Shown: one piece after another, positions 1 to 64,000 of the stretch
How positions within the stretch are numbered: the stretch's first letter is position 1
Layout: each line of letters opens with the position of its first letter
Source: Celeribacter sp. HF31
Lineage (GTDB): Bacteria > Pseudomonadota > Alphaproteobacteria > Rhodobacterales > Rhodobacteraceae
Reading direction: 5' to 3'
NCBI RefSeq assembly: GCF_011806455.1
Contig: NZ_JAATOT010000005.1
Coordinates: 62,001-126,000 of the forward strand
DNA length: 64,000 nucleotides
The notes under the pieces: generated by a model
Seen by the model: the letters and a program-made list of their open reading frames with translations, nothing else
What the model was told of the DNA's origin: nothing
Database searches by the model: none
Made by a program: the position numbers and the translations under genes

Positions 1-59
1 CTCAGTTTCGGCGCTTTTGGCGCAGATAGATGAAGCTGTTATCGGAGGGATGTAATGTG

Positions 60-275
60 ATGGACGCGATGAAAATCTCTTGGCGCAAGTTTCGGACCGC
101 AGAGGACGGCGCGGTGACGGTGGATTGGGTCGTGCTCACCTCTGCCGCTGTGGGTCTTTGTATCGCATTGCTGAATGTGATTTGGGGCGGCGCCTATTCC
201 ATGACGACGAATGTGACCACGGAAATCGAAAACCTCGATGTCGAGCGTTACATCAGCGGCATGGATGGCGGCTGA
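60..275 (+). CDS. Flp/TadE-like small membrane protein
   Basis: A 71-residue protein whose N-terminal part is basic and is followed by one hydrophobic segment (about residues 20-42, with GAVTVDWVVLT at its start). This resembles class III Flp pilins and the N-terminal anchors of TadE-like proteins, so a role in a Tad-type pilus or as a small membrane protein is plausible but unproven. An upstream in-frame ATG at 30 exists, but GGAGG at 44-48 points to the GTG at 57 or the ATG at 60 as the real start. No pilus assembly gene lies nearby in the window; the left neighbour is cut off. Confidence 0.65.
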   Translation: MDAMKISWRKFRTAEDGAVTVDWVVLTSAAVGLCIALLNVIWGGAYSMTTNVTTEIENLDVERYISGMDGG

Positions 276-308
276 AACACCCCTCTTTTTCTGATCTCTC
301 AAGACCAG

Positions 309-1052
309 TCACCGGCGTCTGCGGACGACCGGAACCGAGCTTTCTGTAAAGCGATAGCGGGCTTCGGCATGGCTCGGATGACCGCGCGTGCGTGACCAAA
401 ATGCCGTGCCACCCAGCCGTGTCCACATCGGGTAGGTGACGACCACTCCGGCGATGAAGCCGCCGATATGCGCCAGATGCGCGACGCCACCTGCGCCGGT
501 CGATCCCATTTCCGCGAAAATCTGCAAGCCGAACCAAAGCCCCAGCATGATCCAGGCGGGCATCGGGAAGACTTTGAAAAAGATGATGAAAATGAACAGG
601 ACATCGACGCGCGCCTTGGGGAACAACAAAAGGTAGCCGCCCATGACGCCTGCGATCGCGCCCGAAGCACCCACCATGGGCACGCGCGAGCCGGGATCGG
701 CCAGATATTGCGCGAGACCCGCCGCGATGCCGCAGATCAGGTAGAACCCGAGATAGCGCAGATGTCCCATCTCATCTTCGAGATTGTCGCCAAAAATCCA
801 CAAAAACAACATGTTACCCGCGATATGCAGGATGCCGCCATGCATGAACATGGAGGTGAAAAACGTATAATAGCCGTCGCCATGGCTGATCCGCGCGGGC
901 AAGAGCGCCCAGTCCGAATAGATCTGCAACAGCGCGCGCTCGTGGCCGTAGCTGGGCAGCATGGCCATGAACACCGCGATGTTCACCGCGATCAACGCAT
1001 AGGTGACAAAAGCGGGGCGGCGGGACGGGTTATGATCGCGGATCGGGAACAT
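309..1052 (-). CDS. Rhomboid-family intramembrane serine protease
   Basis: A 247-residue polytopic membrane protein that should cleave transmembrane substrates within the bilayer. The catalytic serine lies in GASG (Ser130), the catalytic histidine in AHIGGF (His195), and the HGG-H-N segment (His71, His76, Asn80) supplies the oxyanion side. About six hydrophobic helices are visible, with a basic Arg-rich C-terminal tail. The length fits bacterial rhomboids. It is convergent with the small Flp-like gene and divergent from the glycosyl hydrolase, so it appears monocistronic. No strong ribosome binding site is seen before the ATG. The substrate is unknown. Confidence 0.9.
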   Translation of the reverse strand: MFPIRDHNPSRRPAFVTYALIAVNIAVFMAMLPSYGHERALLQIYSDWALLPARISHGDGYYTFFTSMFMHGGILHIAGNMLFLWIFGDNLEDEMGHLRYLGFYLICGIAAGLAQYLADPGSRVPMVGASGAIAGVMGGYLLLFPKARVDVLFIFIIFFKVFPMPAWIMLGLWFGLQIFAEMGSTGAGGVAHLAHIGGFIAGVVVTYPMWTRLGGTAFWSRTRGHPSHAEARYRFTESSVPVVRRRR

Positions 1053-1267
1053 ATCGCCAATGTGGGCGTCTGTGGCGAGAGGTCAAGTGAAACTCTATGC
1101 CGCATCTGCAAAGGCACGGCAAGGTGATGTTTTTCGAGTTCGGCAAACGCCCGCCCGCTTTGCCGCGCATCAAGGCAAGATCGCGCCAAATGTCCGCGCA
1201 TTGCCACATTTTCGCCGCACTGAGGACGCTGGCCCTTTATAGCCTTGCAAAAAACGACGAGGCTTCG

Positions 1268-2107
1268 ATGCGCAATCTCTTCATATTGGCGGCTCTTGTG
1301 CTCATGCCCACAGGTGTTTTCGCGGATAAGGCCGGGGTCGGTGCTTGGGAAAACTCCAGCAATTCCATGTTGCGCTGGATCGAAGAGGCGCCTGCGCTCG
1401 ACTGGTATTACACGTGGCGCCCGACGCAGATGTGGACACAAAGCCGGTCGCGGCGCTCGGTCGAATTCGTGCCGATGATCCGCGACGCCTCTGATGTGAC
1501 CAAGAAAATCGTCTCCGACCTGCCGGTGCGGGCGCTCTTGGCCTTCAATGAACCGGATTCGCGCAAAAGCGAGGGCAGCAATCTCTCCGTCGAACAGGCT
1601 GTCGCGCTGTGGCCGAAACTCGAAGCCCGCGGTCTGCGCCTTGGTAGCCCGGCGGTGACCCAAGGCCAGACGCTCGGGAAATCCTCGTGGCAGGGGCGGT
1701 TCATGGCCCAGGCCGAGGCCAAAGGCCTGCGCGTCGATTTCATGGCGGTGCATTACTATTCGACCAATGGCAATGTGAAAGACTTTGAAAACTGGCTGCG
1801 CAGGGTGCACGCCGAATACAAACGCCCGATCTGGGTCACGGAATTTGCCTTTATCGATTGGCAAAACGTGCGTGGGGTCAGTTACGCCCAAAACGCCGCC
1901 TTTGCTGAATCCGCGATTTTGATGATGGAACGTCTGCCCTTCGTCGAGCGCCACGCCTGGTTCGCGGCCAATCCTTATCCTTATGGTGGGGCCAAACCGC
2001 AGATCAATTTGGTCTCCAACACCTTACAGCCGACCCCCGTCGGCGTGGCCTTTGACCGCACGCTGAGCCGCCTAGGTGCGCGGCGCGTGGCGCAGAACAG
2101 CGAGTGA
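1268..2107 (+). CDS. Secreted Asl1-like glycosyl hydrolase
   Basis: 279 residues from the chosen ATG, which begins a clear signal peptide (residues 1-19, MRNLFILAALVLMPTGVFA). An in-frame ATG at 1097 would put 57 unrelated residues in front and is unlikely. The mature part resembles the Asl1/Glyco_hydro_cc catalytic core: FNEPD (Glu95) and WVTEFAF (Glu192) match the two acids of a clan A type barrel, with aromatic-rich strands between. It probably hydrolyses a beta-glucan-like polysaccharide outside the cytoplasm. It stands alone before the tRNA gene. Family assignment is from motifs only and the substrate is unknown. Confidence 0.75.
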   Translation: MRNLFILAALVLMPTGVFADKAGVGAWENSSNSMLRWIEEAPALDWYYTWRPTQMWTQSRSRRSVEFVPMIRDASDVTKKIVSDLPVRALLAFNEPDSRKSEGSNLSVEQAVALWPKLEARGLRLGSPAVTQGQTLGKSSWQGRFMAQAEAKGLRVDFMAVHYYSTNGNVKDFENWLRRVHAEYKRPIWVTEFAFIDWQNVRGVSYAQNAAFAESAILMMERLPFVERHAWFAANPYPYGGAKPQINLVSNTLQPTPVGVAFDRTLSRLGARRVAQNSE

Positions 2108-2218
2108 GCCCGACGCGGCAGTCTGGATGGAAATCGACTTGTAACCCGCGTGACATCCTGTAACTGTCTGCTCCGACATGTTTCCTGCTGCGTCCTGGGC
2201 GCATCGGATGAGAAACAG

Positions 2219-2306
<88 letters not shown>

Positions 2307-2363
2307 AAGGCTCTCAGAGAAGATAGCGAATGTCTAAAAATATGCCGCAGCCGGTGGTCGGCC

Positions 2364-3275
2364 TCACCGGTGGCGGAGCTTGAATTCCGCCTTGCTGAGG
2401 GCCGCCAGCCACCAGTGCCGTTTCACATCCTTATAGACAAAGGGTCGGCGCACTTTCGGGTCAACGGTGCTCAGGAAATCTTCTGCGATGGGCCAGATTG
2501 ACAGATCGCGCGTTGTCAGGCGCTGACATGCGTCGGGCGTCATCGGAACAAAGCGTTTCGGCTCGGTGCCGACAACTCGACGGGCCAGCCGGGCGGCGAG
2601 GGTTTGTTGCCTGTGGCGATAGACCGGCACTTCGGGGACATGAAACACGAAGGGCGCGGCAAGATGCGGCATGGAGGAAAACGTCCGGCGCGCTTGCAGG
2701 ACATTTCCATGCTCTGAGGGCTGCATTTGCCACTGCGCCGCGCGCAGGCGGTCCACATGCCAAAGCGAAATGTCGAAATAGGCGATCCGCTCCGCGTACC
2801 CCGTCTGGTCGGGAGAGAACGGCGTGTCATAGAGCCGGTCCGGGCTTGGCGCGAGCAGACGTTTGTAGCGCTTTATCCGGGCGCCGCGCAGGAAGGTCAC
2901 GGCGAGAAACGCGCGGCTCTGATCGGCGGCAAAAGCGGCGTCGATGGCGTCAAGATCGCTTTGATCCAGCGGGCGCACCACCTGCGTGTCGTCTTGCAGC
3001 ATGAGCAGATAGGGCCGCTCTGCCGTGTCCAGCGCGTGTTGCATATTCGGATAGAGGCCGCCGTGACGGCTGTCGCCGCTGTCCGTCGTGGGCTGGACGA
3101 GCATTTCGGGCGGCAGGGTCTTGAGAAAGGCGACGAGCTCCGGGTCGTCTGAATTGTCGTCGAAAACCCGGATGCGCGCCCCTGGCAGGTTTTGCTGCGC
3201 AGAGGCGAGGCAGTTTTTCAGATAGGCCGGACGATTGTAGGAAAAAATCGCCACATCCATGTCGTCAAACGTCAT
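2364..3275 (-). CDS. Family 2-like glycosyltransferase
   Basis: 303 residues from the ATG preceded by AAAGGA; a longer in-frame extension upstream is not supported. The N-terminus (DVAIFSYNRPAYLKNCLAS) has the typical GT-A fold opening, followed by RVFDDNSDD and, near residue 95, LMLQDDTQ, which can act as the DxD metal and nucleotide-sugar site. The C-terminal half is basic and aromatic. It should transfer a sugar to an unknown acceptor such as a surface glycan. It lies downstream of metG with 40 bases between and may be cotranscribed with it. Acceptor and sugar are not predictable. Confidence 0.78.
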   Translation of the reverse strand: MTFDDMDVAIFSYNRPAYLKNCLASAQQNLPGARIRVFDDNSDDPELVAFLKTLPPEMLVQPTTDSGDSRHGGLYPNMQHALDTAERPYLLMLQDDTQVVRPLDQSDLDAIDAAFAADQSRAFLAVTFLRGARIKRYKRLLAPSPDRLYDTPFSPDQTGYAERIAYFDISLWHVDRLRAAQWQMQPSEHGNVLQARRTFSSMPHLAAPFVFHVPEVPVYRHRQQTLAARLARRVVGTEPKRFVPMTPDACQRLTTRDLSIWPIAEDFLSTVDPKVRRPFVYKDVKRHWWLAALSKAEFKLRHR

Positions 3276-3315
3276 CCGCTGTCCTTTCACATATCGAACA
3301 AACGGGCTTTCTCTG

Positions 3316-5034
3316 TCAGCTCCGGGTGCCAGCGAATTTCTCTTGCCAGTCTTCGCGCTGCTCGTCGGCGATCTTGGCGAACAGATTGTCCGGCACGGTG
3401 AAGCCATGGCCCGGTTTCAACGCGTCGAGTGCGCCCGCCACATCTTCCGGCCAATCGAGATCCGGCAGGGCCAGAGCGGTTTGCAGCTTGCCCGCCGTAT
3501 CCGGGATGAAGGGCGCGGAGAGGCGCGCGTAAAGACCGATCAGGTTGAGGCCCAGACGCACCTGCGCCGCCGCCTTCTCCGGGTCTTCCTTGAAGGTGGA
3601 CCACGGCGCCACGGATTGCAGGTACTCGTTGCCCGCGACCCAGATGGCACGCAGAGCATTGGCGCCCTTGCGCACGTCGATGGCGTCCATATGGCTTTGA
3701 TATTCGGCGACTTTTGCGGTCAAATCCGCGATGAGCGCCTGTTCCTGTTCGCCGTATTCGCCGCCTTCGGGCACGGCCTCGGAGAATTTCGAACGGCAGA
3801 ATTTGGTGATGCGGGAGACGAAGTTGCCCAACACGTCCGCGAGGTCTTTGTTCACGGATTGCTGGAAGTTTTCCCACGTGAACTCGGAATCTGAGCTTTC
3901 CGGGGCGTGCGACAGAAGCCACCAGCGCCAGTAGTCCGCCGGCAGGATCGAAAGCGCTTGATCCATGAAGACGCCACGCCCGCGCGAGGTGGAGAATTGC
4001 CCGCCGTCATAGTTCAGATAGTTGAAGCTCTTGATGTAATCGACCATCTTCCACGGCTCGCCCGCACCCAGCATGGTGACCGGGAAGGAGAGGGTGTGGA
4101 AGGGCACGTTGTCCTTGCCCATGAATTGCACATATCGAACATCGTCCGCGCCTTTGTCCGTGCGCCACCAACGCTCCCATGCTTCATCGTCCAGCCCCTG
4201 TTTTGCGGCCCATTCGGCGCCACAGGCGATGTATTCGATGGGGGCGTCGAACCAGACATAGAACACCTTGCCGTCCATGCCCTCCCAAGGCGCGCCCTCG
4301 AATTGTACCGGCACGCCCCAGCTCAGGTCCCGGGTGATGCCCCGGTCTTGCAACCCGTCGCCGTCGTTGAGCCATTTCTTGGCAATCGAGGTGGTCAAAA
4401 CCGGCCAGTCCGCCTTGCTGTCGATCCACGCGTTGAGCGCATCGCGCATGTTTGATTGCTTTAGGTAAAGATGTTTGGTGACGCGCTGTTCCAGATCGGT
4501 CGCGCCCGAGATCGTTGAATGCGGCTCGATGAGATCGGTCGGGTCGAGTTGTTTCGTGCAATTGTCGCACTGATCGCCCCGCGCGGAATCGTAACCGCAG
4601 TTCGGGCAGGTGCCCTCGATATAGCGGTCCGGCAGGAAGCGCCCGTCGGTTTCCGAATAAATCTGTGTCTCTTCCACGACTTCGATCAGACCGGCCTCGT
4701 AAAGCTTGGTCGCGAGGTGCTGGGTCAACGCATGGTTCGGCTGCGACGAGGAGCGCCCGAAATGGTCAAAGGACAGGCGGAACCCGGCGGCAATCTCGGC
4801 CTGAATGTCATGCAGCTCGGTGCAATATTCCGCGACCGGCTTGCCCGCCTTTTGCGCCGCAATCTCGGCGGGGGTGCCATGTTCGTCGGTGGCGCAGAGA
4901 AACAAAACCTCATCGCCGCGCGCCCGACGGTAGCGGGCATAGAGATCGGCGGGCAACTGCGAGCCGACGAGATTGCCGAGGTGCTTGATGCCGTTGATAT
5001 AGGGCAGGGCGGAGGTGATGAGCGTGCGTGCCAT
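3316..5034 (-). CDS. metG: Methionine--tRNA ligase
   Basis: 572 residues, class I aminoacyl-tRNA synthetase that charges methionine to tRNA-Met. The HIGH-type motif is HLGN near residue 18 ([13 protein letters not shown]). A single zinc knuckle of the CPNC..CDNC type lies near residue 145-160. The KMSKS loop is FSTSRGRG (about residue 345), a variant in which the usual lysine is replaced. The C-terminal anticodon-binding helical domain is present; there is no C-terminal EMAP/Trbp111 domain, as in other alphaproteobacterial forms of this length. The start [15 protein letters not shown] is standard for the family. Confidence 0.97.
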
Positions 5035-5226
5035 GAGGAGAGTGGTCCGGTCGATTGCATATGTCTTGAGGCTTTCCTATCGCGCTTATGGGCAAAGGGC
5101 CAGAGGGCATAGGGTTTCCTGACCGACTGAGGCCCCGGCTGTGCGGAAAAACCTGTGCCATCGGGGTTGCTCTACGGCGCGGCAAAGCTAATTTAGGCGC
5201 AACTCACAAAGAGACAGGATCCTTTC

Positions 5227-6267
5227 ATGAAAATGCGCAAAATTGGTCGCAGTGACCTCTTGGTGTCTGAGATTTGCCTCGGCTCCATGACCTGGGGCAG
5301 CCAAAACACCGAAGCCGAAGGTCACGCCCAAATCGATCGCGCCAAAGAGGTTGGCGTCAATTTCATCGACACCGCCGAAATGTACCCGGTGAACCCGGTG
5401 CGCAAAGAGACGGCGGGCGATACCGAAGAGATCATCGGACAATATTTCGCGGCACGTGGCGGGCGCGAGGATTGGGTGATCGCGTCGAAAATCGCGGGGC
5501 CGGGGAACATCAACGAAGAGGGCATTCTGGCCTCGAACCTTGAGGCGCGGCTGGACGCGAGTCTCAAGCGGTTGAAGACCGATTATGTCGATCTTTTTCA
5601 ATTCCATTGGCCCAATCGTGGCTCCTATGCCTTCCGCCAGAACTGGCATTTCAACCCGGCGAAACAGCCCTCGAAGGCCGAGATCGAGGACAACATGCGC
5701 GGCGTGCTCGACGAGATGGCGCGGTTGCAAAAGGCAGGCAAGGTGCGCGAATTCGGCACCTCGAACGAAAGCGCCTGGGGTATGGCCATGTGGCTCAAGC
5801 TGGCCGATGAGATGGGCGCACCGCGGATGCAGTCGATCCAGAATGAATATTCCATGATGTGCCGTCTCTATGACACCGATCTGGCGGAGCTGGCGGTGCA
5901 TGAGGATGTCACGCTTTTGGCCTATTCGCCGCTTGCCGCCGGGCTTTTGACCGGCAAATACGAGGGCGGCACGGTGGTGCCGAAAGGCTCGCGCCTGGAC
6001 CTCAACGGCGATCTCGGGGGGCGCGTCGCCGAACGCACATGGCCCGCCGAACGGGCCTATGTGGCGCTGGCGGCGCAGAATGGGGTCGATCCGACGACGA
6101 TGGCGGTGGCCTGGACGCTGACGCGACCCTTTGACTGTATGCCGATCATCGGCGCGACATCTGTCGATCAGTTGGAAAAATCTCTCGACGCCCGCGATGT
6201 GACCTTGTCCGAAGATCTGTTGAAAGAGATCGAAAAGCTGCACAAACTGCATGCGATGCCGTTCTGA
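5227..6267 (+). CDS. Aldo/keto reductase, Tas-like
   Basis: 346 residues, NADP(H)-dependent TIM-barrel oxidoreductase of the Tas/YajO group. The catalytic tetrad can be placed as Asp in FIDTAEMYP, Tyr of the same motif, Lys in VIASKIAG and His in FQFHWPN. The C-terminal cofactor-binding segment (PIIGATSVDQLEKSL) is present. It reduces carbonyl substrates that cannot be specified from sequence. Its stop is followed within 10-13 bases by the small lipoprotein gene, so the two and the following lipocalin gene may form an operon. Confidence 0.92.
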   Translation: MKMRKIGRSDLLVSEICLGSMTWGSQNTEAEGHAQIDRAKEVGVNFIDTAEMYPVNPVRKETAGDTEEIIGQYFAARGGREDWVIASKIAGPGNINEEGILASNLEARLDASLKRLKTDYVDLFQFHWPNRGSYAFRQNWHFNPAKQPSKAEIEDNMRGVLDEMARLQKAGKVREFGTSNESAWGMAMWLKLADEMGAPRMQSIQNEYSMMCRLYDTDLAELAVHEDVTLLAYSPLAAGLLTGKYEGGTVVPKGSRLDLNGDLGGRVAERTWPAERAYVALAAQNGVDPTTMAVAWTLTRPFDCMPIIGATSVDQLEKSLDARDVTLSEDLLKEIEKLHKLHAMPF

Positions 6268-6276
6268 GGAGCTTTC

Positions 6277-6633
6277 GTGATGCGCCGAGTTTTGTGTGGC
6301 CTTTTGGTCTGTGTGAGCCTTGCGGCCTGTCAGGGCGAGGAAACTGAGACCTCTCCCGGCTATGGGCTTGAGGGCTTCGATCCGACTGCGGTCGAAACCC
6401 AGAAGACGGCTTGCGAAGCGCGAGGAGGCACGTTTCAGCCCGGCGGGCTTGGCGGCTTCATGACCTGTTTCGAGACGCCGAAAGATGCGGGGCAAAGGTG
6501 CACCAAGTCGACGGATTGCTCGACGGGGGCCTGTCTTGCCCGCTCGCAAAGCTGTGCGCCGATCTCGCCGCTTTTCGGATGTAACGAGATGCTGGACGCC
6601 GAAGGGCGTCGGGTGAGCCTATGCGTGGATTGA
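6277..6633 (+). CDS. Small cysteine-rich lipoprotein, unknown function
   Basis: 118 residues starting GTG-ATG (6277 or 6280) after GAGGA at 6266-6270. The N-terminus has a type II signal peptide ending in the lipobox LAAC. The mature part holds eight or more cysteines (CEARGG, MTCFE, QRCTKSTDCSTGACLARSQSCAP, FGCNE, LCVD), spaced like the disulfide-rich repeats of extracellular proteins. I recognise no enzyme family. The last 13 bases overlap the start of the lipocalin gene, which suggests translational coupling and a shared place in the envelope. Confidence 0.75.
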   Translation: MMRRVLCGLLVCVSLAACQGEETETSPGYGLEGFDPTAVETQKTACEARGGTFQPGGLGGFMTCFETPKDAGQRCTKSTDCSTGACLARSQSCAPISPLFGCNEMLDAEGRRVSLCVD

Positions 6634-7121
6634 TCGCGGCTTTGTCTTTGGCCCTCGTGTCGGGCTGCATGGCGCCAGAGGCCTCGGGGCCTGTCACGCG
6701 CGATGCGGGGGCCTCGATGTCCTCTATCGCGGCGCTCGATCCGGTGCGGTTTTCCGGGCGCTGGTATGAGGTTGCGGCCTTCGTGCCGGAGGGCAAATCC
6801 TGTGTCATCGGGGCGGTGACCTTTACCGCGCAGAAATCTGGCGACCTGATGGTGACCGAAGGCCCCTGTGCCGATGGCCAACCCAAGAGCGGCTTGGCGC
6901 GCAAAGTGGGGCCGGGGCGCTATGCCTTCAAAGGTGACGAGATCTGGGTGCTTTGGGTCGATGCGGAATACCACACGGCGGTGATCGGCTCCCCGTCCGG
7001 CCCTGCGCATGTGTTGTCGCGGGACCTGAGCCTGCCGCCGGATCGCAAACTGGCGGTCGAGGGTATCCTTGAGTGGAATGGCTATGACGTTGGGCTCTTG
7101 CGTCCGGCGCGGCGTCGCTAA
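6621..7121 (+). CDS. Lipocalin-family lipoprotein
   Basis: 166 residues with a lipoprotein signal (LALVSGC) and the first lipocalin structurally conserved region (FSGRWYEVAAF, about residues 44-54). The rest fits a compact Blc-type beta-barrel, shorter than usual, with two cysteines (SCVIG, GPCAD) that could form a disulfide. It probably binds a small hydrophobic ligand at the outer or inner membrane. It overlaps the preceding Cys-rich lipoprotein by 13 bases. Ligand unknown. Confidence 0.82.
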   Translation: MRGLIAALSLALVSGCMAPEASGPVTRDAGASMSSIAALDPVRFSGRWYEVAAFVPEGKSCVIGAVTFTAQKSGDLMVTEGPCADGQPKSGLARKVGPGRYAFKGDEIWVLWVDAEYHTAVIGSPSGPAHVLSRDLSLPPDRKLAVEGILEWNGYDVGLLRPARRR

Positions 7122-7198
7122 ACGCCGGGTAAGCCCATAAGATATGAGCGGAAATCCCCTCTTCACGAATGCTGATGGGGGGATGCATAAATTTTGAC

Positions 7199-7223
7199 TA
7201 GGCGGTTTGAAAAATCCCGCCTA
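7199..7223. promoter_or_regulatory. Inverted repeat before the MATE gene
   Basis: TAGGCGG (7199-7205) and CCGCCTA (7217-7223) form a perfect 7-bp dyad with an 11-base spacer, ending 11 bases before the MATE transporter start. TTGACT at 7194-7199 could be a -35 element. The position fits an operator, but no local regulator is linked to it. Confidence 0.4.
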
Positions 7224-7234
7224 TAGGCCGTGCC

Positions 7235-8593
7235 ATGACGATGGAACGCACATATCTTGAGCACGCCAAACAGGTTCTCGTGCTGGGGCTGCCTTTGGCG
7301 GGCAGTCAGATCGCGCAATTCGCGGTCCATATGACCGATGTGATCATGATGGGCTGGTACGGGCTCGATGAGCTGGCCGCCCTCGTTCTGGCCTCCGGAT
7401 TCTGGTTCATCCTCTTTATTCTACTGGCGGGCTTTGCCTTTGCGGTGATGCCTCTGGTCGCCACCGCCTCAGGGCAGGGCGACAGCACAACGGTGCGCCG
7501 TGCGACGCGGATGGCGATTTGGCTGTCGGTGATGGCCGCCGTGCTGATCTATCCGATCTTTGGCTTTTCAGACGACATTCTCGTGGCGCTTGGCCAACAG
7601 CCGCATATCGCCGCCCAGGCACGTCCCTATCTGGCCGTCGCCGGGATCGAGATGATCCCCGCGTTGATCGTCGCCGTCTTCCGAAGCTATTTCTCCGCGC
7701 TCGAACGCACCCGCGTGGTGCTTTTCGCGGTGATCGGCGCGGTGGTCCTGAACGCGGGTCTGAACTACCTGCTGATTTTCGGCAATTTCGGGGCGCCGGA
7801 GCTGGGCGTTCTCGGATCGGCCATTGCGTCGCTGATTGTCAGTTCCGTCATGCTTGGGGTGCTTGCGCTCTACGCTGTCCGCGCCACGCCGGAGAACGAT
7901 CTGTTCCGCAATCCGTTCAAGCCCGATTGGGCGATGTTCGCCACCGTGTTCAAAATGGGGGTGCCGATTGGCATCACATCTTTGGCCGAAGTGGGCCTGT
8001 TCAATGCCGCAGCGCTCATGATGGGCTGGATCGGCACGGCGACACTCGCGGCCCACGGGATCGCGCTTCAACTGGCGGCGATTGCCTTCATGACCCAGAT
8101 CGGTCTGTCACAAGCGGCCACGATCCGGGTGGGCAATGCCCTGGGGCGGGGCGATGAGGCGGATCTGCGCAAGGGGGCGTTCGTCGCCGTCGCCCTGTCT
8201 GTCGGCATGGCTGCGATATCCTCGACCATCTTTCTGCTGTTCTCCGAACCGCTGCTTGGCCTGTTCATTGCCCCCGACGAGCCGGCGCGCGATCAGGTGA
8301 TCGCCATTGGGGTGACGCTCATGATGTTCGCGGCGCTGATGCAATTTTCCGATGGCGGGCAGGTGATGTCCCTGTCCCTGCTGCGCGGGCTGCATGACAC
8401 CGGCGTTCCGATGTGGCTTGCGGCTGTCAGCTATTGGATCCTTGGCCTTCCCGCCTCCTACTTGTTCGGCTTTGTGCTCGACTGGGGGGCGACCGGGGTG
8501 TGGATGGGATTTGTTTTCGGGCTCACCACCGCCTGGGTGACGATGAGCTATCGGTTCTGGGCAAAGAAATCCCATATTTCGCGGGCGCGCTGA
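7235..8593 (+). CDS. MATE family efflux transporter
   Basis: 452 residues with about twelve hydrophobic helices in two related halves, characteristic of the MATE/NorM family that exports cationic drugs or metabolites in exchange for Na+ or H+. The family opening (LGLPLAGSQIAQFAVHMTDVIMMGWYG) and the second-half counterpart (MGVPIGITSLAEVGLFNAAALMMGWIG) are clear. A second in-frame ATG at 7241 could be the start. It is convergent with the 134-residue hypothetical gene, with only four bases between the stops. Substrate unknown. Confidence 0.93.
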   Translation: MTMERTYLEHAKQVLVLGLPLAGSQIAQFAVHMTDVIMMGWYGLDELAALVLASGFWFILFILLAGFAFAVMPLVATASGQGDSTTVRRATRMAIWLSVMAAVLIYPIFGFSDDILVALGQQPHIAAQARPYLAVAGIEMIPALIVAVFRSYFSALERTRVVLFAVIGAVVLNAGLNYLLIFGNFGAPELGVLGSAIASLIVSSVMLGVLALYAVRATPENDLFRNPFKPDWAMFATVFKMGVPIGITSLAEVGLFNAAALMMGWIGTATLAAHGIALQLAAIAFMTQIGLSQAATIRVGNALGRGDEADLRKGAFVAVALSVGMAAISSTIFLLFSEPLLGLFIAPDEPARDQVIAIGVTLMMFAALMQFSDGGQVMSLSLLRGLHDTGVPMWLAAVSYWILGLPASYLFGFVLDWGATGVWMGFVFGLTTAWVTMSYRFWAKKSHISRAR

Positions 8594-8597
8594 GGTC

Positions 8598-8998
8598 TCA
8601 GTCCTTCCCCAGCAAACGGTCGGCTTTCTTGCGCACAAGAACGGTGCGCAGGTCGTGCATCGCCAGCAAAAGCGCGTCTGTGACATTGTCCAGCTGCTCG
8701 TCCGTGGCCCGCGTCTGCGCCCAATGCGTCGTCAGGTTCAGGTAATCCACAGCGCGGTGGATGTCGTCGATGTCGCGCTGGGCGAGCAAAGCCACGCGTT
8801 CGGCCATCCAGTCTTCGATGACTTTCAAATCTCCGGGCGTCAACTCGCGCCCGCCATGCGGTTTGATGTCCCCGTTTTTGACGTTCACCACCGCGATTTG
8901 ATCCATCTCGATCCGACGCTGCCGGTTTTCCGTGTCCACGCGGAACACGAAGGCGCCGTTCTCACGGACACGGAAGTAATATTCGGGAAGATCGACGC

Positions 8999-9002
<4 letters not shown>
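8598..9002 (-). CDS. Conserved hypothetical protein
   Basis: 134 residues, soluble, no signal peptide, charged and predicted largely alpha-helical after an N-terminal beta-like part (EYYFRVRENGAFVFRVD). I do not recognise the family. Its ATG overlaps the stop of the upstream VOC gene as ATGA (8999-9002), and that gene overlaps the aminotransferase in the same way, so the three are likely translationally coupled. No catalytic motif is visible. Confidence 0.75.
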
Positions 9003-10590
<1,588 letters not shown>

Positions 10591-10705
10591 TTAGATCGTC
10601 GTAGTGATAACGTCAAAAACCGTCCCGCGCCAAGACGTCCCTTGCGATAATCGGGCGATGGGTGCAAAAAGCCCCTTGATCCCCCATGATCCGAAGGAGC
10701 CCGCC

Positions 10706-10984
10706 ATGACCGAGACCATCGACATTCGCCGCAAGCGTCTGAAAATCCGTGCCTGGCGGCGTGGGATCAAGGAAATGGATCTGTTGATTGGCGGCTATGC
10801 CGATGCGCATCTCGCCTCGATGGATGAGGCGCAGCTCGATGAGTTCGAACAGCTGATGGATGAGCACGATCAGGATCTCTTGTCCTATGCGACGGGGCTG
10901 AAACCCGTTCCGACGCATTTGAAGCCGATGCTCGACAAGCTGATCGCCGATGCGGATCACGCGTCCTGGGGCGTGAAGGGCTGA
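10706..10984 (+). CDS. sdhE: FAD assembly factor SdhE (DUF339)
   Basis: 92 residues from the ATG preceded by AAGGAG at 10694-10699. The SdhE/SDHAF2 signature RGxxE is Arg19-Gly-Ile-Lys-Glu23 in WRRGIKEMDLL, followed by the helical core with YAD, LDEFEQLMDEHDQDLLSY. This family promotes covalent flavinylation of succinate dehydrogenase (and fumarate reductase) flavoprotein. No sdh genes are within the window. It is divergent from aspC. Confidence 0.93.
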   Translation: MTETIDIRRKRLKIRAWRRGIKEMDLLIGGYADAHLASMDEAQLDEFEQLMDEHDQDLLSYATGLKPVPTHLKPMLDKLIADADHASWGVKG

Positions 10985-11046
10985 GACGCCTTTAAAGGTT
11001 ACCAAACCCTTGCCAAAGCGCGCGCTCTGGTCAGGCAATTTTTCGA

Positions 11047-11113
11047 TCAATTTGCCTCGATTGCAAAAATCTCATTTGTTTAACTGAATTTTGGGAAATT
11101 GCGGTCAATTTGC
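11047..11113. repeat. Direct repeats before the MarR-like regulator
   Basis: TCAATTTGC occurs at 11047-11055 and again at 11105-11113, 58 bases apart, in the AT-rich region before the MarR/LdtR-like gene. The second copy lies about 30 bases before its ATG. These could be binding sites for the regulator itself or for another factor. Confidence 0.35.
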
Positions 11114-11143
11114 TCTCTGATACAGCCATTGGCGGAGTGACAG

Positions 11144-11641
11144 ATGAGCATGCATTCAGTATTTGTAAAACCGAGCGAGACGCCCTTCATGTCTCAATAT
11201 CTTGAGGCATTGTCCCTTGTGGAGCGACTTCATCGTCTGCTTCTCGATGTGATCAAGGATGAATTCGAACGGGTCGGCATTCTCGAAATCAACGCGGTTC
11301 AGGCGCTTTTGCTGTTCAACGTGGGTGAGAATGAGGTGACGGCGGGCGAACTGAAATCCCGCGGCTATTATCAGGGCTCGAATGTGTCCTATAATCTCAA
11401 GAAGCTCGTCGATATGGGCTATATGCACCATCAGCGTTGCGAGATTGACCGTCGCTCCGTGCGCGTCAAGCTGACCGATAAGGGCAACCATGTGCGCGTC
11501 ACCGTCGCCGAATTGTTCTCCCGTCATGCCGAGGGGCTTCAGGGCAAAGGTGTGATTTCCTCCGAGGGGATCGAGGACATCAATACCGCGCTGCGCCGGG
11601 TTGAGCGCTATTGGGCGGATCAGATTCGCTACATTTACTAA
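11144..11641 (+). CDS. MarR-family regulator, LdtR-like
   Basis: 165 residues, winged-helix regulator of the MarR superfamily. The DNA-binding part is EVTAGELKSRGYYQGSNVSYNLKKLVDMGYM (about residues 66-96), with the wing at RRSVRVKLTDKG. It resembles LdtR of rhizobia and Liberibacter, which controls an L,D-transpeptidase and osmotic tolerance, but no transpeptidase gene is adjacent. GGAG precedes the ATG by about seven bases. Regulon unknown; autoregulation is possible given the upstream repeats. Confidence 0.82.
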   Translation: MSMHSVFVKPSETPFMSQYLEALSLVERLHRLLLDVIKDEFERVGILEINAVQALLLFNVGENEVTAGELKSRGYYQGSNVSYNLKKLVDMGYMHHQRCEIDRRSVRVKLTDKGNHVRVTVAELFSRHAEGLQGKGVISSEGIEDINTALRRVERYWADQIRYIY

Positions 11642-11666
11642 GATATTTACCTGGCTTCGCGATGAA

Positions 11667-11694
11667 AAACGCCTCCCGGATGCGGGAGGCGTTT
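11667..11694. terminator. Bidirectional hairpin terminator
   Basis: AAACGCCTCCCG (11667-11678) and CGGGAGGCGTTT (11683-11694) form a 12-bp stem with a 4-base loop, with A- and T-rich flanks on both sides. It lies between the convergent regulator and gloA genes and can end both. Confidence 0.9.
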
Positions 11695-11717
11695 CGCTTT
11701 TGATGCTGCGGCCAGTT

Positions 11718-12140
11718 TCACCAGTGCCCGGTGTTTTCCATCGAGGCCCAAGGCTCTGCGGGGGCAAGGCTTTCGCCTTTTTGCAACAGCTCAATCGAGA
11801 CATTGTCCGGCGAGCGCACGAACGCCATATGCCCGTCGCGCGGCGGGCGGTTGATCACCACGCCAGCGTCCATCAGCTTTTGGCAGAGTGCGTAGATATC
11901 CTCGACCTCATAGGCCAGATGCCCGAAATGCCGACTGTCCGACGGTAGCCCCTCGTCGCCGTCCCAGTTGTAGGTCAGTTCGACCGGACATTCCGGCTGG
12001 CCCTCGGGTGCCATGAAAACCAGCGAAAACCGCCCGCCTTCATGGTCGATGCGTTTGGTTTCCTTGAGCCCCAAAAGCTCGAAAAACGCTATGGTTTTCT
12101 CCAGATCCTTCACCCGGACCATCGTGTGCAGATAGCGCAT
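11718..12140 (-). CDS. gloA: Lactoylglutathione lyase (glyoxalase I)
   Basis: 140 residues, single VOC domain protein that isomerises the hemithioacetal of methylglyoxal and glutathione to S-lactoylglutathione. The metal ligands fit His5 (LHTMVRV), Glu in CPVELTYNW, His in FGHLAYEV and Glu in VSIELLQKGE. Length and the opening MRYLHTMVRVKDLEKTI are typical. Monocistronic, ended by the shared terminator at 11667-11694. Confidence 0.93.
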   Translation of the reverse strand: MRYLHTMVRVKDLEKTIAFFELLGLKETKRIDHEGGRFSLVFMAPEGQPECPVELTYNWDGDEGLPSDSRHFGHLAYEVEDIYALCQKLMDAGVVINRPPRDGHMAFVRSPDNVSIELLQKGESLAPAEPWASMENTGHW

Positions 12141-12280
12141 GCGGCTTCCTCCTGTCTGTCTCTGACCTGAACTCTAGCCCTTTGCGGGATGAAATCCAGC
12201 TCAGACGGATATGTCTCTTTGCGAATCCCTGTCGCCTCTTTGTATAAGGGGAGGAACCACTATATCTTGGGGATCGAAGC

Positions 12281-13075
12281 GTGCAGCAATACCACGACCA
12301 GCTCAAAACCATTCTGGCCCATGGGGTCGACACCACCGACCGGACGGGCACGGGGACGCGCTCCTATTTCGGGCTTCAGGCGCGGTACGATCTGGCCGAT
12401 GGCTTTCCGATGGTGACCACGAAAAAGCTGCATCTGCGCTCGATCATCCATGAATTGCTGTGGTTTCTTTCCGGCGACACCAATATTCGCTACCTGAAAG
12501 AGAATGGTGTGTCGATCTGGGACGAATGGGCCGATGAGAACGGCGATCTCGGGCCGGTTTACGGTGCGCAATGGCGCAAATGGCCGGGGCATGAGCGTGG
12601 GCCGATTGATCAGATCGAAAATCTTCTGGCCGCAATCAAAAATGCCCCCGATTCCCGCCGGTTGATCGTCTCCGCCTGGAACCCGGCGGAGGTGGACAAT
12701 ATGGCGCTGCCGCCGTGCCACACGCTGTGGCAGGTGAAAATTCTCGGCGGTAAGCTGCATCTCCAGCTCTACCAACGCTCCGCCGATATGTTCCTCGGCG
12801 TGCCGTTCAACATTGCCTCCTACGCGCTTTTGCTTGCCATGCTGGCGCAGGTCACGGGCTATGAGCCGGGCACTTTCGTGCATTCCATCGGCGATGCGCA
12901 TATTTACACCAACCACATGGAGCAGGTGGAGCTGCAACTCTCGCGGACGCCCAAGGCGTTGCCGAAGCTGCGTCTCAATCCCGATGTAAAGAGCCTCTTT
13001 GATTTCAAATATGAGGACATCGAGATTCTCGACTACGACCCCGACCCGGCGATCAAAGCGCCGGTGGCCGTGTAA
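12281..13075 (+). CDS. thyA: Thymidylate synthase
   Basis: 264 residues, the short E. coli-like length. It methylates dUMP to dTMP using methylene-tetrahydrofolate. Cys146 in [10 protein letters not shown] is the nucleophile; [12 protein letters not shown] and HIYTNH are the nucleotide-binding motifs, and DRTGTGT the phosphate loop. It starts with GTG, with GGGGA about nine bases before. The dihydrofolate reductase gene follows after 12 bases, so the oxidised folate made here is recycled by its operon partner. Confidence 0.97.
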
Positions 13076-13087
13076 GGAGCGCCGCAG

Positions 13088-13561
13088 ATGATCACACTTA
13101 TCGCCGCCCGCGACCGCAACGGGGCCATTGGCAAGGACAACACCATTCCTTGGGAGGCGCCCGAGGATATGAAATTCTTCATGCGCGAAACCATGGGGGG
13201 CGCGGTGATCATGGGGCGGCACACCTGGGACAGTTTGCCGTTCAAGCCCTTGAAAAATCGCCTCAATATCGTGGTGTCTTCGCAAGGTGTCGATCACGAT
13301 CATGTCTTTGCGACGGTCGAAGAGGCAATCGCTTTTGCGAGCTCCGAAGGTCGTGCGCGCCTTTACGCCATGGGCGGTTTCGGGATTTACAAGGCGATGC
13401 TGCCGCTGGCCGACCGGCTCGTGATCACAGAGGTGGACACGGAGGTCGAAGGGGCGGACACATGGTTCCCTGAATTCGATTCCGCAGAGTGGCGCGAGGT
13501 CTCCCGCATGGTGCTACGGACAGAGGCGCCGCGCTGCGAGGTTGTGGAATGGGTGCGGTGA
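13088..13561 (+). CDS. folA: Dihydrofolate reductase
   Basis: 157 residues; reduces dihydrofolate to tetrahydrofolate with NADPH. The signature LIAARDRNGAIGKDNTIPWEAPEDMKFF holds the Met20-type loop and the catalytic acid (Glu-Asp near residue 28), with GRHTWDSLPFKPLKNRLNIVVS and the glycine-rich AMGGFGIY near residue 98. AGGAG lies eight bases before the ATG. Second gene of the thyA-folA operon. Confidence 0.97.
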   Translation: MITLIAARDRNGAIGKDNTIPWEAPEDMKFFMRETMGGAVIMGRHTWDSLPFKPLKNRLNIVVSSQGVDHDHVFATVEEAIAFASSEGRARLYAMGGFGIYKAMLPLADRLVITEVDTEVEGADTWFPEFDSAEWREVSRMVLRTEAPRCEVVEWVR

Positions 13562-13683
13562 ATACCTCAAATCGGGCGTGATTGTTTGCGGTTTGTGAGC
13601 AATGGTCGGAGGACGCCACCCAAGCCTTGCCGCAGATCGCCCCCTGAGCTAACCTTCTCCCAAGTATTTCAGGAGTTTGAGCC

Positions 13684-13989
13684 ATGTTGAAGACCGCCAT
13701 CACAGCCCTCATCGTGACCTTGGGTGCAAGCCCGGTTTTGGCCGCGGAGACGCAGCCCTATGATCCCTCGGTCAAACTCTTTGCCTATGAAAAACAAGTG
13801 GATAACTTCTGCCCGGCGGGGACACAGCCGATCCGCTACAATGGTGTGATCTGTTGCGGGACGCCGAATGCGACCGGCTATGGCGATGCGCCCGTGGTGC
13901 GGCGCAGTTCCACTCCGACCGTGGCGAACACGACCGATCCGAAATCGCCGAATTACCAGCCTGACAGCATTTCCATGTCCGGGAGCTAA
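13684..13989 (+). CDS. Small secreted protein of unknown function
   Basis: 101 residues with a signal peptide (MLKTAITALIVTLGASPVLA). The mature part is hydrophilic, has a cluster FCPAGTQPIRYNGVICCG with three cysteines, and ends in a Ser/Thr/Pro-rich tail. AGGAG is placed well before the ATG. No family recognised. It probably sits in the periplasm. Confidence 0.65.
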   Translation: MLKTAITALIVTLGASPVLAAETQPYDPSVKLFAYEKQVDNFCPAGTQPIRYNGVICCGTPNATGYGDAPVVRRSSTPTVANTTDPKSPNYQPDSISMSGS

Positions 13990-14053
13990 ACCGGCCCTGC
14001 ATTTGTGCAGAGTTTTCTTAGGGTGAATGTCATCTCTGTGTTACATTGGGTGC

Positions 14054-14380
14054 ATGAGCATCCGAAACACAGTTCTATTGAGCGGCATGGGCGCAGTTTT
14101 GGCGCTGGTTGGCCTGCGCGCCGAGGCGCAAAGCCTGATCGGAGAGGTGCTCTGCGGTCCGCAACAGGAGATCCATGCCAAGCTCGCCCGCCAATTCGGC
14201 GCGGTCAAAACCGGCACGGGCCTGCGTGGCCCCGAGGCGGTGATGGAGATTTGGACCAACCCAAAATCCGGCGACTGGACGCTTGTGCAGACCTATGTCG
14301 AGGGGCGGAGCTGCATCGTCGCCATGGGTGAATATTGGGAAGATCTCGCACCGACAGAGGCCCCGGAGACGGCGGGCTGA
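14054..14380 (+). CDS. Small exported protein of unknown function
   Basis: 108 residues from the ATG of MSIRNTVLLSGMG, which begins a signal-like hydrophobic segment (to about residue 26, RAEAQ). An upstream in-frame start is less likely because it would bury this signal. The mature part contains two cysteines (LCGPQQE and RSCIVAMGEYWE) and the segment GPEAVMEIWTNPKSGDWTLVQTY. I do not know its role. It is convergent with the SGNH hydrolase gene. Confidence 0.65.
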   Translation: MSIRNTVLLSGMGAVLALVGLRAEAQSLIGEVLCGPQQEIHAKLARQFGAVKTGTGLRGPEAVMEIWTNPKSGDWTLVQTYVEGRSCIVAMGEYWEDLAPTEAPETAG

Positions 14381-14383
14381 GCC

Positions 14384-15022
14384 TCAGTCTTCGGCAATTT
14401 CCGACAGGATAAACCCGGCCACGGCTTGCCCCAGAGCCTCATGGGCCGCAGCATCGAAATGCACGCCGTCCAGATCGGAGACAGAAATCACCTCATTGGC
14501 GTCGAAGACGGCGACATCGCGGGCGTCGGCCTCGGCACGCATGGCGTCCTGAACCGCCTGGGCTTTGTCCGCCGCGCCGACATAGGTCTCGGCCAAACAG
14601 CCCGCCGCATGGGGCCGGGGCGGCAGGATGAGGAAGGGTTCGAACCCGCCGTGACGGGCCTGCATCTCTTCCGACAATGCGACGTCGAGGTGAAAGCCAC
14701 AGGCGGCGGCGATGTCTTCGGGCGCGGCCTCGAAATGCGCCTTGAGATCGTTGGTGCCCAGCATGATCGTCATCGCGTCAATTGGCCCGTGGCTTTCAAG
14801 CGCGGTGAACAGCCCGATCCGCCCGTCCATATGCGGCCCCATTTCGGGATCGGGAAAAGCAAAAGTACGCCCCGGCAGACCCTCTTCGACCACATTCCAA
14901 CCCAACACGTCGGCCATCACCACAGGCCAGCGGCGGGTGAGGCGTGGAAGATCGGTGGGGCGGGTGCGCATCGGCTGAACGCCGTGGGTGTTGCTGTCGC
15001 CGAAGGTCAGGATCAAAGGCAT
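14384..15022 (-). CDS. SGNH/GDSL-family hydrolase (arylesterase-like)
   Basis: 212 residues without a signal peptide, so probably cytoplasmic. The four SGNH blocks are visible: GDSN with Ser10, Gly in the LPGRTF region, GTND with Asn91, and DGVHF with Asp185 and His188. These enzymes are esterases, thioesterases or lipases of broad range; this one resembles bacterial arylesterases. Substrate unknown. Confidence 0.88.
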   Translation of the reverse strand: MPLILTFGDSNTHGVQPMRTRPTDLPRLTRRWPVVMADVLGWNVVEEGLPGRTFAFPDPEMGPHMDGRIGLFTALESHGPIDAMTIMLGTNDLKAHFEAAPEDIAAACGFHLDVALSEEMQARHGGFEPFLILPPRPHAAGCLAETYVGAADKAQAVQDAMRAEADARDVAVFDANEVISVSDLDGVHFDAAAHEALGQAVAGFILSEIAED

Positions 15023-15092
15023 CGGGGTCTCCCAAAAGAAAAGCGGCCCCGAGACTGCGCCCGGAACCGCCGACTTTCAAGATCGAAAAGCT

Positions 15093-15299
15093 TTAAAGCG
15101 CGACAAGTTCAGAGGCGGATGCGCGTCCGTCGCGGCCTTCACGAAGTTCGTAGCCGATCTTCATGTTGTCTGCGAGGCCGGTCATGCCAGCGCGTTCGAC
15201 CGCAGAAATGTGCACGAACACATCCTTGCCGCCGTCGTCAGGTGCAATAAAGCCGTAGCCTTTGGTGGTGTTGAACCATTTCACGGTGCCAGTGGGCAT
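15093..15299 (-). CDS. Cold-shock domain protein
   Basis: 68 residues, a single OB-fold cold-shock domain. RNP1 is KGYGFIAP and RNP2 is DVFVHI. It binds single-stranded RNA or DNA and acts as an RNA chaperone. The start MPTGTVKWFN is preceded by AAGGAG. A leader of over 100 bases lies upstream, as is usual for csp genes with temperature-sensitive mRNAs. Confidence 0.95.
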   Translation of the reverse strand: MPTGTVKWFNTTKGYGFIAPDDGGKDVFVHISAVERAGMTGLADNMKIGYELREGRDGRASASELVAL

Positions 15300-15528
15300 A
15301 TCCCCGTATCTCCTTATCGTTTCATCCGCCGCAACGTGCGACGGGCCGGTGCAGCCAGGTCTTCCAAGTCTTCCTGCTGCCCCGTAAGGAGCGGTCGTTC
15401 GAAAGTCAGCAGTCACGCTTTCGAGTGTGCAACACATCCGTATAAAGGCAAGCGACAAAATCGTAACACATGGCCAAGTGCCGAAATTTGGGCAAAATGC
15501 CACCAAAATTGCCATTGAGGAGAGCGAA

Positions 15529-15840
15529 ATGACCGTGATTTATGGGATAAAGACCTGTGACACCTGCCGAAAAGCGGTGAAAGCGCTGGGGGTGGAGTTG
15601 ACCGATATACGCACAGAATCCCTGTCCAAAGAGCAGCTTGAGCGATTCTATGCCCAGTTTGGCGAGGCTTTGGTCAACACGCGCTCGACCACATGGCGCG
15701 GGCTGTCGGAAGAAGAACGGGCGCGTCCACCGCTCGATCTTTTGGCGGATCATCCGACGCTCATGAAACGTCCGGTGATCGAGAAAGACGGTGAGCTCTA
15801 TCTCGGCTGGGGCAAGGATGTGCAGGCGGCACTTCTTTAA
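15529..15840 (+). CDS. ArsC/Spx-family thioredoxin-fold protein
   Basis: 103 residues from the ATG after GAGGAGAG. The N-terminal MTVIYGIKTCDTCRKAVKAL has the CxxC of the ArsC/Spx/YffB family, and LMKRPVIEKDGELYLGW is the conserved C-terminal signature with the arginine. It could be a glutaredoxin-dependent arsenate reductase or, more likely given no ars genes nearby, an uncharacterised YffB-type protein. Divergent from the cold-shock gene. Confidence 0.85.
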   Translation: MTVIYGIKTCDTCRKAVKALGVELTDIRTESLSKEQLERFYAQFGEALVNTRSTTWRGLSEEERARPPLDLLADHPTLMKRPVIEKDGELYLGWGKDVQAALL

Positions 15841-15887
15841 CCTGCCCGCAAGAACGCCTATGTGACAGCGACAAGAGAAGGAGAGCG

Positions 15888-16259
15888 GTGATGCGCAACG
15901 CGGCGCTGGTGCTTGGGGTTTTGGGTGGCGTGCTCGCCATGTTTGTCGGCTTTTTCAGCTTTGGCTACACCGAGGCGATTGATCGTTGGGGCGAGGTCGA
16001 GGGGCTGTTCGAACAGGTGGCGAATGTCGATCTGATCCGGGCGGCGAGCTTTCTGGCCCCGCTCCTCGCCATCGCAGGCGGCGCCATGGCCCACGCCCGC
16101 GCCCTTTGGGGTGGGCTGTTGATGTGGGCGGCGGCAGGCCTGATCTACGTCGGCTTTGGCTTCAACGTCTTTACCATGTTCCCCTTGGGCTTCTGCGTCC
16201 TGGGCGGTTTTCTGGCACTGGCGGCGGGCAAACCGGACGAGGCCAAGGCGCATTTTTAA
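15888..16259 (+). CDS. Small integral membrane protein, unknown function
   Basis: 123 residues starting GTG-ATG after AAGGAGAG. Four hydrophobic segments can be seen (about 5-27, 50-68, 72-92 and 95-113) with short charged loops and almost no cysteine. Function unknown. Its last four bases overlap the stop of the convergent DoxX gene of the bufferin cluster. Confidence 0.7.
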   Translation: MMRNAALVLGVLGGVLAMFVGFFSFGYTEAIDRWGEVEGLFEQVANVDLIRAASFLAPLLAIAGGAMAHARALWGGLLMWAAAGLIYVGFGFNVFTMFPLGFCVLGGFLALAAGKPDEAKAHF

Positions 16260-16792
16260 CTGGGATTCAGGCGATTGAAAATCACCCGATCCAATGAGGC
16301 CCAACCTCCACCAAGTCCGACAAGCGTGAGCAGGACCATCCCCCAAAGCGCGCGTTGGTCAAAGATCAGCGCATCGGAATGCCGATCGAACAGCGCGCCA
16401 ATGGTCGCCATGTCGAGACCATGCCCGATCACATCGGTGAGGCTTTGCACGAGGACAAAGCCGATCATGCCCAGAGCGGCGAGCCGTGTTGCGAGACCTA
16501 GAACAATCAGCAGGGGCAAGAGGAATTCGGCGTAGGTTCCCGCCATGATCACCAGCCATTCAAATGAACCAAAGCCAGAGATGTCATAGCCTGCGGCTTC
16601 CATTTTGCGGGGAAAAATCTGGGCATAGGCGTTGAAGGACGGCGTGAACGGCCCCTCCAGTTTGGTCAGAGCCGAGGCCCAGAAATAGCGCAAGAGCACG
16701 GCGGAAAAGGTGAAACGCGCCAGCAGGGGCAGGGCGTTTATGGCCGCTGCGTTGGTTTGGGCCAGCTTGGTCGAGAGCATATCGTTACACAT
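16256..16792 (-). CDS. DoxX-family membrane protein of bufferin cluster (BufD-like)
   Basis: 178 residues with four hydrophobic helices of the DoxX type. The start MCNDMLSTK follows GGAGAGGG and lies 8 bases inside the preceding DUF2063 gene, so it is translationally coupled. DoxX proteins are quinone-linked membrane proteins often tied to thiol oxidation. In Caulobacter-type bufferin operons the last gene is a DoxX protein, proposed to assist the metallophore in the envelope. Its exact reaction is not established. Confidence 0.85.
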   Translation of the reverse strand: MCNDMLSTKLAQTNAAAINALPLLARFTFSAVLLRYFWASALTKLEGPFTPSFNAYAQIFPRKMEAAGYDISGFGSFEWLVIMAGTYAEFLLPLLIVLGLATRLAALGMIGFVLVQSLTDVIGHGLDMATIGALFDRHSDALIFDQRALWGMVLLTLVGLGGGWASLDRVIFNRLNPS

Positions 16793-17519
16793 CGTGATCC
16801 CTCTCCAGAATGTCGATGATGGCGCCGCCTTTCAAAAGCGTGCCGAGAAATTGCGAAAGGTCGAGATCCGAGGGCGCAAGTTCGGCGGCATTCGCGAGCG
16901 CCATACCGTCCCGCAAGGCGTCAAGCACGGCACAGGTGCCAGGCGGAAAGGCGGTGGCGACGGGGTCGAAACCCGGACGTGTGATCAGTACGTCCTCCGC
17001 CCCGCCCGACGGTCGGTCGCCGTCCAGGGCAAATCGGCGCAGTTTGGTGACCGGATAGGCGCTTGCGAGCCAGATGACGGTCGGCGCGAGCACCACTTGG
17101 CGGGTGAACAACAAGGGATCGGAGAACTCCGCCGCAGGCACAGGGCGCGTGTCTGCGGCGTGATAACTTTGGCGCAGCGCATATTCGAGACGTGCCACAT
17201 CGCCGAGATAGGGCAGGCGGGAGGCCGGGGCAAAGCTGTCGATAAACGCCGCAAAATCAGCCCCATAGAGAGGCAGGATTGGCGTTTTGGGGGGGTGCGC
17301 GCGGACGTAGTCTCCCGTCATCGCGTCGAAAAACGCGTCTCCGACGAGGGATTTCACCGCCGGATAGGAGGCGGCGATGGCCTCTTTGAGGCCCACGATG
17401 ATGTTGTTGCGATAGACGTCGAAGCGCCGCTTGGCTGGGGTGCCCGACGGGGTGATGAGACCCGCCGGGATCGGGGCCTCGGGCGCAAGTGCGGCTTTGA
17501 TGAAGTCCTGCTGTTTCAT
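16785..17519 (-). CDS. DUF2063 partner protein of bufferin cluster (BufC/HvfC-like)
   Basis: 244 residues. The N-terminal domain (QDFIKAALAPE..., with RRFDVYRNNIIVGLKEAIAASYPAVKSLVGDAFF at about residues 31-64) is DUF2063, the putative DNA-binding-like domain found next to DUF692 enzymes. It is thought to deliver the precursor peptide to the MNIO enzyme. Its ATG overlaps the stop of the MNIO gene (ATGA at 17516-17519), which argues for a 1:1 complex. Confidence 0.9.
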   Translation of the reverse strand: MKQQDFIKAALAPEAPIPAGLITPSGTPAKRRFDVYRNNIIVGLKEAIAASYPAVKSLVGDAFFDAMTGDYVRAHPPKTPILPLYGADFAAFIDSFAPASRLPYLGDVARLEYALRQSYHAADTRPVPAAEFSDPLLFTRQVVLAPTVIWLASAYPVTKLRRFALDGDRPSGGAEDVLITRPGFDPVATAFPPGTCAVLDALRDGMALANAAELAPSDLDLSQFLGTLLKGGAIIDILERDHDV

Positions 17520-18376
17520 ACCAGCACCTGTTCGAGACGGAGCGCAGCACGGGCGACCTCAGAGGCCAGAACCTCCCACTCGGGCACATCCGTGTCCCAT
17601 TCGATGAGCGTCGGCTTCGGCCCGCCAGTGGCCAGAGCGTAGGTGTAAAGATGCCAGACCGGATCGGCGACCTCGCGACCGTGGCTGTCGATCAACAGCG
17701 GTGCGCCGTCTTCGTCCTGATCCTCATCGTGACCGCCAAGGTGGATTTCCCCCACGGCCTCATGCGGGAAGGCATCGATATAGTCATAGGCGTCGATCCG
17801 CAGGTTGTTGGCGGAGACGAAAACATTGTTCACATCAAGCAAAAGCCCGCAACCGGTGCGCTTGACGACAGCGCGCAGGAACTCGACCTCGCCATAAGTG
17901 CTTTCGGCGAAAGCCAGATAGGAGGACGGGTTTTCCAAGAGCATCTGTCGTCCGAGAGTGCTTTGCACCTCGTCAATGTGGTCGCACACACGGGCGAGGG
18001 TTTTGGCGGTATAGGGGAGGGGCAGAAGGTCGTTGAAATAACCTGTGTCGTGCGTCGACCAGGCGAGATGTTCGGAGAAGGAGGCGGGGTTGATCTCGTC
18101 GATGAGATGGCTCAGCCGCACGAGGTGATCCGGATCAAGGCGGCCCTCGCCGCCAATTGAAAGCCCCACGCCATGCACGGAAATGGGAAAGCGATCCGAC
18201 AGCGCGCGCAGCTGTGCCATCGGACGTCCGCCCGCGGCGCCTTTTTCGCCCATGTAGTTTTCTGCATGGATTTCGAACCATTTCACCGGGTGATCCCCCT
18301 CGGAAATGTTCGAAAAGTGCTTGGATTTATATCCCACGCCGACGCCCATCGGCAGCTGATTTGTCTGGTCCAACAT
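17516..18376 (-). CDS. MNIO (DUF692) peptide-modifying oxidase of bufferin cluster (BufB-like)
   Basis: 286 residues from the ATG preceded by AGGAGG seven bases upstream; an upstream TTG would contain that ribosome site. This multinuclear non-heme iron oxidase family has a TIM-barrel with His/Asp/Glu iron ligands, seen here as FEIHAENYM, SVHGVGLSIGG, SEHLAW, LENPSSYL, LLLDVNNVFVSANN, EIHLGGHDED and EWDTDVP. Characterised relatives convert precursor cysteines to thiooxazole or related groups. It follows the precursor gene by 69 bases and is coupled to its partner gene. Confidence 0.93.
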   Translation of the reverse strand: MLDQTNQLPMGVGVGYKSKHFSNISEGDHPVKWFEIHAENYMGEKGAAGGRPMAQLRALSDRFPISVHGVGLSIGGEGRLDPDHLVRLSHLIDEINPASFSEHLAWSTHDTGYFNDLLPLPYTAKTLARVCDHIDEVQSTLGRQMLLENPSSYLAFAESTYGEVEFLRAVVKRTGCGLLLDVNNVFVSANNLRIDAYDYIDAFPHEAVGEIHLGGHDEDQDEDGAPLLIDSHGREVADPVWHLYTYALATGGPKPTLIEWDTDVPEWEVLASEVARAALRLEQVLV

Positions 18377-18445
18377 CGAAGCCTCCTGCAAAATCGGGAA
18401 AAATGACCCGGCGCATGTGGTCCGTCACGCGCCGGGCCAAACCGG

Positions 18446-18751
18446 TTAGCTGTCCATCGGCAGGTCGCGCTCAAGCGCTTCGAGCGAGCCCATGCGTTCT
18501 GTGCCGTCCATCATGGCCGGAAGCTCGATGTCGGCGCAGGTGCCGGCGGGCACCAGCGTCCAGGCGTTGCCTTGGTAGTCGACTTTCGAGGTGCCGGCAC
18601 AGGTCGTGCCCGGACCTGCCGCGCAGCCGTTTTCACCGGCCAGCGCCACGCCGTAGCATTTTTCCTGCTCTTGGGCAGAGGCGGCGTTCGCGATGGAGAG
18701 GGCGGCGGTCATTGCGCCAAGAAGGGCGAGGGTTTTCGATTGAGTGCTCAT
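18446..18751 (-). CDS. Bufferin-type precursor peptide (DUF2282)
   Basis: 101 residues with a Sec signal peptide ending at about residue 26 (NAASA). The mature part has four cysteines, Cys32, Cys43, Cys51 and Cys72, in [24 protein letters not shown] and VPAGTC, the pattern of the DUF2282 bufferin family. In Caulobacter such precursors are modified at the middle cysteines by an MNIO enzyme and then bind copper in the periplasm. The C-terminal 25 residues are acidic and Met-rich. GGGAG precedes the ATG. First gene of a four-gene operon (precursor, MNIO, DUF2063, DoxX). Confidence 0.9.
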
Positions 18752-18850
18752 TGGGTGTGTCTCCCGTTAGGTTCATGCGTTTCCGCCGTCAGTGGCGGTG
18801 AACACAGATTGGCCCACCGGGGCGGTCACAGGCCATTCACGGGGACGTCA

Positions 18851-18868
18851 CCTGACGCGTGTGTCAGG
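18851..18868. promoter_or_regulatory. Dyad upstream of the bufferin operon
   Basis: CCTGAC (18851-18856) and GTCAGG (18863-18868) form a perfect dyad with a 6-base spacer, 100 bases upstream of the precursor start. It could be an operator for a metal- or stress-responsive regulator. No regulator gene is adjacent, so this is only a candidate site. Confidence 0.35.
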
Positions 18869-19056
18869 GGGTGAAACAAACGGATTTGTGATTTGATCCG
18901 GCGGCGAAACTGGTCCGCGAGGTCCACATTCAATGTCTGGAATTTTTGTGAGGTATCTATTTTGAGCGTATACTCAAGTATTTGTCGGCCAAAATCCGCC
19001 GATCTGCACCTGTAACAATTCTCACGCAAAAAGCGATATCGCGTGTGCCGCAATGC

Positions 19057-19083
19057 AAAAGGCCCCCGAAGCGGGGGCCTTTT
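19057..19083 (-). terminator. Terminator of thrS
   Basis: AAAAGGCCCCCG (19057-19068) and CGGGGGCCTTTT (19072-19083) form a 12-bp stem with a 3-base loop, 20 bases after the thrS stop on the minus strand. The run of A on the plus strand gives the T tail in the thrS direction. Confidence 0.92.
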
Positions 19084-19102
19084 CGTTTCAGATATGTCTG
19101 AA

Positions 19103-21049
19103 TTATTTCAAGTCCGGCGCGAGTGCGGCGTCTTTCAGCTCAGCCACGATGTCCGCAAGTGACATCATCGCGGTCTGTTTTTCGCCCAAACGGCGCACGG
19201 AGACGGTCTTATCGTCGACCTCGCGGGCACCGACGGCCAGAATCACCGGCACTTTGGCGAGGCTGTGTTCGCGGACCTTGTAGTTGATCTTCTCGTTTCG
19301 CGTGTCGGCCTCGGCCCGCACACCGGCGGCTTTGAGAGCGGCCACGACCTCGGCGGCGTAGTCATCCGCCTCGGAGACGATGGTGGTCACAACGACCTGA
19401 CGGGGCGCGAGCCAGAAGGGCAGTTTGCCCGCGTGCTCTTCGATCAGAATGCCGATGAAGCGCTCGAAAGAGCCCACAACCGCGCGGTGCAGCATGATCG
19501 GGCGGTGTTTCGCCCCGTCCTGACCGATATAGCTGGCGTCCAGTCGCTCCGGCAGGTTCGGGTCAACCTGAAGCGTGCCACATTGCCATTCGCGGCCGAT
19601 GGCGTCGGTCAGCACGAACTCAAGCTTCGGCCCGTAAAACGCCCCTTCGCCCTCCTGAATCTCATAGTCGTAACCGGCGGCTTTACAGGCGTTGCCGAGA
19701 GATTCTTCGGAGTGATCCCAGCTTTCTTCGGACCCGATGCGTTTTTCGGGACGGGTCGAAAGCTTGATCGACCAGTCGTTGAACCCGAGATCGGCGTAGA
19801 TTTTCGCGAGGAACTCGATGAACTTCTTGGTCTCCGCTTCGATGTGCTTTTCTTCGCAGAAGATATGCGCGTCGTCCTGCGTGAAGCCGCGCACCCGCAT
19901 GATGCCGTGCAGCGCGCCCGAGGGTTCATAGCGGTTGCACGAGCCAAATTCGGCCATGCGCAGCGGCAGGTCGCGGTAGGATTTCAAACCCTGATTGAAC
20001 ACCTGCACGTGACAGGGGCAGTTCATCGGTTTCAGCGCGTTGACAGTCTTCTCGCGGGCATGATCCTCGTCCACTTCGACGATGAACATGTTTTCCTGAT
20101 AGTTGTCCCAATGCCCCGAAGCTTCCCAGAGTTTGCGGTTCACCACCTGCGGCGTGTTCACCTCGACATAGCCGTCACGCTCTTGTTGGCGACGCATGTA
20201 ATCTTGCAACGTGGTGTAGATTTTCCAGCCGTTCGGATGCCAGAAAATCTGACCCGGCGCCTCTTCCTGCATGTGAAAGAGGTCCATCTCTTTGCCCAGC
20301 TTGCGGTGATCGCGCTTGGCGGCCTCTTCCATCATCAATTCCCAGGCCTTCAGATCCTTGCGGTTCTTGAAAGCCACGCCATAGATGCGCTGCAACATCG
20401 GACGCGAGCTGTCGCCCAACCAATAGGCCCCGGCCACATGGGTCAGTTTGAAGGCATCCGCAGGCACTTGCCCGGTGTGTTGCAAATGCGGACCGCGGCA
20501 GAGATCCTGCCAGTCGCCATGCCAGTACATCCGCAAATCCTCGCCTTCGGGAATGCGGTTCACAAGCTCGATCTTAAAAGGCTCACCCTTTGCGTTGTAA
20601 TAGTCAATCGCCTCGTCACGGCCCCACACTTCGGTCTTCACCGGCTCACGGGCGTTGATGATGTCCTTCATCTTCGCTTCGATCTGACCAAGGTCCTCGG
20701 GCGTGAACGGCTCTTCGCGGTCGAAGTCATAGAACCAGCCATTGTCGCGCACCGGGCCGATGGTCACTTTGACGTCGGGCCAAAGTTCCTGCACCGCGCG
20801 CGCCATGATATGCGCAAGGTCATGCCGGATCAGTTCGAGCGCCGGCGCATCGTCTTGCATGGTGTGAATGGCGATTTGGGCGTCCGCGTTGATCGGCCAC
20901 TGGAGGTCCCAGTGCTGACCGTTGACGGACGCGGAGATCGCTTTCTTCGCAAGGCTGTTGGAAATGCTTGCGGCCACATCGGCAGGGGTCACGCCAGCAT
21001 GAAACTCGCGCGAATTGCCATCGGGGAATGTGAGAGAAATCGGTGCCAT
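19103..21049 (-). CDS. thrS: Threonine--tRNA ligase
   Basis: 648 residues, class II synthetase. It has an N-terminal TGS domain (about 1-60), the editing domain with the HxxxH-type motif ([17 protein letters not shown]), the catalytic core with zinc ligands in [10 protein letters not shown] and in [12 protein letters not shown], and a C-terminal anticodon-binding domain ([19 protein letters not shown]). It charges tRNA-Thr and edits mischarged serine. Divergent from the MFS gene. Confidence 0.97.
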
Positions 21050-21162
21050 ATCTTTAGGCTCTCCTCGTCGGTTTGGCGCCTACCAAGCGCCCGGTTGCGG
21101 GTATATGTGTTTGCCCTATGTCTTCTTTTGAATGTGTAAAGTCAATGTGAAAGGTTTCCCAT

Positions 21163-22476
21163 ATGTCTCTTTCCGAGCGTCTGTTTCGGACCCTGTCCGG
21201 TTCGAAAGACGCGCAAGGCACGGCCGAGGGTCTGAGCGATCAGGCAACGCGGGCCGAACCCACAAATTTCCTGCGCCATGTCGGTGCTTTGTCGATGACC
21301 AAATCTGCCGATGGGCTGTTCGATCCCAAATTGGTCCTGTCCTGGCTGATGTCGCATCTGGGCGCGCCGGCCGCGCTCATCGGGCTTTTGGTGCCGATCC
21401 GCGAGGCAGGTGCGCTTTTGCCGCAGCTTTTCACCGCGCCGCGCGTTCACCGTATGGCACAACGCAAATGGGCCTGGGCCTTGGCCGGTCTGGGGCAGGG
21501 GATTGCCGCCGCCGCTCTCGTGCTCATCGGGTTGACTTTGACCGGCTGGGCCGCGGGCGTTGCGGCCTGTGTCGCCGTCGCCTTTCTGGCCGTGTCGCGC
21601 TCGGTGGCCTCGGTCAGCTACAAAGACATCTTGGGCAAGACCATCGCCAAGACCCGACGCGGTGCGGTTACCGGCACCGCAAGTTCCGTGTCCTCCGTGG
21701 CGGTTGTGGCCTTCGCGCTTTTGCTGATCTTTGCGCCTGTGGACCGTTACGCTCTGGTGATCGGCGCACTTGCGGCGGCTGCCGTGCTTTGGGGGCTGGC
21801 CTTCGCAATCTTCTCCACTCTGCGTGAGGAAAAGGACCCCGGCGAGGGCCGCGAAAAGGTTCTGGCCCAGCTCAAACTTCTCAAACACAAGCCCATGCTG
21901 CGCCGCTTTATCTATGCCCGGGGGCTTTTGACCGGCACGGCACTCGCCCCGCCTTATCTGATCGTCTTAGGCGCACAGGCGGGCAATGGCACGTTTGAGG
22001 CCTTGGGCGCTTCCGTTCTGGCCTCCGCGCTCGCGTCTTTCTTGTCGTCCTACGTCTGGGGGCGGCTCGCGGATCGCTCGTCGAAAACTGTGCTGGCACT
22101 CTCGGGCCTCTTCGGCGCCGCCGCCCTCGTGTTGGGTGTCACGCTTGATCTCATGGGGCTCTCCGCGACCTCTTGGGCCATCCCATTGTCGCTCTTTCTC
22201 TTGATGATTTGCTATCACGGCGTGCGTCAGGGCCGCTCCACCTACCTTGTCGATCTCGCCCCCGAAGATCAGCGCACCGCCTATACCGCCGTTGCCAACA
22301 CGGTGATCGGCGTGATTTTGCTGGGATCGGGTGTGATCGGCGCCGTGGCTTCTGCCCTCGGTCCGCATGCGGCGCTTTTGAGTTTCGCAGGGTTGGCACT
22401 GGCGGGAGCTGTTGTTGCGTTTCGTCTTGAAGAGGTCGAGGAGGGCTTTTCGCTTTTCGCCATGGAAAAAGACTAA
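21163..22476 (+). CDS. Major facilitator superfamily transporter
   Basis: 437 residues with about twelve hydrophobic helices; the loop PRVHRMAQRKW and the repeat-like loop WGRLADRSSKTVLA (near residue 300) match the MFS loop 2-3 and 8-9 motifs. A hydrophilic N-terminal tail of about 40 residues precedes the first helix. GAAAGG precedes the ATG. Substrate unknown. It is followed by an alpha/beta hydrolase gene after 62 bases. Confidence 0.85.
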   Translation: MSLSERLFRTLSGSKDAQGTAEGLSDQATRAEPTNFLRHVGALSMTKSADGLFDPKLVLSWLMSHLGAPAALIGLLVPIREAGALLPQLFTAPRVHRMAQRKWAWALAGLGQGIAAAALVLIGLTLTGWAAGVAACVAVAFLAVSRSVASVSYKDILGKTIAKTRRGAVTGTASSVSSVAVVAFALLLIFAPVDRYALVIGALAAAAVLWGLAFAIFSTLREEKDPGEGREKVLAQLKLLKHKPMLRRFIYARGLLTGTALAPPYLIVLGAQAGNGTFEALGASVLASALASFLSSYVWGRLADRSSKTVLALSGLFGAAALVLGVTLDLMGLSATSWAIPLSLFLLMICYHGVRQGRSTYLVDLAPEDQRTAYTAVANTVIGVILLGSGVIGAVASALGPHAALLSFAGLALAGAVVAFRLEEVEEGFSLFAMEKD

Positions 22477-22538
22477 CGCGCGATTGATTGCAAACCCTCG
22501 GCAGGACCGATAGCACTCATCTCAAAAGGGAGCCAAAC

Positions 22539-23282
22539 ATGACCGATTATCTCGACACCCCCTCCGGCCGCCGCATTGCCTACAATCGTCTTGAGGGCGA
22601 GGGCACCGGCGTTGTGTTCCTTGGCGGGTTCATGTCGGATATGGCGGGGACGAAAGCCGTGGCGCTCGAACAATGGGCGGCGGCACAGGGCCGGCCTTTC
22701 CTTCGGTTCGATTACTCGGGGCATGGAGAAAGCGCCGGAGAGTTCCGTGACGGCTGTATCGGCGATTGGGCGGAGGATGCGCAGGCGGTGATCGAAGCGC
22801 TCACGGATGGCCCGCAGGTGCTTGTCGGCTCCTCCATGGGCGGTTGGATTTCGCTTTTGATGTGCAAACGCATTCATCCGCGTGTCGGCGGCCTTGTGAC
22901 CATTGCTGCCGCGCCTGACTTTACCGAAGACGGCTTTTGGGCCGGCTTCGATGAGACACAGCGCAAGGCGCTCATCGACGAGGGCGTCGTCATGGTGCCC
23001 TCCGATTATGCCGACCCTTATCCGATCACCCGGCGCCTCATCGAGGACGGGCGCGACCATCTGATCCTGCGCAGCCCCTTGGCGCTGCCCTTCCCGGTGC
23101 GCTTCCTTCAGGGCACGGCGGACACCTCCGTGTCGGTCGAGACCGCGATGCAGCTCTTCGATCATGCGGTGGGCGATGATATACGCCTCACTCTGGTCAA
23201 AGGGGCGGATCATTCCTTCTCCACCGTCGAGTGCCTCAAGATCATCGAGGCGGCGATCTTTGATGTGCTGGCCGGAGTTTGA
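22539..23282 (+). CDS. Alpha/beta hydrolase (esterase/thioesterase-like)
   Basis: 247 residues from the ATG preceded by AAAGGGAG. The nucleophile elbow is GSSMGG with Ser99, the oxyanion side is LGGFMSDM, and the C-terminal GADHSFS supplies the histidine; GTADTSV holds the acid. The pattern FLGGFMSDMAGTKA and FDYSGHGESAG is close to ABHD10-like acyl thioesterases. Substrate not predictable. Probably a separate unit from the following hydrolase (81-base gap). Confidence 0.87.
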   Translation: MTDYLDTPSGRRIAYNRLEGEGTGVVFLGGFMSDMAGTKAVALEQWAAAQGRPFLRFDYSGHGESAGEFRDGCIGDWAEDAQAVIEALTDGPQVLVGSSMGGWISLLMCKRIHPRVGGLVTIAAAPDFTEDGFWAGFDETQRKALIDEGVVMVPSDYADPYPITRRLIEDGRDHLILRSPLALPFPVRFLQGTADTSVSVETAMQLFDHAVGDDIRLTLVKGADHSFSTVECLKIIEAAIFDVLAGV

Positions 23283-23363
23283 ACGGATAAGTGATCTCAC
23301 GAGCGCTTGACCCTCTGTCCTGCGGCATGTGAGAAAAATGCAAGTTTTCCTGTGGATTGACTG

Positions 23364-24077
23364 ATGACCGAGAGCCTCGTTCTGCTGCCCGGATTTCTGG
23401 CCGATGGCCGGGTGTTCGCCGATCAGATCAATGATCTGAGCCGTCACCATGCCGTGATGGTCGCGCCTTTGCTGGGCGAGAGCCTCACCGAGATGGCCGA
23501 TGCGGTGCTGGCCGTCGCGCCGCCGAAATTCGCGGTGGCGGGGCATGATCTGGGCGCCTCTGTCGCGACCGAAATCCTGCGCCGCGCGCCCGGACGGGTG
23601 AGCCGCATCGCGCTGATCTCCGGCTCTGCGCAGGCGGAGCCGCCCAATGCCGCCGCCGCCCGCGAGCCGCGGATGATCAAGGCCAAGACGGGCCGCTTTG
23701 GCGAGGTTTTGTGGGAAGAACTGCCCACGACCGCGCTTTTCGAGACGCCCCATCGCAACGCCATTCGTGACCATTGGCTCGATATGGCGATGGAGGCGGG
23801 GCTTGAGACCTATTTGCGCCAATCGCGCATTCTGCAACGTCGCCCGGATCACCAAAACGTCCTGCGGCGCGCCCGCATTCCGGCGCTGGTGATCGGCGGC
23901 GCCTCGGACACGATCTGTCCGCCAAGGCGTCAGGATTTCATCGCCCAGCTCATGCCGCGCGCGGATCTTGTCCTGATCGAGCGGGCCGGCCATCTGCCGA
24001 TGCTGGAAGCGCCGCAAACCGTGTCGCGCGCGCTCAAGGCATGGCTCGAAGCCGAAGCACCCTTCGTGCTGCGGTGA
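23364..24077 (+). CDS. Alpha/beta hydrolase with aspartate at the nucleophile position
   Basis: 237 residues. The elbow reads GHDLGA with Asp62 where most esterases have serine, as in epoxide hydrolases and haloalkane dehalogenases. The other elements are LPGFLADGRVF (oxyanion), GASDTICPP (acid region) and ERAGHLPMLE (histidine). The cap is short, so true dehalogenase function is uncertain. Followed by a terminator shared with the convergent phaZ. Confidence 0.85.
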   Translation: MTESLVLLPGFLADGRVFADQINDLSRHHAVMVAPLLGESLTEMADAVLAVAPPKFAVAGHDLGASVATEILRRAPGRVSRIALISGSAQAEPPNAAAAREPRMIKAKTGRFGEVLWEELPTTALFETPHRNAIRDHWLDMAMEAGLETYLRQSRILQRRPDHQNVLRRARIPALVIGGASDTICPPRRQDFIAQLMPRADLVLIERAGHLPMLEAPQTVSRALKAWLEAEAPFVLR

Positions 24078-24107
24078 GTGTTTCGAGGCTGATCTTTTTC
24101 TTGGTGA

Positions 24108-24118
24108 AAATACTCAAA
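24108..24118 (-). repeat. TTTGAGTATTT element, copy 1 (minus strand)
   Basis: AAATACTCAAA on the plus strand, that is TTTGAGTATTT on the minus strand, between the hydrolase stop and the terminator before phaZ. The same 11-base core recurs at 28901-28911 and 42207-42217, each time just after the end of a gene or its terminator. Confidence 0.45.
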
Positions 24119-24121
24119 GAA

Positions 24122-24142
24122 ACGGCGCCTCTCGGGCGCCGT
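24122..24142. terminator. Hairpin terminator between hydrolase and phaZ
   Basis: ACGGCGCC (24122-24129) and GGCGCCGT (24135-24142) form an 8-bp stem with a 5-base loop, followed by CTTTTTC on the plus strand. It lies between two convergent genes and can serve both. Confidence 0.85.
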
Positions 24143-24147
24143 CTTTT

Positions 24148-25422
24148 TCAACCCGCTTTCGCTTCGGTATCTTTCCCGGCCACAACCCGCGGCCCCGAGT
24201 TGGCGTCGATGAAGTCGAGCACCAGAGGCCGGATGTTGTTGCGCCAGCTTTTGCCCGCGAAAATCCCGTAATGCCCGGCGCCGGGTTCGAGATGCGCGGC
24301 CTTCTTGCTGTCCGGCAGGCCGGTGCAGAGATCCAGCGCGGCGACACATTGGCCCGGCGCGGAGATGTCGTCATTCTCGCCCTCAACGGTTTTCACCGCC
24401 ACGTCGGTGATCTTGCCGATATCAACTTTTTTGCCAGCGACGGTGAATTCGTTCTTCGCGATCTCGAGGCCCTTGAAGATGCGTTCAACAGTCGAGAGGT
24501 AGAATTCGCCGGTCATATCCATAACGGCGAGATATTCGTCATAGAATTTGTTGTGGCGGTCATGTTCGCCCGCCTCGCCCTTGGCAACGCGCGAGATTTG
24601 ATCGGCGAAGGCCTGGGAGTGGTTGTCCATGTTCATCGCGATGAAGGAGCTGAGCTGCAACAGGCCAGGGTAGACCTTGCGGCCCACGCCTTTGTATTTG
24701 TAGCCGACACGCTGGATCATCGAATTTTCAAGCTGGCCCATGGTGACGCGGTTGCCGAAATCCGTGACTTCCGTGGGCGTCGCGTCCGGGTCGATCGGGC
24801 CACCGATGAGCGTCAGGGATCGTGGCTGGGCCTTCGGGTCTTCTTCGGCGAGGTAGGCGGTGGCAGCAAGCGTCAGAGGCGCCGGTTGGCAGACGGCGAT
24901 CACATGGGTGTTCGGGCCCAGATGTTTCATGAAGTCGACGAGGTAGAGGGTATAATCCTCGACATCGAATTTGCCCTCAGACACGGGGATGTCACGGGCG
25001 TTGTGCCAGTCGGTGATATAGACCTCGCAGTCCGGTAAAAGCGAAATGACGGTCGAGCGCAAAAGCGTGGCGTAGTGGCCGGACATCGGTGCGACCAAAA
25101 GCACGCGGCGCTTCATCTCGTCCCGGCCCTGCACGTTGAAATGGATCAGATCGCCAAAGGGTTTCGCAACCTCGATGTCGATGTCGACAAGGTGGTCACG
25201 CCCGTCTTCGCCGACAACGGTGTCGATGCCCCAGTCGGGTTTGGTGACCATGCGCGAAAAGGCGCGCTCCGTCACCTGACCCCAGGCGGCGAGCCATTGA
25301 ATGCCGGGGTTGGGCATCATCGCCATCGCCGGGTAGGAGCCAAAGGCCTGAGCCGAGGCGCCCAGCCATTGGTTCGTGTTGCGGATCGTTTCCATCAGAT
25401 CGTAGGTAGCCATAAAGCGCAT
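24148..25422 (-). CDS. phaZ: Intracellular poly(3-hydroxybutyrate) depolymerase
   Basis: 424 residues from the ATG that follows AGGAGG. The nucleophile is Cys178 in VCQPAPLT, the cysteine-type lipase box of cytoplasmic PHB depolymerases, with the acid and His in the C-terminal part (EGENDDIS and PGAGHYGIFAGKSW). It degrades stored PHB to hydroxybutyrate. Divergent from phaC with a 162-base shared control region. The reading frame stays open far past the start into phaC antisense, but nothing supports a longer protein. Confidence 0.95.
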   Translation of the reverse strand: MRFMATYDLMETIRNTNQWLGASAQAFGSYPAMAMMPNPGIQWLAAWGQVTERAFSRMVTKPDWGIDTVVGEDGRDHLVDIDIEVAKPFGDLIHFNVQGRDEMKRRVLLVAPMSGHYATLLRSTVISLLPDCEVYITDWHNARDIPVSEGKFDVEDYTLYLVDFMKHLGPNTHVIAVCQPAPLTLAATAYLAEEDPKAQPRSLTLIGGPIDPDATPTEVTDFGNRVTMGQLENSMIQRVGYKYKGVGRKVYPGLLQLSSFIAMNMDNHSQAFADQISRVAKGEAGEHDRHNKFYDEYLAVMDMTGEFYLSTVERIFKGLEIAKNEFTVAGKKVDIGKITDVAVKTVEGENDDISAPGQCVAALDLCTGLPDSKKAAHLEPGAGHYGIFAGKSWRNNIRPLVLDFIDANSGPRVVAGKDTEAKAG

Positions 25423-25537
25423 GTGGGCCTCCTGTGTGTGCCGGTGACAGGCCTGACCTCTGAGGTAGAGCGTCGCAATCTGCGGCTTCGTCTTCCCACA
25501 GGACAAGTCTGTCGCTATCGTAACTGATATAGTCTTA

Positions 25538-25555
25538 CAGCATTTTACGATGCTG
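25538..25555. promoter_or_regulatory. Dyad in the phaZ/phaC control region
   Basis: CAGCAT (25538-25543) and ATGCTG (25550-25555) form a perfect dyad with a 6-base spacer, 30 bases before the phaC start. The TGC/GCA content fits binding sites of the PHB regulator PhaR, whose gene is downstream in the same cluster. TATAGT just upstream (about 25528-25533) may be a -10 box. Confidence 0.45.
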
Positions 25556-25584
25556 CAAGTGCAAAAAATTGGGGAGGTTGCGCA

Positions 25585-27390
25585 ATGGCTCGGGATGGAG
25601 AGGTCAAAACGCAGGAAAAACAACAGGATTTGGACAAGCTCAACGAGAATATTGTCAAAATCGAAGAGCTTTCCGCGCGTCTTGTTGCTGCGCTGGCACA
25701 GAAAAAGCCGATTCCTCCCTCGCTTCAGGGGCCCAGTCAGGAGTTGTTTCTCAAGGCCGCCAGCGCCTATATGGCCGAAATGATGAACAACCCGGCCCGG
25801 GTGATCGAGCATCAGGTGAGCCATTGGGGCAAGACGCTCAAGCATTACGTCGACGCCCAGCAGAGGCTCAGCCACGGCGACCTGACGCCACCGCCCGACG
25901 AGACGCCGAAAGACCGCCGGTTTCAGAACCCTCTGTGGCAGAGCAATCCCTATTTCAACTTTCTCAAACAGCAATACATGCTCAACGCCGAGGCGATGGA
26001 AAACGCCGTCACCGATCTCGAAGGGATGGACGCACGGGATCGCCGGCGGGTGGATTATTTCACCCGGCAGATCATCGACATGATGTCGCCGACGAATTTC
26101 CTCGCGACCAACCCGGACGCTTTGCAGCACGCATTGGAGACCGATGGCGAGAGCCTTGTGAAGGGCCTTGAGAACCTCGTGCGCGATCTGGAGGATCACC
26201 ATGGCGAGATGATCGTGAATCTCGCCGATAAGGAAGCGTTCGAGGTGGGCCGGAATATCGGCACGTCCAAAGGCTCGGTGGTGTTTCGCAACCGCATGTT
26301 CGAGCTGATCCAATATGCGCCCCTGACCGAAGAGGTGCATAAGACGCCGCTTTTGATCTTTCCGCCCTGGATCAACAAATTCTACATTCTCGACCTGCGC
26401 GAACAGAACTCGCTGATCAAATGGATCACGGAACAGGGCTACACTGTTTTCGTCGTCTCCTGGGTCAACCCGAATGAGGGCTATGCCGATGTGCGCATGG
26501 ATGATTATGTCGAGGAGGGGTTCCTGACCGCCATCGAGCAGGTCAAAAAGATCACGTCGGAGCCGAAGATCAACGTGATCGGCTATTGCATCGCGGGCAC
26601 GACCCTGTCGATCACGCTGGGGTTGATGAAACAACGCGGCGATACGTCGGTGAAATCTGCGACCTTCTTTACGACGCTGACGGATTTCTCCGATCAGGGC
26701 GAGGTGGGCGTCTTCCTCGATGACGATTTCGTCGATGGGATCGAGGCGGAGGCCAAACGCACCGGCCTGATGAAATCGCTCTACATGAATCGGACCTTCT
26801 CTTATCTGCGCTCCAACGACCTGATCTATCAGCCCGCCATTCGCAGCTATATGATGGGGGAGGCGCCGCCCGCCTTCGATCTGTTGTATTGGAACGGCGA
26901 CGCGACCAACCTTCCGGGCAAGATGGCGGTGCAATATCTGCGGGGCCTGTGTCAGCGCGATGAACTGGCCACCTCGGGCTTTTCGATTTGCGGCACCACG
27001 GTGCATCTCTCGGACGTCACCGTGCCGCTCTGCGCCATCGGTTGCGAGACCGATCACATTGCCGCCTGGGACAGTTCCTACAATGGCATTCGCCAGATGG
27101 GCTCGAAGAACAAGACCTTTATCCTGTCCGAGAGCGGCCACATCGCCGGGATCGTCAATCCGCCGTCGAAAAAGAAATATGGCCATTACACCAACACGGA
27201 CCTGAGCTTGTCTCCGCAAGAGTGGAAGGCCGGGGCGCAGTTCCATCAAGGCTCCTGGTGGCCGCGTTGGGAGAAATGGCTGCACGCGCGGTCCGGCAAG
27301 ATGGTCCCTGCGCGTCAGCCCGGCGATTCGGGGGCGGAGATCCTCGGTCCGGCGCCCGGGAATTACGTCAAATCCCAAGCGACGCCCTGA
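25585..27390 (+). CDS. phaC: Class I polyhydroxyalkanoate synthase
   Basis: 601 residues, typical length for class I synthases that polymerise (R)-3-hydroxybutyryl-CoA on PHB granules. The catalytic triad is Cys335 in GYCIAG, Asp490 in CETDHIAAW and His519 in SESGHIAGIV. The N-terminal 100 residues are charged and variable, as usual. GGGGAGG precedes the ATG. First of phaC-phaP-phaR; a terminator and an inverted repeat separate it from the later genes. Confidence 0.97.
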   Translation: MARDGEVKTQEKQQDLDKLNENIVKIEELSARLVAALAQKKPIPPSLQGPSQELFLKAASAYMAEMMNNPARVIEHQVSHWGKTLKHYVDAQQRLSHGDLTPPPDETPKDRRFQNPLWQSNPYFNFLKQQYMLNAEAMENAVTDLEGMDARDRRRVDYFTRQIIDMMSPTNFLATNPDALQHALETDGESLVKGLENLVRDLEDHHGEMIVNLADKEAFEVGRNIGTSKGSVVFRNRMFELIQYAPLTEEVHKTPLLIFPPWINKFYILDLREQNSLIKWITEQGYTVFVVSWVNPNEGYADVRMDDYVEEGFLTAIEQVKKITSEPKINVIGYCIAGTTLSITLGLMKQRGDTSVKSATFFTTLTDFSDQGEVGVFLDDDFVDGIEAEAKRTGLMKSLYMNRTFSYLRSNDLIYQPAIRSYMMGEAPPAFDLLYWNGDATNLPGKMAVQYLRGLCQRDELATSGFSICGTTVHLSDVTVPLCAIGCETDHIAAWDSSYNGIRQMGSKNKTFILSESGHIAGIVNPPSKKKYGHYTNTDLSLSPQEWKAGAQFHQGSWWPRWEKWLHARSGKMVPARQPGDSGAEILGPAPGNYVKSQATP

Positions 27391-27393
27391 CAT

Positions 27394-27411
27394 CTCTGAC
27401 GTACGTCAGAG
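27394..27411. promoter_or_regulatory. Perfect 18-bp palindrome after phaC
   Basis: CTCTGACGTACGTCAGAG reads the same on both strands and begins three bases after the phaC stop. It has no loop and no T-run, so it is not a good terminator. It may be an operator for the phaP promoter region or a protein site of unknown kind. Confidence 0.45.
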
Positions 27412-27444
27412 CAAATGCCTGAAATCTCGATATTTTCTGTCTTT

Positions 27445-27488
27445 TGCCGCAGTGCAGCATAAATCGCTTGATTTTCTGCACTGCGGCA
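27445..27488. promoter_or_regulatory. Inverted repeat upstream of phaP, probable PhaR operator
   Basis: TGCCGCAGTGCAG (27445-27457) and CTGCACTGCGGCA (27476-27488) form a perfect 13-bp inverted repeat around an 18-base AT-rich spacer, 118 bases before the phasin start. PhaR of Paracoccus and Rhodobacter binds TGC/GCA-rich dyads before phaP and phaR; this site fits that kind of sequence. Confidence 0.6.
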
Positions 27489-27605
27489 TGCATATTGTTT
27501 GTGCAAACGCGAACTGAACAGGCGTTCAGAAGCGCAGACCAAAGCGAAAACCCGTGCCAGACCGGTAGGGGCCGATTTCGCAAAATGCCAGAAGGACTAC
27601 GAGAT

Positions 27606-28049
27606 ATGGCCAAGACCGACGATTTTTCGAAGATGATGAAAGACATGATGGGCTCTTTCCCGATTGACATGTCTGCGATGCAGGAGAGCTTCAAAACCCA
27701 AGCCTCCCTCGCAGAGAAAATGTCCAAAGTGGCGATCGAAGCCGCCGAGAAATCCTCCGAGATTTCCTCGAAATGGACCAAGGAAACCCTGACCAAAGTC
27801 TCCGAAATCACCACCGTGAAAGAAGAGCCGACCGATTACACCAAGGCGATGACCGATTTCGCCTCCGCCCAAGCCGAAATGGCCGCCGAAAACATGGCCG
27901 CCTTCGCCGAAGTGGCCAAGAAAGTTCAGATGGAAACCGTCGAACTGATGCTGGCCGCTGGCAAAGACATGGGCGAAGACATGACCGCCGCTGCCAAAAA
28001 AGCGACGGATGAAATGACCAAAGCCGCGAAAAAAGCGACGGCGAAGTAA
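27606..28049 (+). CDS. phaP: Phasin, PHB granule protein
   Basis: 147 residues, alpha-helical, rich in Ala, Met, Lys and Glu, without cysteine. The core MMKDMMGSFPIDMSAMQESFKTQASLAEKMSKVAIEAAEKSSEISSKWTKETLTK is the amphipathic phasin domain that coats PHB granules, and the Lys/Ala-rich tail (AAKKATDEMTKAAKKATAK) resembles regions that contact nucleic acid. It lies between phaC and phaR, with a probable PhaR operator upstream and a strong terminator downstream. Confidence 0.93.
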   Translation: MAKTDDFSKMMKDMMGSFPIDMSAMQESFKTQASLAEKMSKVAIEAAEKSSEISSKWTKETLTKVSEITTVKEEPTDYTKAMTDFASAQAEMAAENMAAFAEVAKKVQMETVELMLAAGKDMGEDMTAAAKKATDEMTKAAKKATAK

Positions 28050-28114
28050 GCGTTAGACGTCAGTACGAGTAACCTCTCCGCATTTTTTCCTCCTCCCTGA
28101 AAATGTGGATCGCG

Positions 28115-28148
28115 AAACGGGCCTCTCTTCTCAGAGGCCCGTTTTTTT
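28115..28148 (+). terminator. Terminator of phaP
   Basis: AAACGGGCCTCT (28115-28126) and AGAGGCCCGTTT (28133-28144) form a 12-bp stem with a 6-base loop, followed by a run of T to 28148. Confidence 0.93.
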
Positions 28149-28270
28149 GTGTCGACAGCCAGGCGGCCCAGGACTTGGTTGCGTTAACATTTCTGGCCGG
28201 ATTTCTTTTGCTTTTGCAGCATCGCTCGCTTAGGCTCGTTTCATTGCCAATAAAGGGAGGGGAGCCCAAT

Positions 28271-28831
28271 ATGGCCACAGATAAAAAACCTGCGGATACC
28301 TCTGCGCCGCTGCTGATCAAACGCTACGCGTCCCGGCGGCTTTATAACACGGAAACATCGGATTACGTGACGCTCGAAGACATCGCGGGATTTATCCGCG
28401 AGGGGCGTGACGTTCAGATCGTCGACCTGAAATCCGGTGATGACCTGACCCGTCAATATCTTTTGCAAATCATCGCGGAACACGAAAGCCGCGGCGAAAA
28501 TGTGCTGCCTTTGGGCGTTCTGACCGATCTGGTGCGCAGCTATACGACCGACATCCAATCCGTCGTGCCGCAGTTTCTGGCGCAAAGCTTTGACATGCTG
28601 CGTCAGGGCCAGGAGCAGATGATGCAAAATTTCGGAACGCAAATCCCGGGCTTCGAGGCGCTTCAGGCGCAGCAGGAAGCTTTCATCAAGGCGATGACCG
28701 GCGGCATGGCGAGTGGTATGGGCCAAAATTGGTCCGGACCGAGCGCTGAGCCGGAGGAGACCAAGGAAGACCTGAGCGAGATCAAGAAACAGCTCGCTGA
28801 TCTTCAGGACAAGCTGTCGAAGATGAAATAA
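28271..28831 (+). CDS. phaR: Polyhydroxyalkanoate synthesis repressor PhaR
   Basis: 186 residues from the ATG after AAAGGGAGGGG. The N-terminal PHB/PHA accumulation regulator domain is LIKRYASRRLYNTETSDYVTLEDIAGFIREGRDVQIVDLKSGDDLTRQYLLQII (about 15-68). The C-terminal part is helical with a Lys/Glu-rich coiled coil. PhaR senses free PHB and represses phaP and itself. Separate promoter likely, because terminators flank the gene on both sides. Confidence 0.95.
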   Translation: MATDKKPADTSAPLLIKRYASRRLYNTETSDYVTLEDIAGFIREGRDVQIVDLKSGDDLTRQYLLQIIAEHESRGENVLPLGVLTDLVRSYTTDIQSVVPQFLAQSFDMLRQGQEQMMQNFGTQIPGFEALQAQQEAFIKAMTGGMASGMGQNWSGPSAEPEETKEDLSEIKKQLADLQDKLSKMK

Positions 28832-28854
28832 GCGTCCCGCTTTGACACTCATGC

Positions 28855-28889
28855 AAACCCTGATCCCAAGGATCAGGGTTTTCTTTTTT
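28855..28889 (+). terminator. Terminator of phaR
   Basis: AAACCCTGATCC (28855-28866) and GGATCAGGGTTT (28870-28881) form a 12-bp stem with a 3-base loop, followed by TTTTCTTTTTT. Confidence 0.93.
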
Positions 28890-28900
28890 CTGTGAGCTTT

Positions 28901-28911
28901 TTTGAGTATTT
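28901..28911 (+). repeat. TTTGAGTATTT element, copy 2
   Basis: TTTGAGTATTT just after the phaR terminator and 32 bases before the LysR gene. See the copies at 24108-24118 (minus) and 42207-42217. Confidence 0.45.
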
Positions 28912-28942
28912 AGGGCAGCAAAGGAAACGGGAGGTCGTTGGG

Positions 28943-29887
28943 ATGAGTGACAAGGTTGGGCGGTTGACCCTTTGGGGGGTGGAGGTGTTTCTTGCTGTGG
29001 CCGAAGAAGGTTCGGTCTCCGCCGCCGCCAAACGCCTTGCTGCGTCGCCCTCTGCCGTGTCGCAGCAAATCTCTAACTTGGAAACCGCTCTGGGCACCGA
29101 GTTGATCAACCGGCGCGAACGCCCGATGAGCCTGACGCCCGCAGGGCGCGTGTTGCGTCGCCGGGCGCAAAGCATTCTTTTGGAAGCGGCCCGTGCGCGT
29201 TCTGAGATTGCCGGGCTGGATCTCAGCCATCTGGGGCACTTGCGGTTGGGGATGGTCGAGGATTTCGAGGCCTCCGTGACGCCGATGATGATCACGCAGA
29301 TGGCGGATCACCTGACGGAGACGCGGTTTGAATTGGAGACCGGGCCGTCGCATCGCTTGCTGGATCGGTTGGAAAACCGCGCGCTCGATGTGATCGTGGC
29401 GGCTGAGCTGGGCGAGAGTGCGGAGTGGTTCGAGCGGCATCCCTTGTTGCAGGACCCCTTTGTGGCTGTGGTGCCGAAAGGCCAGCATGATGCGCCGGGC
29501 CAACTGCCGCTGATCCAATACACGCGGCGCCATGTGATGGGGCGGATGTTGGCGGAGCATCTGAGCAGCGAGGGGATGACGCTGACGCATCGGTTCGAAC
29601 TGGACAGCTACCGCGCGATTTTGGCGATGGTGGCAGGCGGTTCGGGCTGGACGGTTCTGTCGTCTTTGGGCGTGTTGAACGCCGGGCGCTATGCCGATGA
29701 GATCGAGGCCATTCCCTTGCCGGTCGCCCCCTTGTCACGGAAAATTTCGCTCACGGTGCGGCGCGACGGTATGTCGGAAATGGCGACCGAAATTGCCCAA
29801 CAACTGGGGCCTTTGTTGCAAGAGCAGGTCGTCGATCCGGTGGTGGCGCAATATCCGTGGCTGGGCGGCTATCTCAAGCTGTTGTAA
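28943..29887 (+). CDS. LysR-family transcriptional regulator
   Basis: 314 residues from the ATG eight bases after GGGAGG; an in-frame ATG at 28892 lies too close to the upstream terminator. The N-terminal HTH (VFLAVAEEGSVSAAAKRLAASPSAVSQQISNLETALGTELINR) is typical of LysR, followed by the inducer-binding domain. It is convergent with the aminotransferase gene and not in an operon with the ABC/GS cluster, but could control it. Inducer unknown. Confidence 0.92.
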   Translation: MSDKVGRLTLWGVEVFLAVAEEGSVSAAAKRLAASPSAVSQQISNLETALGTELINRRERPMSLTPAGRVLRRRAQSILLEAARARSEIAGLDLSHLGHLRLGMVEDFEASVTPMMITQMADHLTETRFELETGPSHRLLDRLENRALDVIVAAELGESAEWFERHPLLQDPFVAVVPKGQHDAPGQLPLIQYTRRHVMGRMLAEHLSSEGMTLTHRFELDSYRAILAMVAGGSGWTVLSSLGVLNAGRYADEIEAIPLPVAPLSRKISLTVRRDGMSEMATEIAQQLGPLLQEQVVDPVVAQYPWLGGYLKLL

Positions 29888-29891
29888 CGCA

Positions 29892-29919
29892 AAACGCCTC
29901 CCCGTGCGGGGAGGCGTTT
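29892..29919. terminator. Bidirectional hairpin terminator
   Basis: AAACGCCTCCCC (29892-29903) and GGGGAGGCGTTT (29908-29919) form a 12-bp stem with a 4-base loop between convergent genes. The stem differs from the one at 11667-11694 in only the base pair next to the loop. Confidence 0.9.
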
Positions 29920-29939
29920 CGAAGTCATGTGGGGCCGGT

Positions 29940-31142
29940 TTACTCGGCGGCGACTTTCACCGCTTTGACCTCGGCTGCGGCGGAGATCAGGGCGTCGGCG
30001 ATGAAATCGCAATCCTCTTCGGTCAAACGCGCAGGCAGGCGGGTGTCGCAGGCCTTGGACAGCATCTCGCGGGTTTTCGGCAGCTCGGGCGTCTCGCCCA
30101 GGAATTGCCAGTTCCAGAAGGCCCGCGCGTTGTCGGTCGAAAGACCGAAGACCTGCACCGACACACCACGCGCTTTCGCGGCATTCTGAAAGGCAATGGC
30201 GTCTTCGCGGCTGAAATCAACGAGATTGAATTGCAGGCTGTCGGGTGCGCGGACCTCTTTGTCGAGCTTGGCGGGCACGGTCAGGAAGGGCGAGCTTTCC
30301 AGACGCGCGGCGGTGTAATCGTGGTTGCGACGACCGTCGGCCACACGACGCGGCACCTCGCCCAACTGCGGGCGCACGAGGGTTGCGGACATGTTCGACA
30401 GGCGCGTGTTGTAGAGCGGCAGCTGGTTCTGCCATTTGGCAAAGGCCTCGGCCAGCGCATTGTCGCGTTGCGGATTGTGTTTGCCCCAATTGTGCTCATA
30501 GGCGCCGGACATGATGACGGCGCGGGCCATGACCTCGGGATCATTGGTGATCATGATGCCACCTTCGCCCGCGTTCAAAAGCTTATAGGACTGGAAGGAG
30601 AAACAGCCGATCTTGCCGATGGTGCCGATATTCTGCCCGTCCCAGACGGTGCCGAGGGAGTGCGCGGCGTCTTCGATCAGCGGAATGTTCTTCGCGTCAC
30701 AGGCGGCTTTGATCGCATCCATATCGGAGGTGTGACCCCGCATGTGGGAGATCATCACGGCATCGGCGTCTTCGATCTTGGCGTGGAAATCGTCGAGGTC
30801 GATGCGGTAGTTGTCGCCGCATTCCACGAGCACCGGTTTGCAATCCGCGTGCACGATGGAGGAGGGCACAGCGGCAAAGGTGAAGGCGGGGATCAGGACC
30901 TTGGCGTCGCGCGGCAGGTTCAGAGCCTTCAGGGACAGGAACAAAGCGGCGGAGCAGGAGGCCACGGCGAGGGCATATTTCGCGCCCAGCATCTCGGCGA
31001 ACTCCTGTTCCAAGAGCGTCACGGGGGCGTCTTTCGCAGCCGTGTAGCGGAACAGATCGCCGGACTTCAGCAGCTGTTCGACGATTGCGCGCGCCTCTTC
31101 CGGGATCGGTTCGGCGTCGTAGACATTGGGCCCGAGACTCAT
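29940..31142 (-). CDS. DegT/DnrJ/EryC1/StrS-type PLP aminotransferase
   Basis: 400 residues, fold type I aminotransferase of the sugar/AHBA group. The PLP lysine is Lys187 in FSFQSYKLLNAGEGG, with Asp158 in IEDAAHSLG. Family members aminate keto-sugars, but here no sugar-nucleotide genes are near; instead it adjoins two glutamine-synthetase-like genes. It may transaminate a gamma-glutamylated amine or its product. It is downstream of a terminator (31276-31297) and has its own promoter region. Substrate unknown. Confidence 0.88.
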   Translation of the reverse strand: MSLGPNVYDAEPIPEEARAIVEQLLKSGDLFRYTAAKDAPVTLLEQEFAEMLGAKYALAVASCSAALFLSLKALNLPRDAKVLIPAFTFAAVPSSIVHADCKPVLVECGDNYRIDLDDFHAKIEDADAVMISHMRGHTSDMDAIKAACDAKNIPLIEDAAHSLGTVWDGQNIGTIGKIGCFSFQSYKLLNAGEGGIMITNDPEVMARAVIMSGAYEHNWGKHNPQRDNALAEAFAKWQNQLPLYNTRLSNMSATLVRPQLGEVPRRVADGRRNHDYTAARLESSPFLTVPAKLDKEVRAPDSLQFNLVDFSREDAIAFQNAAKARGVSVQVFGLSTDNARAFWNWQFLGETPELPKTREMLSKACDTRLPARLTEEDCDFIADALISAAAEVKAVKVAAE

Positions 31143-31275
31143 ATTTTCACCTTTTTGGAATTCTTCTTTCGGATTTACTGTAAGTGTTCGGCGGCGAAAA
31201 ATCTAGTGCTGCGCGTCTGGGGTGGCGGAATTTCGCAAAAATTTCACATGCTGCGGTGCGGTGCGAATGGCCATG

Positions 31276-31297
31276 AAAAAGGGGCCCGAAGGCCCCT
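31276..31297 (-). terminator. Terminator of the first GS-like gene
   Basis: AGGGGCC (31280-31286) and GGCCCCT (31291-31297) form a stem with a CGAA-type loop; on the minus strand a run of T follows. It separates the GS/GATase unit from the DegT aminotransferase gene. Confidence 0.75.
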
Positions 31298-31316
31298 GAT
31301 TTTGAACGCGATGTCC

Positions 31317-32669
31317 TCAGACATTGAGCAAAAGATGCTCGCGCTCCCACGGGCTGATGACCTGAAGATAGGCATCGTTTTCCGCGCGTTTGACCTGAAG
31401 GTAGACGCGGACGAAATCCGGGCCCAAGACATCCTGCATCTGCGTGGAGCTTTCCAAAAGGTCGAGCGCGCGCGACAGCGTATCCGGGATGCCATCGGCG
31501 GAGGCGTAAGCGTCACCGATATATTCCGCACGCGGCTCGCGGCGCTCAATGAGGCCGAGATAGCCACAGGCCAGAGAGGCCGCGATCGACAGATAAGGGT
31601 TCACATCCATGCCCGGCAGACGGTTCTCGATCCGACGTGCCTCGGGGCCAGAGATCGGCACACGCAGCCCCGTGGTGCGGTTGTCACGGCCCCATTCGAG
31701 GTTAATGGGCGCGGCGAAATCGCGGACGTAACGGCGATAGCTGTTCACATAGGGCGCATGCATGGCGATGGCGGAAGGCGTGTGGTTTTGCAGCCCCGCG
31801 ATGAAATGCATGAAGGCCTCGGATTCGGAGCCATCCGGGTTGGAGAAGATATTTTCGCCCGTGTTGATGTCCACCACCGAATGGTGGATGTGCATCGCCG
31901 AGCCCGGCTCGTCCTGAATGGGTTTCGCCATGAAGGTCGCGAAACAATCGTGACGCAGGGCGGCCTCGCGAATGAGCCGTTTGAAATAGAACATCTCATC
32001 GGCCAGTTTGACCGGATCGCCGTGCCGCAGGTTCATCTCGATCTGACCGGCGCCGCCTTCCTGGAGGATGCCGTCGATCTCGAGGCCCTGCGCCTCGGCA
32101 AAGTCGTAGATGTCATCAATAATGGGCCCGTATTCGTCCACCGCCGACATGGAATAGGCCTGCCGCTGGGCCGCGCGCCGACCCGTGCGGCCAATCGGCG
32201 GTTCGACCGGTTGGTTCGGGTCGACGTTGCGGGCGACGAGAAAGAATTCCATCTCTGGTGCGACAATCGGGTCCCAGCCCTGATCGTGGTAAAGCTGAAC
32301 CACACGTTTCAACACGTTGCGCGGGGCCGTGGGCACCATTTCACCCTGTTGATCCAGCACATCGTGGATGACCTGAAGCGTCAGATCCCCGGTCCAGGGC
32401 GCGGCTGTGGCGGTCTCAAAGTCCGGGACCAGCACCATGTCCGGCTCGGTGAAAGGCGCCTCGGCGTCATCGACCCAATCGCCGTTGATGGTCTGAAGGA
32501 AGATCGAATTCGGCAGGTAGAAATGCGACTGTTTGGCGAATTTCGCGGCGGGCATGGCCTTGCCGCGGGCGATGCCGGACAGATCGGCCACGATGCATTC
32601 CACCTCATCGAGCCTGCGCCCGTCGAGATACTCCAAAGCGGCTTCGGGCAGTTGGTCGAGAAACTCCAT
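31317..32669 (-). CDS. Glutamine-synthetase-like gamma-glutamyl ligase (PuuA type), A
   Basis: 450 residues of the GS catalytic fold. The metal and substrate motifs are present: PEMEFFLVARN, GQIEMNLRH, MHIHHSVVD, NSYRRYV, NRTTGLRVP and RIENRLPGMDVNPYL. The N-terminal beta-grasp is short (ECIVADLSGIARGKAM), as in PuuA and other amine gamma-glutamyl ligases rather than true GlnA. It should join glutamate to an amine or amino acid at the cost of ATP. Its ATG shares one base with the stop of the upstream amidotransferase (TGATG), so the two are coupled. Confidence 0.87.
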   Translation of the reverse strand: MEFLDQLPEAALEYLDGRRLDEVECIVADLSGIARGKAMPAAKFAKQSHFYLPNSIFLQTINGDWVDDAEAPFTEPDMVLVPDFETATAAPWTGDLTLQVIHDVLDQQGEMVPTAPRNVLKRVVQLYHDQGWDPIVAPEMEFFLVARNVDPNQPVEPPIGRTGRRAAQRQAYSMSAVDEYGPIIDDIYDFAEAQGLEIDGILQEGGAGQIEMNLRHGDPVKLADEMFYFKRLIREAALRHDCFATFMAKPIQDEPGSAMHIHHSVVDINTGENIFSNPDGSESEAFMHFIAGLQNHTPSAIAMHAPYVNSYRRYVRDFAAPINLEWGRDNRTTGLRVPISGPEARRIENRLPGMDVNPYLSIAASLACGYLGLIERREPRAEYIGDAYASADGIPDTLSRALDLLESSTQMQDVLGPDFVRVYLQVKRAENDAYLQVISPWEREHLLLNV

Positions 32670-33364
32670 CAGATCAGGGCCTCCCGCCCGTGTTCGAGAA
32701 ACGCCGCCATGAGACCCGCGAAGCGTTTGTCATCGGTCGGTTTGTCGTTTTCATCTTTGGCCCGCGCGATCAGATCGGCGGGGTAGGCGGGATCATTCGC
32801 GCGTGCCTTGAGGTAGTCCGCGATGATCGCCGGGCGCAGTTCCGGGTGCGGTTGAATGGTCAGGATGCTGTCATCATAGACCAGAGCCGCGTTGGTGCAA
32901 AAGTCATTGCCGCCCAGCACTTCGGCTCCTTCGGGCAGGCGCGTGACCTGATCTTGATGCCAGGCGTTGAGGTGAATGGGCCCCAAAGGCGGGATGTCAT
33001 AGATCTGCCGCCCGACGGCCCAGCCGCCTTCGTATTTCTCGACCGTGCCGCCGAGAGCCTGGGCGATGATCTGATGGCCGAAGCAGATGCCCAACATCCG
33101 GCGGCCAGAGGCATGGATGTCGCGGATCAACTCTTCGAGCGGTGTGATGAAAGGGTGATCCTCATAGGCGCCGTGTTTCGAGCCGGTCAAAAGCCAGGCG
33201 TCGGCGTCCTCGGGGCCTTTCGGAAAGTCCATATGTTCGACGTCCCAATATTCGTAGGAAAAATCCGGGCGATCAAACAGACGTTTGAACATCAATGGAA
33301 AATCCCCGTGTATTTGCGCGACGGGGTCAGGCGCGTGTCCGCATTGCAGAATGCCGAGTTTCAT
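32669..33364 (-). CDS. Class I glutamine amidotransferase / gamma-glutamyl hydrolase-like
   Basis: 231 residues, a free-standing class I GATase domain. The catalytic triad is Cys94 in GICFGHQ, His173 and Glu175 in QPHPE. It is closer to the glutaminase domain of GMP synthase than to the PuuD hydrolase. Between two GS-like genes, the most likely role is to hydrolyse a gamma-glutamyl amide made by them, or to feed ammonia. It is coupled to the following GS-like gene. A palindrome at 33446-33457 lies before it. Confidence 0.88.
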   Translation of the reverse strand: MKLGILQCGHAPDPVAQIHGDFPLMFKRLFDRPDFSYEYWDVEHMDFPKGPEDADAWLLTGSKHGAYEDHPFITPLEELIRDIHASGRRMLGICFGHQIIAQALGGTVEKYEGGWAVGRQIYDIPPLGPIHLNAWHQDQVTRLPEGAEVLGGNDFCTNAALVYDDSILTIQPHPELRPAIIADYLKARANDPAYPADLIARAKDENDKPTDDKRFAGLMAAFLEHGREALI

Positions 33365-33445
33365 AAGTCACCAAAAGCGTTGGAATGGCCCGACGCTAGC
33401 GCTTCGCTGCTGGCCCGACAAGGGGGCATGCAGCGAAACGCGGGA

Positions 33446-33457
33446 ATTTGATCAAAT
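33446..33457. promoter_or_regulatory. ATTTGATCAAAT palindrome before the amidotransferase gene
   Basis: A perfect 12-bp palindrome 82 bases before the amidotransferase ATG, in the 107-base gap after the GS-like gene B. The same 10-base core TTTGATCAAA occurs before the ABC ATPase gene at 38187-38196. This suggests a common operator for both parts of the cluster. Confidence 0.5.
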
Positions 33458-33471
33458 ATCTGAAAGCCCGC

Positions 33472-34818
33472 TTAAACCGTGTCCAGATAAAGCTCGACCT
33501 GCTCCTCTGGAGTCAGCTCGGCCCAGTCCCGAAGCTCCTGACGTTTGGTCAGGGTCAGGTTGCGGACCAGTTCCTCGGGGAAGATGCGTTTCATCAACGG
33601 CGAGGCGGCAAAGGTGTCGATCGCGGTGCCCCACTCGCCGGGCATCTCCGGCAGACCTTGGGCATAGGCATTGCCGGTGATCGCAGGGGGCGCTGTCATT
33701 TCGTCCTCCATGCCGATGAGCGCGGCACCCAGAATGGCGGCGATCATCAGATGCGGGTTCACGTCACCGCCCGAGACACGATGCTCGATGCGGCGCGCTT
33801 TGTGCGACCCGCCCGGCACGCGCACGGCGGCCGTGCGGTTGTCATAGCCCCAACAAATCCGCGTCGGCGCATGGGCGCCGGGCACGAGACGGTCGTAGGA
33901 ATTGCCATGCGGCGCAAAGAGGATGGTCGAGTCTGGAATGGCTGAAAGGCACCCGGCGATGGCGTGGCGCATCATGTCGGTGCCCGCCGTCGAGCCATCG
34001 TCAAAAATGTTGTCGCCGTTCTCATCGAGCATCGAGAAATGGGTATGCATGCCGTTGCCGGCGTATTCGTCATAGGGTTTCGCCATGAAAGAGGCGGCAA
34101 ACCCGTGTTTGCGGGCCAGACCTTTGACCATCAGCTTGAAGAGCCAGGCATCGTCAGCGGCTTTCAACGCGTCGGGGGAATGGGCGAGGTTGATCTCGAA
34201 CTGGCCAAGGCCCGCCTCGGAAATCGCGGTGTCCGCCGGAATGTCCATCGCTTCGCAGGCTTCGAACAGTTCCGAGAAAAAGATGTCGAAGGCATCGAGC
34301 GCGCGCAGCGCCAGCGTTTCCGCCCCCGGACGACGTTTGCCGGAGCGCGGCGAGCGGGGCACGCGGAGCTGACGCGAGCTGTCGTCGATCAGGTAGAATT
34401 CCAGCTCGGTCGCCACCACCGGGGTGAGACCCCTTGCCTTGTAGCGCTCCAGCACGCGGGCCAGAGCTTGGCGCGGATCGCCGTCAAAGGGGCTGCCATC
34501 TTCGCGGAACATCCACATCGGCAAAAGCGCGGTCGGCGCGCCCTGAAGCCAAGGCAGCGGCAGAAAGCCGCGTTCGGTCGGCAAAAGCACCCCGTCCTGA
34601 TCGCCGCTCTCGAAGACCAGAGGGCTGTCCTCAATGTCCTCGCCCCAGATGTCGAGGTTCAGAACCGACAGTGGAAACCGCGTGCCTTCGGTTTCGACCT
34701 TATCGGCAAACCGCGCCGACATGCGTTTGCCTCGGGCCTGACCGTTGAGGTCGGCGGCCGCGATGCGAATGGTTTTGACATGGGGGTTCTGGGCGAGCCA
34801 GCCGTGAGGGGAGATCAT
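33472..34818 (-). CDS. Glutamine-synthetase-like gamma-glutamyl ligase, B
   Basis: 448 residues, second GS-fold ligase in the cluster and clearly diverged from the first. Motifs: ATELEFYLIDDS, LGQFEINLAHSPD, GMHTHFSMLDENG, NSYDRLVPGAHAPTRICWGYDNRTAAVRVPGG and RRIEHRVSGGDVNPHLM. The N-terminus carries IRIAADLNGQARGKRM. It probably gamma-glutamylates a different amine or amino acid from ligase A. It follows the ABC permease by 9 bases, which ties the ligase to import. Confidence 0.87.
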   Translation of the reverse strand: MISPHGWLAQNPHVKTIRIAAADLNGQARGKRMSARFADKVETEGTRFPLSVLNLDIWGEDIEDSPLVFESGDQDGVLLPTERGFLPLPWLQGAPTALLPMWMFREDGSPFDGDPRQALARVLERYKARGLTPVVATELEFYLIDDSSRQLRVPRSPRSGKRRPGAETLALRALDAFDIFFSELFEACEAMDIPADTAISEAGLGQFEINLAHSPDALKAADDAWLFKLMVKGLARKHGFAASFMAKPYDEYAGNGMHTHFSMLDENGDNIFDDGSTAGTDMMRHAIAGCLSAIPDSTILFAPHGNSYDRLVPGAHAPTRICWGYDNRTAAVRVPGGSHKARRIEHRVSGGDVNPHLMIAAILGAALIGMEDEMTAPPAITGNAYAQGLPEMPGEWGTAIDTFAASPLMKRIFPEELVRNLTLTKRQELRDWAELTPEEQVELYLDTV

Positions 34819-34827
34819 ATCTGCACA

Positions 34828-35634
34828 CTATCTGAAAATTTGCGACATAAGCCGGGGGCGCTTTATACGGCCCTGCGGCAGGTGGCGGTTCAGCCGTTTT
34901 CCGATCAGGCCGAAGATCGTGATGATGCAGAGCGTCACCAAGACGAAATACCCCGCGAGGATCGGATAAGGGATGAAGGGGTTAAAGGTCTTGTCGGCAA
35001 AATAGGAGGCGTAATAAAGCGCGTCGCCTTTTTGCTGCAAGGCCGGGAAGCCGGAGAAGAACACCAGCGTGGTCGAATGAAAGATAAAGATCGCCTCATT
35101 GGTATAGGCGGGCCAGGCGAGCCGCAGCATGGTCGGCCAGACAATGCGGCGAAAGCGCGGCCAGCCGGAGAATCCATAGGCATCGGCGCTTTCCAGATCG
35201 CCTTTCGGCACGGCCATGAGCGCGCCAAAGAAGATCTCGGCGGAATAGGCGGTGGTGTTGAGCCAGAGGACAATCGCGGCGCCGAGCCAGGCGTCCGTCA
35301 GGTTGCCAAACAGCGGGAAGGCCTGTTTGAGGCTCAGGAACAGGAAGTAGCCAAAGAAGAACTGGATGAACAAGGGCGAGCCGCGGAACACGAAGATGAA
35401 CCATTCGGCGGGTTTGCGGATGGCTTTGTTCGAGGAGGCTTTCGCGAGCGCAATCGCCTGCGCTGAGAAAAAGCCGAAGAGGATTGCCAAAAGGCCGAAA
35501 TAGATGTTCCACAACATGCCCGAGCCGATCAGCGTCACCTGATCGCAAAGCGTGATGTCGGTGGTCGGCAAGCGGCGTTCGCCAAAGCCCAAAGAGCGGA
35601 AGGCGTAGCTTGCGATGGTCTCTGAACAGCTCAT
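34828..35634 (-). CDS. Polar amino-acid-type ABC transporter permease 2
   Basis: 268 residues with five or more helices and the HisMQ EAA loop (SADAYGFSGWPRFRRIVWPTMLRLAWPAY). The ATG overlaps the stop of permease 1 (ATGA at 35631-35634); upstream in-frame codons lie inside that gene. Together with permease 1 it forms the membrane channel of an importer for a polar amino acid, polyamine-like amine or opine. The long first periplasmic part is unusual but not unique. Confidence 0.9.
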   Translation of the reverse strand: MSCSETIASYAFRSLGFGERRLPTTDITLCDQVTLIGSGMLWNIYFGLLAILFGFFSAQAIALAKASSNKAIRKPAEWFIFVFRGSPLFIQFFFGYFLFLSLKQAFPLFGNLTDAWLGAAIVLWLNTTAYSAEIFFGALMAVPKGDLESADAYGFSGWPRFRRIVWPTMLRLAWPAYTNEAIFIFHSTTLVFFSGFPALQQKGDALYYASYFADKTFNPFIPYPILAGYFVLVTLCIITIFGLIGKRLNRHLPQGRIKRPRLMSQIFR

Positions 35635-36461
35635 GCGCCCGCTCCCGCTTTGCGCATGGCCTCGCCTGCGGCGGTGGCCTGACCGTGGGAGAGCTTGCGG
35701 GTGATGCGGCTCAGGACCACTTCGGAGACTTTGGTGAACAGCAGGTAGAACACCAGTAGCCCAAAGAAATAATACATCCGCCAGTCGCCATGCGGGTAGT
35801 CGGTGAAGCGCGCGGTCTTGGTCCCGCCCAGTTCCTTGGCCCAATAGACCACATCCTCGACCCCCAAGAGGAACAGCAAAGGCGTGGCCTTGATCAGCAC
35901 CATCCAGAGATTCGACAGACCGGGCAGGGCATAGGTCCACATCTGCGGCACCATGATGCGCCAAAAGGTCTGGCGTTTGGTCATGCCGTAGGCTTCGGCG
36001 GTCTCGATCTGGCCATGCGGCACCGCCTTAAACGCGCCTGCGACGACATTGCCGGCAAAGGCGCCAAAGACGATGGCAAAGGTCAGAACCGCCAGCGCAA
36101 AACCGTAAATCTGGTGATAGATCTCGGGCGCGGAATTCTGCGGCAGCTTGGCGGCGGCGCAGACGATGAAATCATTGCCCTGACGGATTGGCTGATCCCA
36201 ATCGGGGCAGAGCACCTGATGGCGCATCCACTCCAGACCCTGATCGAGGGCGATGACGAAAAACAGGAAAAACGCGATGTCCGGCACGCCGCGCACGATG
36301 GCCATGTAGATATTCGACAGCCATTTCACCGGAAAAAACGCCGAGCGCGATCCGGCGGCTGCGGCAAAACCGAACCCCAGCGCCAAAGGGGCCGTGACCG
36401 CCAAAAGCAAAAGCACCGTCCCGAAGGAGGTGTAGAAAGCCATGTGCTTTCCGGTCGTCAT
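35631..36461 (-). CDS. Polar amino-acid-type ABC transporter permease 1
   Basis: 276 residues with the HisQ/M membrane fold and EAA loop ETAEAYGMTKRQTFWRIMVPQMWTYALPGL. A larger-than-usual loop near residues 75-100 holds two cysteines (LCPDWDQ and FIVCAAAK). Coupled to permease 2. It follows the binding-protein gene by 114 bases that hold a stable hairpin, so the permeases are probably made in lower amounts than the binding protein. Confidence 0.9.
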   Translation of the reverse strand: MTTGKHMAFYTSFGTVLLLLAVTAPLALGFGFAAAAGSRSAFFPVKWLSNIYMAIVRGVPDIAFFLFFVIALDQGLEWMRHQVLCPDWDQPIRQGNDFIVCAAAKLPQNSAPEIYHQIYGFALAVLTFAIVFGAFAGNVVAGAFKAVPHGQIETAEAYGMTKRQTFWRIMVPQMWTYALPGLSNLWMVLIKATPLLFLLGVEDVVYWAKELGGTKTARFTDYPHGDWRMYYFFGLLVFYLLFTKVSEVVLSRITRKLSHGQATAAGEAMRKAGAGA

Positions 36462-36543
36462 ATAACAGCTCAGCCAAGCGAGGCGATCGAGCGTGTCAGG
36501 ATCGGCGCAATAGGAAAAGATGGGACACCTGTGGGTCAGGAGC

Positions 36544-36565
36544 GGCGGGGCGCGAGGGCCCCGCC
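36544..36565 (-). promoter_or_regulatory. Hairpin between binding-protein and permease genes
   Basis: GGCGGGGC (36544-36551) and GCCCCGCC (36558-36565) form an 8-bp GC stem with a 6-base loop, 10 bases after the binding-protein stop and without a T-run. Such hairpins protect the 3' end of the binding-protein mRNA and lower expression of the following permeases. Confidence 0.7.
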
Positions 36566-36575
36566 ACGAGATTCA

Positions 36576-37292
36576 TTATTCGAACGTCGGGCTGTCTTCG
36601 AGCCATTCGGAGATCAGCGGGTTGAGCGTGCCGTCGTCTTTCATGGACTGGATCGCCGCGTCGAATTTCGCGCGCAGTTCCGGGTCGGATTTGCGGAAGG
36701 CCATGCCGATGCCGCCACCCAGGGGCACGTCGTCGCCCACGAACATCACTTCGCCTTCGCTGACCACGGGCACGAGCGTGTCCTTGTCGGCCAGAACCGC
36801 GTCGGCTTCGCCGGAGAGCACGGCGGCCACGGCATCTTCGAAGCTCGGGAATTCCAGAAGCGTCGCGCCGGTTTCGACCACATGGGCGGATTGGATGGTG
36901 GAGGCCTGCGCCGCCACGATGCCGCCTTCGAGGTCAACGCCTTCGGACATGGCCGCATAGGCGGAGGCCGACGGCGGGGTGTAGTTTTGCGAGAAGTCGA
37001 CTTTTTCCTTGCGCTCGTCGGTGATCGACATGCCGGCGATGATGGCGTCGTAGTTGCCGGACAGGAGGTTCGGAATGATCGAATCCCAGTCGTTTGTCAC
37101 CCATTCGCAGGTCAGTTCGGCGCGGGCGCAAAGCTCGTCACCCAACACGCGCTCGAAACCGGCCACTTCGCCGTTGTCGTCGATGTAGTTGTACGGAGGG
37201 TAGGCGCCCTCGGTGCCCAGACGCACGGTTTCGGCGGAGGCAGCACCCGCCAAAAGGGCGAGGGCGGCAGCGGAAAGAAGGATGTTCTTCAT
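36576..37292 (-). CDS. Periplasmic polar amino-acid-type binding protein
   Basis: 238 residues with a signal peptide (MKNILLSAAALALLAGAASA) and the family 3 solute-binding pattern: VRLGTEGAYPPYNYIDDNGEVAGFERVLGDELCARAEL, then NLLSGNYDAIIAGMSITDERKEKVDFSQNY. One disulfide is likely between the two cysteines near residues 55 and 62. The GGGAG site precedes the ATG. Ligand likely a basic or neutral amino acid or amine. Confidence 0.93.
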   Translation of the reverse strand: MKNILLSAAALALLAGAASAETVRLGTEGAYPPYNYIDDNGEVAGFERVLGDELCARAELTCEWVTNDWDSIIPNLLSGNYDAIIAGMSITDERKEKVDFSQNYTPPSASAYAAMSEGVDLEGGIVAAQASTIQSAHVVETGATLLEFPSFEDAVAAVLSGEADAVLADKDTLVPVVSEGEVMFVGDDVPLGGGIGMAFRKSDPELRAKFDAAIQSMKDDGTLNPLISEWLEDSPTFE

Positions 37293-37321
37293 GTGAAATC
37301 TCCCATTGGTAGCGCTTATGG

Positions 37322-38119
37322 TTAGGCCGGAACAGTCGCGCTGAGGAACTGTTTGAGCCGTTCGGATTTGGGCGCACCGAAGAGGTCGGACGGGTGGCCC
37401 TCCTCCTCGATCAGCCCCTTGTGAAGGAACACGACATGGTCGGAAATATCCGCGGCCATGCGCATGTCGTGGGTTACGATGATCATCGTGCGGCCTTCTT
37501 CGGCCAGCGCCTTGATCACCTTGATCACCTCTTGTTCGAGCTCTGGATCGAGCGCGGAGGTGGGTTCGTCGAACAACAATGCCTGCGGCTCCATGCAAAG
37601 CGCGCGGGCGATGGCGGCGCGTTGCTGCTGGCCGCCCGACATCTGCGCCGGGTAGACATCGCATTTGTCGCCGATGCCGACCTTGTCGAGATACATCCGG
37701 GCCTTTTCCTCGACCTCCTTGCGGTCGCGTCCCATCACCGTGATCGGCGCTTCCATGACGTTTTGCAGGATGGTCATATGGGCCCAGAGATTGAACTGCT
37801 GGAACACCATCGACAGGTTGGTGCGGATGCGGGTGACCTGTTTGCGATCGCTGGGGCGGCGGTGCAGACCTTCGCCTGTCCAACTGATGGGTTCGCCATT
37901 GAACAGAATTTCGCCCTTCTGGCTGTCCTCCAACAGGTTGGCGCAGCGCAGAAGCGTGGATTTCCCGGATCCCGACGAGCCGATGAGCGAAGTCACATGG
38001 CCGCGCGGTGCGGTCATGGAGACGCCTTTCAACACCTCAAGCTCTCCGTAGGATTTGTGCAAATCACGGATTTCGATGACGGGCAGTGCGGAATTTGAAT
38101 CTTTGGTCAGCATTGCCAA
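37322..38119 (-). CDS. Polar amino-acid-type ABC transporter ATP-binding protein
   Basis: 265 residues, HisP/GlnQ type ATPase. Walker A is GSSGSGKST, the signature is MSGGQQQRAAIARAL, and Walker B is LLFDEPTSALDPE. A short insertion with GEGLHRRPSDRKQVTRIRTNL near residue 75 is typical of HisP-like proteins. First gene of the importer; a TTTGATCAAA palindrome lies 68 bases upstream. An internal ATG at 38113 is an alternative start. Confidence 0.94.
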   Translation of the reverse strand: MAMLTKDSNSALPVIEIRDLHKSYGELEVLKGVSMTAPRGHVTSLIGSSGSGKSTLLRCANLLEDSQKGEILFNGEPISWTGEGLHRRPSDRKQVTRIRTNLSMVFQQFNLWAHMTILQNVMEAPITVMGRDRKEVEEKARMYLDKVGIGDKCDVYPAQMSGGQQQRAAIARALCMEPQALLFDEPTSALDPELEQEVIKVIKALAEEGRTMIIVTHDMRMAADISDHVVFLHKGLIEEEGHPSDLFGAPKSERLKQFLSATVPA

Positions 38120-38186
38120 GAGTTAGGGCTAATCTTTCAGCAGATGCAACTATGAACGGCAGTTTGCCGCTGCGTCCCGCCGGGTT

Positions 38187-38196
38187 TTTGATCAAA
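38187..38196. promoter_or_regulatory. TTTGATCAAA palindrome before the ABC ATPase gene
   Basis: A 10-bp perfect palindrome 68 bases before the ATPase start. Its core matches the site before the amidotransferase gene at 33446-33457. The TGATCA core resembles that in published PuuR operators of E. coli, but no PuuR-like gene is in the window. Confidence 0.5.
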
Positions 38197-38207
38197 TCGG
38201 AGGCGCA

Positions 38208-38224
38208 CGCCTAGGGCTTAGGCG
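38208..38224 (-). terminator. Possible hairpin after the TerB gene
   Basis: CGCCTA (38208-38213) and TAGGCG (38219-38224) form a short perfect stem with a 5-base loop between TerB and the ABC operon. There is no clear T-run, so termination here is uncertain. Confidence 0.4.
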
Positions 38225-38315
38225 GGGTTGGGGGCAAACACTTTCGTTTGTCGCGCTCAGGTTGTTCTTTGCCAAAGATGGAGGCGGAGGACGATTCTCG
38301 CCTCAGTGGTTGGTT

Positions 38316-38756
38316 TCAGCGGTTGGCTTCAACCCGTTGCCGCGCCAAAGCGCTGTCCTGATCCTTGACGCCCAAAAGGTTGGCGACCAGACGCAGCAAA
38401 GCGTCCTCATCCTCATCGCGCACACCGTCGGCCAGAACCACGGACCAAAGCCCTTCGATCACGCCGATACGCTCCTCCAAAGGCACGGCCTCTTTCAACG
38501 CGCGGGTGAAACGCACCGTGTCGGGCGCCTCGGCTTCCAATTGTTCGGCTTCGGCACGCAGGTTCGCGGCCTCAAACGGCCCAAGCTCATAGCGCGTCAT
38601 CAACAGCTTTTCGATCCGCTGCGCCTCTTCGGGGGCATAGACGCCATCCGAGCGCGCCACACGCACCAAAAGCGCTGCCATCGCACGGCACGCGTCATTG
38701 TTTTTCAAAGGCGCAGGCGCCGGTTGCAGCAGGGTTTTGAGAAAATCGCCAAACAT
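38316..38756 (-). CDS. TerB-family tellurite-resistance-like protein
   Basis: 146 residues, all-helical. The domain CRAMAALLVRVARSDGVYAPEEAQRIEKLLMTRYEL and the second half VIEGLWSVVLADGVRDEDEDALLRLVANLLG hold the acidic metal-binding pair of TerB. The name comes from tellurite operons, but stand-alone members are of unknown role. Upstream of the ABC operon with a 197-base gap; the two need not be linked. Confidence 0.88.
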   Translation of the reverse strand: MFGDFLKTLLQPAPAPLKNNDACRAMAALLVRVARSDGVYAPEEAQRIEKLLMTRYELGPFEAANLRAEAEQLEAEAPDTVRFTRALKEAVPLEERIGVIEGLWSVVLADGVRDEDEDALLRLVANLLGVKDQDSALARQRVEANR

Positions 38757-38798
38757 AAGAAAGGATATAGGGCAGGGCGCGGGTTTGGGGAAGCCTTC

Positions 38799-39659
38799 TC
38801 AGGCATCACGATTTTGCGCGTGGGCGCGCGACGTCACCAGAAGGGTGTCCAAAACGGCGGCCACGAGGACCTCCGGGCGATCCTCTTGCATCAGATGGCC
38901 TGAGGTCGGGACAGACACAAGCGGACGGCCGGAGATCAAGGCGGCCAGTGCCTCGCCCTTTTCATGTGGGATCCATGCATCTTCTTGTCCCCAAAGCACG
39001 GTGACGGGACAGTCCATTTTTGCATAACGGCCCTCGATCTCATCGGTGTGGCGCTGATCCATCTGGGCAATTTGCCGGTAAAAGGCCGGTTGCCCAACCG
39101 GACCGAGCCAAGGCGCGCTGTAGAGGGTCAATGCCTCTTCGGACAGCGGGAGATGCGCGGCGGTTTGTAGATAGGCCCGTAACAGGGCGCTGTGCATATA
39201 GTCGGGCATCGTGGCAAAGGCGGCCTCGTGCTGGCGGACATGCTGCACGAAGGGCGAGCCCCAGGGCGCCAGCGCGACGGCATCGAAAATCGTCAGCGAG
39301 GCATAGCGCAATCCGTTGAGGTAATAGCCACGCAAAGCGGTGGCGCCGCCGAAATCATGGGCCAACACATCCGGGCGGGTGTCGCCCCATTCTGGTCCCC
39401 AATGGGAAAACAGAGCGGCCAGTATCCGGTTTTGCACGGCAAGCGATACATCCTGGCCCTCACGTTTTTCGGACAGGCCGTAGCCTGCCATATCGTGGTA
39501 ATAGACGGTTCTGTGCGGGGCCAGATGTGGCACGATCCGGCGCCAGACCTGCGCGGAGAACGGCGTGCCGTGCAGCGCCACAAGCGGTGGGCCATTGCCG
39601 AGTTTTCCCCAGCGGATGGCGTGGCCTTCGATCAGCTCTGTGTGCGGCAGCTCCAGCAT
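38799..39659 (-). CDS. Alpha/beta hydrolase, aspartate-nucleophile type
   Basis: 286 residues from the ATG of MLELPHTELIEG; a GTG at 39680 would put the start within a few bases of the operator-like dyad at 39682-39695. HGTPF is the oxyanion region and LAHDFGGA places Asp102 as the nucleophile; the cap and the histidine (TSGHLMQED) fit haloalkane dehalogenase or epoxide hydrolase relatives. Divergent from an ArsR regulator that probably controls it. Substrate unknown. Confidence 0.87.
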   Translation of the reverse strand: MLELPHTELIEGHAIRWGKLGNGPPLVALHGTPFSAQVWRRIVPHLAPHRTVYYHDMAGYGLSEKREGQDVSLAVQNRILAALFSHWGPEWGDTRPDVLAHDFGGATALRGYYLNGLRYASLTIFDAVALAPWGSPFVQHVRQHEAAFATMPDYMHSALLRAYLQTAAHLPLSEEALTLYSAPWLGPVGQPAFYRQIAQMDQRHTDEIEGRYAKMDCPVTVLWGQEDAWIPHEKGEALAALISGRPLVSVPTSGHLMQEDRPEVLVAAVLDTLLVTSRAHAQNRDA

Positions 39660-39681
39660 GACGTCATACCATATTGTCACT

Positions 39682-39695
39682 TAGCTAATTAACTA
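39682..39695. promoter_or_regulatory. ArsR-type operator between divergent genes
   Basis: TAGCTAATTAACTA has dyad symmetry TAGnTAATTAnCTA and lies between the hydrolase start and the ArsR start. Such AT-rich imperfect palindromes are typical of ArsR/SmtB operators. No good ribosome binding site is visible on either side, so the transcripts may be leaderless. Confidence 0.55.
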
Positions 39696-39708
39696 TATGA
39701 TGGTGCCT

Positions 39709-40050
39709 ATGAACAGATCAACCCAAATCGAAATCCGGATCAAAGCGATGGCCAGTACGCAGCGTCTCAAGGTCCTGCATCTGCTGGCAGACCCCGCGCG
39801 GCATTTCGGGCATCAATGGTCGGCTGACCCGGTGGAGTTTGGTGTCTGCATGACAATGATCGCCGAGGCGCTGGGCGTCTCACAGCCGACAGCGAGCCGT
39901 CATCTGGACCTCTTGCGCCAGGCCGGGTTCATCACGGTGCAAAAGCACTTGAAATGGTCCTATTGCAAGCGCAACGAAACTGCGATTCGGGACTATCTGG
40001 CCTGGCTGGGTCAGGAGCTTGACGTCACGCCCGCTCAGACAGCGGGCTGA
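39709..40050 (+). CDS. ArsR-family winged-helix regulator
   Basis: 113 residues from the ATG of MNRSTQIEIR; an alternative ATG at 39697 adds four residues. The HTH is GVCMTMIAEALGVSQPTASRHLDLLRQAGFITVQK. The metal-binding cysteine motif of ArsR (ELCVCDL) is absent and only one cysteine is placed near the HTH, so it may sense a non-metal ligand. It is divergent from the alpha/beta hydrolase and probably represses both. Confidence 0.85.
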   Translation: MNRSTQIEIRIKAMASTQRLKVLHLLADPARHFGHQWSADPVEFGVCMTMIAEALGVSQPTASRHLDLLRQAGFITVQKHLKWSYCKRNETAIRDYLAWLGQELDVTPAQTAG

Positions 40051-40080
40051 CGTCTTGGCCTTTGAGGGGCTTACAGAAAG

Positions 40081-40992
40081 TTAGTATTTCCGCGGCACGT
40101 AAAGCTCCGGCGGCAGCACGGCGCGTTCGTAGTCTTTCTTGTAGATCCGCTCCGGCAGATGCACCTCCTCATGTTCGATTTCGTGATAATCGAACATCGA
40201 CAACAGGTGGTCGATGCAATTCAGCCGCGCGCGTTTCTTGTCATTGCCTTCGACGATATACCACGGCGCCTCGGGGATGTTGGTGCGGAAGAAGGTGTCT
40301 TCCTTCGCCTTGGTGTAATCCTCCCAACGGATGCGCGATTGCAGGTCCATCGGCGAGAGTTTCCACTGTTTCATCGGGTCGTGAATGCGCATGAGAAAGC
40401 GCATCTGTTGCTCTTCGTCGGTGATCGAGAACCAGTATTTCACCACCTTGATGCCGGAGCGCACCAGCATGCGTTCAAACTCGGGAACGTCCTGGAAAAA
40501 CTGTTCGACCTGATCCTCATCGGCAAAGCCCATGACGCGCTCGACGCCCGAGCGGTTGTACCACGAACGGTCAAACAGCACCATTTCGCCCGCCGCCGGC
40601 AGGTGCGGCACGTAGCGTTGGAAATACCATTGCGATTTTTCCCGGTCCGAGGGCGCGGGAAGCGCCACGACGCGCACGACACGCGGGTTGAGACGCTGGG
40701 TGATGCGTTTGATCACGCCGCCTTTGCCCGCAGAATCACGGCCTTCGAACAGCACGACGATCTTTTGCCCGGTCTGTTCGACCCAATCGTGCAGCTTGAT
40801 CAACTCCGCCTGAAGCCGCAACAATTCGCGGAAATAGACCGAGCGTTCGAGCATGTCGGGATGCTCTTTCTGGTAAATCTTCTTGATCTCACGCGACAGG
40901 ATGGAGTCCTCAAGCTCAATCTCCCATTCCTCGTCCAGCGTGTCCGCGAGTTCCGCTTCCAGCCAGTCCTGGGCTTCCTTGTCAAAGCTCAT
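40081..40992 (-). CDS. ppk2: Polyphosphate kinase 2
   Basis: 303 residues, a one-domain PPK2. Walker A is GRDSAGKGG (residues 84-92) and Walker B LFDRSWYNRSG. The lid module with DPMKQWKLSPMDLQSRIRWEDYTKAKEDTF follows. PPK2 uses polyphosphate to phosphorylate nucleoside diphosphates or monophosphates. The single-domain class I form mostly makes ATP or GTP from diphosphates. It is convergent with the ArsR gene with no clear terminator. Confidence 0.95.
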   Translation of the reverse strand: MSFDKEAQDWLEAELADTLDEEWEIELEDSILSREIKKIYQKEHPDMLERSVYFRELLRLQAELIKLHDWVEQTGQKIVVLFEGRDSAGKGGVIKRITQRLNPRVVRVVALPAPSDREKSQWYFQRYVPHLPAAGEMVLFDRSWYNRSGVERVMGFADEDQVEQFFQDVPEFERMLVRSGIKVVKYWFSITDEEQQMRFLMRIHDPMKQWKLSPMDLQSRIRWEDYTKAKEDTFFRTNIPEAPWYIVEGNDKKRARLNCIDHLLSMFDYHEIEHEEVHLPERIYKKDYERAVLPPELYVPRKY

Positions 40993-41076
40993 GATGTGCT
41001 CCTGTCTCCCGTCTTGAAATCCGCCAGTGGCGGCGCAAAATATTGCCGCCTTTAATCACTCTTATATGACGGTTTC

Positions 41077-41670
41077 TTAATGGAAAAGGATCGGCAGCAG
41101 AGAGGCGACCAAAAGAGCGGCCATTGTCCAGTTAAACGCCACCAAACGGCGCGGATTGGTCAAAATCCGACGCATTTCCTGACCGAGCCAGGCCCAGATC
41201 GTGATCGCGGGCACGTTCATGAACATGAACCCGATGGCGACGATCCCCGCCGCACTCCACGTGGTGTCCTGCGCGTAATTGGTCTGCGCGCCGATCGCCA
41301 TGATCCAGGCTTTCGGATTGACCCATTGAAAGGCGGCGGCTTGCAAGAGTGTCATCGGTTTGCCGTCCGCTTCGCCCTCTTTCGGCGCGGAGGCATGCGC
41401 GATTTTCCACGCGAGCCAAAGCATGTAGAGCACCGCGACCACCAACATGACCTGACGGAGCAGCGGAAAGGTTTCAAAAGCTTCGGCCAGACCCAGCCCG
41501 ACGATGAAGACCATCGAGGTGAACCCGAGCGTGATCCCCAACATATGTGGCAGCGTGCGGTTCAGCCCAAAATTGGCGCCCGAGGCCAGAAGCATCAGGT
41601 TGTTGGGCCCCGGCGTGACCGAGGTGACGAAGGCAAAGGCCAAAAGGGCGAGGAAGAGTGTCGTATCCAT
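41077..41670 (-). CDS. LysE-family amino-acid exporter
   Basis: 197 residues from the ATG of MDTTLFLALLAFAFV; a longer TTG start is unlikely. Six helices and the motif TPGPNNLMLLASGANFG, with FQWVNPKAWIMAIGA, place it in the LysE/RhtB family. Substrate is likely an amino acid or homoserine-like compound. Divergent from an Lrp-type regulator, which commonly controls such exporters. Confidence 0.92.
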   Translation of the reverse strand: MDTTLFLALLAFAFVTSVTPGPNNLMLLASGANFGLNRTLPHMLGITLGFTSMVFIVGLGLAEAFETFPLLRQVMLVVAVLYMLWLAWKIAHASAPKEGEADGKPMTLLQAAAFQWVNPKAWIMAIGAQTNYAQDTTWSAAGIVAIGFMFMNVPAITIWAWLGQEMRRILTNPRRLVAFNWTMAALLVASLLPILFH

Positions 41671-41753
41671 TGCGGTGAGATTAATCTTTCTCTTTTGCAA
41701 TGGGCGTGCAAAGATCTCGTGTGAGTGAAGAAATTTTGCAAGACATCACGGTT

Positions 41754-42197
41754 ATGGATCAAATCGACGAAAAGATATTGCGCGAACTGGCGCGGGACGG
41801 GCGGTTGAGCAATCTCGATTTGGCGGACCGTATTGGTCTGTCGCCTTCCGCCACCTCGCGCCGGGTGAGCGAATTGGAACGTCTGGGCGTGATCCGGGGC
41901 TACCGGGCGGTGATTGACCGCGATCAGGTCGGGCAGGGGTTTCTGGCCTATATCGCCGTCGGTCTGTCGGAGCACAACAAGGCCTCGCAAAAGGGCTTTG
42001 AGGCGGCGATGGAGACCGCTTTCGAGGTCAAGGAATGCCACAATATTGCGGGGGCGTTTGAATACCTGCTGCGCGTCGAGGCGGCCGATCTGACTGCCTA
42101 CAAACGCTTTCACACCGAGGTCTTGGGCACCGTGCCGAATGTCGCCTCGATCACCTCCTATATCGTGATGGAAAGCCCGAAGGACCTGCGTGGATGA
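41754..42197 (+). CDS. Lrp/AsnC-family regulator
   Basis: 147 residues from the ATG of MDQIDEKIL, the usual family opening; an upstream ATG at 41700 would give 165 residues and leave only 29 bases to the divergent LysE gene. The HTH is LSNLDLADRIGLSPSATSRRVSELERLGVIRGY, followed by the RAM ligand-binding domain (AFEVKECHNIAGAFEYLLRVEAADLTAY). It probably activates the neighbouring exporter in response to its amino acid. Confidence 0.92.
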   Translation: MDQIDEKILRELARDGRLSNLDLADRIGLSPSATSRRVSELERLGVIRGYRAVIDRDQVGQGFLAYIAVGLSEHNKASQKGFEAAMETAFEVKECHNIAGAFEYLLRVEAADLTAYKRFHTEVLGTVPNVASITSYIVMESPKDLRG

Positions 42198-42206
42198 TCT
42201 TTGGCT

Positions 42207-42217
42207 TTTGAGTATTT
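42207..42217 (+). repeat. TTTGAGTATTT element, copy 3
   Basis: TTTGAGTATTT 10 bases after the Lrp gene stop, followed by a GACTGCAATGAAG-type tail. Same core as at 24108-24118 (minus) and 28901-28911. Confidence 0.45.
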
Positions 42218-42273
42218 ACGACTGCAATGAAGGCGACAGGCGTGTTAGGTCAGGGGCAACAGGAGGCCTCCCC

Positions 42274-42912
42274 ATGTACCGACCGAACAATTCCGCCATC
42301 GACGATCCCGCTATGCTGCGCCATGTGATGGCGGAGATCGGCTTTGCCGCGCTTGTCACGCCGCATGACGAGGGCATCGAAATTTCGCATGTGCCTGTGG
42401 TGGTGCGCGAAGAGGCCGGCGAGACCGTCATCGAGACTCATCTGGCGCGGGCCAATCCCCATTGGAAATTGGCCGGCACCGGGTCGGTTTTGATCTTTCA
42501 GGGGCCGCAGGCCTATGTCTCGCCGTCGTTTTATCCGTCGAAACAGGTGGATGGCAAAGTCGTGCCGACCTGGGCCTATATCGTGGTGCATGCGCATGGG
42601 ACGTTTGAGGCCTTTAATGACACGGAGGGCCTTGGCGCGCATCTTGACGCCCTGACCCACCAGCATGAGGCGGGGCGTGCAAAGCCCTGGGCCGTCTCGG
42701 ACGCGCCCGTGCCCTATGTGGCGGCGTTGAAACGTGGCATCGTAGGGCTGCGGCTCCGGCCTTCGCGGCTTGAGGGCAAATGGAAGGTCAACCAGCACAA
42801 GAGCGTGGAGGATCGTCAGGGCACCTATCAGGGGCTGATGCAATCGGGCGAGCAGGGCGTCGATCTGGCGCAGGCTTTGGCGAGCTTTTCGGCGGGGACT
42901 GCATCCGAGTGA
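42274..42912 (+). CDS. PaiB-family FMN-binding protein
   Basis: 212 residues from the ATG preceded by AGGAGG. The split-barrel fold is seen in FAALVTPHDEGIEISHVPVVV and FQGPQAYVSPSFYPSKQVDGKVVPTWAYIVVHAHG, the PaiB signature. PaiB of Bacillus is a negative regulator of sporulation and degradative enzyme genes; in proteobacteria the role is unknown and probably a flavin-dependent oxidoreductase-like function. Follows the Lrp gene by 76 bases. Confidence 0.9.
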   Translation: MYRPNNSAIDDPAMLRHVMAEIGFAALVTPHDEGIEISHVPVVVREEAGETVIETHLARANPHWKLAGTGSVLIFQGPQAYVSPSFYPSKQVDGKVVPTWAYIVVHAHGTFEAFNDTEGLGAHLDALTHQHEAGRAKPWAVSDAPVPYVAALKRGIVGLRLRPSRLEGKWKVNQHKSVEDRQGTYQGLMQSGEQGVDLAQALASFSAGTASE

Positions 42913-43043
42913 TCCGTCGTCGCTGCGGATTTTTGTCGCGGCCGCAAAAGAATGTCGGAACATATGCGTGAAATCAATTTTATCGCAATCATCCCCGGCT
43001 AAGGTGAAACCACATCGTCACGTCAAAGCGAAAGGTGCAGACC

Positions 43044-43277
43044 ATGCTTCAGGATAAGAAAAGCGATCTCGACTCGGAGAAACAGAAGAAAACCCTGAGC
43101 CGTTTGGTGAAGAAGCTCAGCGAGGAGCATCCTGAGCTCTATTATCAACCGACAGCTGAGATTGCGGGTCTTGTGATGGAGGTCATCGAGGAGGGCAAAA
43201 GCCTCAACGGTGAAGAAAGGCATTTGATGCAACGCCTGTCCTTGCGTGACATTGAGGTGCTGCTGAGCCTGCATTGA
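43044..43277 (+). CDS. Small helical protein, unknown function
   Basis: 77 residues, charged, fully helical (MLQDKKSDLDSEKQKKTLSRLVKKLSEEHPELYYQ...). No signal or motif. GAAAGG lies eight bases before the ATG; a GTG nine bases upstream is an alternative. A terminator follows directly, so it looks like a real monocistronic gene. Function unknown. Confidence 0.65.
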   Translation: MLQDKKSDLDSEKQKKTLSRLVKKLSEEHPELYYQPTAEIAGLVMEVIEEGKSLNGEERHLMQRLSLRDIEVLLSLH

Positions 43278-43283
43278 AGACGA

Positions 43284-43309
43284 AAAAGGCGCCCCGAAGG
43301 ACGCCTTTT
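43284..43309. terminator. Hairpin terminator between convergent genes
   Basis: AAAAGGCG-C-CC and GG-A-CGCCTTTT (43284-43294 and 43299-43309) form a stem with one mismatch and a 4-base loop, with A/T tails in both directions. It lies between the small helical gene and pyrG. Confidence 0.85.
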
Positions 43310-43335
43310 CTGGTCTCATGCGGTCGGGCGCGTGA

Positions 43336-44979
43336 TCACACCAGCCGCGAGTTCTCTTTCGCGGCCCGGATGAAGTCGCGGAACAGAGGCGCCGGGGCGA
43401 AGGGTTTCGATTTGAGCTCCGGGTGATATTGCACGCCGATGTACCAGGGGTGATCCTTCGCCTCGACGATTTCTGGCAGACGCCCGTCCGGCGACATGCC
43501 GGAGAAGATCAGGCCACAGTTTTCCAACTGTTCACGGTATTTCGTGTCCACCTCATAGCGGTGACGATGACGTTCCTCGATCTTTGTCGAGCCGTAAATC
43601 TCGGCGACTTTCGAGCCCTCTTTGAGCGAGGCCGTGTAGGCGCCCAGACGCATGGTGCCGCCCTTGTCGTCATCGGCCTTGCGCTGCACGGTGTGGTTGC
43701 CCTGCACCCATTCCTTGAGGTGGTAAACCACAGGTTCGAAACGCTTTTTCCCCGCTTCGTGGTCGAATTCTTCGGAGCCCGCGGTGGTGATCCCCGCCAG
43801 GTTCCGCGCCGCTTCGATCACCGCCATTTGCATGCCGAGGCAGATGCCGAGATAGGGCACCTTGCGTTCGCGGGCGAATTGCGCCGCCTTGATCTTGCCT
43901 TCCGTGCCGCGCTCGCCAAAGCCGCCGGGGACCAGGATGGCGTCGAAGCCTTCGAGATAGGGCGCGGGGTCTTCGTGCTCGAAGGTTTCCGCATCGACCC
44001 ATTCGACCTTGACCTTCACCCGGTTGGCCATGCCGCCATGGGTGAGGGCTTCGCTCACGGATTTATAAGCGTCTTCAAGCTGGACATATTTGCCGACGAT
44101 GGCGACTTTGACCTCGCCTTCCGGATTGAAAATCCGGTCGGCCACATCGTGCCAGGTCGAAAGATCGGGCTTTGGCGCAGGCGCGATGTTGAAGGCATCC
44201 AGCACCGCCTGATCGAGACCTTCGCGGTGGTACGCAAGCGGCGCCTCGTAGATGGATTTCAGATCGGGCGCGGCAATGACGTCCTCTTTGCGGACGTTAC
44301 AGAACAGCGCGATCTTTTCGCGTTCTTTCTCCGGGATCGGATGTTCGGAGCGGCAGACAAGCACGTTCGGCTGGAGGCCAATGGTGCGCAATTCTTTCAC
44401 GGAGTGCTGCGTCGGTTTGGTCTTCAACTCTCCGGAGGCCGCGATGTAGGGCAAGAGCGTCAGGTGCATAAAGATACACTGGCCGCGCGGGCGGTCCTGG
44501 GCGAATTGGCGGATGGCCTCAAAGAAGGGCAGGCCCTCAATGTCGCCCACCGTGCCGCCGATCTCGCAGAGCATGAAATCGACCTCATCATCGCCCACGG
44601 CGAGGAAGTCTTTGATCTCGTTGGTGACATGCGGGATCACCTGAATCGTCTTGCCGAGGTAATCGCCGCGACGCTCTTTTTCCAAAACGTTGGTGTAGAT
44701 GCGCCCCGAGGAGACGGAATCGGTCATGCGCGCCGAAACGCCTGTGAACCGCTCGTAGTGGCCCAAATCGAGATCGGTCTCCGCGCCATCGTCGGTGACG
44801 AAAACCTCGCCATGCTCGAACGGGCTCATCGTGCCGGGGTCGACGTTCAGATAGGGGTCCAGCTTGCGCAACCGCACCGAATAGCCACGGGCCTGCAACA
44901 AAGCGCCCAGAGCGGCAGAGGCGAGGCCTTTGCCAAGAGAAGAAACCACACCGCCGGTGATGAATACGTAGCGTGCCAT
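43336..44979 (-). CDS. pyrG: CTP synthase
   Basis: 547 residues. The N-terminal synthase domain has [62 protein letters not shown]; the C-terminal class I GATase has the cysteine in [12 protein letters not shown] and His/Glu in QYHPELKS. It converts UTP to CTP with glutamine. Alone between a terminator and the secG gene. Confidence 0.97.
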
Positions 44980-45197
44980 GGGCTGGAGATGCTCCCGTGA
45001 TAGTCCGAATTTTTTGGTCTTAACGTTGCTCCAATGACCATTTGCGCCGATCTTTCGACCGGCTGGCCTCTGCTCAAAACAACGGTGTTCACGGGATTTA
45101 AGAAGTAACAGATTCGGTCATCCCGCGCAACCAAACCGCAACATGTTGAGGGGAATTTCCCCTCAACTCTCAAGGTCTTGTTAATCTTTAGGAAAGA

Positions 45198-45560
45198 TCA
45201 GTCGGCGCGGGGCGGGGCCAGCGGCGCGTCAGAGGACGACGGCGGCAACAGATCGTTGCCGGAGGGCAGCGCGGGCGCATCCGTCGTGGCCGGCGCCGCA
45301 TCGTCGATCACAACCCCATCCATCACCGAAGAGCTTGCGGCTTCCTGGCGGGCCAGAACCGTCAGCGTGACAGAGGTGATGATGAACCCAATTGCGAAGA
45401 TCCAGGTCAGCTTGGCCAAGGCCGTCGCCGCCGCACGGCCGGTCATGACGTCGCCGCCACCGCCCATGCCAAGACCGCCACCTTCGGATCGCTGCAAAAG
45501 CACAATGCCAATGAGGCAGAGCGCGAGGATCAGGTGGATGACGAGGATGACATTTTCCAT
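45198..45560 (-). CDS. secG: Preprotein translocase subunit SecG
   Basis: 120 residues with two helices (1-20 and 50-70) and the motif LLQRSEGGGLGMGGG between them, followed by a Ser/Pro/Ala-rich C-terminal tail of about 45 residues. SecG helps protein export through SecYEG. Length matches alphaproteobacterial members. It lies upstream of pyrG with a 218-base gap. Confidence 0.95.
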   Translation of the reverse strand: MENVILVIHLILALCLIGIVLLQRSEGGGLGMGGGGDVMTGRAAATALAKLTWIFAIGFIITSVTLTVLARQEAASSSVMDGVVIDDAAPATTDAPALPSGNDLLPPSSSDAPLAPPRAD

Positions 45561-45684
45561 GGATCAGGCCTTTGGGGTCGTTCGATGGGGCTACTTAAGG
45601 GGTCTCATGCCATCGCGCAACCCCGAATGGAGGGGCAAAGCCGCGTGGGCTTGTCTTTCCCGCGATCCATGACATTTTGAGCGC

Positions 45685-46230
45685 ATGAGTGCCCCTTTTT
45701 CGATCCGCCCCGCCACCATTGAAGATGCCCTGCCGATTGCCAAGGCGCAGGTCGCCGTCTGGCGTTCCGCTTATCGCGACATTCTGCCGGGGGCGTTGAT
45801 GGATCGAATGACGGTCCCGGATCGTGAAAAGGGCTGGCGGCGCATCCTTGAGGCCTACGAGGCCTCCGGGCGTGGCGCGGTTATTGTCGCCGAGCAAGAG
45901 GGTAAGGTCGTGGGGTTTCTGTCCTGTGGAGATCAGCGCGACGATGCGCTTTCGGATCGGTTTTCCGGCGAGATTTCCGCGATTTATGTGGAGGCCTCGC
46001 GGCAGGGGATCGGCACGCGGTTGATGGCGGCTGGCGCACAGGCGCTTTTGGACATGGGACATGAGGCCGCCGCACTTTGGGTGCTCTCAGACAATGCGGT
46101 TGCGCGCGCTTTTTATGAGAGCTTGCAGGGGGCGCAGGTGTCTGAACGTTTGGCTGAGGATGGCCCAGAGAACAACCTGAGTGAGGTGGCTTATGGCTGG
46201 TCGGATGTGGCGGAGCTGGCGCGCGCATAA
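45685..46230 (+). CDS. GNAT-family N-acetyltransferase
   Basis: 181 residues. The acetyl-CoA motif A is EISAIYVEASRQGIGTRLMAAG, with motif B LWVLSDNAVARAFYESLQG. The opening IRPATIEDALPIAKAQVAVWRSAYRDIL is the family start. Substrate unknown. Its last 40 bases overlap the 3' end of the convergent ada gene. Confidence 0.9.
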   Translation: MSAPFSIRPATIEDALPIAKAQVAVWRSAYRDILPGALMDRMTVPDREKGWRRILEAYEASGRGAVIVAEQEGKVVGFLSCGDQRDDALSDRFSGEISAIYVEASRQGIGTRLMAAGAQALLDMGHEAAALWVLSDNAVARAFYESLQGAQVSERLAEDGPENNLSEVAYGWSDVAELARA

Positions 46231-47300
46231 CCCGCCTCGATCTCCAACAGCCTCTGTTTGCGCCAAAGCCCACCGCCATAGCCGGTCAAAGCCCCATCCG
46301 CGCCGATCACCCTGTGACAGGGAATGAGAATCGCGATCTGGTTGGCGCCATTGGCGCGGGCGACAGCGCGCGAGGCCGAGGGTCGGGCGATGTCTTGCGC
46401 CAGTTGGCCATAGCTGCGGGTCTCGCCGGCAGGGATGGCCCGCAGGGCATCCCAGACTTGGGCGTAAAACGCGCTGCCATGATAGGTGAGCGGCACGGTG
46501 AACGCGGAGCGTCTGCCAGCGAAGAACTCGGTCAACTCCTGCGCCAATTGGTCATGCACAGGCGTGTGCCCGAACCCGAGCCGCCCCTTCGCGCCCTCCG
46601 CCAATTTGCGCAACTCGGTCGGCAGTGCCTTACGATCCATAAATTCCAAAAGATGCAAAGACTGCACATCCGCCACCGCGATCATCGGCCCCAGGGCCGT
46701 GTCGATCCAGTCGATGGACAAGAGCGGATCGGAAGACAGCGCGCCACTCAAGTTACTGGGCGCGATCCCCAAAAGCGCCCCCACACGGGCACGAAAGGCC
46801 GAGGGCGACGAGAAGCCGGCTTCAAGTCCGGCCTCCAAAACCGTCCCACCATCGCCCATCACCTCGAACCCGCGTCGGAGCCGCTCAAGCCGTGCCAACT
46901 CCAGAAAGCTCATGCCGAAATGGCGTTTGAACGCCCGGCGCACCGTGCCGCGGTCATAGCCCAACTCGATCAGATCCGCCTCGCGCCAGCGGTGATCGGG
47001 GCGGGCGTTCAAAGCGGTGAGCAACTCTTCGATCACCGGCTCCGCATCGGTGGCGGCTTTCAAAGGCTGACAGCGTTTACAGGGGCGAAACCCGGCCTCG
47101 ATACAGGCGCCGAGACTGTCGAACCAGCGGCAATTTTCCGCCTTCGGTTTACGTGCCGGGCAGGTGAGGCGACAAAATACGCCGGTGGAGGTGACGCCCA
47201 CCCAGGCGCGGCCCTCAAAGCTTGGGTCACGCGCCAAAAGCGCCGTATAGAGCGTGTCACTGTCGGGCAGTTTGAAATCGGGAAGGTCGAAGAGCGTCAT
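46191..47300 (-). CDS. ada: Bifunctional DNA repair and regulatory protein Ada
   Basis: 369 residues. The N-terminal zinc domain has Cys43, Cys47, Cys74 and Cys77 with the same spacing as E. coli Ada Cys38-42-69-72, so Cys43 takes methyl groups from phosphotriesters. An AraC-type HTH lies at about 90-185 (READLIELGYDRGTVRRAFKRHFG). The C-terminal O6-methylguanine methyltransferase has the acceptor Cys328 in IPCHRV. It repairs alkylated DNA and turns on the adaptive response. Its 3' end overlaps the GNAT gene. Confidence 0.95.
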   Translation of the reverse strand: MTLFDLPDFKLPDSDTLYTALLARDPSFEGRAWVGVTSTGVFCRLTCPARKPKAENCRWFDSLGACIEAGFRPCKRCQPLKAATDAEPVIEELLTALNARPDHRWREADLIELGYDRGTVRRAFKRHFGMSFLELARLERLRRGFEVMGDGGTVLEAGLEAGFSSPSAFRARVGALLGIAPSNLSGALSSDPLLSIDWIDTALGPMIAVADVQSLHLLEFMDRKALPTELRKLAEGAKGRLGFGHTPVHDQLAQELTEFFAGRRSAFTVPLTYHGSAFYAQVWDALRAIPAGETRSYGQLAQDIARPSASRAVARANGANQIAILIPCHRVIGADGALTGYGGGLWRKQRLLEIEAGYARASSATSDQP

Positions 47301-47463
47301 GCGGCAAATCCTAACGCATCAAAGCACCTCTGTCCGCCGGGAAAGCGGCGTCTATTTTTCTTTAGGAGAGCCAGTCGGAAAATCGCGTTTGATTTAATGG
47401 TTTCATCGGCCCGTATGGATCGCTATACAGCGACGGGTTTTCATCCGATCATAAGGACTCACT

Positions 47464-48759
47464 ATGGCTAACGTCGTCGTTGTCGGCGCCCAATGGGGTG
47501 ACGAGGGAAAAGGCAAGATCGTGGACTGGCTCTCCGAGCGCGCAGATGTGATCGCGCGCTTTCAGGGCGGTCATAACGCGGGCCACACGCTCGTCATCGA
47601 CGGCAAGGTCTACAAGCTGAACGCACTGCCCTCGGGCGTGGTGCGCGGCGGCAAGCTGTCGGTCATCGGCAACGGGGTCGTGCTCGATCCCTGGCATCTC
47701 GTCAAAGAGATCGCCTCGATCCGTGAGCAGGGCGTCGAAATCACGCCGGAGACCTTGATGATTGCGGAAAACACGCCGCTCATCCTGCCGATCCACGGCG
47801 AACTGGACCGCGCCCGCGAAGAGGCTGCGTCGAAAGGCACGAAGATTGGCACCACCGGTCGCGGCATCGGCCCGGCCTATGAGGACAAAGTGGGCCGTCG
47901 CTCCGTCCGCGTCGCCGATCTGGCCGATGAAGAGACCCTGATCGCCCGCGTTGACCGTGCGCTTCAGCACCACGATCCGCTGCGCAAGGGTCTCGGTATT
48001 GAGCCGGTGGACCGCGAGCGTTTGATCAATGATCTCAAAGAGATCGCCAAGGAAATCCTGCCCTACGCAGCGCCCGTTTGGAAAGTGCTCAACGAGAAAC
48101 GCAAAGAGGGCAAACGCATCCTCTTCGAAGGTGCGCAAGGCGCGCTTTTGGACATCGATTTCGGCACCTATCCCTTCGTGACCTCGTCGAACGTGATCGC
48201 CGGTCAGGCCGCCACCGGCGTGGGGCTTGGCCCGAATGCGATCAACTATGTGCTCGGCATCGTCAAAGCCTACACCACCCGCGTGGGCGAAGGCCCGTTC
48301 CCGACCGAGCTGAAAGACGCAGATGGTCAGCGTCTGGGCGAGCGTGGGCATGAGTTCGGCACAGTGACGGGCCGTCAGCGCCGCTGTGGCTGGTTCGATG
48401 CCGCTCTGGTGCGCCAGACCTGTGCGACCTCGGGTGTGACCGGAATTTCCTTCACCAAACTCGACGTTCTCGACGGTTTCGAGACGCTGAAAATCTGCGT
48501 CGGCTATGAGCTGGACGGCAAGACGCTCGATTATCTCCCGACCGCCGCCGAAGAGCAGGCGCGTTGCACGCCGATCTACGAGGAAATGCCGGGCTGGTTC
48601 GAGTCGACCGAAGGCGCGCGGTCTTGGAACGATCTGCCGGCCAATGCGGTGAAATACGTCCGCCGCGTCGAAGAGCTGATCGAATGCCCGGTGGCACTTT
48701 TGTCCACCAGCCCCGAGCGCGACGACACGATCCTCGTAACCGATCCTTTCGTGGATTGA
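47464..48759 (+). CDS. purA: Adenylosuccinate synthase
   Basis: 431 residues. The GTP-binding P-loop is [14 protein letters not shown], the IMP/aspartate loops include GGHNAGHT and [16 protein letters not shown], and the late motif is [15 protein letters not shown]. It makes adenylosuccinate from IMP and aspartate in AMP synthesis. The start is standard. Followed by a DUF2842 gene after 4 bases, likely cotranscribed. Confidence 0.97.
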
Positions 48760-48763
48760 TCCG

Positions 48764-49003
48764 ATGGCGCTGAGCTACAAGGCCCGGCGCCGTCTGGCGC
48801 TTTTGGTTCTGGTGCTGGGGCTGCCGGGGTACATCGTGCTGGCGGTCACGCTCGTGAACCTCTTCGAGCGCCCTTCGATCTCGGTCGAGTTCGGCATCTA
48901 TGTCGGGCTTGGTGTGCTCTGGGCCTTTCCGCTCAAGGCGATCTTCAAAGGCATCGGTCAGGCCGATCCGGACGCGCCGCCACAGGACGATCACACCGAG
49001 TAA
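48764..49003 (+). CDS. DUF2842 small membrane protein
   Basis: 79 residues with two helices (about 12-30 and 43-60) and the family pattern YKARRRLALLVLVLGLPGYIVLAVTLVNLFERPS..., ending in an acidic tail. DUF2842 proteins are small inner-membrane proteins of unknown function. It follows purA closely and ends at a terminator. Confidence 0.9.
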   Translation: MALSYKARRRLALLVLVLGLPGYIVLAVTLVNLFERPSISVEFGIYVGLGVLWAFPLKAIFKGIGQADPDAPPQDDHTE

Positions 49004-49006
49004 TGC

Positions 49007-49036
49007 AAAAAGGCCGCCCCAAAGGACGGCCTTTTT
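49007..49036 (+). terminator. Terminator after purA-DUF2842
   Basis: AAAAAGGCCG (49007-49016) and CGGCCTTTTT (49027-49036) form a 10-bp stem with a 10-base loop that may pair further (CC/GG), followed by CTTTT. It also ends the convergent acidic-protein gene. Confidence 0.9.
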
Positions 49037-49054
49037 CTTTTATCTTTGTCGCGA

Positions 49055-51328
49055 TCAGCGCGGTTTGAACCGGGTGCTCTCAGCGACCGCGAATTGACCC
49101 CGGCTCAGCTTGCGGATCTTGCCCTGACGCAGCAGTTGACCGAAGGAGCGCAGGCGCTCCTCGACCGGCATGTCGGCGGGCATCGCCTCTTGCGCCAGAT
49201 GCATGATCTGCGGGCGCGTCACGGTTTCGCGGCCCTGCACGAAATTGGAAAACGCCGTGGCGGCTTCCAACAGTTCCGGCAGGCTTTCGGCGCCAAGAGA
49301 TTCAGCAAATTCGGCAAAGCTCACGCCGGTCTCAGGGGCCTCGGAGGCGATGGCATCGGTCTCGTCAAAGCGCTCCGTCTCCTGCACGGCCAAAGCGGTG
49401 CGCGACACCCGGCGCGGACGCACGGGCGTGATGTTGGCGCCGCCGGGAACCTCGGTCGGCGTGTCGATGCGCTGCTCAGACACCAGCATCAGCGGCGGCA
49501 ATTGCCGACGGGTCTGATGCGTGCCTTCCGGGCGGCTCGGGCGGACGACGCGGGCCAAATCTTCTTTGTAATCCTGGGCCTCGTCTTCCTCGATGGTGTC
49601 GCCCTTGTCGGCTTTCTCGGCGCGGATGGCGCCGACAGCGGCCTTGAGATGCTGGATCGCGTTGCGGCGGCGGGTGTTTTCCCCCTTGGCCATTTCGCGG
49701 TCCGTTTCGTCCATCAGGCGCGACATGGAGGCGTCGGAGGCGTCGAACACATTTGCGGTGTCGGCGCTGTCGTCATCGCCCTCTTCGTCGCTGTCGGAGA
49801 ACAGCGCAGTGTCTTCCTCGACCTCTTCGGTCTCGTCCGTTTCCGCGCCGATGGCGGCGACTTCGGCCAGCTCGCGCATCAGATCGTCTTCGTCCTCGGC
49901 GTCGAGTGTGGAGGAGCCCAGTTCGCGGCGCAGTTTGGCGGCGAGATCGTCATCTGCTTCGGCGGTCTCTTCGCTGTCCGCTTCAACCTCGGCTTGCGCC
50001 TCGAAATCGGCGCGACGCATTTTCACGACGCGGGCGCGCACGCGGCGCAGCGGGTCGTTGGCGGTCTCTTCCTCTTCTGCGGCGTCCTCTGCCGGGCGGG
50101 TGGCCTCGGCAATATCGGCGGCCAGGTTCGGGTCCATCTCATGCAACTCGGTGTCGGCATCCTGGACGGGCGTCTCTTCCTCTGCGGTCTCTTCGGTCAG
50201 GGAGGACAGCACATTGCCGAGGGTTTCGTCCTCATCGGCGATTGCCTCATCCGCCTGCTTTTCGATCTCTTCGAGAGCGACGGTTTCGGCTTCTTCAGTT
50301 TCAATTTCGGTGGTCTCGATTTCGAGAGTTTCAACTTCGAGAGTTTCAACTTCGAGGGGCTCGACTTCAGCGGTCTCGTCCTGATCTTCCGCGGCGATTT
50401 CGGCATTCATTTCGGCGAGGATGGCCGCGGCCTCTTGAAACGGAGCGGCTGTGCTGGACACTTCTTCGGCTTCGGCTTCGGCTTCGGCTTCGGCTTCGAT
50501 CTCGTTTTCTTCCGGCGCGATCTCATCGACCGTTTCTTCGATCTCGGGCGCGTCTGCGACCTCAAGGACCTCTTCCTCAATCGCTTCAACGGAGACCTCT
50601 TCAAGAGCCACCTCGACGGGCGCCTCCGCGATGATCTCGTCTTCAACGATGTCTTCGATCTGCTCTTCGACAGCGTCTTCCACGATGTCCTGCGCAGGCT
50701 CCTGAGCCAGCGGCGCGCCGAAATTCATGGCTTCGTTCTGATCCTCGACGAAATCGGCTTGATTGCGCTGAGCGACGGCGGCGCGGATGCGTTCGAGTTT
50801 GTCGGCAATCGAGCTGCCCGCAGCCAGTGCAGGCGCGGCAGAAGGTGTGACAGCGGGGCGCGGGGCAGGCTGAGCAGCGACCGCTTTCACATCTTCTTCG
50901 GGGGCTTTCTCGACAACTTCCGGTGCAACCTCTTCGGTGACAGGCTCTTCGGTGACAGGGGCCTCAACGGCGGCAGGCGCCGGAGTCTCTGCGACAGGTG
51001 CGGTTTTGGGCGCGGCTTGAGGGGCCACGGGGGCCGCAGGGGCCGGGGCGGTGTTCGCCTCGTCTTGGGCCTCACCCATCTGGCGCAGCACAAGACCGCC
51101 CTCTTGCACACGGGCCTCAACCCGGCGCTGGATTTCCTTTTCCGCGATGGAACTCAACATCTGCGGATCCGGCGTCGGAGGCTCTGCCCCGAAATACCGG
51201 TCATCGGCTGCAAGATCGCGGAAATACTCCGCGATGGACCGCATCGTGTTGAAGGGATCGTCGAATCCCTCCAGCGTACAGGAGAATGTCCCATAGGATA
51301 CGGTCAGAATTTTACTGTCACTTACCAT
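49055..51328 (-). CDS. Large acidic low-complexity protein, conserved ends
   Basis: 757 residues. The first 85 residues (SKILTVSYGTFSCTLEGFDDPFNTMRSIAEYFRDLAADDRYFGAEPP) and the last 150 (RPEGTHQTRRQLPPL..., ending in SFGQLLRQGKIRKLSRGQFAVAES) look folded; the middle, about 100-500, is Glu/Ala/Pro/Asp-rich and probably disordered. It has an EA dipeptide tract (50465-50494) and a VETLE pentapeptide repeat (50321-50350). No signal peptide and no known catalytic motif. I do not recognise the family; a scaffolding or partitioning-like role is possible. The overlapping plus-strand frames are shadows. Confidence 0.75.
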   Translation of the reverse strand: MVSDSKILTVSYGTFSCTLEGFDDPFNTMRSIAEYFRDLAADDRYFGAEPPTPDPQMLSSIAEKEIQRRVEARVQEGGLVLRQMGEAQDEANTAPAPAAPVAPQAAPKTAPVAETPAPAAVEAPVTEEPVTEEVAPEVVEKAPEEDVKAVAAQPAPRPAVTPSAAPALAAGSSIADKLERIRAAVAQRNQADFVEDQNEAMNFGAPLAQEPAQDIVEDAVEEQIEDIVEDEIIAEAPVEVALEEVSVEAIEEEVLEVADAPEIEETVDEIAPEENEIEAEAEAEAEAEEVSSTAAPFQEAAAILAEMNAEIAAEDQDETAEVEPLEVETLEVETLEIETTEIETEEAETVALEEIEKQADEAIADEDETLGNVLSSLTEETAEEETPVQDADTELHEMDPNLAADIAEATRPAEDAAEEEETANDPLRRVRARVVKMRRADFEAQAEVEADSEETAEADDDLAAKLRRELGSSTLDAEDEDDLMRELAEVAAIGAETDETEEVEEDTALFSDSDEEGDDDSADTANVFDASDASMSRLMDETDREMAKGENTRRRNAIQHLKAAVGAIRAEKADKGDTIEEDEAQDYKEDLARVVRPSRPEGTHQTRRQLPPLMLVSEQRIDTPTEVPGGANITPVRPRRVSRTALAVQETERFDETDAIASEAPETGVSFAEFAESLGAESLPELLEAATAFSNFVQGRETVTRPQIMHLAQEAMPADMPVEERLRSFGQLLRQGKIRKLSRGQFAVAESTRFKPR
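50321..50350 (-). repeat. Tandem 15-base repeat encoding VETLE
   Basis: TTCGAGAGTTTCAAC occurs twice in tandem, and weaker copies follow. On the coding strand this gives the pentapeptide (V/I)ET(L/T)E repeated about four times in the acidic protein. It marks recent expansion within the gene. Confidence 0.85.
50465..50494 (-). repeat. Hexanucleotide repeat (TTCGGC)5
   Basis: Five perfect copies of TTCGGC, encoding alternating Ala-Glu on the minus strand. Copy number changes keep the reading frame, so length variation between strains would only alter the acidic tract. Confidence 0.9.
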
Positions 51329-51460
51329 GCCTAAACTCGCTTTCTGACTTGCTCAGCAGCTCCTTGTTTACCATGAATTGGTTCCGAAATCGGAACAGAA
51401 CAAGGAAATGGTCGTGATCTTTTCCTGTCCAAAATGTGGCGAAAAGGTTAACCGTTTCTT

Positions 51461-52150
51461 ATGAAAAATATAGAACCCGTTCTAATCACTGAGAAAAACG
51501 TCACTTTGCTGGGCGGTGGTACAATTTGTGGCACTTTGCTGAAAGAGACGCTTGTTCACGCGCCGTGTCTTGTGGCGGCGGACGGAGCGGCGGGGCAGGC
51601 GCTGGCGCTGGGGCATCGCCCTGACCGAGTCATCGGCGATTTCGACAGTCTGACAGATGAGATGCGCGCGGAGATTCCCGAAGAAAGCCTGATCCATGTG
51701 CCGGAACAGGACAGCACGGATTTCGAGAAATGCCTGACGCGGGTGGAGGCGCCGATGATCTTTGGCGTGGGCTTTACCGGCGCGCGGATCGATCATGAGT
51801 TGGCGGTCTATGCGACATTGACGCGCTTTCCGAACAAACGCTGCGTGATTTTGGGGGCGGAAGACGTGTGTTTCATGGCGCCGCCTGATCTGATGTTGCC
51901 GACAGAGCCGGGGCTGCGCGTGTCGCTCTTTCCAATGGCGCGGGTGGCGGGGCGCTCGGAGGGGCTGCGCTGGCCCATCGAAGGTCTGGATTTCGCGCCG
52001 GATCGCCGTGTCGGCACCTCGAACGAGGCGGTGGCGACAGAGGTGCGGCTGGAGTTCGATCAGCCGGGGATGATGGTGATCCTGCCGCGTGAAAGCTGCG
52101 ATGGTGAACTGGTGGCGCGGCTGATCGCGGCGCCAAAATGGTCGCTTTAA
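51461..52150 (+). CDS. thiN: Thiamine diphosphokinase
   Basis: 229 residues. The N-terminal ATP-binding part has CLVAADGAAGQALALGHRPDRVIGDFDSL (GDFDS, residues 59-63) and DSTDFEK (84-90), the signature of thiamine pyrophosphokinase, followed by GFTGARIDHELAVYATL. It converts thiamine to thiamine diphosphate. Divergent from the acidic-protein gene; its stop overlaps the EamA transporter gene by four bases on the other strand. Confidence 0.92.
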   Translation: MKNIEPVLITEKNVTLLGGGTICGTLLKETLVHAPCLVAADGAAGQALALGHRPDRVIGDFDSLTDEMRAEIPEESLIHVPEQDSTDFEKCLTRVEAPMIFGVGFTGARIDHELAVYATLTRFPNKRCVILGAEDVCFMAPPDLMLPTEPGLRVSLFPMARVAGRSEGLRWPIEGLDFAPDRRVGTSNEAVATEVRLEFDQPGMMVILPRESCDGELVARLIAAPKWSL

Positions 52151-53085
52151 AAGGCGGTGGGATCGCCGGGGACGGCGGGTTTTTGCAGGTTCACCCGCTC
52201 GCGGTGGATCAGGTAAAGCCCTGAGGCGACAATCACCGCGATGCCGAGCCAGACCATGGGCGTCGGAAAGTCGCCAAAGATCAACAACCCCGCGAGCGTC
52301 GAGAACGCCAGCTCCAGATAGGCCAGAGGCGCGATGGTGGCCGAGGGCGCGAGGGTGAGCGCGAGCGTCAGCCCCTGATGCGAGAGCGTGGCCGCAATGC
52401 CGACGCCGATGAGCCAAAGCCAGAAAATGCCCTGCGGCATTACCGGGTCGAGCGGACCGCCGGAGCCGTCGAAAATGAGGAGCAAAGGCAGGGCGACGAT
52501 GAGGGCGGCGAGCGCCGTGGTGCTTTGCAGTGCGACCGGGTGATACTGGCGCAGGGCCCGCGTCACCAGCATGTAGCAGGCGAAAAAGAACCCGGCCGCG
52601 AGCGGCAAAAGTGCGGCCGAGCCGAAATTCAACAGACCGGGGCGCACCACGATCAACACGCCGACAAAGCCGACCAATGCGGCGAGGATGCGACGCGGAC
52701 CGACCTCTTCGCCAAAGAGCATCCAGCCGAGGAGGAGAATGATGAAAGGCTCGACAAAGGTGATCGCCAGCGCATCGGCCAAGGGCATGATCGAGACGGC
52801 CCAGACAAAGGCGAAAGTCGCCGCCAGCGTGAAAAGCCCACGCAGAAAGATCAGCGCGGCATCGCGCGCCGAGTGCAACAGCGGCAAGCGCATCATCAAG
52901 GCGATGGGCAACAACAAAGCGCCCTGCACCAGAAACCGCGCGGCGGTGATCTGGCCGACCGCATGTTCTGCGGCTGCGAGCTTGGCAAAGACGTCGATCA
53001 CCGGCGCGACGGCGCAGTAGACGAGCATCATCGCCATGCCCAGAAGCGGGCGGTCTTGTTTGGGGCTGGAGGCGGTCTGTGTCAT
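52147..53085 (-). CDS. EamA/DMT-superfamily transporter
   Basis: 312 residues from the ATG of MTQTASS; an ATG at 53106 would add seven residues. Ten helices in two EamA repeats (LVYCAVAPVIDVFAKLAAAEHAVGQITAARFL and the second from PLAAGFFFACYMLVTRAL). These carry amino acids, nucleosides or drugs; the substrate is unknown. Convergent with thiN, overlapping by four bases. Confidence 0.9.
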   Translation of the reverse strand: MTQTASSPKQDRPLLGMAMMLVYCAVAPVIDVFAKLAAAEHAVGQITAARFLVQGALLLPIALMMRLPLLHSARDAALIFLRGLFTLAATFAFVWAVSIMPLADALAITFVEPFIILLLGWMLFGEEVGPRRILAALVGFVGVLIVVRPGLLNFGSAALLPLAAGFFFACYMLVTRALRQYHPVALQSTTALAALIVALPLLLIFDGSGGPLDPVMPQGIFWLWLIGVGIAATLSHQGLTLALTLAPSATIAPLAYLELAFSTLAGLLIFGDFPTPMVWLGIAVIVASGLYLIHRERVNLQKPAVPGDPTAF

Positions 53086-53169
53086 GCGCTCATTTGCGAT
53101 GCGCACTGTCTGAGATGCAAGCCTTGTGGCTGTGCATCGCTGGTTTTGCGGTGAGAGAGAGCGCTCAGC

Positions 53170-53538
53170 TCACGCGTCAGGTCGGGTTAGAATATAAAGC
53201 GCCCCGATGCCGATCAGCACGGCCTGAAGCCCGAGATAGAGCGGAGGGACCCGCAGGAGCAGAGTAGGGATGAAGCTCGACATCATCATCGTGATCGACA
53301 GCAGTTTGATCCGCCGCGGGATGGCGCCGGTCTCTTCCCAGTTTTGGATACTTGGGCCGAACCGGGCGTTGTCGAGCAACATTTGACGTAGGCGCGGCGA
53401 GCCTTTGGTGAAAAAAAACGCGGCCAGGATGAGAAAAATCGTGGTCGGCATCACGGGCAAGAACACACCGATTACCCCCAGCGCCACACAAAGCGCGCCA
53501 AGCGTCAGATGTATGTATTTCACGATCCGGTCCGTCAT
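53170..53538 (-). CDS. YbaN-family (DUF454) membrane protein
   Basis: 122 residues from the ATG of MTDRIVKYIHLTLGALCVALG. Two hydrophobic hairpins with the motif GVFLPVMPTTIFLILAAFFFTKGSPRLRQMLL and the C-terminal LLLRVPPLYLGLQAVLIGIGALYI fit DUF454. Function unknown. Upstream in-frame codons are not supported. Lies between the EamA gene and rpiA, divergent from rpiA. Confidence 0.88.
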   Translation of the reverse strand: MTDRIVKYIHLTLGALCVALGVIGVFLPVMPTTIFLILAAFFFTKGSPRLRQMLLDNARFGPSIQNWEETGAIPRRIKLLSITMMMSSFIPTLLLRVPPLYLGLQAVLIGIGALYILTRPDA

Positions 53539-53732
53539 GGGGAGAGCCTGACATAGGTGTCTTTCGAAATCATCTACGCCAGTTGTCGCGGCTGTCCAGT
53601 TTTCATCCGAAATTGGTCGCAAGGTGGCTTGATTTTATCTGTCAAAACAGCCCGCAGGGGCCTATAACGGGGGCCGATAAGCGGCAAGATACCGCCACGT
53701 CCTCAGTGATTGAAGCCAACCGGAGCCACACC

Positions 53733-54518
53733 ATGTCCGACACGCTGTCGCCCATCGACACCGCCAAATTCGTCGCCGCGAAAAAGGCGGTGGATTATGT
53801 CGAGGACGGCATGAAGATCGGGCTGGGCACGGGATCGACCGCCGCCTGGATGGTGCGCTGTCTGGGCGAGATGGTGCGCGAAGAGGGGCTCAATATCGTC
53901 GGCGTTCCCACGTCGTCGCGCACGGCGGAACTGGCGCGGCAACAGGGGATCAAGGTGATCTCTCTCGACGAGGCGAAATGGCTCGACCTGACGATTGACG
54001 GCGCCGATGAATTCGACGGCGAGCTGAACCTGATCAAGGGCGGCGGTGGTGCACTTTTGCAGGAAAAGATCGTCGCGACGGCCTCGGATCAGATGATCGT
54101 GATCTCGGATGTCTCGAAACAGGTCGATATGCTGGGGGCCTTCCCGCTGCCGGTCGAGGTGATCCCCTTTGGCTGGCAGACGACGAAGGCGCTGGTCGAG
54201 GAAACGCTGGTCTCGATGGATGTGTTGGGCCAGCAATCGACGCTCAGGATGAATGGCGAGGCGGCCTATGTCACCGATGAGGGCAACCACATCATCGACC
54301 TGCATCTGCAACGCATCGGCAACGCGCGGCAGCTTGCGCTGGTGCTCAACCAAATCCCAGGCGTGGTGGAAAACGGGCTGTTCATCGACATTTGTGACAA
54401 GGTGATCATCGGCCATGGCGACGGTCGGGTGACGACGCGTGACATCATCTCCGGCGAGGAGAGCGAGGATCACGTAGAGTTCGAAGAGAGCGAAAACATT
54501 TTCGCGGATCTCGACTGA
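53733..54518 (+). CDS. rpiA: Ribose-5-phosphate isomerase A
   Basis: 261 residues from the ATG preceded by CGGAG. The family motifs are DGMKIGLGTGSTAAWMV, TIDGADEFDGELNLIKGGGGALLQEKIVA and EVIPFGW. It interconverts ribose-5-phosphate and ribulose-5-phosphate in the pentose phosphate pathway. A longer frame reaches back to 53583 but the extension is not conserved-looking. A short acidic C-terminal extension is present. A terminator follows. Confidence 0.96.
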   Translation: MSDTLSPIDTAKFVAAKKAVDYVEDGMKIGLGTGSTAAWMVRCLGEMVREEGLNIVGVPTSSRTAELARQQGIKVISLDEAKWLDLTIDGADEFDGELNLIKGGGGALLQEKIVATASDQMIVISDVSKQVDMLGAFPLPVEVIPFGWQTTKALVEETLVSMDVLGQQSTLRMNGEAAYVTDEGNHIIDLHLQRIGNARQLALVLNQIPGVVENGLFIDICDKVIIGHGDGRVTTRDIISGEESEDHVEFEESENIFADLD

Positions 54519-54545
54519 ACCTAATGTTGCTGTGATTTTGCAAGG

Positions 54546-54573
54546 ACCCCGTGCAGTCTGCGCGGGGTTTTCC
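54546..54573 (+). terminator. Terminator of rpiA
   Basis: ACCCCG (54546-54551) and CGGGGT (54563-54568) form a stem around an imperfectly paired 11-base centre, followed by TTTCCTT. Confidence 0.7.
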
Positions 54574-54634
54574 TTTGCGGGCAAACCTCCTACATCTGTG
54601 TCAACTTTAGAATTCTTCCAAAAAGGCGGGACTG

Positions 54635-55996
54635 ATGGATTTCGACTATGATCTCTTTGTGATCGGCGGTGGCTCTGGCGGCGTGCGCGCGGCGCGGTTG
54701 ACGGCGGCGGACGGCCATAAGGTGGCGATGGCGGAGGAATTCCGCATGGGCGGGACCTGTGTCATTCGCGGCTGTGTGCCGAAGAAACTCATGGTCTTCG
54801 CCTCGCAATATTCCGGTCATGCAGAAGACGGCAAGACATACGGTTGGGACATACGCATCGGTCAATTCGACTGGCCGCAGTTTCAAGGCAAGTTGAAGGA
54901 CGAACTGTCGCGTCTCGAAGGCATCTACACCAAGAACGCCGGCAACGCAGGCGTCGAGATTCTGCACCAGCGCGCCACCGTCAAGGACCCGCACACCGTT
55001 GTGCTGGCCGATGGGACGGAGAAGACCGCGAAACACATCCTGATCGCCGTGGGCGGCACGCCCTTTGTGCCGGACACTGTGCCGGGGATCGAACTGGCGA
55101 TCACCTCCAACGAGATTTTCGACATTCCCGAGCTGCCGAAGCGCATCCTGATCGTCGGCGGCGGCTATATCGCTTGCGAATTCGCCTGCATTTTCAAAGG
55201 TCTTGGCTCCGAGGTGACGCAATATTATCGCGGTGCGCAAATCCTGCGTGGTTTTGACGACGAGGCACGCGGCCACATTGCGGAGCTGATCGACGAGCAG
55301 GGCATCAACCTGCATGTCGGCACCGATGTCGAGCGGCTTGAAAAGCGCGACGATGGCATTTGGGTCAAGGCGACGGATGGCCGCGAAGGCACTTTTGACG
55401 TGGTGCTTTACGCGACGGGCCGCAAACCGGCGACGGCGGGGCTTGGCCTCGAAGAGGCGGGTGTCGAGATGGGCCGCTATGGCGAGGTCAAGGTGGATGA
55501 CTATTCCCAGACCAACATCCCCTCGATCTTTGCCGTGGGCGATGTGACCGACCGCATCCAATTGACGCCGGTGGCGATCCGCGAGGCGGTGGCCTTTCAT
55601 GAGACCGTGTTCAAGGGCAATCCGATGAAGCCCGACCACTCCAACGTGCCCTCCGCGATCTTCACCCAGCCGGAATATGGCGCCGTGGGTCTGACCGAAG
55701 AGCAAGCCCGCGAAGAGGGCCCCATTGAGGTCTATTCCGCCGCCTTCCGCCCGATGCAGAATGCCTTCATCGAGAAAAACCACCGGGTGATGTTCAAGCT
55801 GATCGTCTGCGCGGACACGCGTAAAGTGCTTGGCTGTCATATCATCGCGCCGCAAGCGGGCGAGATGATCCAACTCGCGGGTGTGGCGGTGAAAATGGGC
55901 GCCACGAAAGAGGATTTCGACGCCACCGTGGCGGTGCACCCGACCATGGCCGAAGAGATCGTCCTGATGAAAGAGCCGATCCGCATCCATAAGTGA
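54635..55996 (+). CDS. gor: Glutathione-disulfide reductase
   Basis: 453 residues, FAD- and NADPH-dependent. The FAD site is VIGGGSGG, the redox cysteines are Cys42 and Cys47 in GGTCVIRGCVPKK, the NADPH site is IVGGGYIACEFA with the following acidic/basic signature, and the C-terminal HPTMAEE carries the catalytic His. It reduces glutathione disulfide in the cytoplasm. The start is family-typical. Separate from rpiA by a terminator. Confidence 0.96.
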   Translation: MDFDYDLFVIGGGSGGVRAARLTAADGHKVAMAEEFRMGGTCVIRGCVPKKLMVFASQYSGHAEDGKTYGWDIRIGQFDWPQFQGKLKDELSRLEGIYTKNAGNAGVEILHQRATVKDPHTVVLADGTEKTAKHILIAVGGTPFVPDTVPGIELAITSNEIFDIPELPKRILIVGGGYIACEFACIFKGLGSEVTQYYRGAQILRGFDDEARGHIAELIDEQGINLHVGTDVERLEKRDDGIWVKATDGREGTFDVVLYATGRKPATAGLGLEEAGVEMGRYGEVKVDDYSQTNIPSIFAVGDVTDRIQLTPVAIREAVAFHETVFKGNPMKPDHSNVPSAIFTQPEYGAVGLTEEQAREEGPIEVYSAAFRPMQNAFIEKNHRVMFKLIVCADTRKVLGCHIIAPQAGEMIQLAGVAVKMGATKEDFDATVAVHPTMAEEIVLMKEPIRIHK

Positions 55997-56148
55997 AGAC
56001 TTGCCGGGATTTAAACGGGCTGCGACACCGTCGCCCCCTTGAAACCCGGCCCTAGAACGAACAGGTTACAGGGGAGCCTTGGCCCGACAGAAATCCAGAC
56101 AGGATTTTTCTGCCGGGCCAGACCCATACGAGAGAGGACTTGACCTTA

Positions 56149-57312
56149 ATGGCCAGCAACAATGGCGGACCTTGGGGCGGCGGCGGTGGCAATCGCCCGA
56201 CCGGAGGAGATGACCGAAACGGGCGTGGCGGTGACAACCGTGGCAACAACGGCAATCGCCGCCCGGGCGAGCAGCCGCAAATCCCCGAAATCGACGAAAT
56301 GCTCAACAAGGGCAACGAGTACCTGAAGGTGCTGATGGGCGGCAAAGGTGGCGGCAATGGCCGCTCCGGCGGTTCTGGCGGTGGCGAAGGTCCGGGCGTG
56401 TCCAAGGGCATGATCGGCCTTGCTGTGCTGGGTGCCATCGGTCTTTGGGCCTTTTCCTCTTTCTATACGGTTCAACCGCAAGAAAACGGTGTCGAACTGT
56501 TCCTCGGCGAGTATCACCGCACCACGGGTGAAGGTCTGCGGTTTGCGCCTTGGCCTGTTGTGACCCATGAGAAAGTTTTGACCACCGCACGCCGGACCGA
56601 GACCATCGGCAAAGGCAGCGGTGCGGACAGCGGTCTCATGCTGACCACGGACGAGAATATTGTGGACATCGACTTCAGCGTCGTCTGGACGGTGAAAGAT
56701 CCGCAGAAATATCTGTTCAACCTCGCCGATCCGCGCGGCACCATTCAGGCTGTGTCCGAATCCTCGATGCGTGAGATCATCGCGGCCTCCAGGCTGGCGC
56801 CGATTCTCAACAGGGATCGTGCGCAGATCGGTATCGACGCGAAAGACCTGATCCAATCGACCCTAGACGGGCTCGATTCCGGGATCGCCATTCAGCTGGT
56901 CAACCTCGACAAAGCCGACCCGCCTGCCGAAGTGATCGACTCCTTCCGCGACGTGCAGGCCGCCGAGCAGGAACGCGACCGTTTGCAACGTCAGGCGGAT
57001 GCTTATGCCAACACGGTTGTGGCTGGCGCGCGCGGGACCGCGGCTCAGATCCTGGAAGAAGCCGAAGCTTACCGCTCGCAGGTCGTCAACGACGCCGAAG
57101 GCAAGGCCTCACGCTTTTCCGCCGTTTTGGCCGAATATCAAAACGCGCCCGATGTGACGCGCAAACGTCTCTATCTTGAGGCGATCGAAGAGGTCTACGG
57201 CGGCATGGACAAGATCATCCTCGACGACACCACCGGAAACGGGCAGGGCGTCGTGCCCTATCTGCCGCTCAATGAACTGCGCCGCAGCACCACCGATGAG
57301 GGAGCGAACTGA
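56149..57312 (+). CDS. hflK: FtsH protease modulator HflK
   Basis: 387 residues. A Gly/Asn-rich cytoplasmic N-terminus (about 1-86) precedes one membrane helix (87-106), then the SPFH/prohibitin domain and a coiled coil. With HflC it forms the large complex that surrounds the FtsH protease in the inner membrane. The start is the ATG after GAGAGGAC; a TTG nine bases upstream is less likely. The stop TGA shares its last base with the hflC ATG (TGATG). Confidence 0.95.
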   Translation: MASNNGGPWGGGGGNRPTGGDDRNGRGGDNRGNNGNRRPGEQPQIPEIDEMLNKGNEYLKVLMGGKGGGNGRSGGSGGGEGPGVSKGMIGLAVLGAIGLWAFSSFYTVQPQENGVELFLGEYHRTTGEGLRFAPWPVVTHEKVLTTARRTETIGKGSGADSGLMLTTDENIVDIDFSVVWTVKDPQKYLFNLADPRGTIQAVSESSMREIIAASRLAPILNRDRAQIGIDAKDLIQSTLDGLDSGIAIQLVNLDKADPPAEVIDSFRDVQAAEQERDRLQRQADAYANTVVAGARGTAAQILEEAEAYRSQVVNDAEGKASRFSAVLAEYQNAPDVTRKRLYLEAIEEVYGGMDKIILDDTTGNGQGVVPYLPLNELRRSTTDEGAN

Positions 57313-58184
57313 TGAAGAAACTTCCCATTCTTTTCGGCCTGGTCTTTGTCGCGATTGTGCTGGTGATGTCCTCGCTTTTCATCGTGGACGAACGCCAAAA
57401 GGCGCTCGTGCTGCAGTTCGGTCAGATCAAGGCTGTGAAGGAAGAGCCGGGTCTCGGCTTTAAAATTCCCTTCATCCAGAATGTCGAATATTTCGACGAC
57501 CGTATCCTCTCGCTCGACACGGCCGCCATCGAGGTCACGCCTTCTGATGACCGTCGTCTTGTTGTGGACGCCTTCGCGCGATTCCGCATCAGCGATGTCG
57601 AGGCCTTCAAACGGAATATGCCGCTGGGTATGTCTCAGGCGCGTCAGGAACTTCAGGGCATTTTGCTCGACCGTATCCGGGTTGTGCTCGGTGAAGATGG
57701 GGTGACGTCCAACACAATCCTGTCTTCCGATCGCGCCGCTCTGATGCAGAAGATCACCGTACAGTCCCGAGCACGTGCGCAGGGCTTCGGGATCGAAGTG
57801 ATCGACGTGCGTCTTAAACAAACCAACCTGCCGGAGCAGAACCTTGACGCGACCTTTGCGCGGATGAGCGCAGAACGGGCCCGTGAGGCTGCCGACGAAC
57901 GTGCGCGCGGTCAAGAGGCGGCACAACGTGTGCGGGCGCAGGCTGACCGGACTGTGGTCGAGCTTGAATCCGACGCGCGTCGTCAGGCGGAGATCACCCG
58001 CGGTGAAGCGGATGCGGCGAAGAACAAAATCTACGCCGACGCTTACGGTGCGGACCCGGAGTTCTTTGAGTTCTACCGCTCTCTCGACGCCTATCGTCAG
58101 GGCCTCAAGGGCTCGAACACGACGATGGTCCTGTCGCCCGACAGCGAGTTCTTCGATTATCTGAAGTCCGACGTCGGACGCTAA
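57312..58184 (+). CDS. hflC: FtsH protease modulator HflC
   Basis: 290 residues with an N-terminal membrane helix (about 5-23) and the SPFH domain (VDERQKALVLQFGQIKAVKEEPGLGFKIPFIQNVEYFDDRI), then coiled coil. Partner of HflK with one base of overlap between the genes. Followed by a terminator, then the Do-like protease; this order is typical in alphaproteobacteria and points to shared membrane protein quality control. Confidence 0.96.
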   Translation: MKKLPILFGLVFVAIVLVMSSLFIVDERQKALVLQFGQIKAVKEEPGLGFKIPFIQNVEYFDDRILSLDTAAIEVTPSDDRRLVVDAFARFRISDVEAFKRNMPLGMSQARQELQGILLDRIRVVLGEDGVTSNTILSSDRAALMQKITVQSRARAQGFGIEVIDVRLKQTNLPEQNLDATFARMSAERAREAADERARGQEAAQRVRAQADRTVVELESDARRQAEITRGEADAAKNKIYADAYGADPEFFEFYRSLDAYRQGLKGSNTTMVLSPDSEFFDYLKSDVGR

Positions 58185-58570
58185 GTCTCGCGTGACAAGT
58201 CATTGAAAAGGGGCCTGTTTCGGGCCCCTTTTTCTTTTGGTCTCGCTCGGCTCGTCCTGTTTTCAGGTCTCTTTCCCGCGCATGAACCTTAATCAGATTA
58301 ACCTTACTGCCGGCATTTGGGGCTGGCGCTTGAGGGCTGCGCAGACGGTTGCCCCCTACAAGATCGCGTGAGATGACGGCCCTGCGCCGGAATTCCCCTC
58401 GAAATCGCCGCCTTTCTCCTTGTCACACCCCGCTCACATGCTGTTGACTGAACGCGACCGACATTGAGTTGTGTTGCTCAACCCCTATTTGTACCCCTGA
58501 GGACAGTCGCCCGCGCCGAGAGGGAAGCGAGATGCTTCGACAGGCGCATCATACGGAGGATATTAGACCT
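58185..58570. other. Intergenic region before the Do-like protease
   Basis: No gene is seen except the first bases of possible longer starts of the protease. It holds the hflC terminator (58206-58232), an AT-rich stretch with AACCTTAATCAGATTAACC near 58286, and a TTGACT box near 58443 that could be a promoter -35. I could not place a convincing -10 or a sigma-E or sigma-32 motif. Confidence 0.5.
58206..58232 (+). terminator. Terminator of hflKC
   Basis: AAAAGGGGCC (58206-58215) and GGCCCCTTTT (58223-58232) form a 10-bp stem with a 7-base loop, followed by TCTTTT. Confidence 0.92.
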
Positions 58571-60064
58571 ATGACACAGGCCGTGACACAGGCTCGCGCC
58601 GTCACTTTCACCCCTCAGGACACGCGCGTTGGTTTGCGCATGATGGTTCTGGCGCTGATGGGCGCTCTCGCGATCATGTTCCAAACCATCGCGGCAGAGG
58701 CGCGTGGCGCGCCGGAAAGTTTCGCCGATCTCGCGGAAAAAGTCAGCCCCGCCGTGGTCAACATCACCACGACCACCGTGGTTGAGGCCTCCACCAATCA
58801 ACAACCCATCGTGCCCGAAGGGTCGCCTTTTGAGGATTTCTTCCGCGATTTCATGGATCGCAATGGCCCCGGCGGTCAGGCCCCGCGCCGTTCGCAAGCT
58901 CTGGGCTCCGGCTTCGTCATCTCTGAAGACGGCTATATCGTCACCAACAACCACGTGATCGAAGGCGCCGATGAGATCGAGATCGAGTTCTTCGAAGGCT
59001 TCACCTTGCCCGCGAAACTCGTGGGCACCGACCCGAAAACCGACATCGCCGTGTTGAAGGTCGACAGCGACAAGCCGTTGGCTTACGTGCCCTTCGGGGA
59101 CAGCGATGTCGCCCGCGTCGGCGATTGGGTCATGGCGATGGGCAACCCGCTGGGTCAGGGCTTTTCCGTCTCCGCCGGCATCGTGTCGCAACGTGGTCGC
59201 GCTCTGTCGGGCGCTTATGACGATTACATCCAGACCGACGCCGCCATCAACCGCGGCAACTCCGGCGGTCCGCTCTTTAACATGGACGGTCAGGTGATCG
59301 GCGTGAACACCGCGATCCTGTCGCCCAACGGCGGTTCTATCGGCATCGGTTTCTCGATGGCCTCGAATGTGGTGACCAAAGTGGTCGATCAGCTCAAGGA
59401 ATTCGGCGAAACCCGTCGCGGTTGGTTGGGTGTGCGCATCCAGCGTGTGACCGATGATGTGGCCGAAGCCATGGGTCTCGAAGAGGTTAAGGGCGCTCTG
59501 GTCACCGATGTGCCGGACGGCCCCTCGAAAGAGGCGGGCATCGAGAGCGGCGACGTGATCCTGTCCTTTGACGGCAAAGATGTCGAAGACGACCGCGCCC
59601 TCGTGCGCACCGTCGGTGAGACCGAGGTGGGCAAGGCCGTGCGCGTCGTGGTGTTCCGCGATGGCAAGACCAAGACGCTGATGGTCACTCTGGGCCGTCG
59701 TGAAGAGGCCGAAAACGTGGCTTTCCCGGTCGAGGGCGAAGGCATGACCCCGCAAGCGCCGGAAACGGTTCAGATGCTGGGTCTGACGCTTCAGCCTCTG
59801 GATGACACGTTGCGCGAAGAACTGGGCGTCTCTGCCGGGACCACCGGTCTGGCCGTGGTCGAGGTGGATGAGACCTCCGAGGCCTTCACCAAAGGTCTGC
59901 GGGCGGGCGACGTGATCACCGAAGCCGGTCAGCAAAAGCTCGCAAGCCTCTCCGATCTGGAGGCCCGTGTCACCGAGGCGCAAGAGGCCGGTCGCAAAAC
60001 CGTCCTGTTTCTGGTGCGTCGCGCTGGCGAGCCGCGCTTTGTGGCCTTGGGTGTTGGCGAGTAA
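58571..60064 (+). CDS. Do/DegP-family periplasmic serine protease
   Basis: 497 residues with an N-terminal membrane/signal segment (about 24-43), catalytic triad His128 in NNHVIEG, Asp158 in TDIAVLK and Ser231 in GNSGGP, and two PDZ domains (about 305-395 and 410-490). It degrades or refolds damaged envelope proteins. An upstream ATG at 58532 has a good ribosome site (GAGAGGGAAG) and is an equal alternative. It follows hflKC, a common and probably functional grouping. Confidence 0.95.
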   Translation: MTQAVTQARAVTFTPQDTRVGLRMMVLALMGALAIMFQTIAAEARGAPESFADLAEKVSPAVVNITTTTVVEASTNQQPIVPEGSPFEDFFRDFMDRNGPGGQAPRRSQALGSGFVISEDGYIVTNNHVIEGADEIEIEFFEGFTLPAKLVGTDPKTDIAVLKVDSDKPLAYVPFGDSDVARVGDWVMAMGNPLGQGFSVSAGIVSQRGRALSGAYDDYIQTDAAINRGNSGGPLFNMDGQVIGVNTAILSPNGGSIGIGFSMASNVVTKVVDQLKEFGETRRGWLGVRIQRVTDDVAEAMGLEEVKGALVTDVPDGPSKEAGIESGDVILSFDGKDVEDDRALVRTVGETEVGKAVRVVVFRDGKTKTLMVTLGRREEAENVAFPVEGEGMTPQAPETVQMLGLTLQPLDDTLREELGVSAGTTGLAVVEVDETSEAFTKGLRAGDVITEAGQQKLASLSDLEARVTEAQEAGRKTVLFLVRRAGEPRFVALGVGE

Positions 60065-60085
60065 CACCAACGTTGAATATATGCG

Positions 60086-60111
60086 AAAGGCGGCTCCTCG
60101 GGGCCGCCTTT
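60086..60111 (+). terminator. Terminator of the Do-like protease gene
   Basis: AAAGGCGGC (60086-60094) and GCCGCCTTT (60103-60111) form a 9-bp stem with an 8-base loop that can pair further, followed by TTCGTTT. Confidence 0.9.
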
Positions 60112-60140
60112 TTCGTTTAAGCTCGAGGAGAGCTCCGCAG

Positions 60141-60668
60141 CTACTCTTCGCGCGCCACTTCCTTGAGCCCCAACTGCCGCGCGGCGGCCAGAGACAGCAC
60201 TTCGCTGTCCACCCCCTGTTCCAGCTGATAGGCCCGGATCGCGCGCCGGGTGGCGTGGTCCATACGGCCATGGGCCTGCCCCTGATAATAGCCACGCGCG
60301 GCAAGGGCACGCTGCACCGAGGCGATGAACTCCGGGGTCCAATCCTCGCGGCACAACGTTTCGAACCACAACTCCTTGCGCTCGCGGACGATGTCCTGAC
60401 GGGTTTCTGTGCGATACACGGCCGGGTAGGTCACGGCACCCGAGGCGTCGATCTGTGGCGGTTGCACCAGCACCTGTTCGGTGACGGTTTCGATGATCGC
60501 GGGGGTCACATGGCGGGCGTAACAGGCATTGGGATCGGCGCCGGGAGGCGCGCCGGGCGTTTCCGAAGCGCGCAGAATCTCGTCATCTGTCGTGGCCATC
60601 TGGCAAGCGACCAAAAGGGCTGTGGCCAGTAAAACCGCGATCGGCCTAAATGAATGTCGCTCTGTCAT
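60141..60668 (-). CDS. Peptidoglycan-binding-domain lipoprotein
   Basis: 175 residues with a lipoprotein signal (ALLVAC lipobox) and a C-terminal peptidoglycan-binding helical domain (EFIASVQRALAARGYYQGQAHGRMDHATRRAIRAYQLEQG, about 114-153). The middle has two cysteines (NACYARH and TLCRED). It probably tethers to the cell wall. Convergent with the protease gene and divergent from the ferredoxin gene. Function otherwise unknown. Confidence 0.85.
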   Translation of the reverse strand: MTERHSFRPIAVLLATALLVACQMATTDDEILRASETPGAPPGADPNACYARHVTPAIIETVTEQVLVQPPQIDASGAVTYPAVYRTETRQDIVRERKELWFETLCREDWTPEFIASVQRALAARGYYQGQAHGRMDHATRRAIRAYQLEQGVDSEVLSLAAARQLGLKEVAREE

Positions 60669-61301
<633 letters not shown>

Positions 61302-61302
<1 letters not shown>

Positions 61303-62027
61303 TGCTGAAACTGGCCGCTTTGCTCGCCTTGGCGGCCAGTCTTTTCGCTGCCCCGCTGGCCGCCGCCACAATCAGCGGCGCGCATTATGCGGAGCCCACT
61401 GAGGTTTACGGCCACGGGGCCGTTGCGAATGGCGAATATGGCCGTCTGGTCGTGACATTGGACGACGGCACAACGCGCGAGGCCTCTTTCAAGAAAAGCG
61501 TGTTCGAAGACACCGCGCCCCGGCTTCACGATTTCAACGGCGACGGCGCGCCGGAGGTGGTGACGGTCGTCAGCGGCTTTGTCACCGGCGCTTGGGTACA
61601 AGTCTGGTTCCTCGACGATCAAGCCCGCCTGATTCCGGCCAAGGCCAGCGCGCCCATCGGCCAACGCCACCGCTGGCTCGCCATCGCGGGCATTGCCGAT
61701 TTCGATGGCGATGGGGTGGAGGAGATCGCCTATGTCGATCGTCCGCATCTGACAAAAGAGCTGGTACTCCTGCAGGTTGACCTGGCGCGTGAAGGCATGT
61801 TGGTGCCTTTGGCACGACGTTCCGGTCTGACCAATCATCATCTCGGCGCAGCGGAGATCGAAGGGGGTGTACGAGACTGCCCTGATGACGCACCGGTGAT
61901 CCTGACGGCGGATGCGGATTGGACACAAGTTGTCGAGACGCGCTGGCAAGATGGCGAATTGGTTTCAACGACCCTTGGGACTTACGAGGGCCCTGCGTCT
62001 TTCACGCCGTTCCTCACCTGCCCGTAA
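61302..62027 (+). CDS. Secreted FG-GAP/VCBS repeat protein
   Basis: 241 residues with a signal peptide (MLKLAALLALAASLFAAPLAAA) and two calcium-type loops, DFNGDGAPEVV (about 78-88) and DFDGDGVEEIAYV (about 133-145), of the FG-GAP/VCBS kind. Two cysteines near the C-terminus (DCPDD and FLTCP) may bond. Probably an extracytoplasmic beta-propeller-like or binding protein. Its start overlaps the ferredoxin stop by one base. Confidence 0.83.
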
Positions 62028-62078
62028 AAGGGGCGCTGCCCCTCTGGCCTTTCAGGCCAGTCACCCCGGGATACTTTA

Positions 62079-62123
62079 AGCCTTTTGCAATTGCTCTGCG
62101 TCTCCGATCAATTGCAAAAGGCT
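62079..62123. repeat. 15-bp perfect inverted repeat
   Basis: AGCCTTTTGCAATTG (62079-62093) and CAATTGCAAAAGGCT (62109-62123) are perfectly complementary with a 15-base loop. There is no T-run in either direction, so it is not a typical terminator for the VCBS gene. Could be a mobile-repeat palindrome or a structured RNA end. Confidence 0.8.
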
Positions 62124-62124
62124 C

Positions 62125-62142
62125 GCAACATACAGATGTTGC
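62125..62142. repeat. 7-bp inverted repeat directly after the first
   Basis: GCAACAT (62125-62131) and ATGTTGC (62136-62142) with a 4-base loop, two bases after the larger inverted repeat. Two hairpins in a row suggest a folded RNA or a repeat unit. Confidence 0.7.
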
Positions 62143-62242
62143 ACAGCGCTTCCCGGAAATCCGTGACACAGATATTTCGCAAAACGCTTTCAGGCGAAAG
62201 AAGCACGCGTCCCCATCCATGCTGAAGCCTTGGCGTATCCCG

Positions 62243-62271
62243 CTGTCCCCTGAGCAAACTCACGAGGACAG
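62243..62271. repeat. 6-bp stem with 17-base loop
   Basis: CTGTCC (62243-62248) and GGACAG (62266-62271). Weak alone, but part of the hairpin series in this region. Confidence 0.4.
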
Positions 62272-62390
62272 GGGGCTTCTTCCGTCACGGTCATCGGCGT
62301 CCCCGCCTGTACCGCGCTTGCAGCATGGCGGGTTACGGTTAATGGCCGGTGGATTGCGCTTCTTTTGTCTGGAAATATCCCGGGGGTGCG

Positions 62391-62492
62391 GGGGGCTGGC
62401 CCCCGCAAAAAGTGGGCGTGGGGGCTGGCCCCACAAATAGAGCGTATGGGGGCTGGCCCGCAAAAGGTGAGTGTGGGGAGAGCAGCCCCAAG
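62391..62492. repeat. G-rich tandem repeats, period about 28 bases
   Basis: GGGGGCTGGCCC recurs at 62391, 62420 and 62448, each followed by a CAAA-type tail, and a degenerate fourth copy (GGGGAGAGCAGCCCC) starts near 62475. Each copy can form a small GGGGGC/GCCCC hairpin. Similar GC-rich repeats are common between genes in Rhodobacteraceae. Not a CRISPR: units are too short and variable and no cas genes are near. Confidence 0.75.
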
Positions 62493-62723
62493 TCAGCGTC
62501 ATTTCAAAAGAAACACGGCAATAGAAAAGGCGCGCCGTTCGAGCGCGCCTCTATTCTGTCGCGACAGCCGCAACCGGGCTTTTACACCGAAGTTTCGAAC
62601 CGTGAGGGGTTCAAACCGGATGGCCATTCGAGCCTTTGGTGCCTTTCGCAACGTGGTTATGCCATGGGTAAGGTTAACACGGGCTTAACCGAAACCTGCG
62701 TCCCCAGATTTATTTCGCCTGAA

Positions 62724-63992
62724 TTATTTCAGCGCCCGCCAGCCGATATCGGACCGGTTGAAGCCCTCGGGCCAATCAATCTGAGCAATCATCGCATAGG
62801 CGCGGTCGCGCGCATCCTGTAGGCTGTCGCCCCGCGCCGTCACGTTGAGTACCCGCCCGCCGGTCGCGACGATCTGGCCGTCTTTCTCGGCGGTACCCGC
62901 GTGGAACACCATGTTCATGCTGTCCTCGGGCAACGCGTCCAAGCCCTTGATCACAGAGCCTTTCTCGTAGGCCCCCGGATAGCCCTTCGCCGCCATCACA
63001 ACGGTCATCGCGTGATCGTCGGCCCAGTTCACCTTGGCCTGATCCAGCGTGCCCTCAGCGGTCGCAAGCATCAGATCCAAAGCCTGCGCGCCCAGACGTA
63101 TCATCAGCACCTGACATTCCGGGTCGCCGAAACGACAGTTGTATTCGACAAGGCGCGGCTGGCCGTCCTTGATCATGAACCCGGCATAGAGCACGCCCTG
63201 ATAGGGCATGCCGCGTTTCGCCATTTCCTTGACGGTCGGTTTGACGATCTCGTCCATGGCCTTTTGAATGACGCTGTCGGTCATCACCGGCGCGGGCGAA
63301 TAGGCGCCCATACCGCCGGTGTTCAGTCCCGTGTCCCCGTCGCCAACGCGCTTGTGATCCTGCGCCGTGCCGATGGGCAGGACGTTTTCGCCGTCGCACA
63401 GAATGAACCAGGAGGCCTCTTCGCCCTCCATGAATTCCTCGATCACGACCTCCGCGCCCGCACCGCCAAAAGCGCCGCCGAACATGTCGTCGATGGCCTC
63501 CAAAGCGGTCGCCTCGTCCATGGCGACGATCACGCCTTTGCCGGCCGCCAGACCGTCGGCCTTCACCACGATGGGGGCGCCTTGTGTGCGGATATAGGCC
63601 TTGGCCTTTTCCGCATCATCGAACCGGGCGTAACCTGCGGTCGGCGCACCGGAGGCGTCGCAAATCTCTTTGGTGAAGCCTTTCGAGGCTTCAAGTTGCG
63701 CAGCCGCTTTAGAGGGGCCAAAGGTCAGCACGCCAGATGCGCGCAGATCGTCGGCGACACCGGCGGCGAGCGGCGCTTCCGGGCCGATCACGACGAAATC
63801 AATCGCATTTTCCTCAACAAAAGACACTACAGCCGGGCCGTCGTTGATGTCGAAAGACGCGCATTCCGCAATCGCAGCAATGCCCGCATTGCCCGGCGCC
63901 ACGATCAGCTTGTCGCATTTCGGGTTTTGCATCACCGCCCAGGCCAACGCATGTTCGCGCCCGCCGCTGCCGAGGATCAGAATGTTCATCAA
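62724..63992 (-). CDS. purD: Phosphoribosylamine--glycine ligase
   Basis: 422 residues, ATP-grasp enzyme that makes glycinamide ribonucleotide in purine synthesis. The N-terminal MNILILGSGGREHALAWAV is the family opening; the ATP-grasp core has PIVVKADGLAAGKGVIVA and FGDPECQVLMIRLG. The ATG is near the right edge of the window, so upstream control is cut off. Confidence 0.96.
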   Translation of the reverse strand: MMNILILGSGGREHALAWAVMQNPKCDKLIVAPGNAGIAAIAECASFDINDGPAVVSFVEENAIDFVVIGPEAPLAAGVADDLRASGVLTFGPSKAAAQLEASKGFTKEICDASGAPTAGYARFDDAEKAKAYIRTQGAPIVVKADGLAAGKGVIVAMDEATALEAIDDMFGGAFGGAGAEVVIEEFMEGEEASWFILCDGENVLPIGTAQDHKRVGDGDTGLNTGGMGAYSPAPVMTDSVIQKAMDEIVKPTVKEMAKRGMPYQGVLYAGFMIKDGQPRLVEYNCRFGDPECQVLMIRLGAQALDLMLATAEGTLDQAKVNWADDHAMTVVMAAKGYPGAYEKGSVIKGLDALPEDSMNMVFHAGTAEKDGQIVATGGRVLNVTARGDSLQDARDRAYAMIAQIDWPEGFNRSDIGWRALK

Positions 63993-64000
63993 CGCTCTCC

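Follow-up and report, generated by a model that had tools for sequence, protein, structure and literature searches.

The 64,000-nucleotide stretch of DNA analysed here (the window) holds a complete Buf1 bufferin cassette, bufA-bufB-bufC-bufD, which occupies 16256-18751 of the minus strand as judged from open reading frames and Pfam matches (Table 1). The order precursor, MNIO, DUF2063 partner, DoxX had been proposed in an earlier note on this DNA, and all four reading frames were found in the places described, with Pfam in agreement. Each of the four products scores above its own Pfam gathering score, the MNIO, the DUF2063 partner and DoxX included, which upholds the description of the cassette as intact. 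The 4-base (ATGA) overlap of bufB with bufC (17516-17519) and the 8-base overlap of bufC with bufD (16785-16792) are likewise as claimed. The likely start of bufB is the ATG at 18376, preceded by AGGAGG; an alternative in-frame TTG at 18391 would extend the reading frame to 17516-18391.

Table 1. Genes and control features at the bufferin locus, in window positions.
Feature	Position	Strand	Description and basis
bufD	16256..16792	-	DoxX-family membrane protein, 178 aa; Pfam 4.3e-9
bufC	16785..17519	-	DUF2063 partner (PME-type 1), 244 aa; Pfam 4.8e-25
bufB	17516..18376	-	MNIO (PF05114, MbnB_TglH_ChrH) bufferin maturase; Pfam 3.3e-101
hairpin	18399..18439	-	14-bp hairpin then TTTTT, in the bufA-bufB gap
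bufA	18446..18751	-	DUF2282 (Buf1) bufferin precursor, 101 aa; Pfam 4.9e-24
operator-like element	18826..18876	-	tandem two-dyad element, core 18833-18866; sequence comparison
thrS	19103..21049	-	usual same-strand upstream neighbour in the fetched roseobacter loci; Pfam

The cassette and its relatives

DUF2282 and MNIO are each represented by a single gene in a search of the whole genome. The call of a bufferin-type cluster is borne out by BufB, which scores 368.3 bits against the NCBIfam model for bufferin maturases (NF050167, MNIO_BufB; cut-off 310). The oxazolin / captophorin clusters (HvfABC, FonABC) also combine an MNIO with a DUF2063 partner, and a 5-thiooxazole product is reported for them in an excerpt of PMC13097082, but their precursors carry EGKCG repeats, unlike BufA of the window. 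We rejected an oxazolin (Hvf) identity because BufB, BufC and BufD fall below the cut-offs of the corresponding models: 232 bits for BufB with HvfB (cut-off 360), 46 bits for BufC with HvfC (cut-off 142) and 20.5 bits for BufD with HvfX (cut-off 80), where the low BufC and BufD scores should be read in the light of these equivalog models describing the oxazolin branch. The 244 residues of BufC fit a DUF2063 partner of approximately 250 residues, a length that allows for DUF2063 plus an RRE-type domain.

By sequence, the best match of BufB to a solved structure is 3bww (E 2e-42), an MNIO of Histophilus somni (PMC13097082, excerpt). The earlier note named a lack of the iron ligand residues as grounds for refutation; no such lack is seen at the sequence level, where the candidate ligands H73, H108, E153, N154, D186, N188, H217, D235 and H237 (numbered from the TTG start) are each kept in 99-100% of 119 BufB sequences. 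Beyond the Asn and the D-x-H pair, these residues are putative members of the metal site. The Asn and the D-x-H pair resemble the HvfB site-3 residues N175, D242 and H244 (PMC13419390, excerpt).

Of 61 relatives, 39 have BufA; across the class, DUF2282 turns up in 100 of 289 genomes. We fetched 118 loci for possession of BufA or BufB, and in 107 of them the order A-B-C-D is kept, so that the cassette is not a chance arrangement. Their usual neighbourhood consists of thrS, bufABCD, an ArsC/Spx-like gene and a cold-shock gene, with thrS inside the same fetched stretch in 89 of 108 distinct loci. The 80 named loci are the best 80 of 256 by similarity to the window's BufB, and the set is therefore biased to roseobacters. 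Among named sequences, BufB is most similar to two Celeribacter proteins (96 and 95% identical), which places the genus at or close to Celeribacter and is in keeping with the roseobacter host suggested earlier. On its biosynthetic side, then, nothing sets the locus apart within the known and widespread bufferin family.

The precursor and its C-terminal end

The closest characterised comparison is the Buf1 operon of Caulobacter vibrioides (CC3254-CC3257), which shares the core of DUF2282 precursor, MNIO, DUF2063 partner and DoxX with the window. Both precursors have four cysteines. The Caulobacter precursor has a signal peptide; in the window's BufA the N terminus, judged by eye, is signal-peptide-like and ends at about residue 26 (A-x-A), with A26 found in 93% of the sequences in an alignment of 122 BufA (the window copy included, some genomes represented twice). 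The four-cysteine DUF2282 precursor of the earlier note has its cysteines correctly placed at 32, 43, 51 and 72, and all four are invariant in this alignment, as are G34, N41 and G48. For Caulobacter Buf1, thiooxazoles on the central cysteines, copper binding and a growth benefit under copper are reported, and in the published account of Buf1 the two central cysteines are modified and the outer pair forms a disulphide (PMC12452194, excerpt). By analogy with such characterised relatives, the same thiooxazole chemistry, copper binding and function may be expected of the window's BufA. The predicted structure of BufA is too poor for a fold search, with a mean AlphaFold pLDDT of 49.2 from the single sequence and 55.5 from 52 sequences.

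The tail that follows the last cysteine is acidic and contains Met80, Met81, Asp82, Met87 and Met99, which had suggested a second metal site. The alignment argues against this reading, which we consider very unlikely. The methionines that could serve as ligands are not conserved (Met80 in 46%, Met81 in 13%, Met87 in 63% and Met99 in 17% of the 122 sequences), the linker at positions 80-85 is a gap in 14-24% of them, and the tail of the window copy contains neither His nor Cys. What is kept among relatives instead is a non-metal C-terminal motif, RxGSLExLxRDLP, whose residues R86, G88, S89, L90, L93, R95, D96 and P98 are each found in 87-99% of the alignment. A role in recognition or structure is thus more likely for the tail than metal binding, and the conserved end could possibly be the 'handle' that had been offered as the other option. 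Among precursors taken class-wide, an R[DE][LIM]P ending near the end of the protein belongs to a minority (4 of 30).

A tandem two-dyad element upstream of bufA

To compare control regions we took the 98 upstream regions that belong to loci with one bufA and with thrS on the same strand of the fetched stretch, 88 of which are distinct. They share a block that reads TSAC-N6-GTGA, one base, NCAC-N6-GTGA and then ATgG; in the Celeribacter form the two dyads lie one base further apart. The core in the window, approximately 88 bp upstream of bufA, is TGAC-N6-GTCA-GG-TGAC-N6-GTGA-ATGG (TGACACACGCGTCAGGTGACGTCCCCGTGAATGG, 18866 to 18833). Neither this element nor the hairpin after bufA is mentioned in the earlier note. 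An anchor-free version of the two-dyad pattern, written after the sequences had been seen, matches 78 of the 88 distinct regions and a single one of 1760 shuffles. Column statistics counted on 87 regions, four of them without the element, contain some circularity: because GTGA and CAC served as anchors for the rows, the method itself enriches these columns. In the list of 83 rows that remains when those four (L051, L102, L115, L128) and L035 are omitted, non-anchor columns are also kept, namely T at -35 (84%), T at -25 (81%), A at -23 (86%) and C at -22 (86%).

A model built from 76 of these 83 sites (alignment A1, omitting L070, L089, L094, L122, L135, L144 and L150) was used to search 41 genomes, with the best 142 candidates per genome scored and stricter filters applied. 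It gives a significant site in 18 genomes (E 1.9e-7 or better), every one of them upstream of bufA, and the next best match has an E value of 0.0072. In genomes without bufA there is no match below 0.03; a significant site is also missing in this search from some genomes that carry bufA (G006, G037, G039, G040, G045, G046 and G049). Over the 118 loci, many of which are training loci, the model finds the element in 95 (8 of 30 plus 87 of 88). In the group of 30, 27 loci had no part in building the model, and 5 of them are matched (L035, L049, L129, L138, L148). The other 22 are mostly NrsF loci or non-thrS loci.

Within the window's own genome, the pattern at up to three mismatches has one perfect match, at bufA, from which kind of site the pattern was itself drawn. 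Matches with two mismatches lie at two other places and at the bufA site itself when read on the other strand. At up to three mismatches there are 30 matches compared with 10 for a control pattern read backward, so that weaker sites may exist elsewhere in this genome. Approximately 28 bases beyond the element lies a weakly conserved, TA-containing block that resembles a -10 box; a clear -35 box is not seen. Since the element is upstream of this block and a -35 box is not evident, the layout suggests a putative operator for an activator.

The half-sites of the first dyad give a lead to the regulator, and a lead only. The E. coli CusR box (AAAATGACAAnnTTGTCATTTT) has the same half-sites and spacing, TGAC-N6-GTCA, as the first dyad of the window, and the E. 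coli CusR regulon is very small (PMC11195947, excerpt). The window differs from the CusR system in having two tandem dyads with different inner bases and no cusRS among the neighbours seen around the cassette. A regulator of the CopR/CusR type, the candidate that the half-site brought to mind, gains no support from the genome search: the model for heavy-metal response regulators of this kind (TIGR01387) reaches its cut-off in none of 61 genomes, which is why we give the resemblance no greater weight. The window's genome has five matches below that cut-off with E values of 1e-40 or better.

That this search turned up no regulator would also agree with a different account of the same operon, in which the element acts as a repressor site or responds chiefly to a signal that is not copper, such as gold, chromium, cadmium or an oxidant. 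Precedents of this kind exist in print. The homologous Caulobacter operon depends on sigma-F and is induced by chromium and cadmium (PMC3511200, excerpt), and the bufferin-type GIG operon of Legionella responds to gold as well as copper, with a part for RpoS suggested (PMC5413113, excerpt). However, the characterised Buf1 products buffer copper (PMC12452194, excerpt), and a site lying upstream of, rather than over, the -10-like block fits an activator better. We therefore regard this account as unlikely and prefer an activator.

Two putative switches for one cassette

The comparison with Caulobacter also shows a second form of control. There sigma-F drives expression from a GTAACC-N16-CGAA site (PMC3511200, excerpt), in place of which the window has the tandem-dyad element, and Buf1 clusters with genes for an ECF sigma factor and NrsF have been described (PMC12452194, excerpt). 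Searching the flanks of the fetched loci (mostly 5-6 kb, some shorter), we found NrsF-like reading frames in 9 of the 118, and the element is absent from all 9. Among the 108 distinct loci, 85 have the element only, 9 have NrsF only, 14 have neither and none has both; for the thrS loci alone the corresponding numbers are 83, 4, 2 and 0. Fisher's test gives p 2e-7 for the mutual exclusion in the 108 loci, a value that overstates the significance because the loci are related by descent.

The two groups differ in their upstream sequence as well. A site of the form GTAACn-N16-CGAA, resembling the Caulobacter sigma-F site (PMC3511200, excerpt), lies upstream of bufA in 7 of the 9 NrsF loci, and a similar site, with the spacing allowed to vary by one or two, is seen in 3 of the 109 other loci, at a distance of over 220 bp in two of them; the 64-kb window contains no GTAACn-N16-CGAA. 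NrsF is matched in 9 of the 61 genomes searched, and the window's genome (G000; assembly 96% complete) has no match to PF06532. In four of the NrsF loci the fetched stretch includes thrS, so that the bufferin switch may have been exchanged in place.

The hairpin after bufA and the reading of the locus

The hairpin between bufA and bufB (18404-18439) has a folding energy of -30.5 kcal/mol (z -4.04), and no Rfam family is found in 14000-22000. Comparable structures are over-represented behind the bufA genes of relatives. In the 100 nt that follow bufA, a hairpin with 8 or more pairs and T-rich sequence behind it is present in 41 of 112 distinct stretches, compared with 10 of 2240 shuffles; this strict pattern is absent from the other 71. 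The 60 nt past the bufA stop have a median z of -3.02, and 83 of the 112 fall below -2, whereas control stretches inside bufA have a median of 0.20 and fall below -2 in 7 of 112. The sequences of the hairpins vary between genera. A GC-rich inverted repeat accompanied by a run of T also follows thrS.

Because hairpins are over-represented after bufA, an excess of precursor over enzyme is suggested. Judging from the layout, the hairpin likely acts by partial termination or by protecting the 3' end, either of which would leave more precursor message than enzyme message. Both the hairpin and the dyads could instead reflect no more than the GC-rich character of intergenic DNA, or be terminator-like repeats of the ordinary kind, without any role in control. 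The repeat behind thrS speaks for this, as does a simple scan that counts 6 terminator-like sites in the region where shuffles have a mean of 3.4. The statistics above make this very unlikely: shuffles that keep the dinucleotides fold far less well, the two-dyad pattern is almost confined to the real upstream regions, and the non-anchor columns of the element are kept. Neither a bufferin operator nor a hairpin after bufA appears in the titles and abstract beginnings of the literature matches listed; the biosynthetic cassette is of a known kind, and it is this variant of its control that we did not find in print among those matches.

Taken together, we read the locus, with a probability of roughly 0.8, as a Buf1 copper-buffering operon with a two-dyad operator read by an activator and a hairpin that raises precursor mRNA over enzyme mRNA. 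In Celeribacter and most of the fetched roseobacter loci, where no NrsF gene accompanies the cassette, an activator bound at the tandem operator most likely switches on the bufA operon, and the hairpin would then leave the precursor mRNA in excess of the enzyme mRNA. BufA would be made with a Sec-type signal, a BufB-BufC complex would oxidise the central cysteines 43 and 51 to copper-binding thiooxazoles, and Cys32 and Cys72 would pair as a disulphide. The mature BufA would be exported to the periplasm, where it would buffer excess copper, with the DoxX protein BufD as a presumed accessory membrane protein.

For the roseobacters as a group, we give about even odds to a broader proposal: that the sigma-F/NrsF switch has been replaced, at a single chromosomal site near thrS, by a dedicated regulator whose tandem two-dyad operator is found at bufA only, and that the proportion of precursor to enzyme is set by the hairpin after bufA, which has arisen in more than one sequence form. 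An operator-like site that excludes NrsF and is significant only at bufA would offer a handle for isolating, from marine bacteria, a new regulator that responds to stress, and the hairpin would provide a simple way to probe how a cell obtains sufficient precursor for metal buffering when the operon also encodes the enzymes.

Features within and beside the cassette

Across roseobacter BufA sequences the C-terminal motif of the precursor is kept. Two of the fetched loci from relatives, L049 and L129, carry a tandem pair of bufA genes followed by a single bufB. A hairpin with a T run between bufA and bufB is commoner than expected in relatives, and the hairpin sequences vary among them. The ORF that faces bufD matched no family in Pfam or NCBIfam; in many of the fetched roseobacter loci it adjoins an ArsC/Spx-like gene.

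Features at the bufferin cassette (window coordinates)
Feature	Position	Strand	Remark
Membrane-protein-like ORF, 123 aa	15888-16259	+	faces bufD
Hairpin + T run	18399-18439	-	between bufA and bufB
C-terminal motif RxGSLExLxRDLP	18446-18496	-	BufA residues 86-98 + end; conservation
Tandem two-dyad element	18826-18876	-	upstream of bufA

The two-dyad element and NrsF

Among 108 distinct bufferin loci, the tandem element and NrsF, the anti-sigma gene of the sigma-F arrangement that drives the Caulobacter Buf1 operon, are mutually exclusive. In the genome search, significant matches to the element occurred in 18 of 41 genomes, at bufA only.

The search of relatives did not find bufA in the same-genus genome G005. 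Its sole NrsF-like match is a short stretch with two stop codons (G005:C1:520463-520669), perhaps a relic of the sigma-F arrangement.

Loose matches in the genome of the window

The genome containing the window holds 30 loose matches to the two-dyad pattern (up to 3 mismatches), against 10 for the pattern read backward; the excess could represent weaker sites of the same putative regulator.
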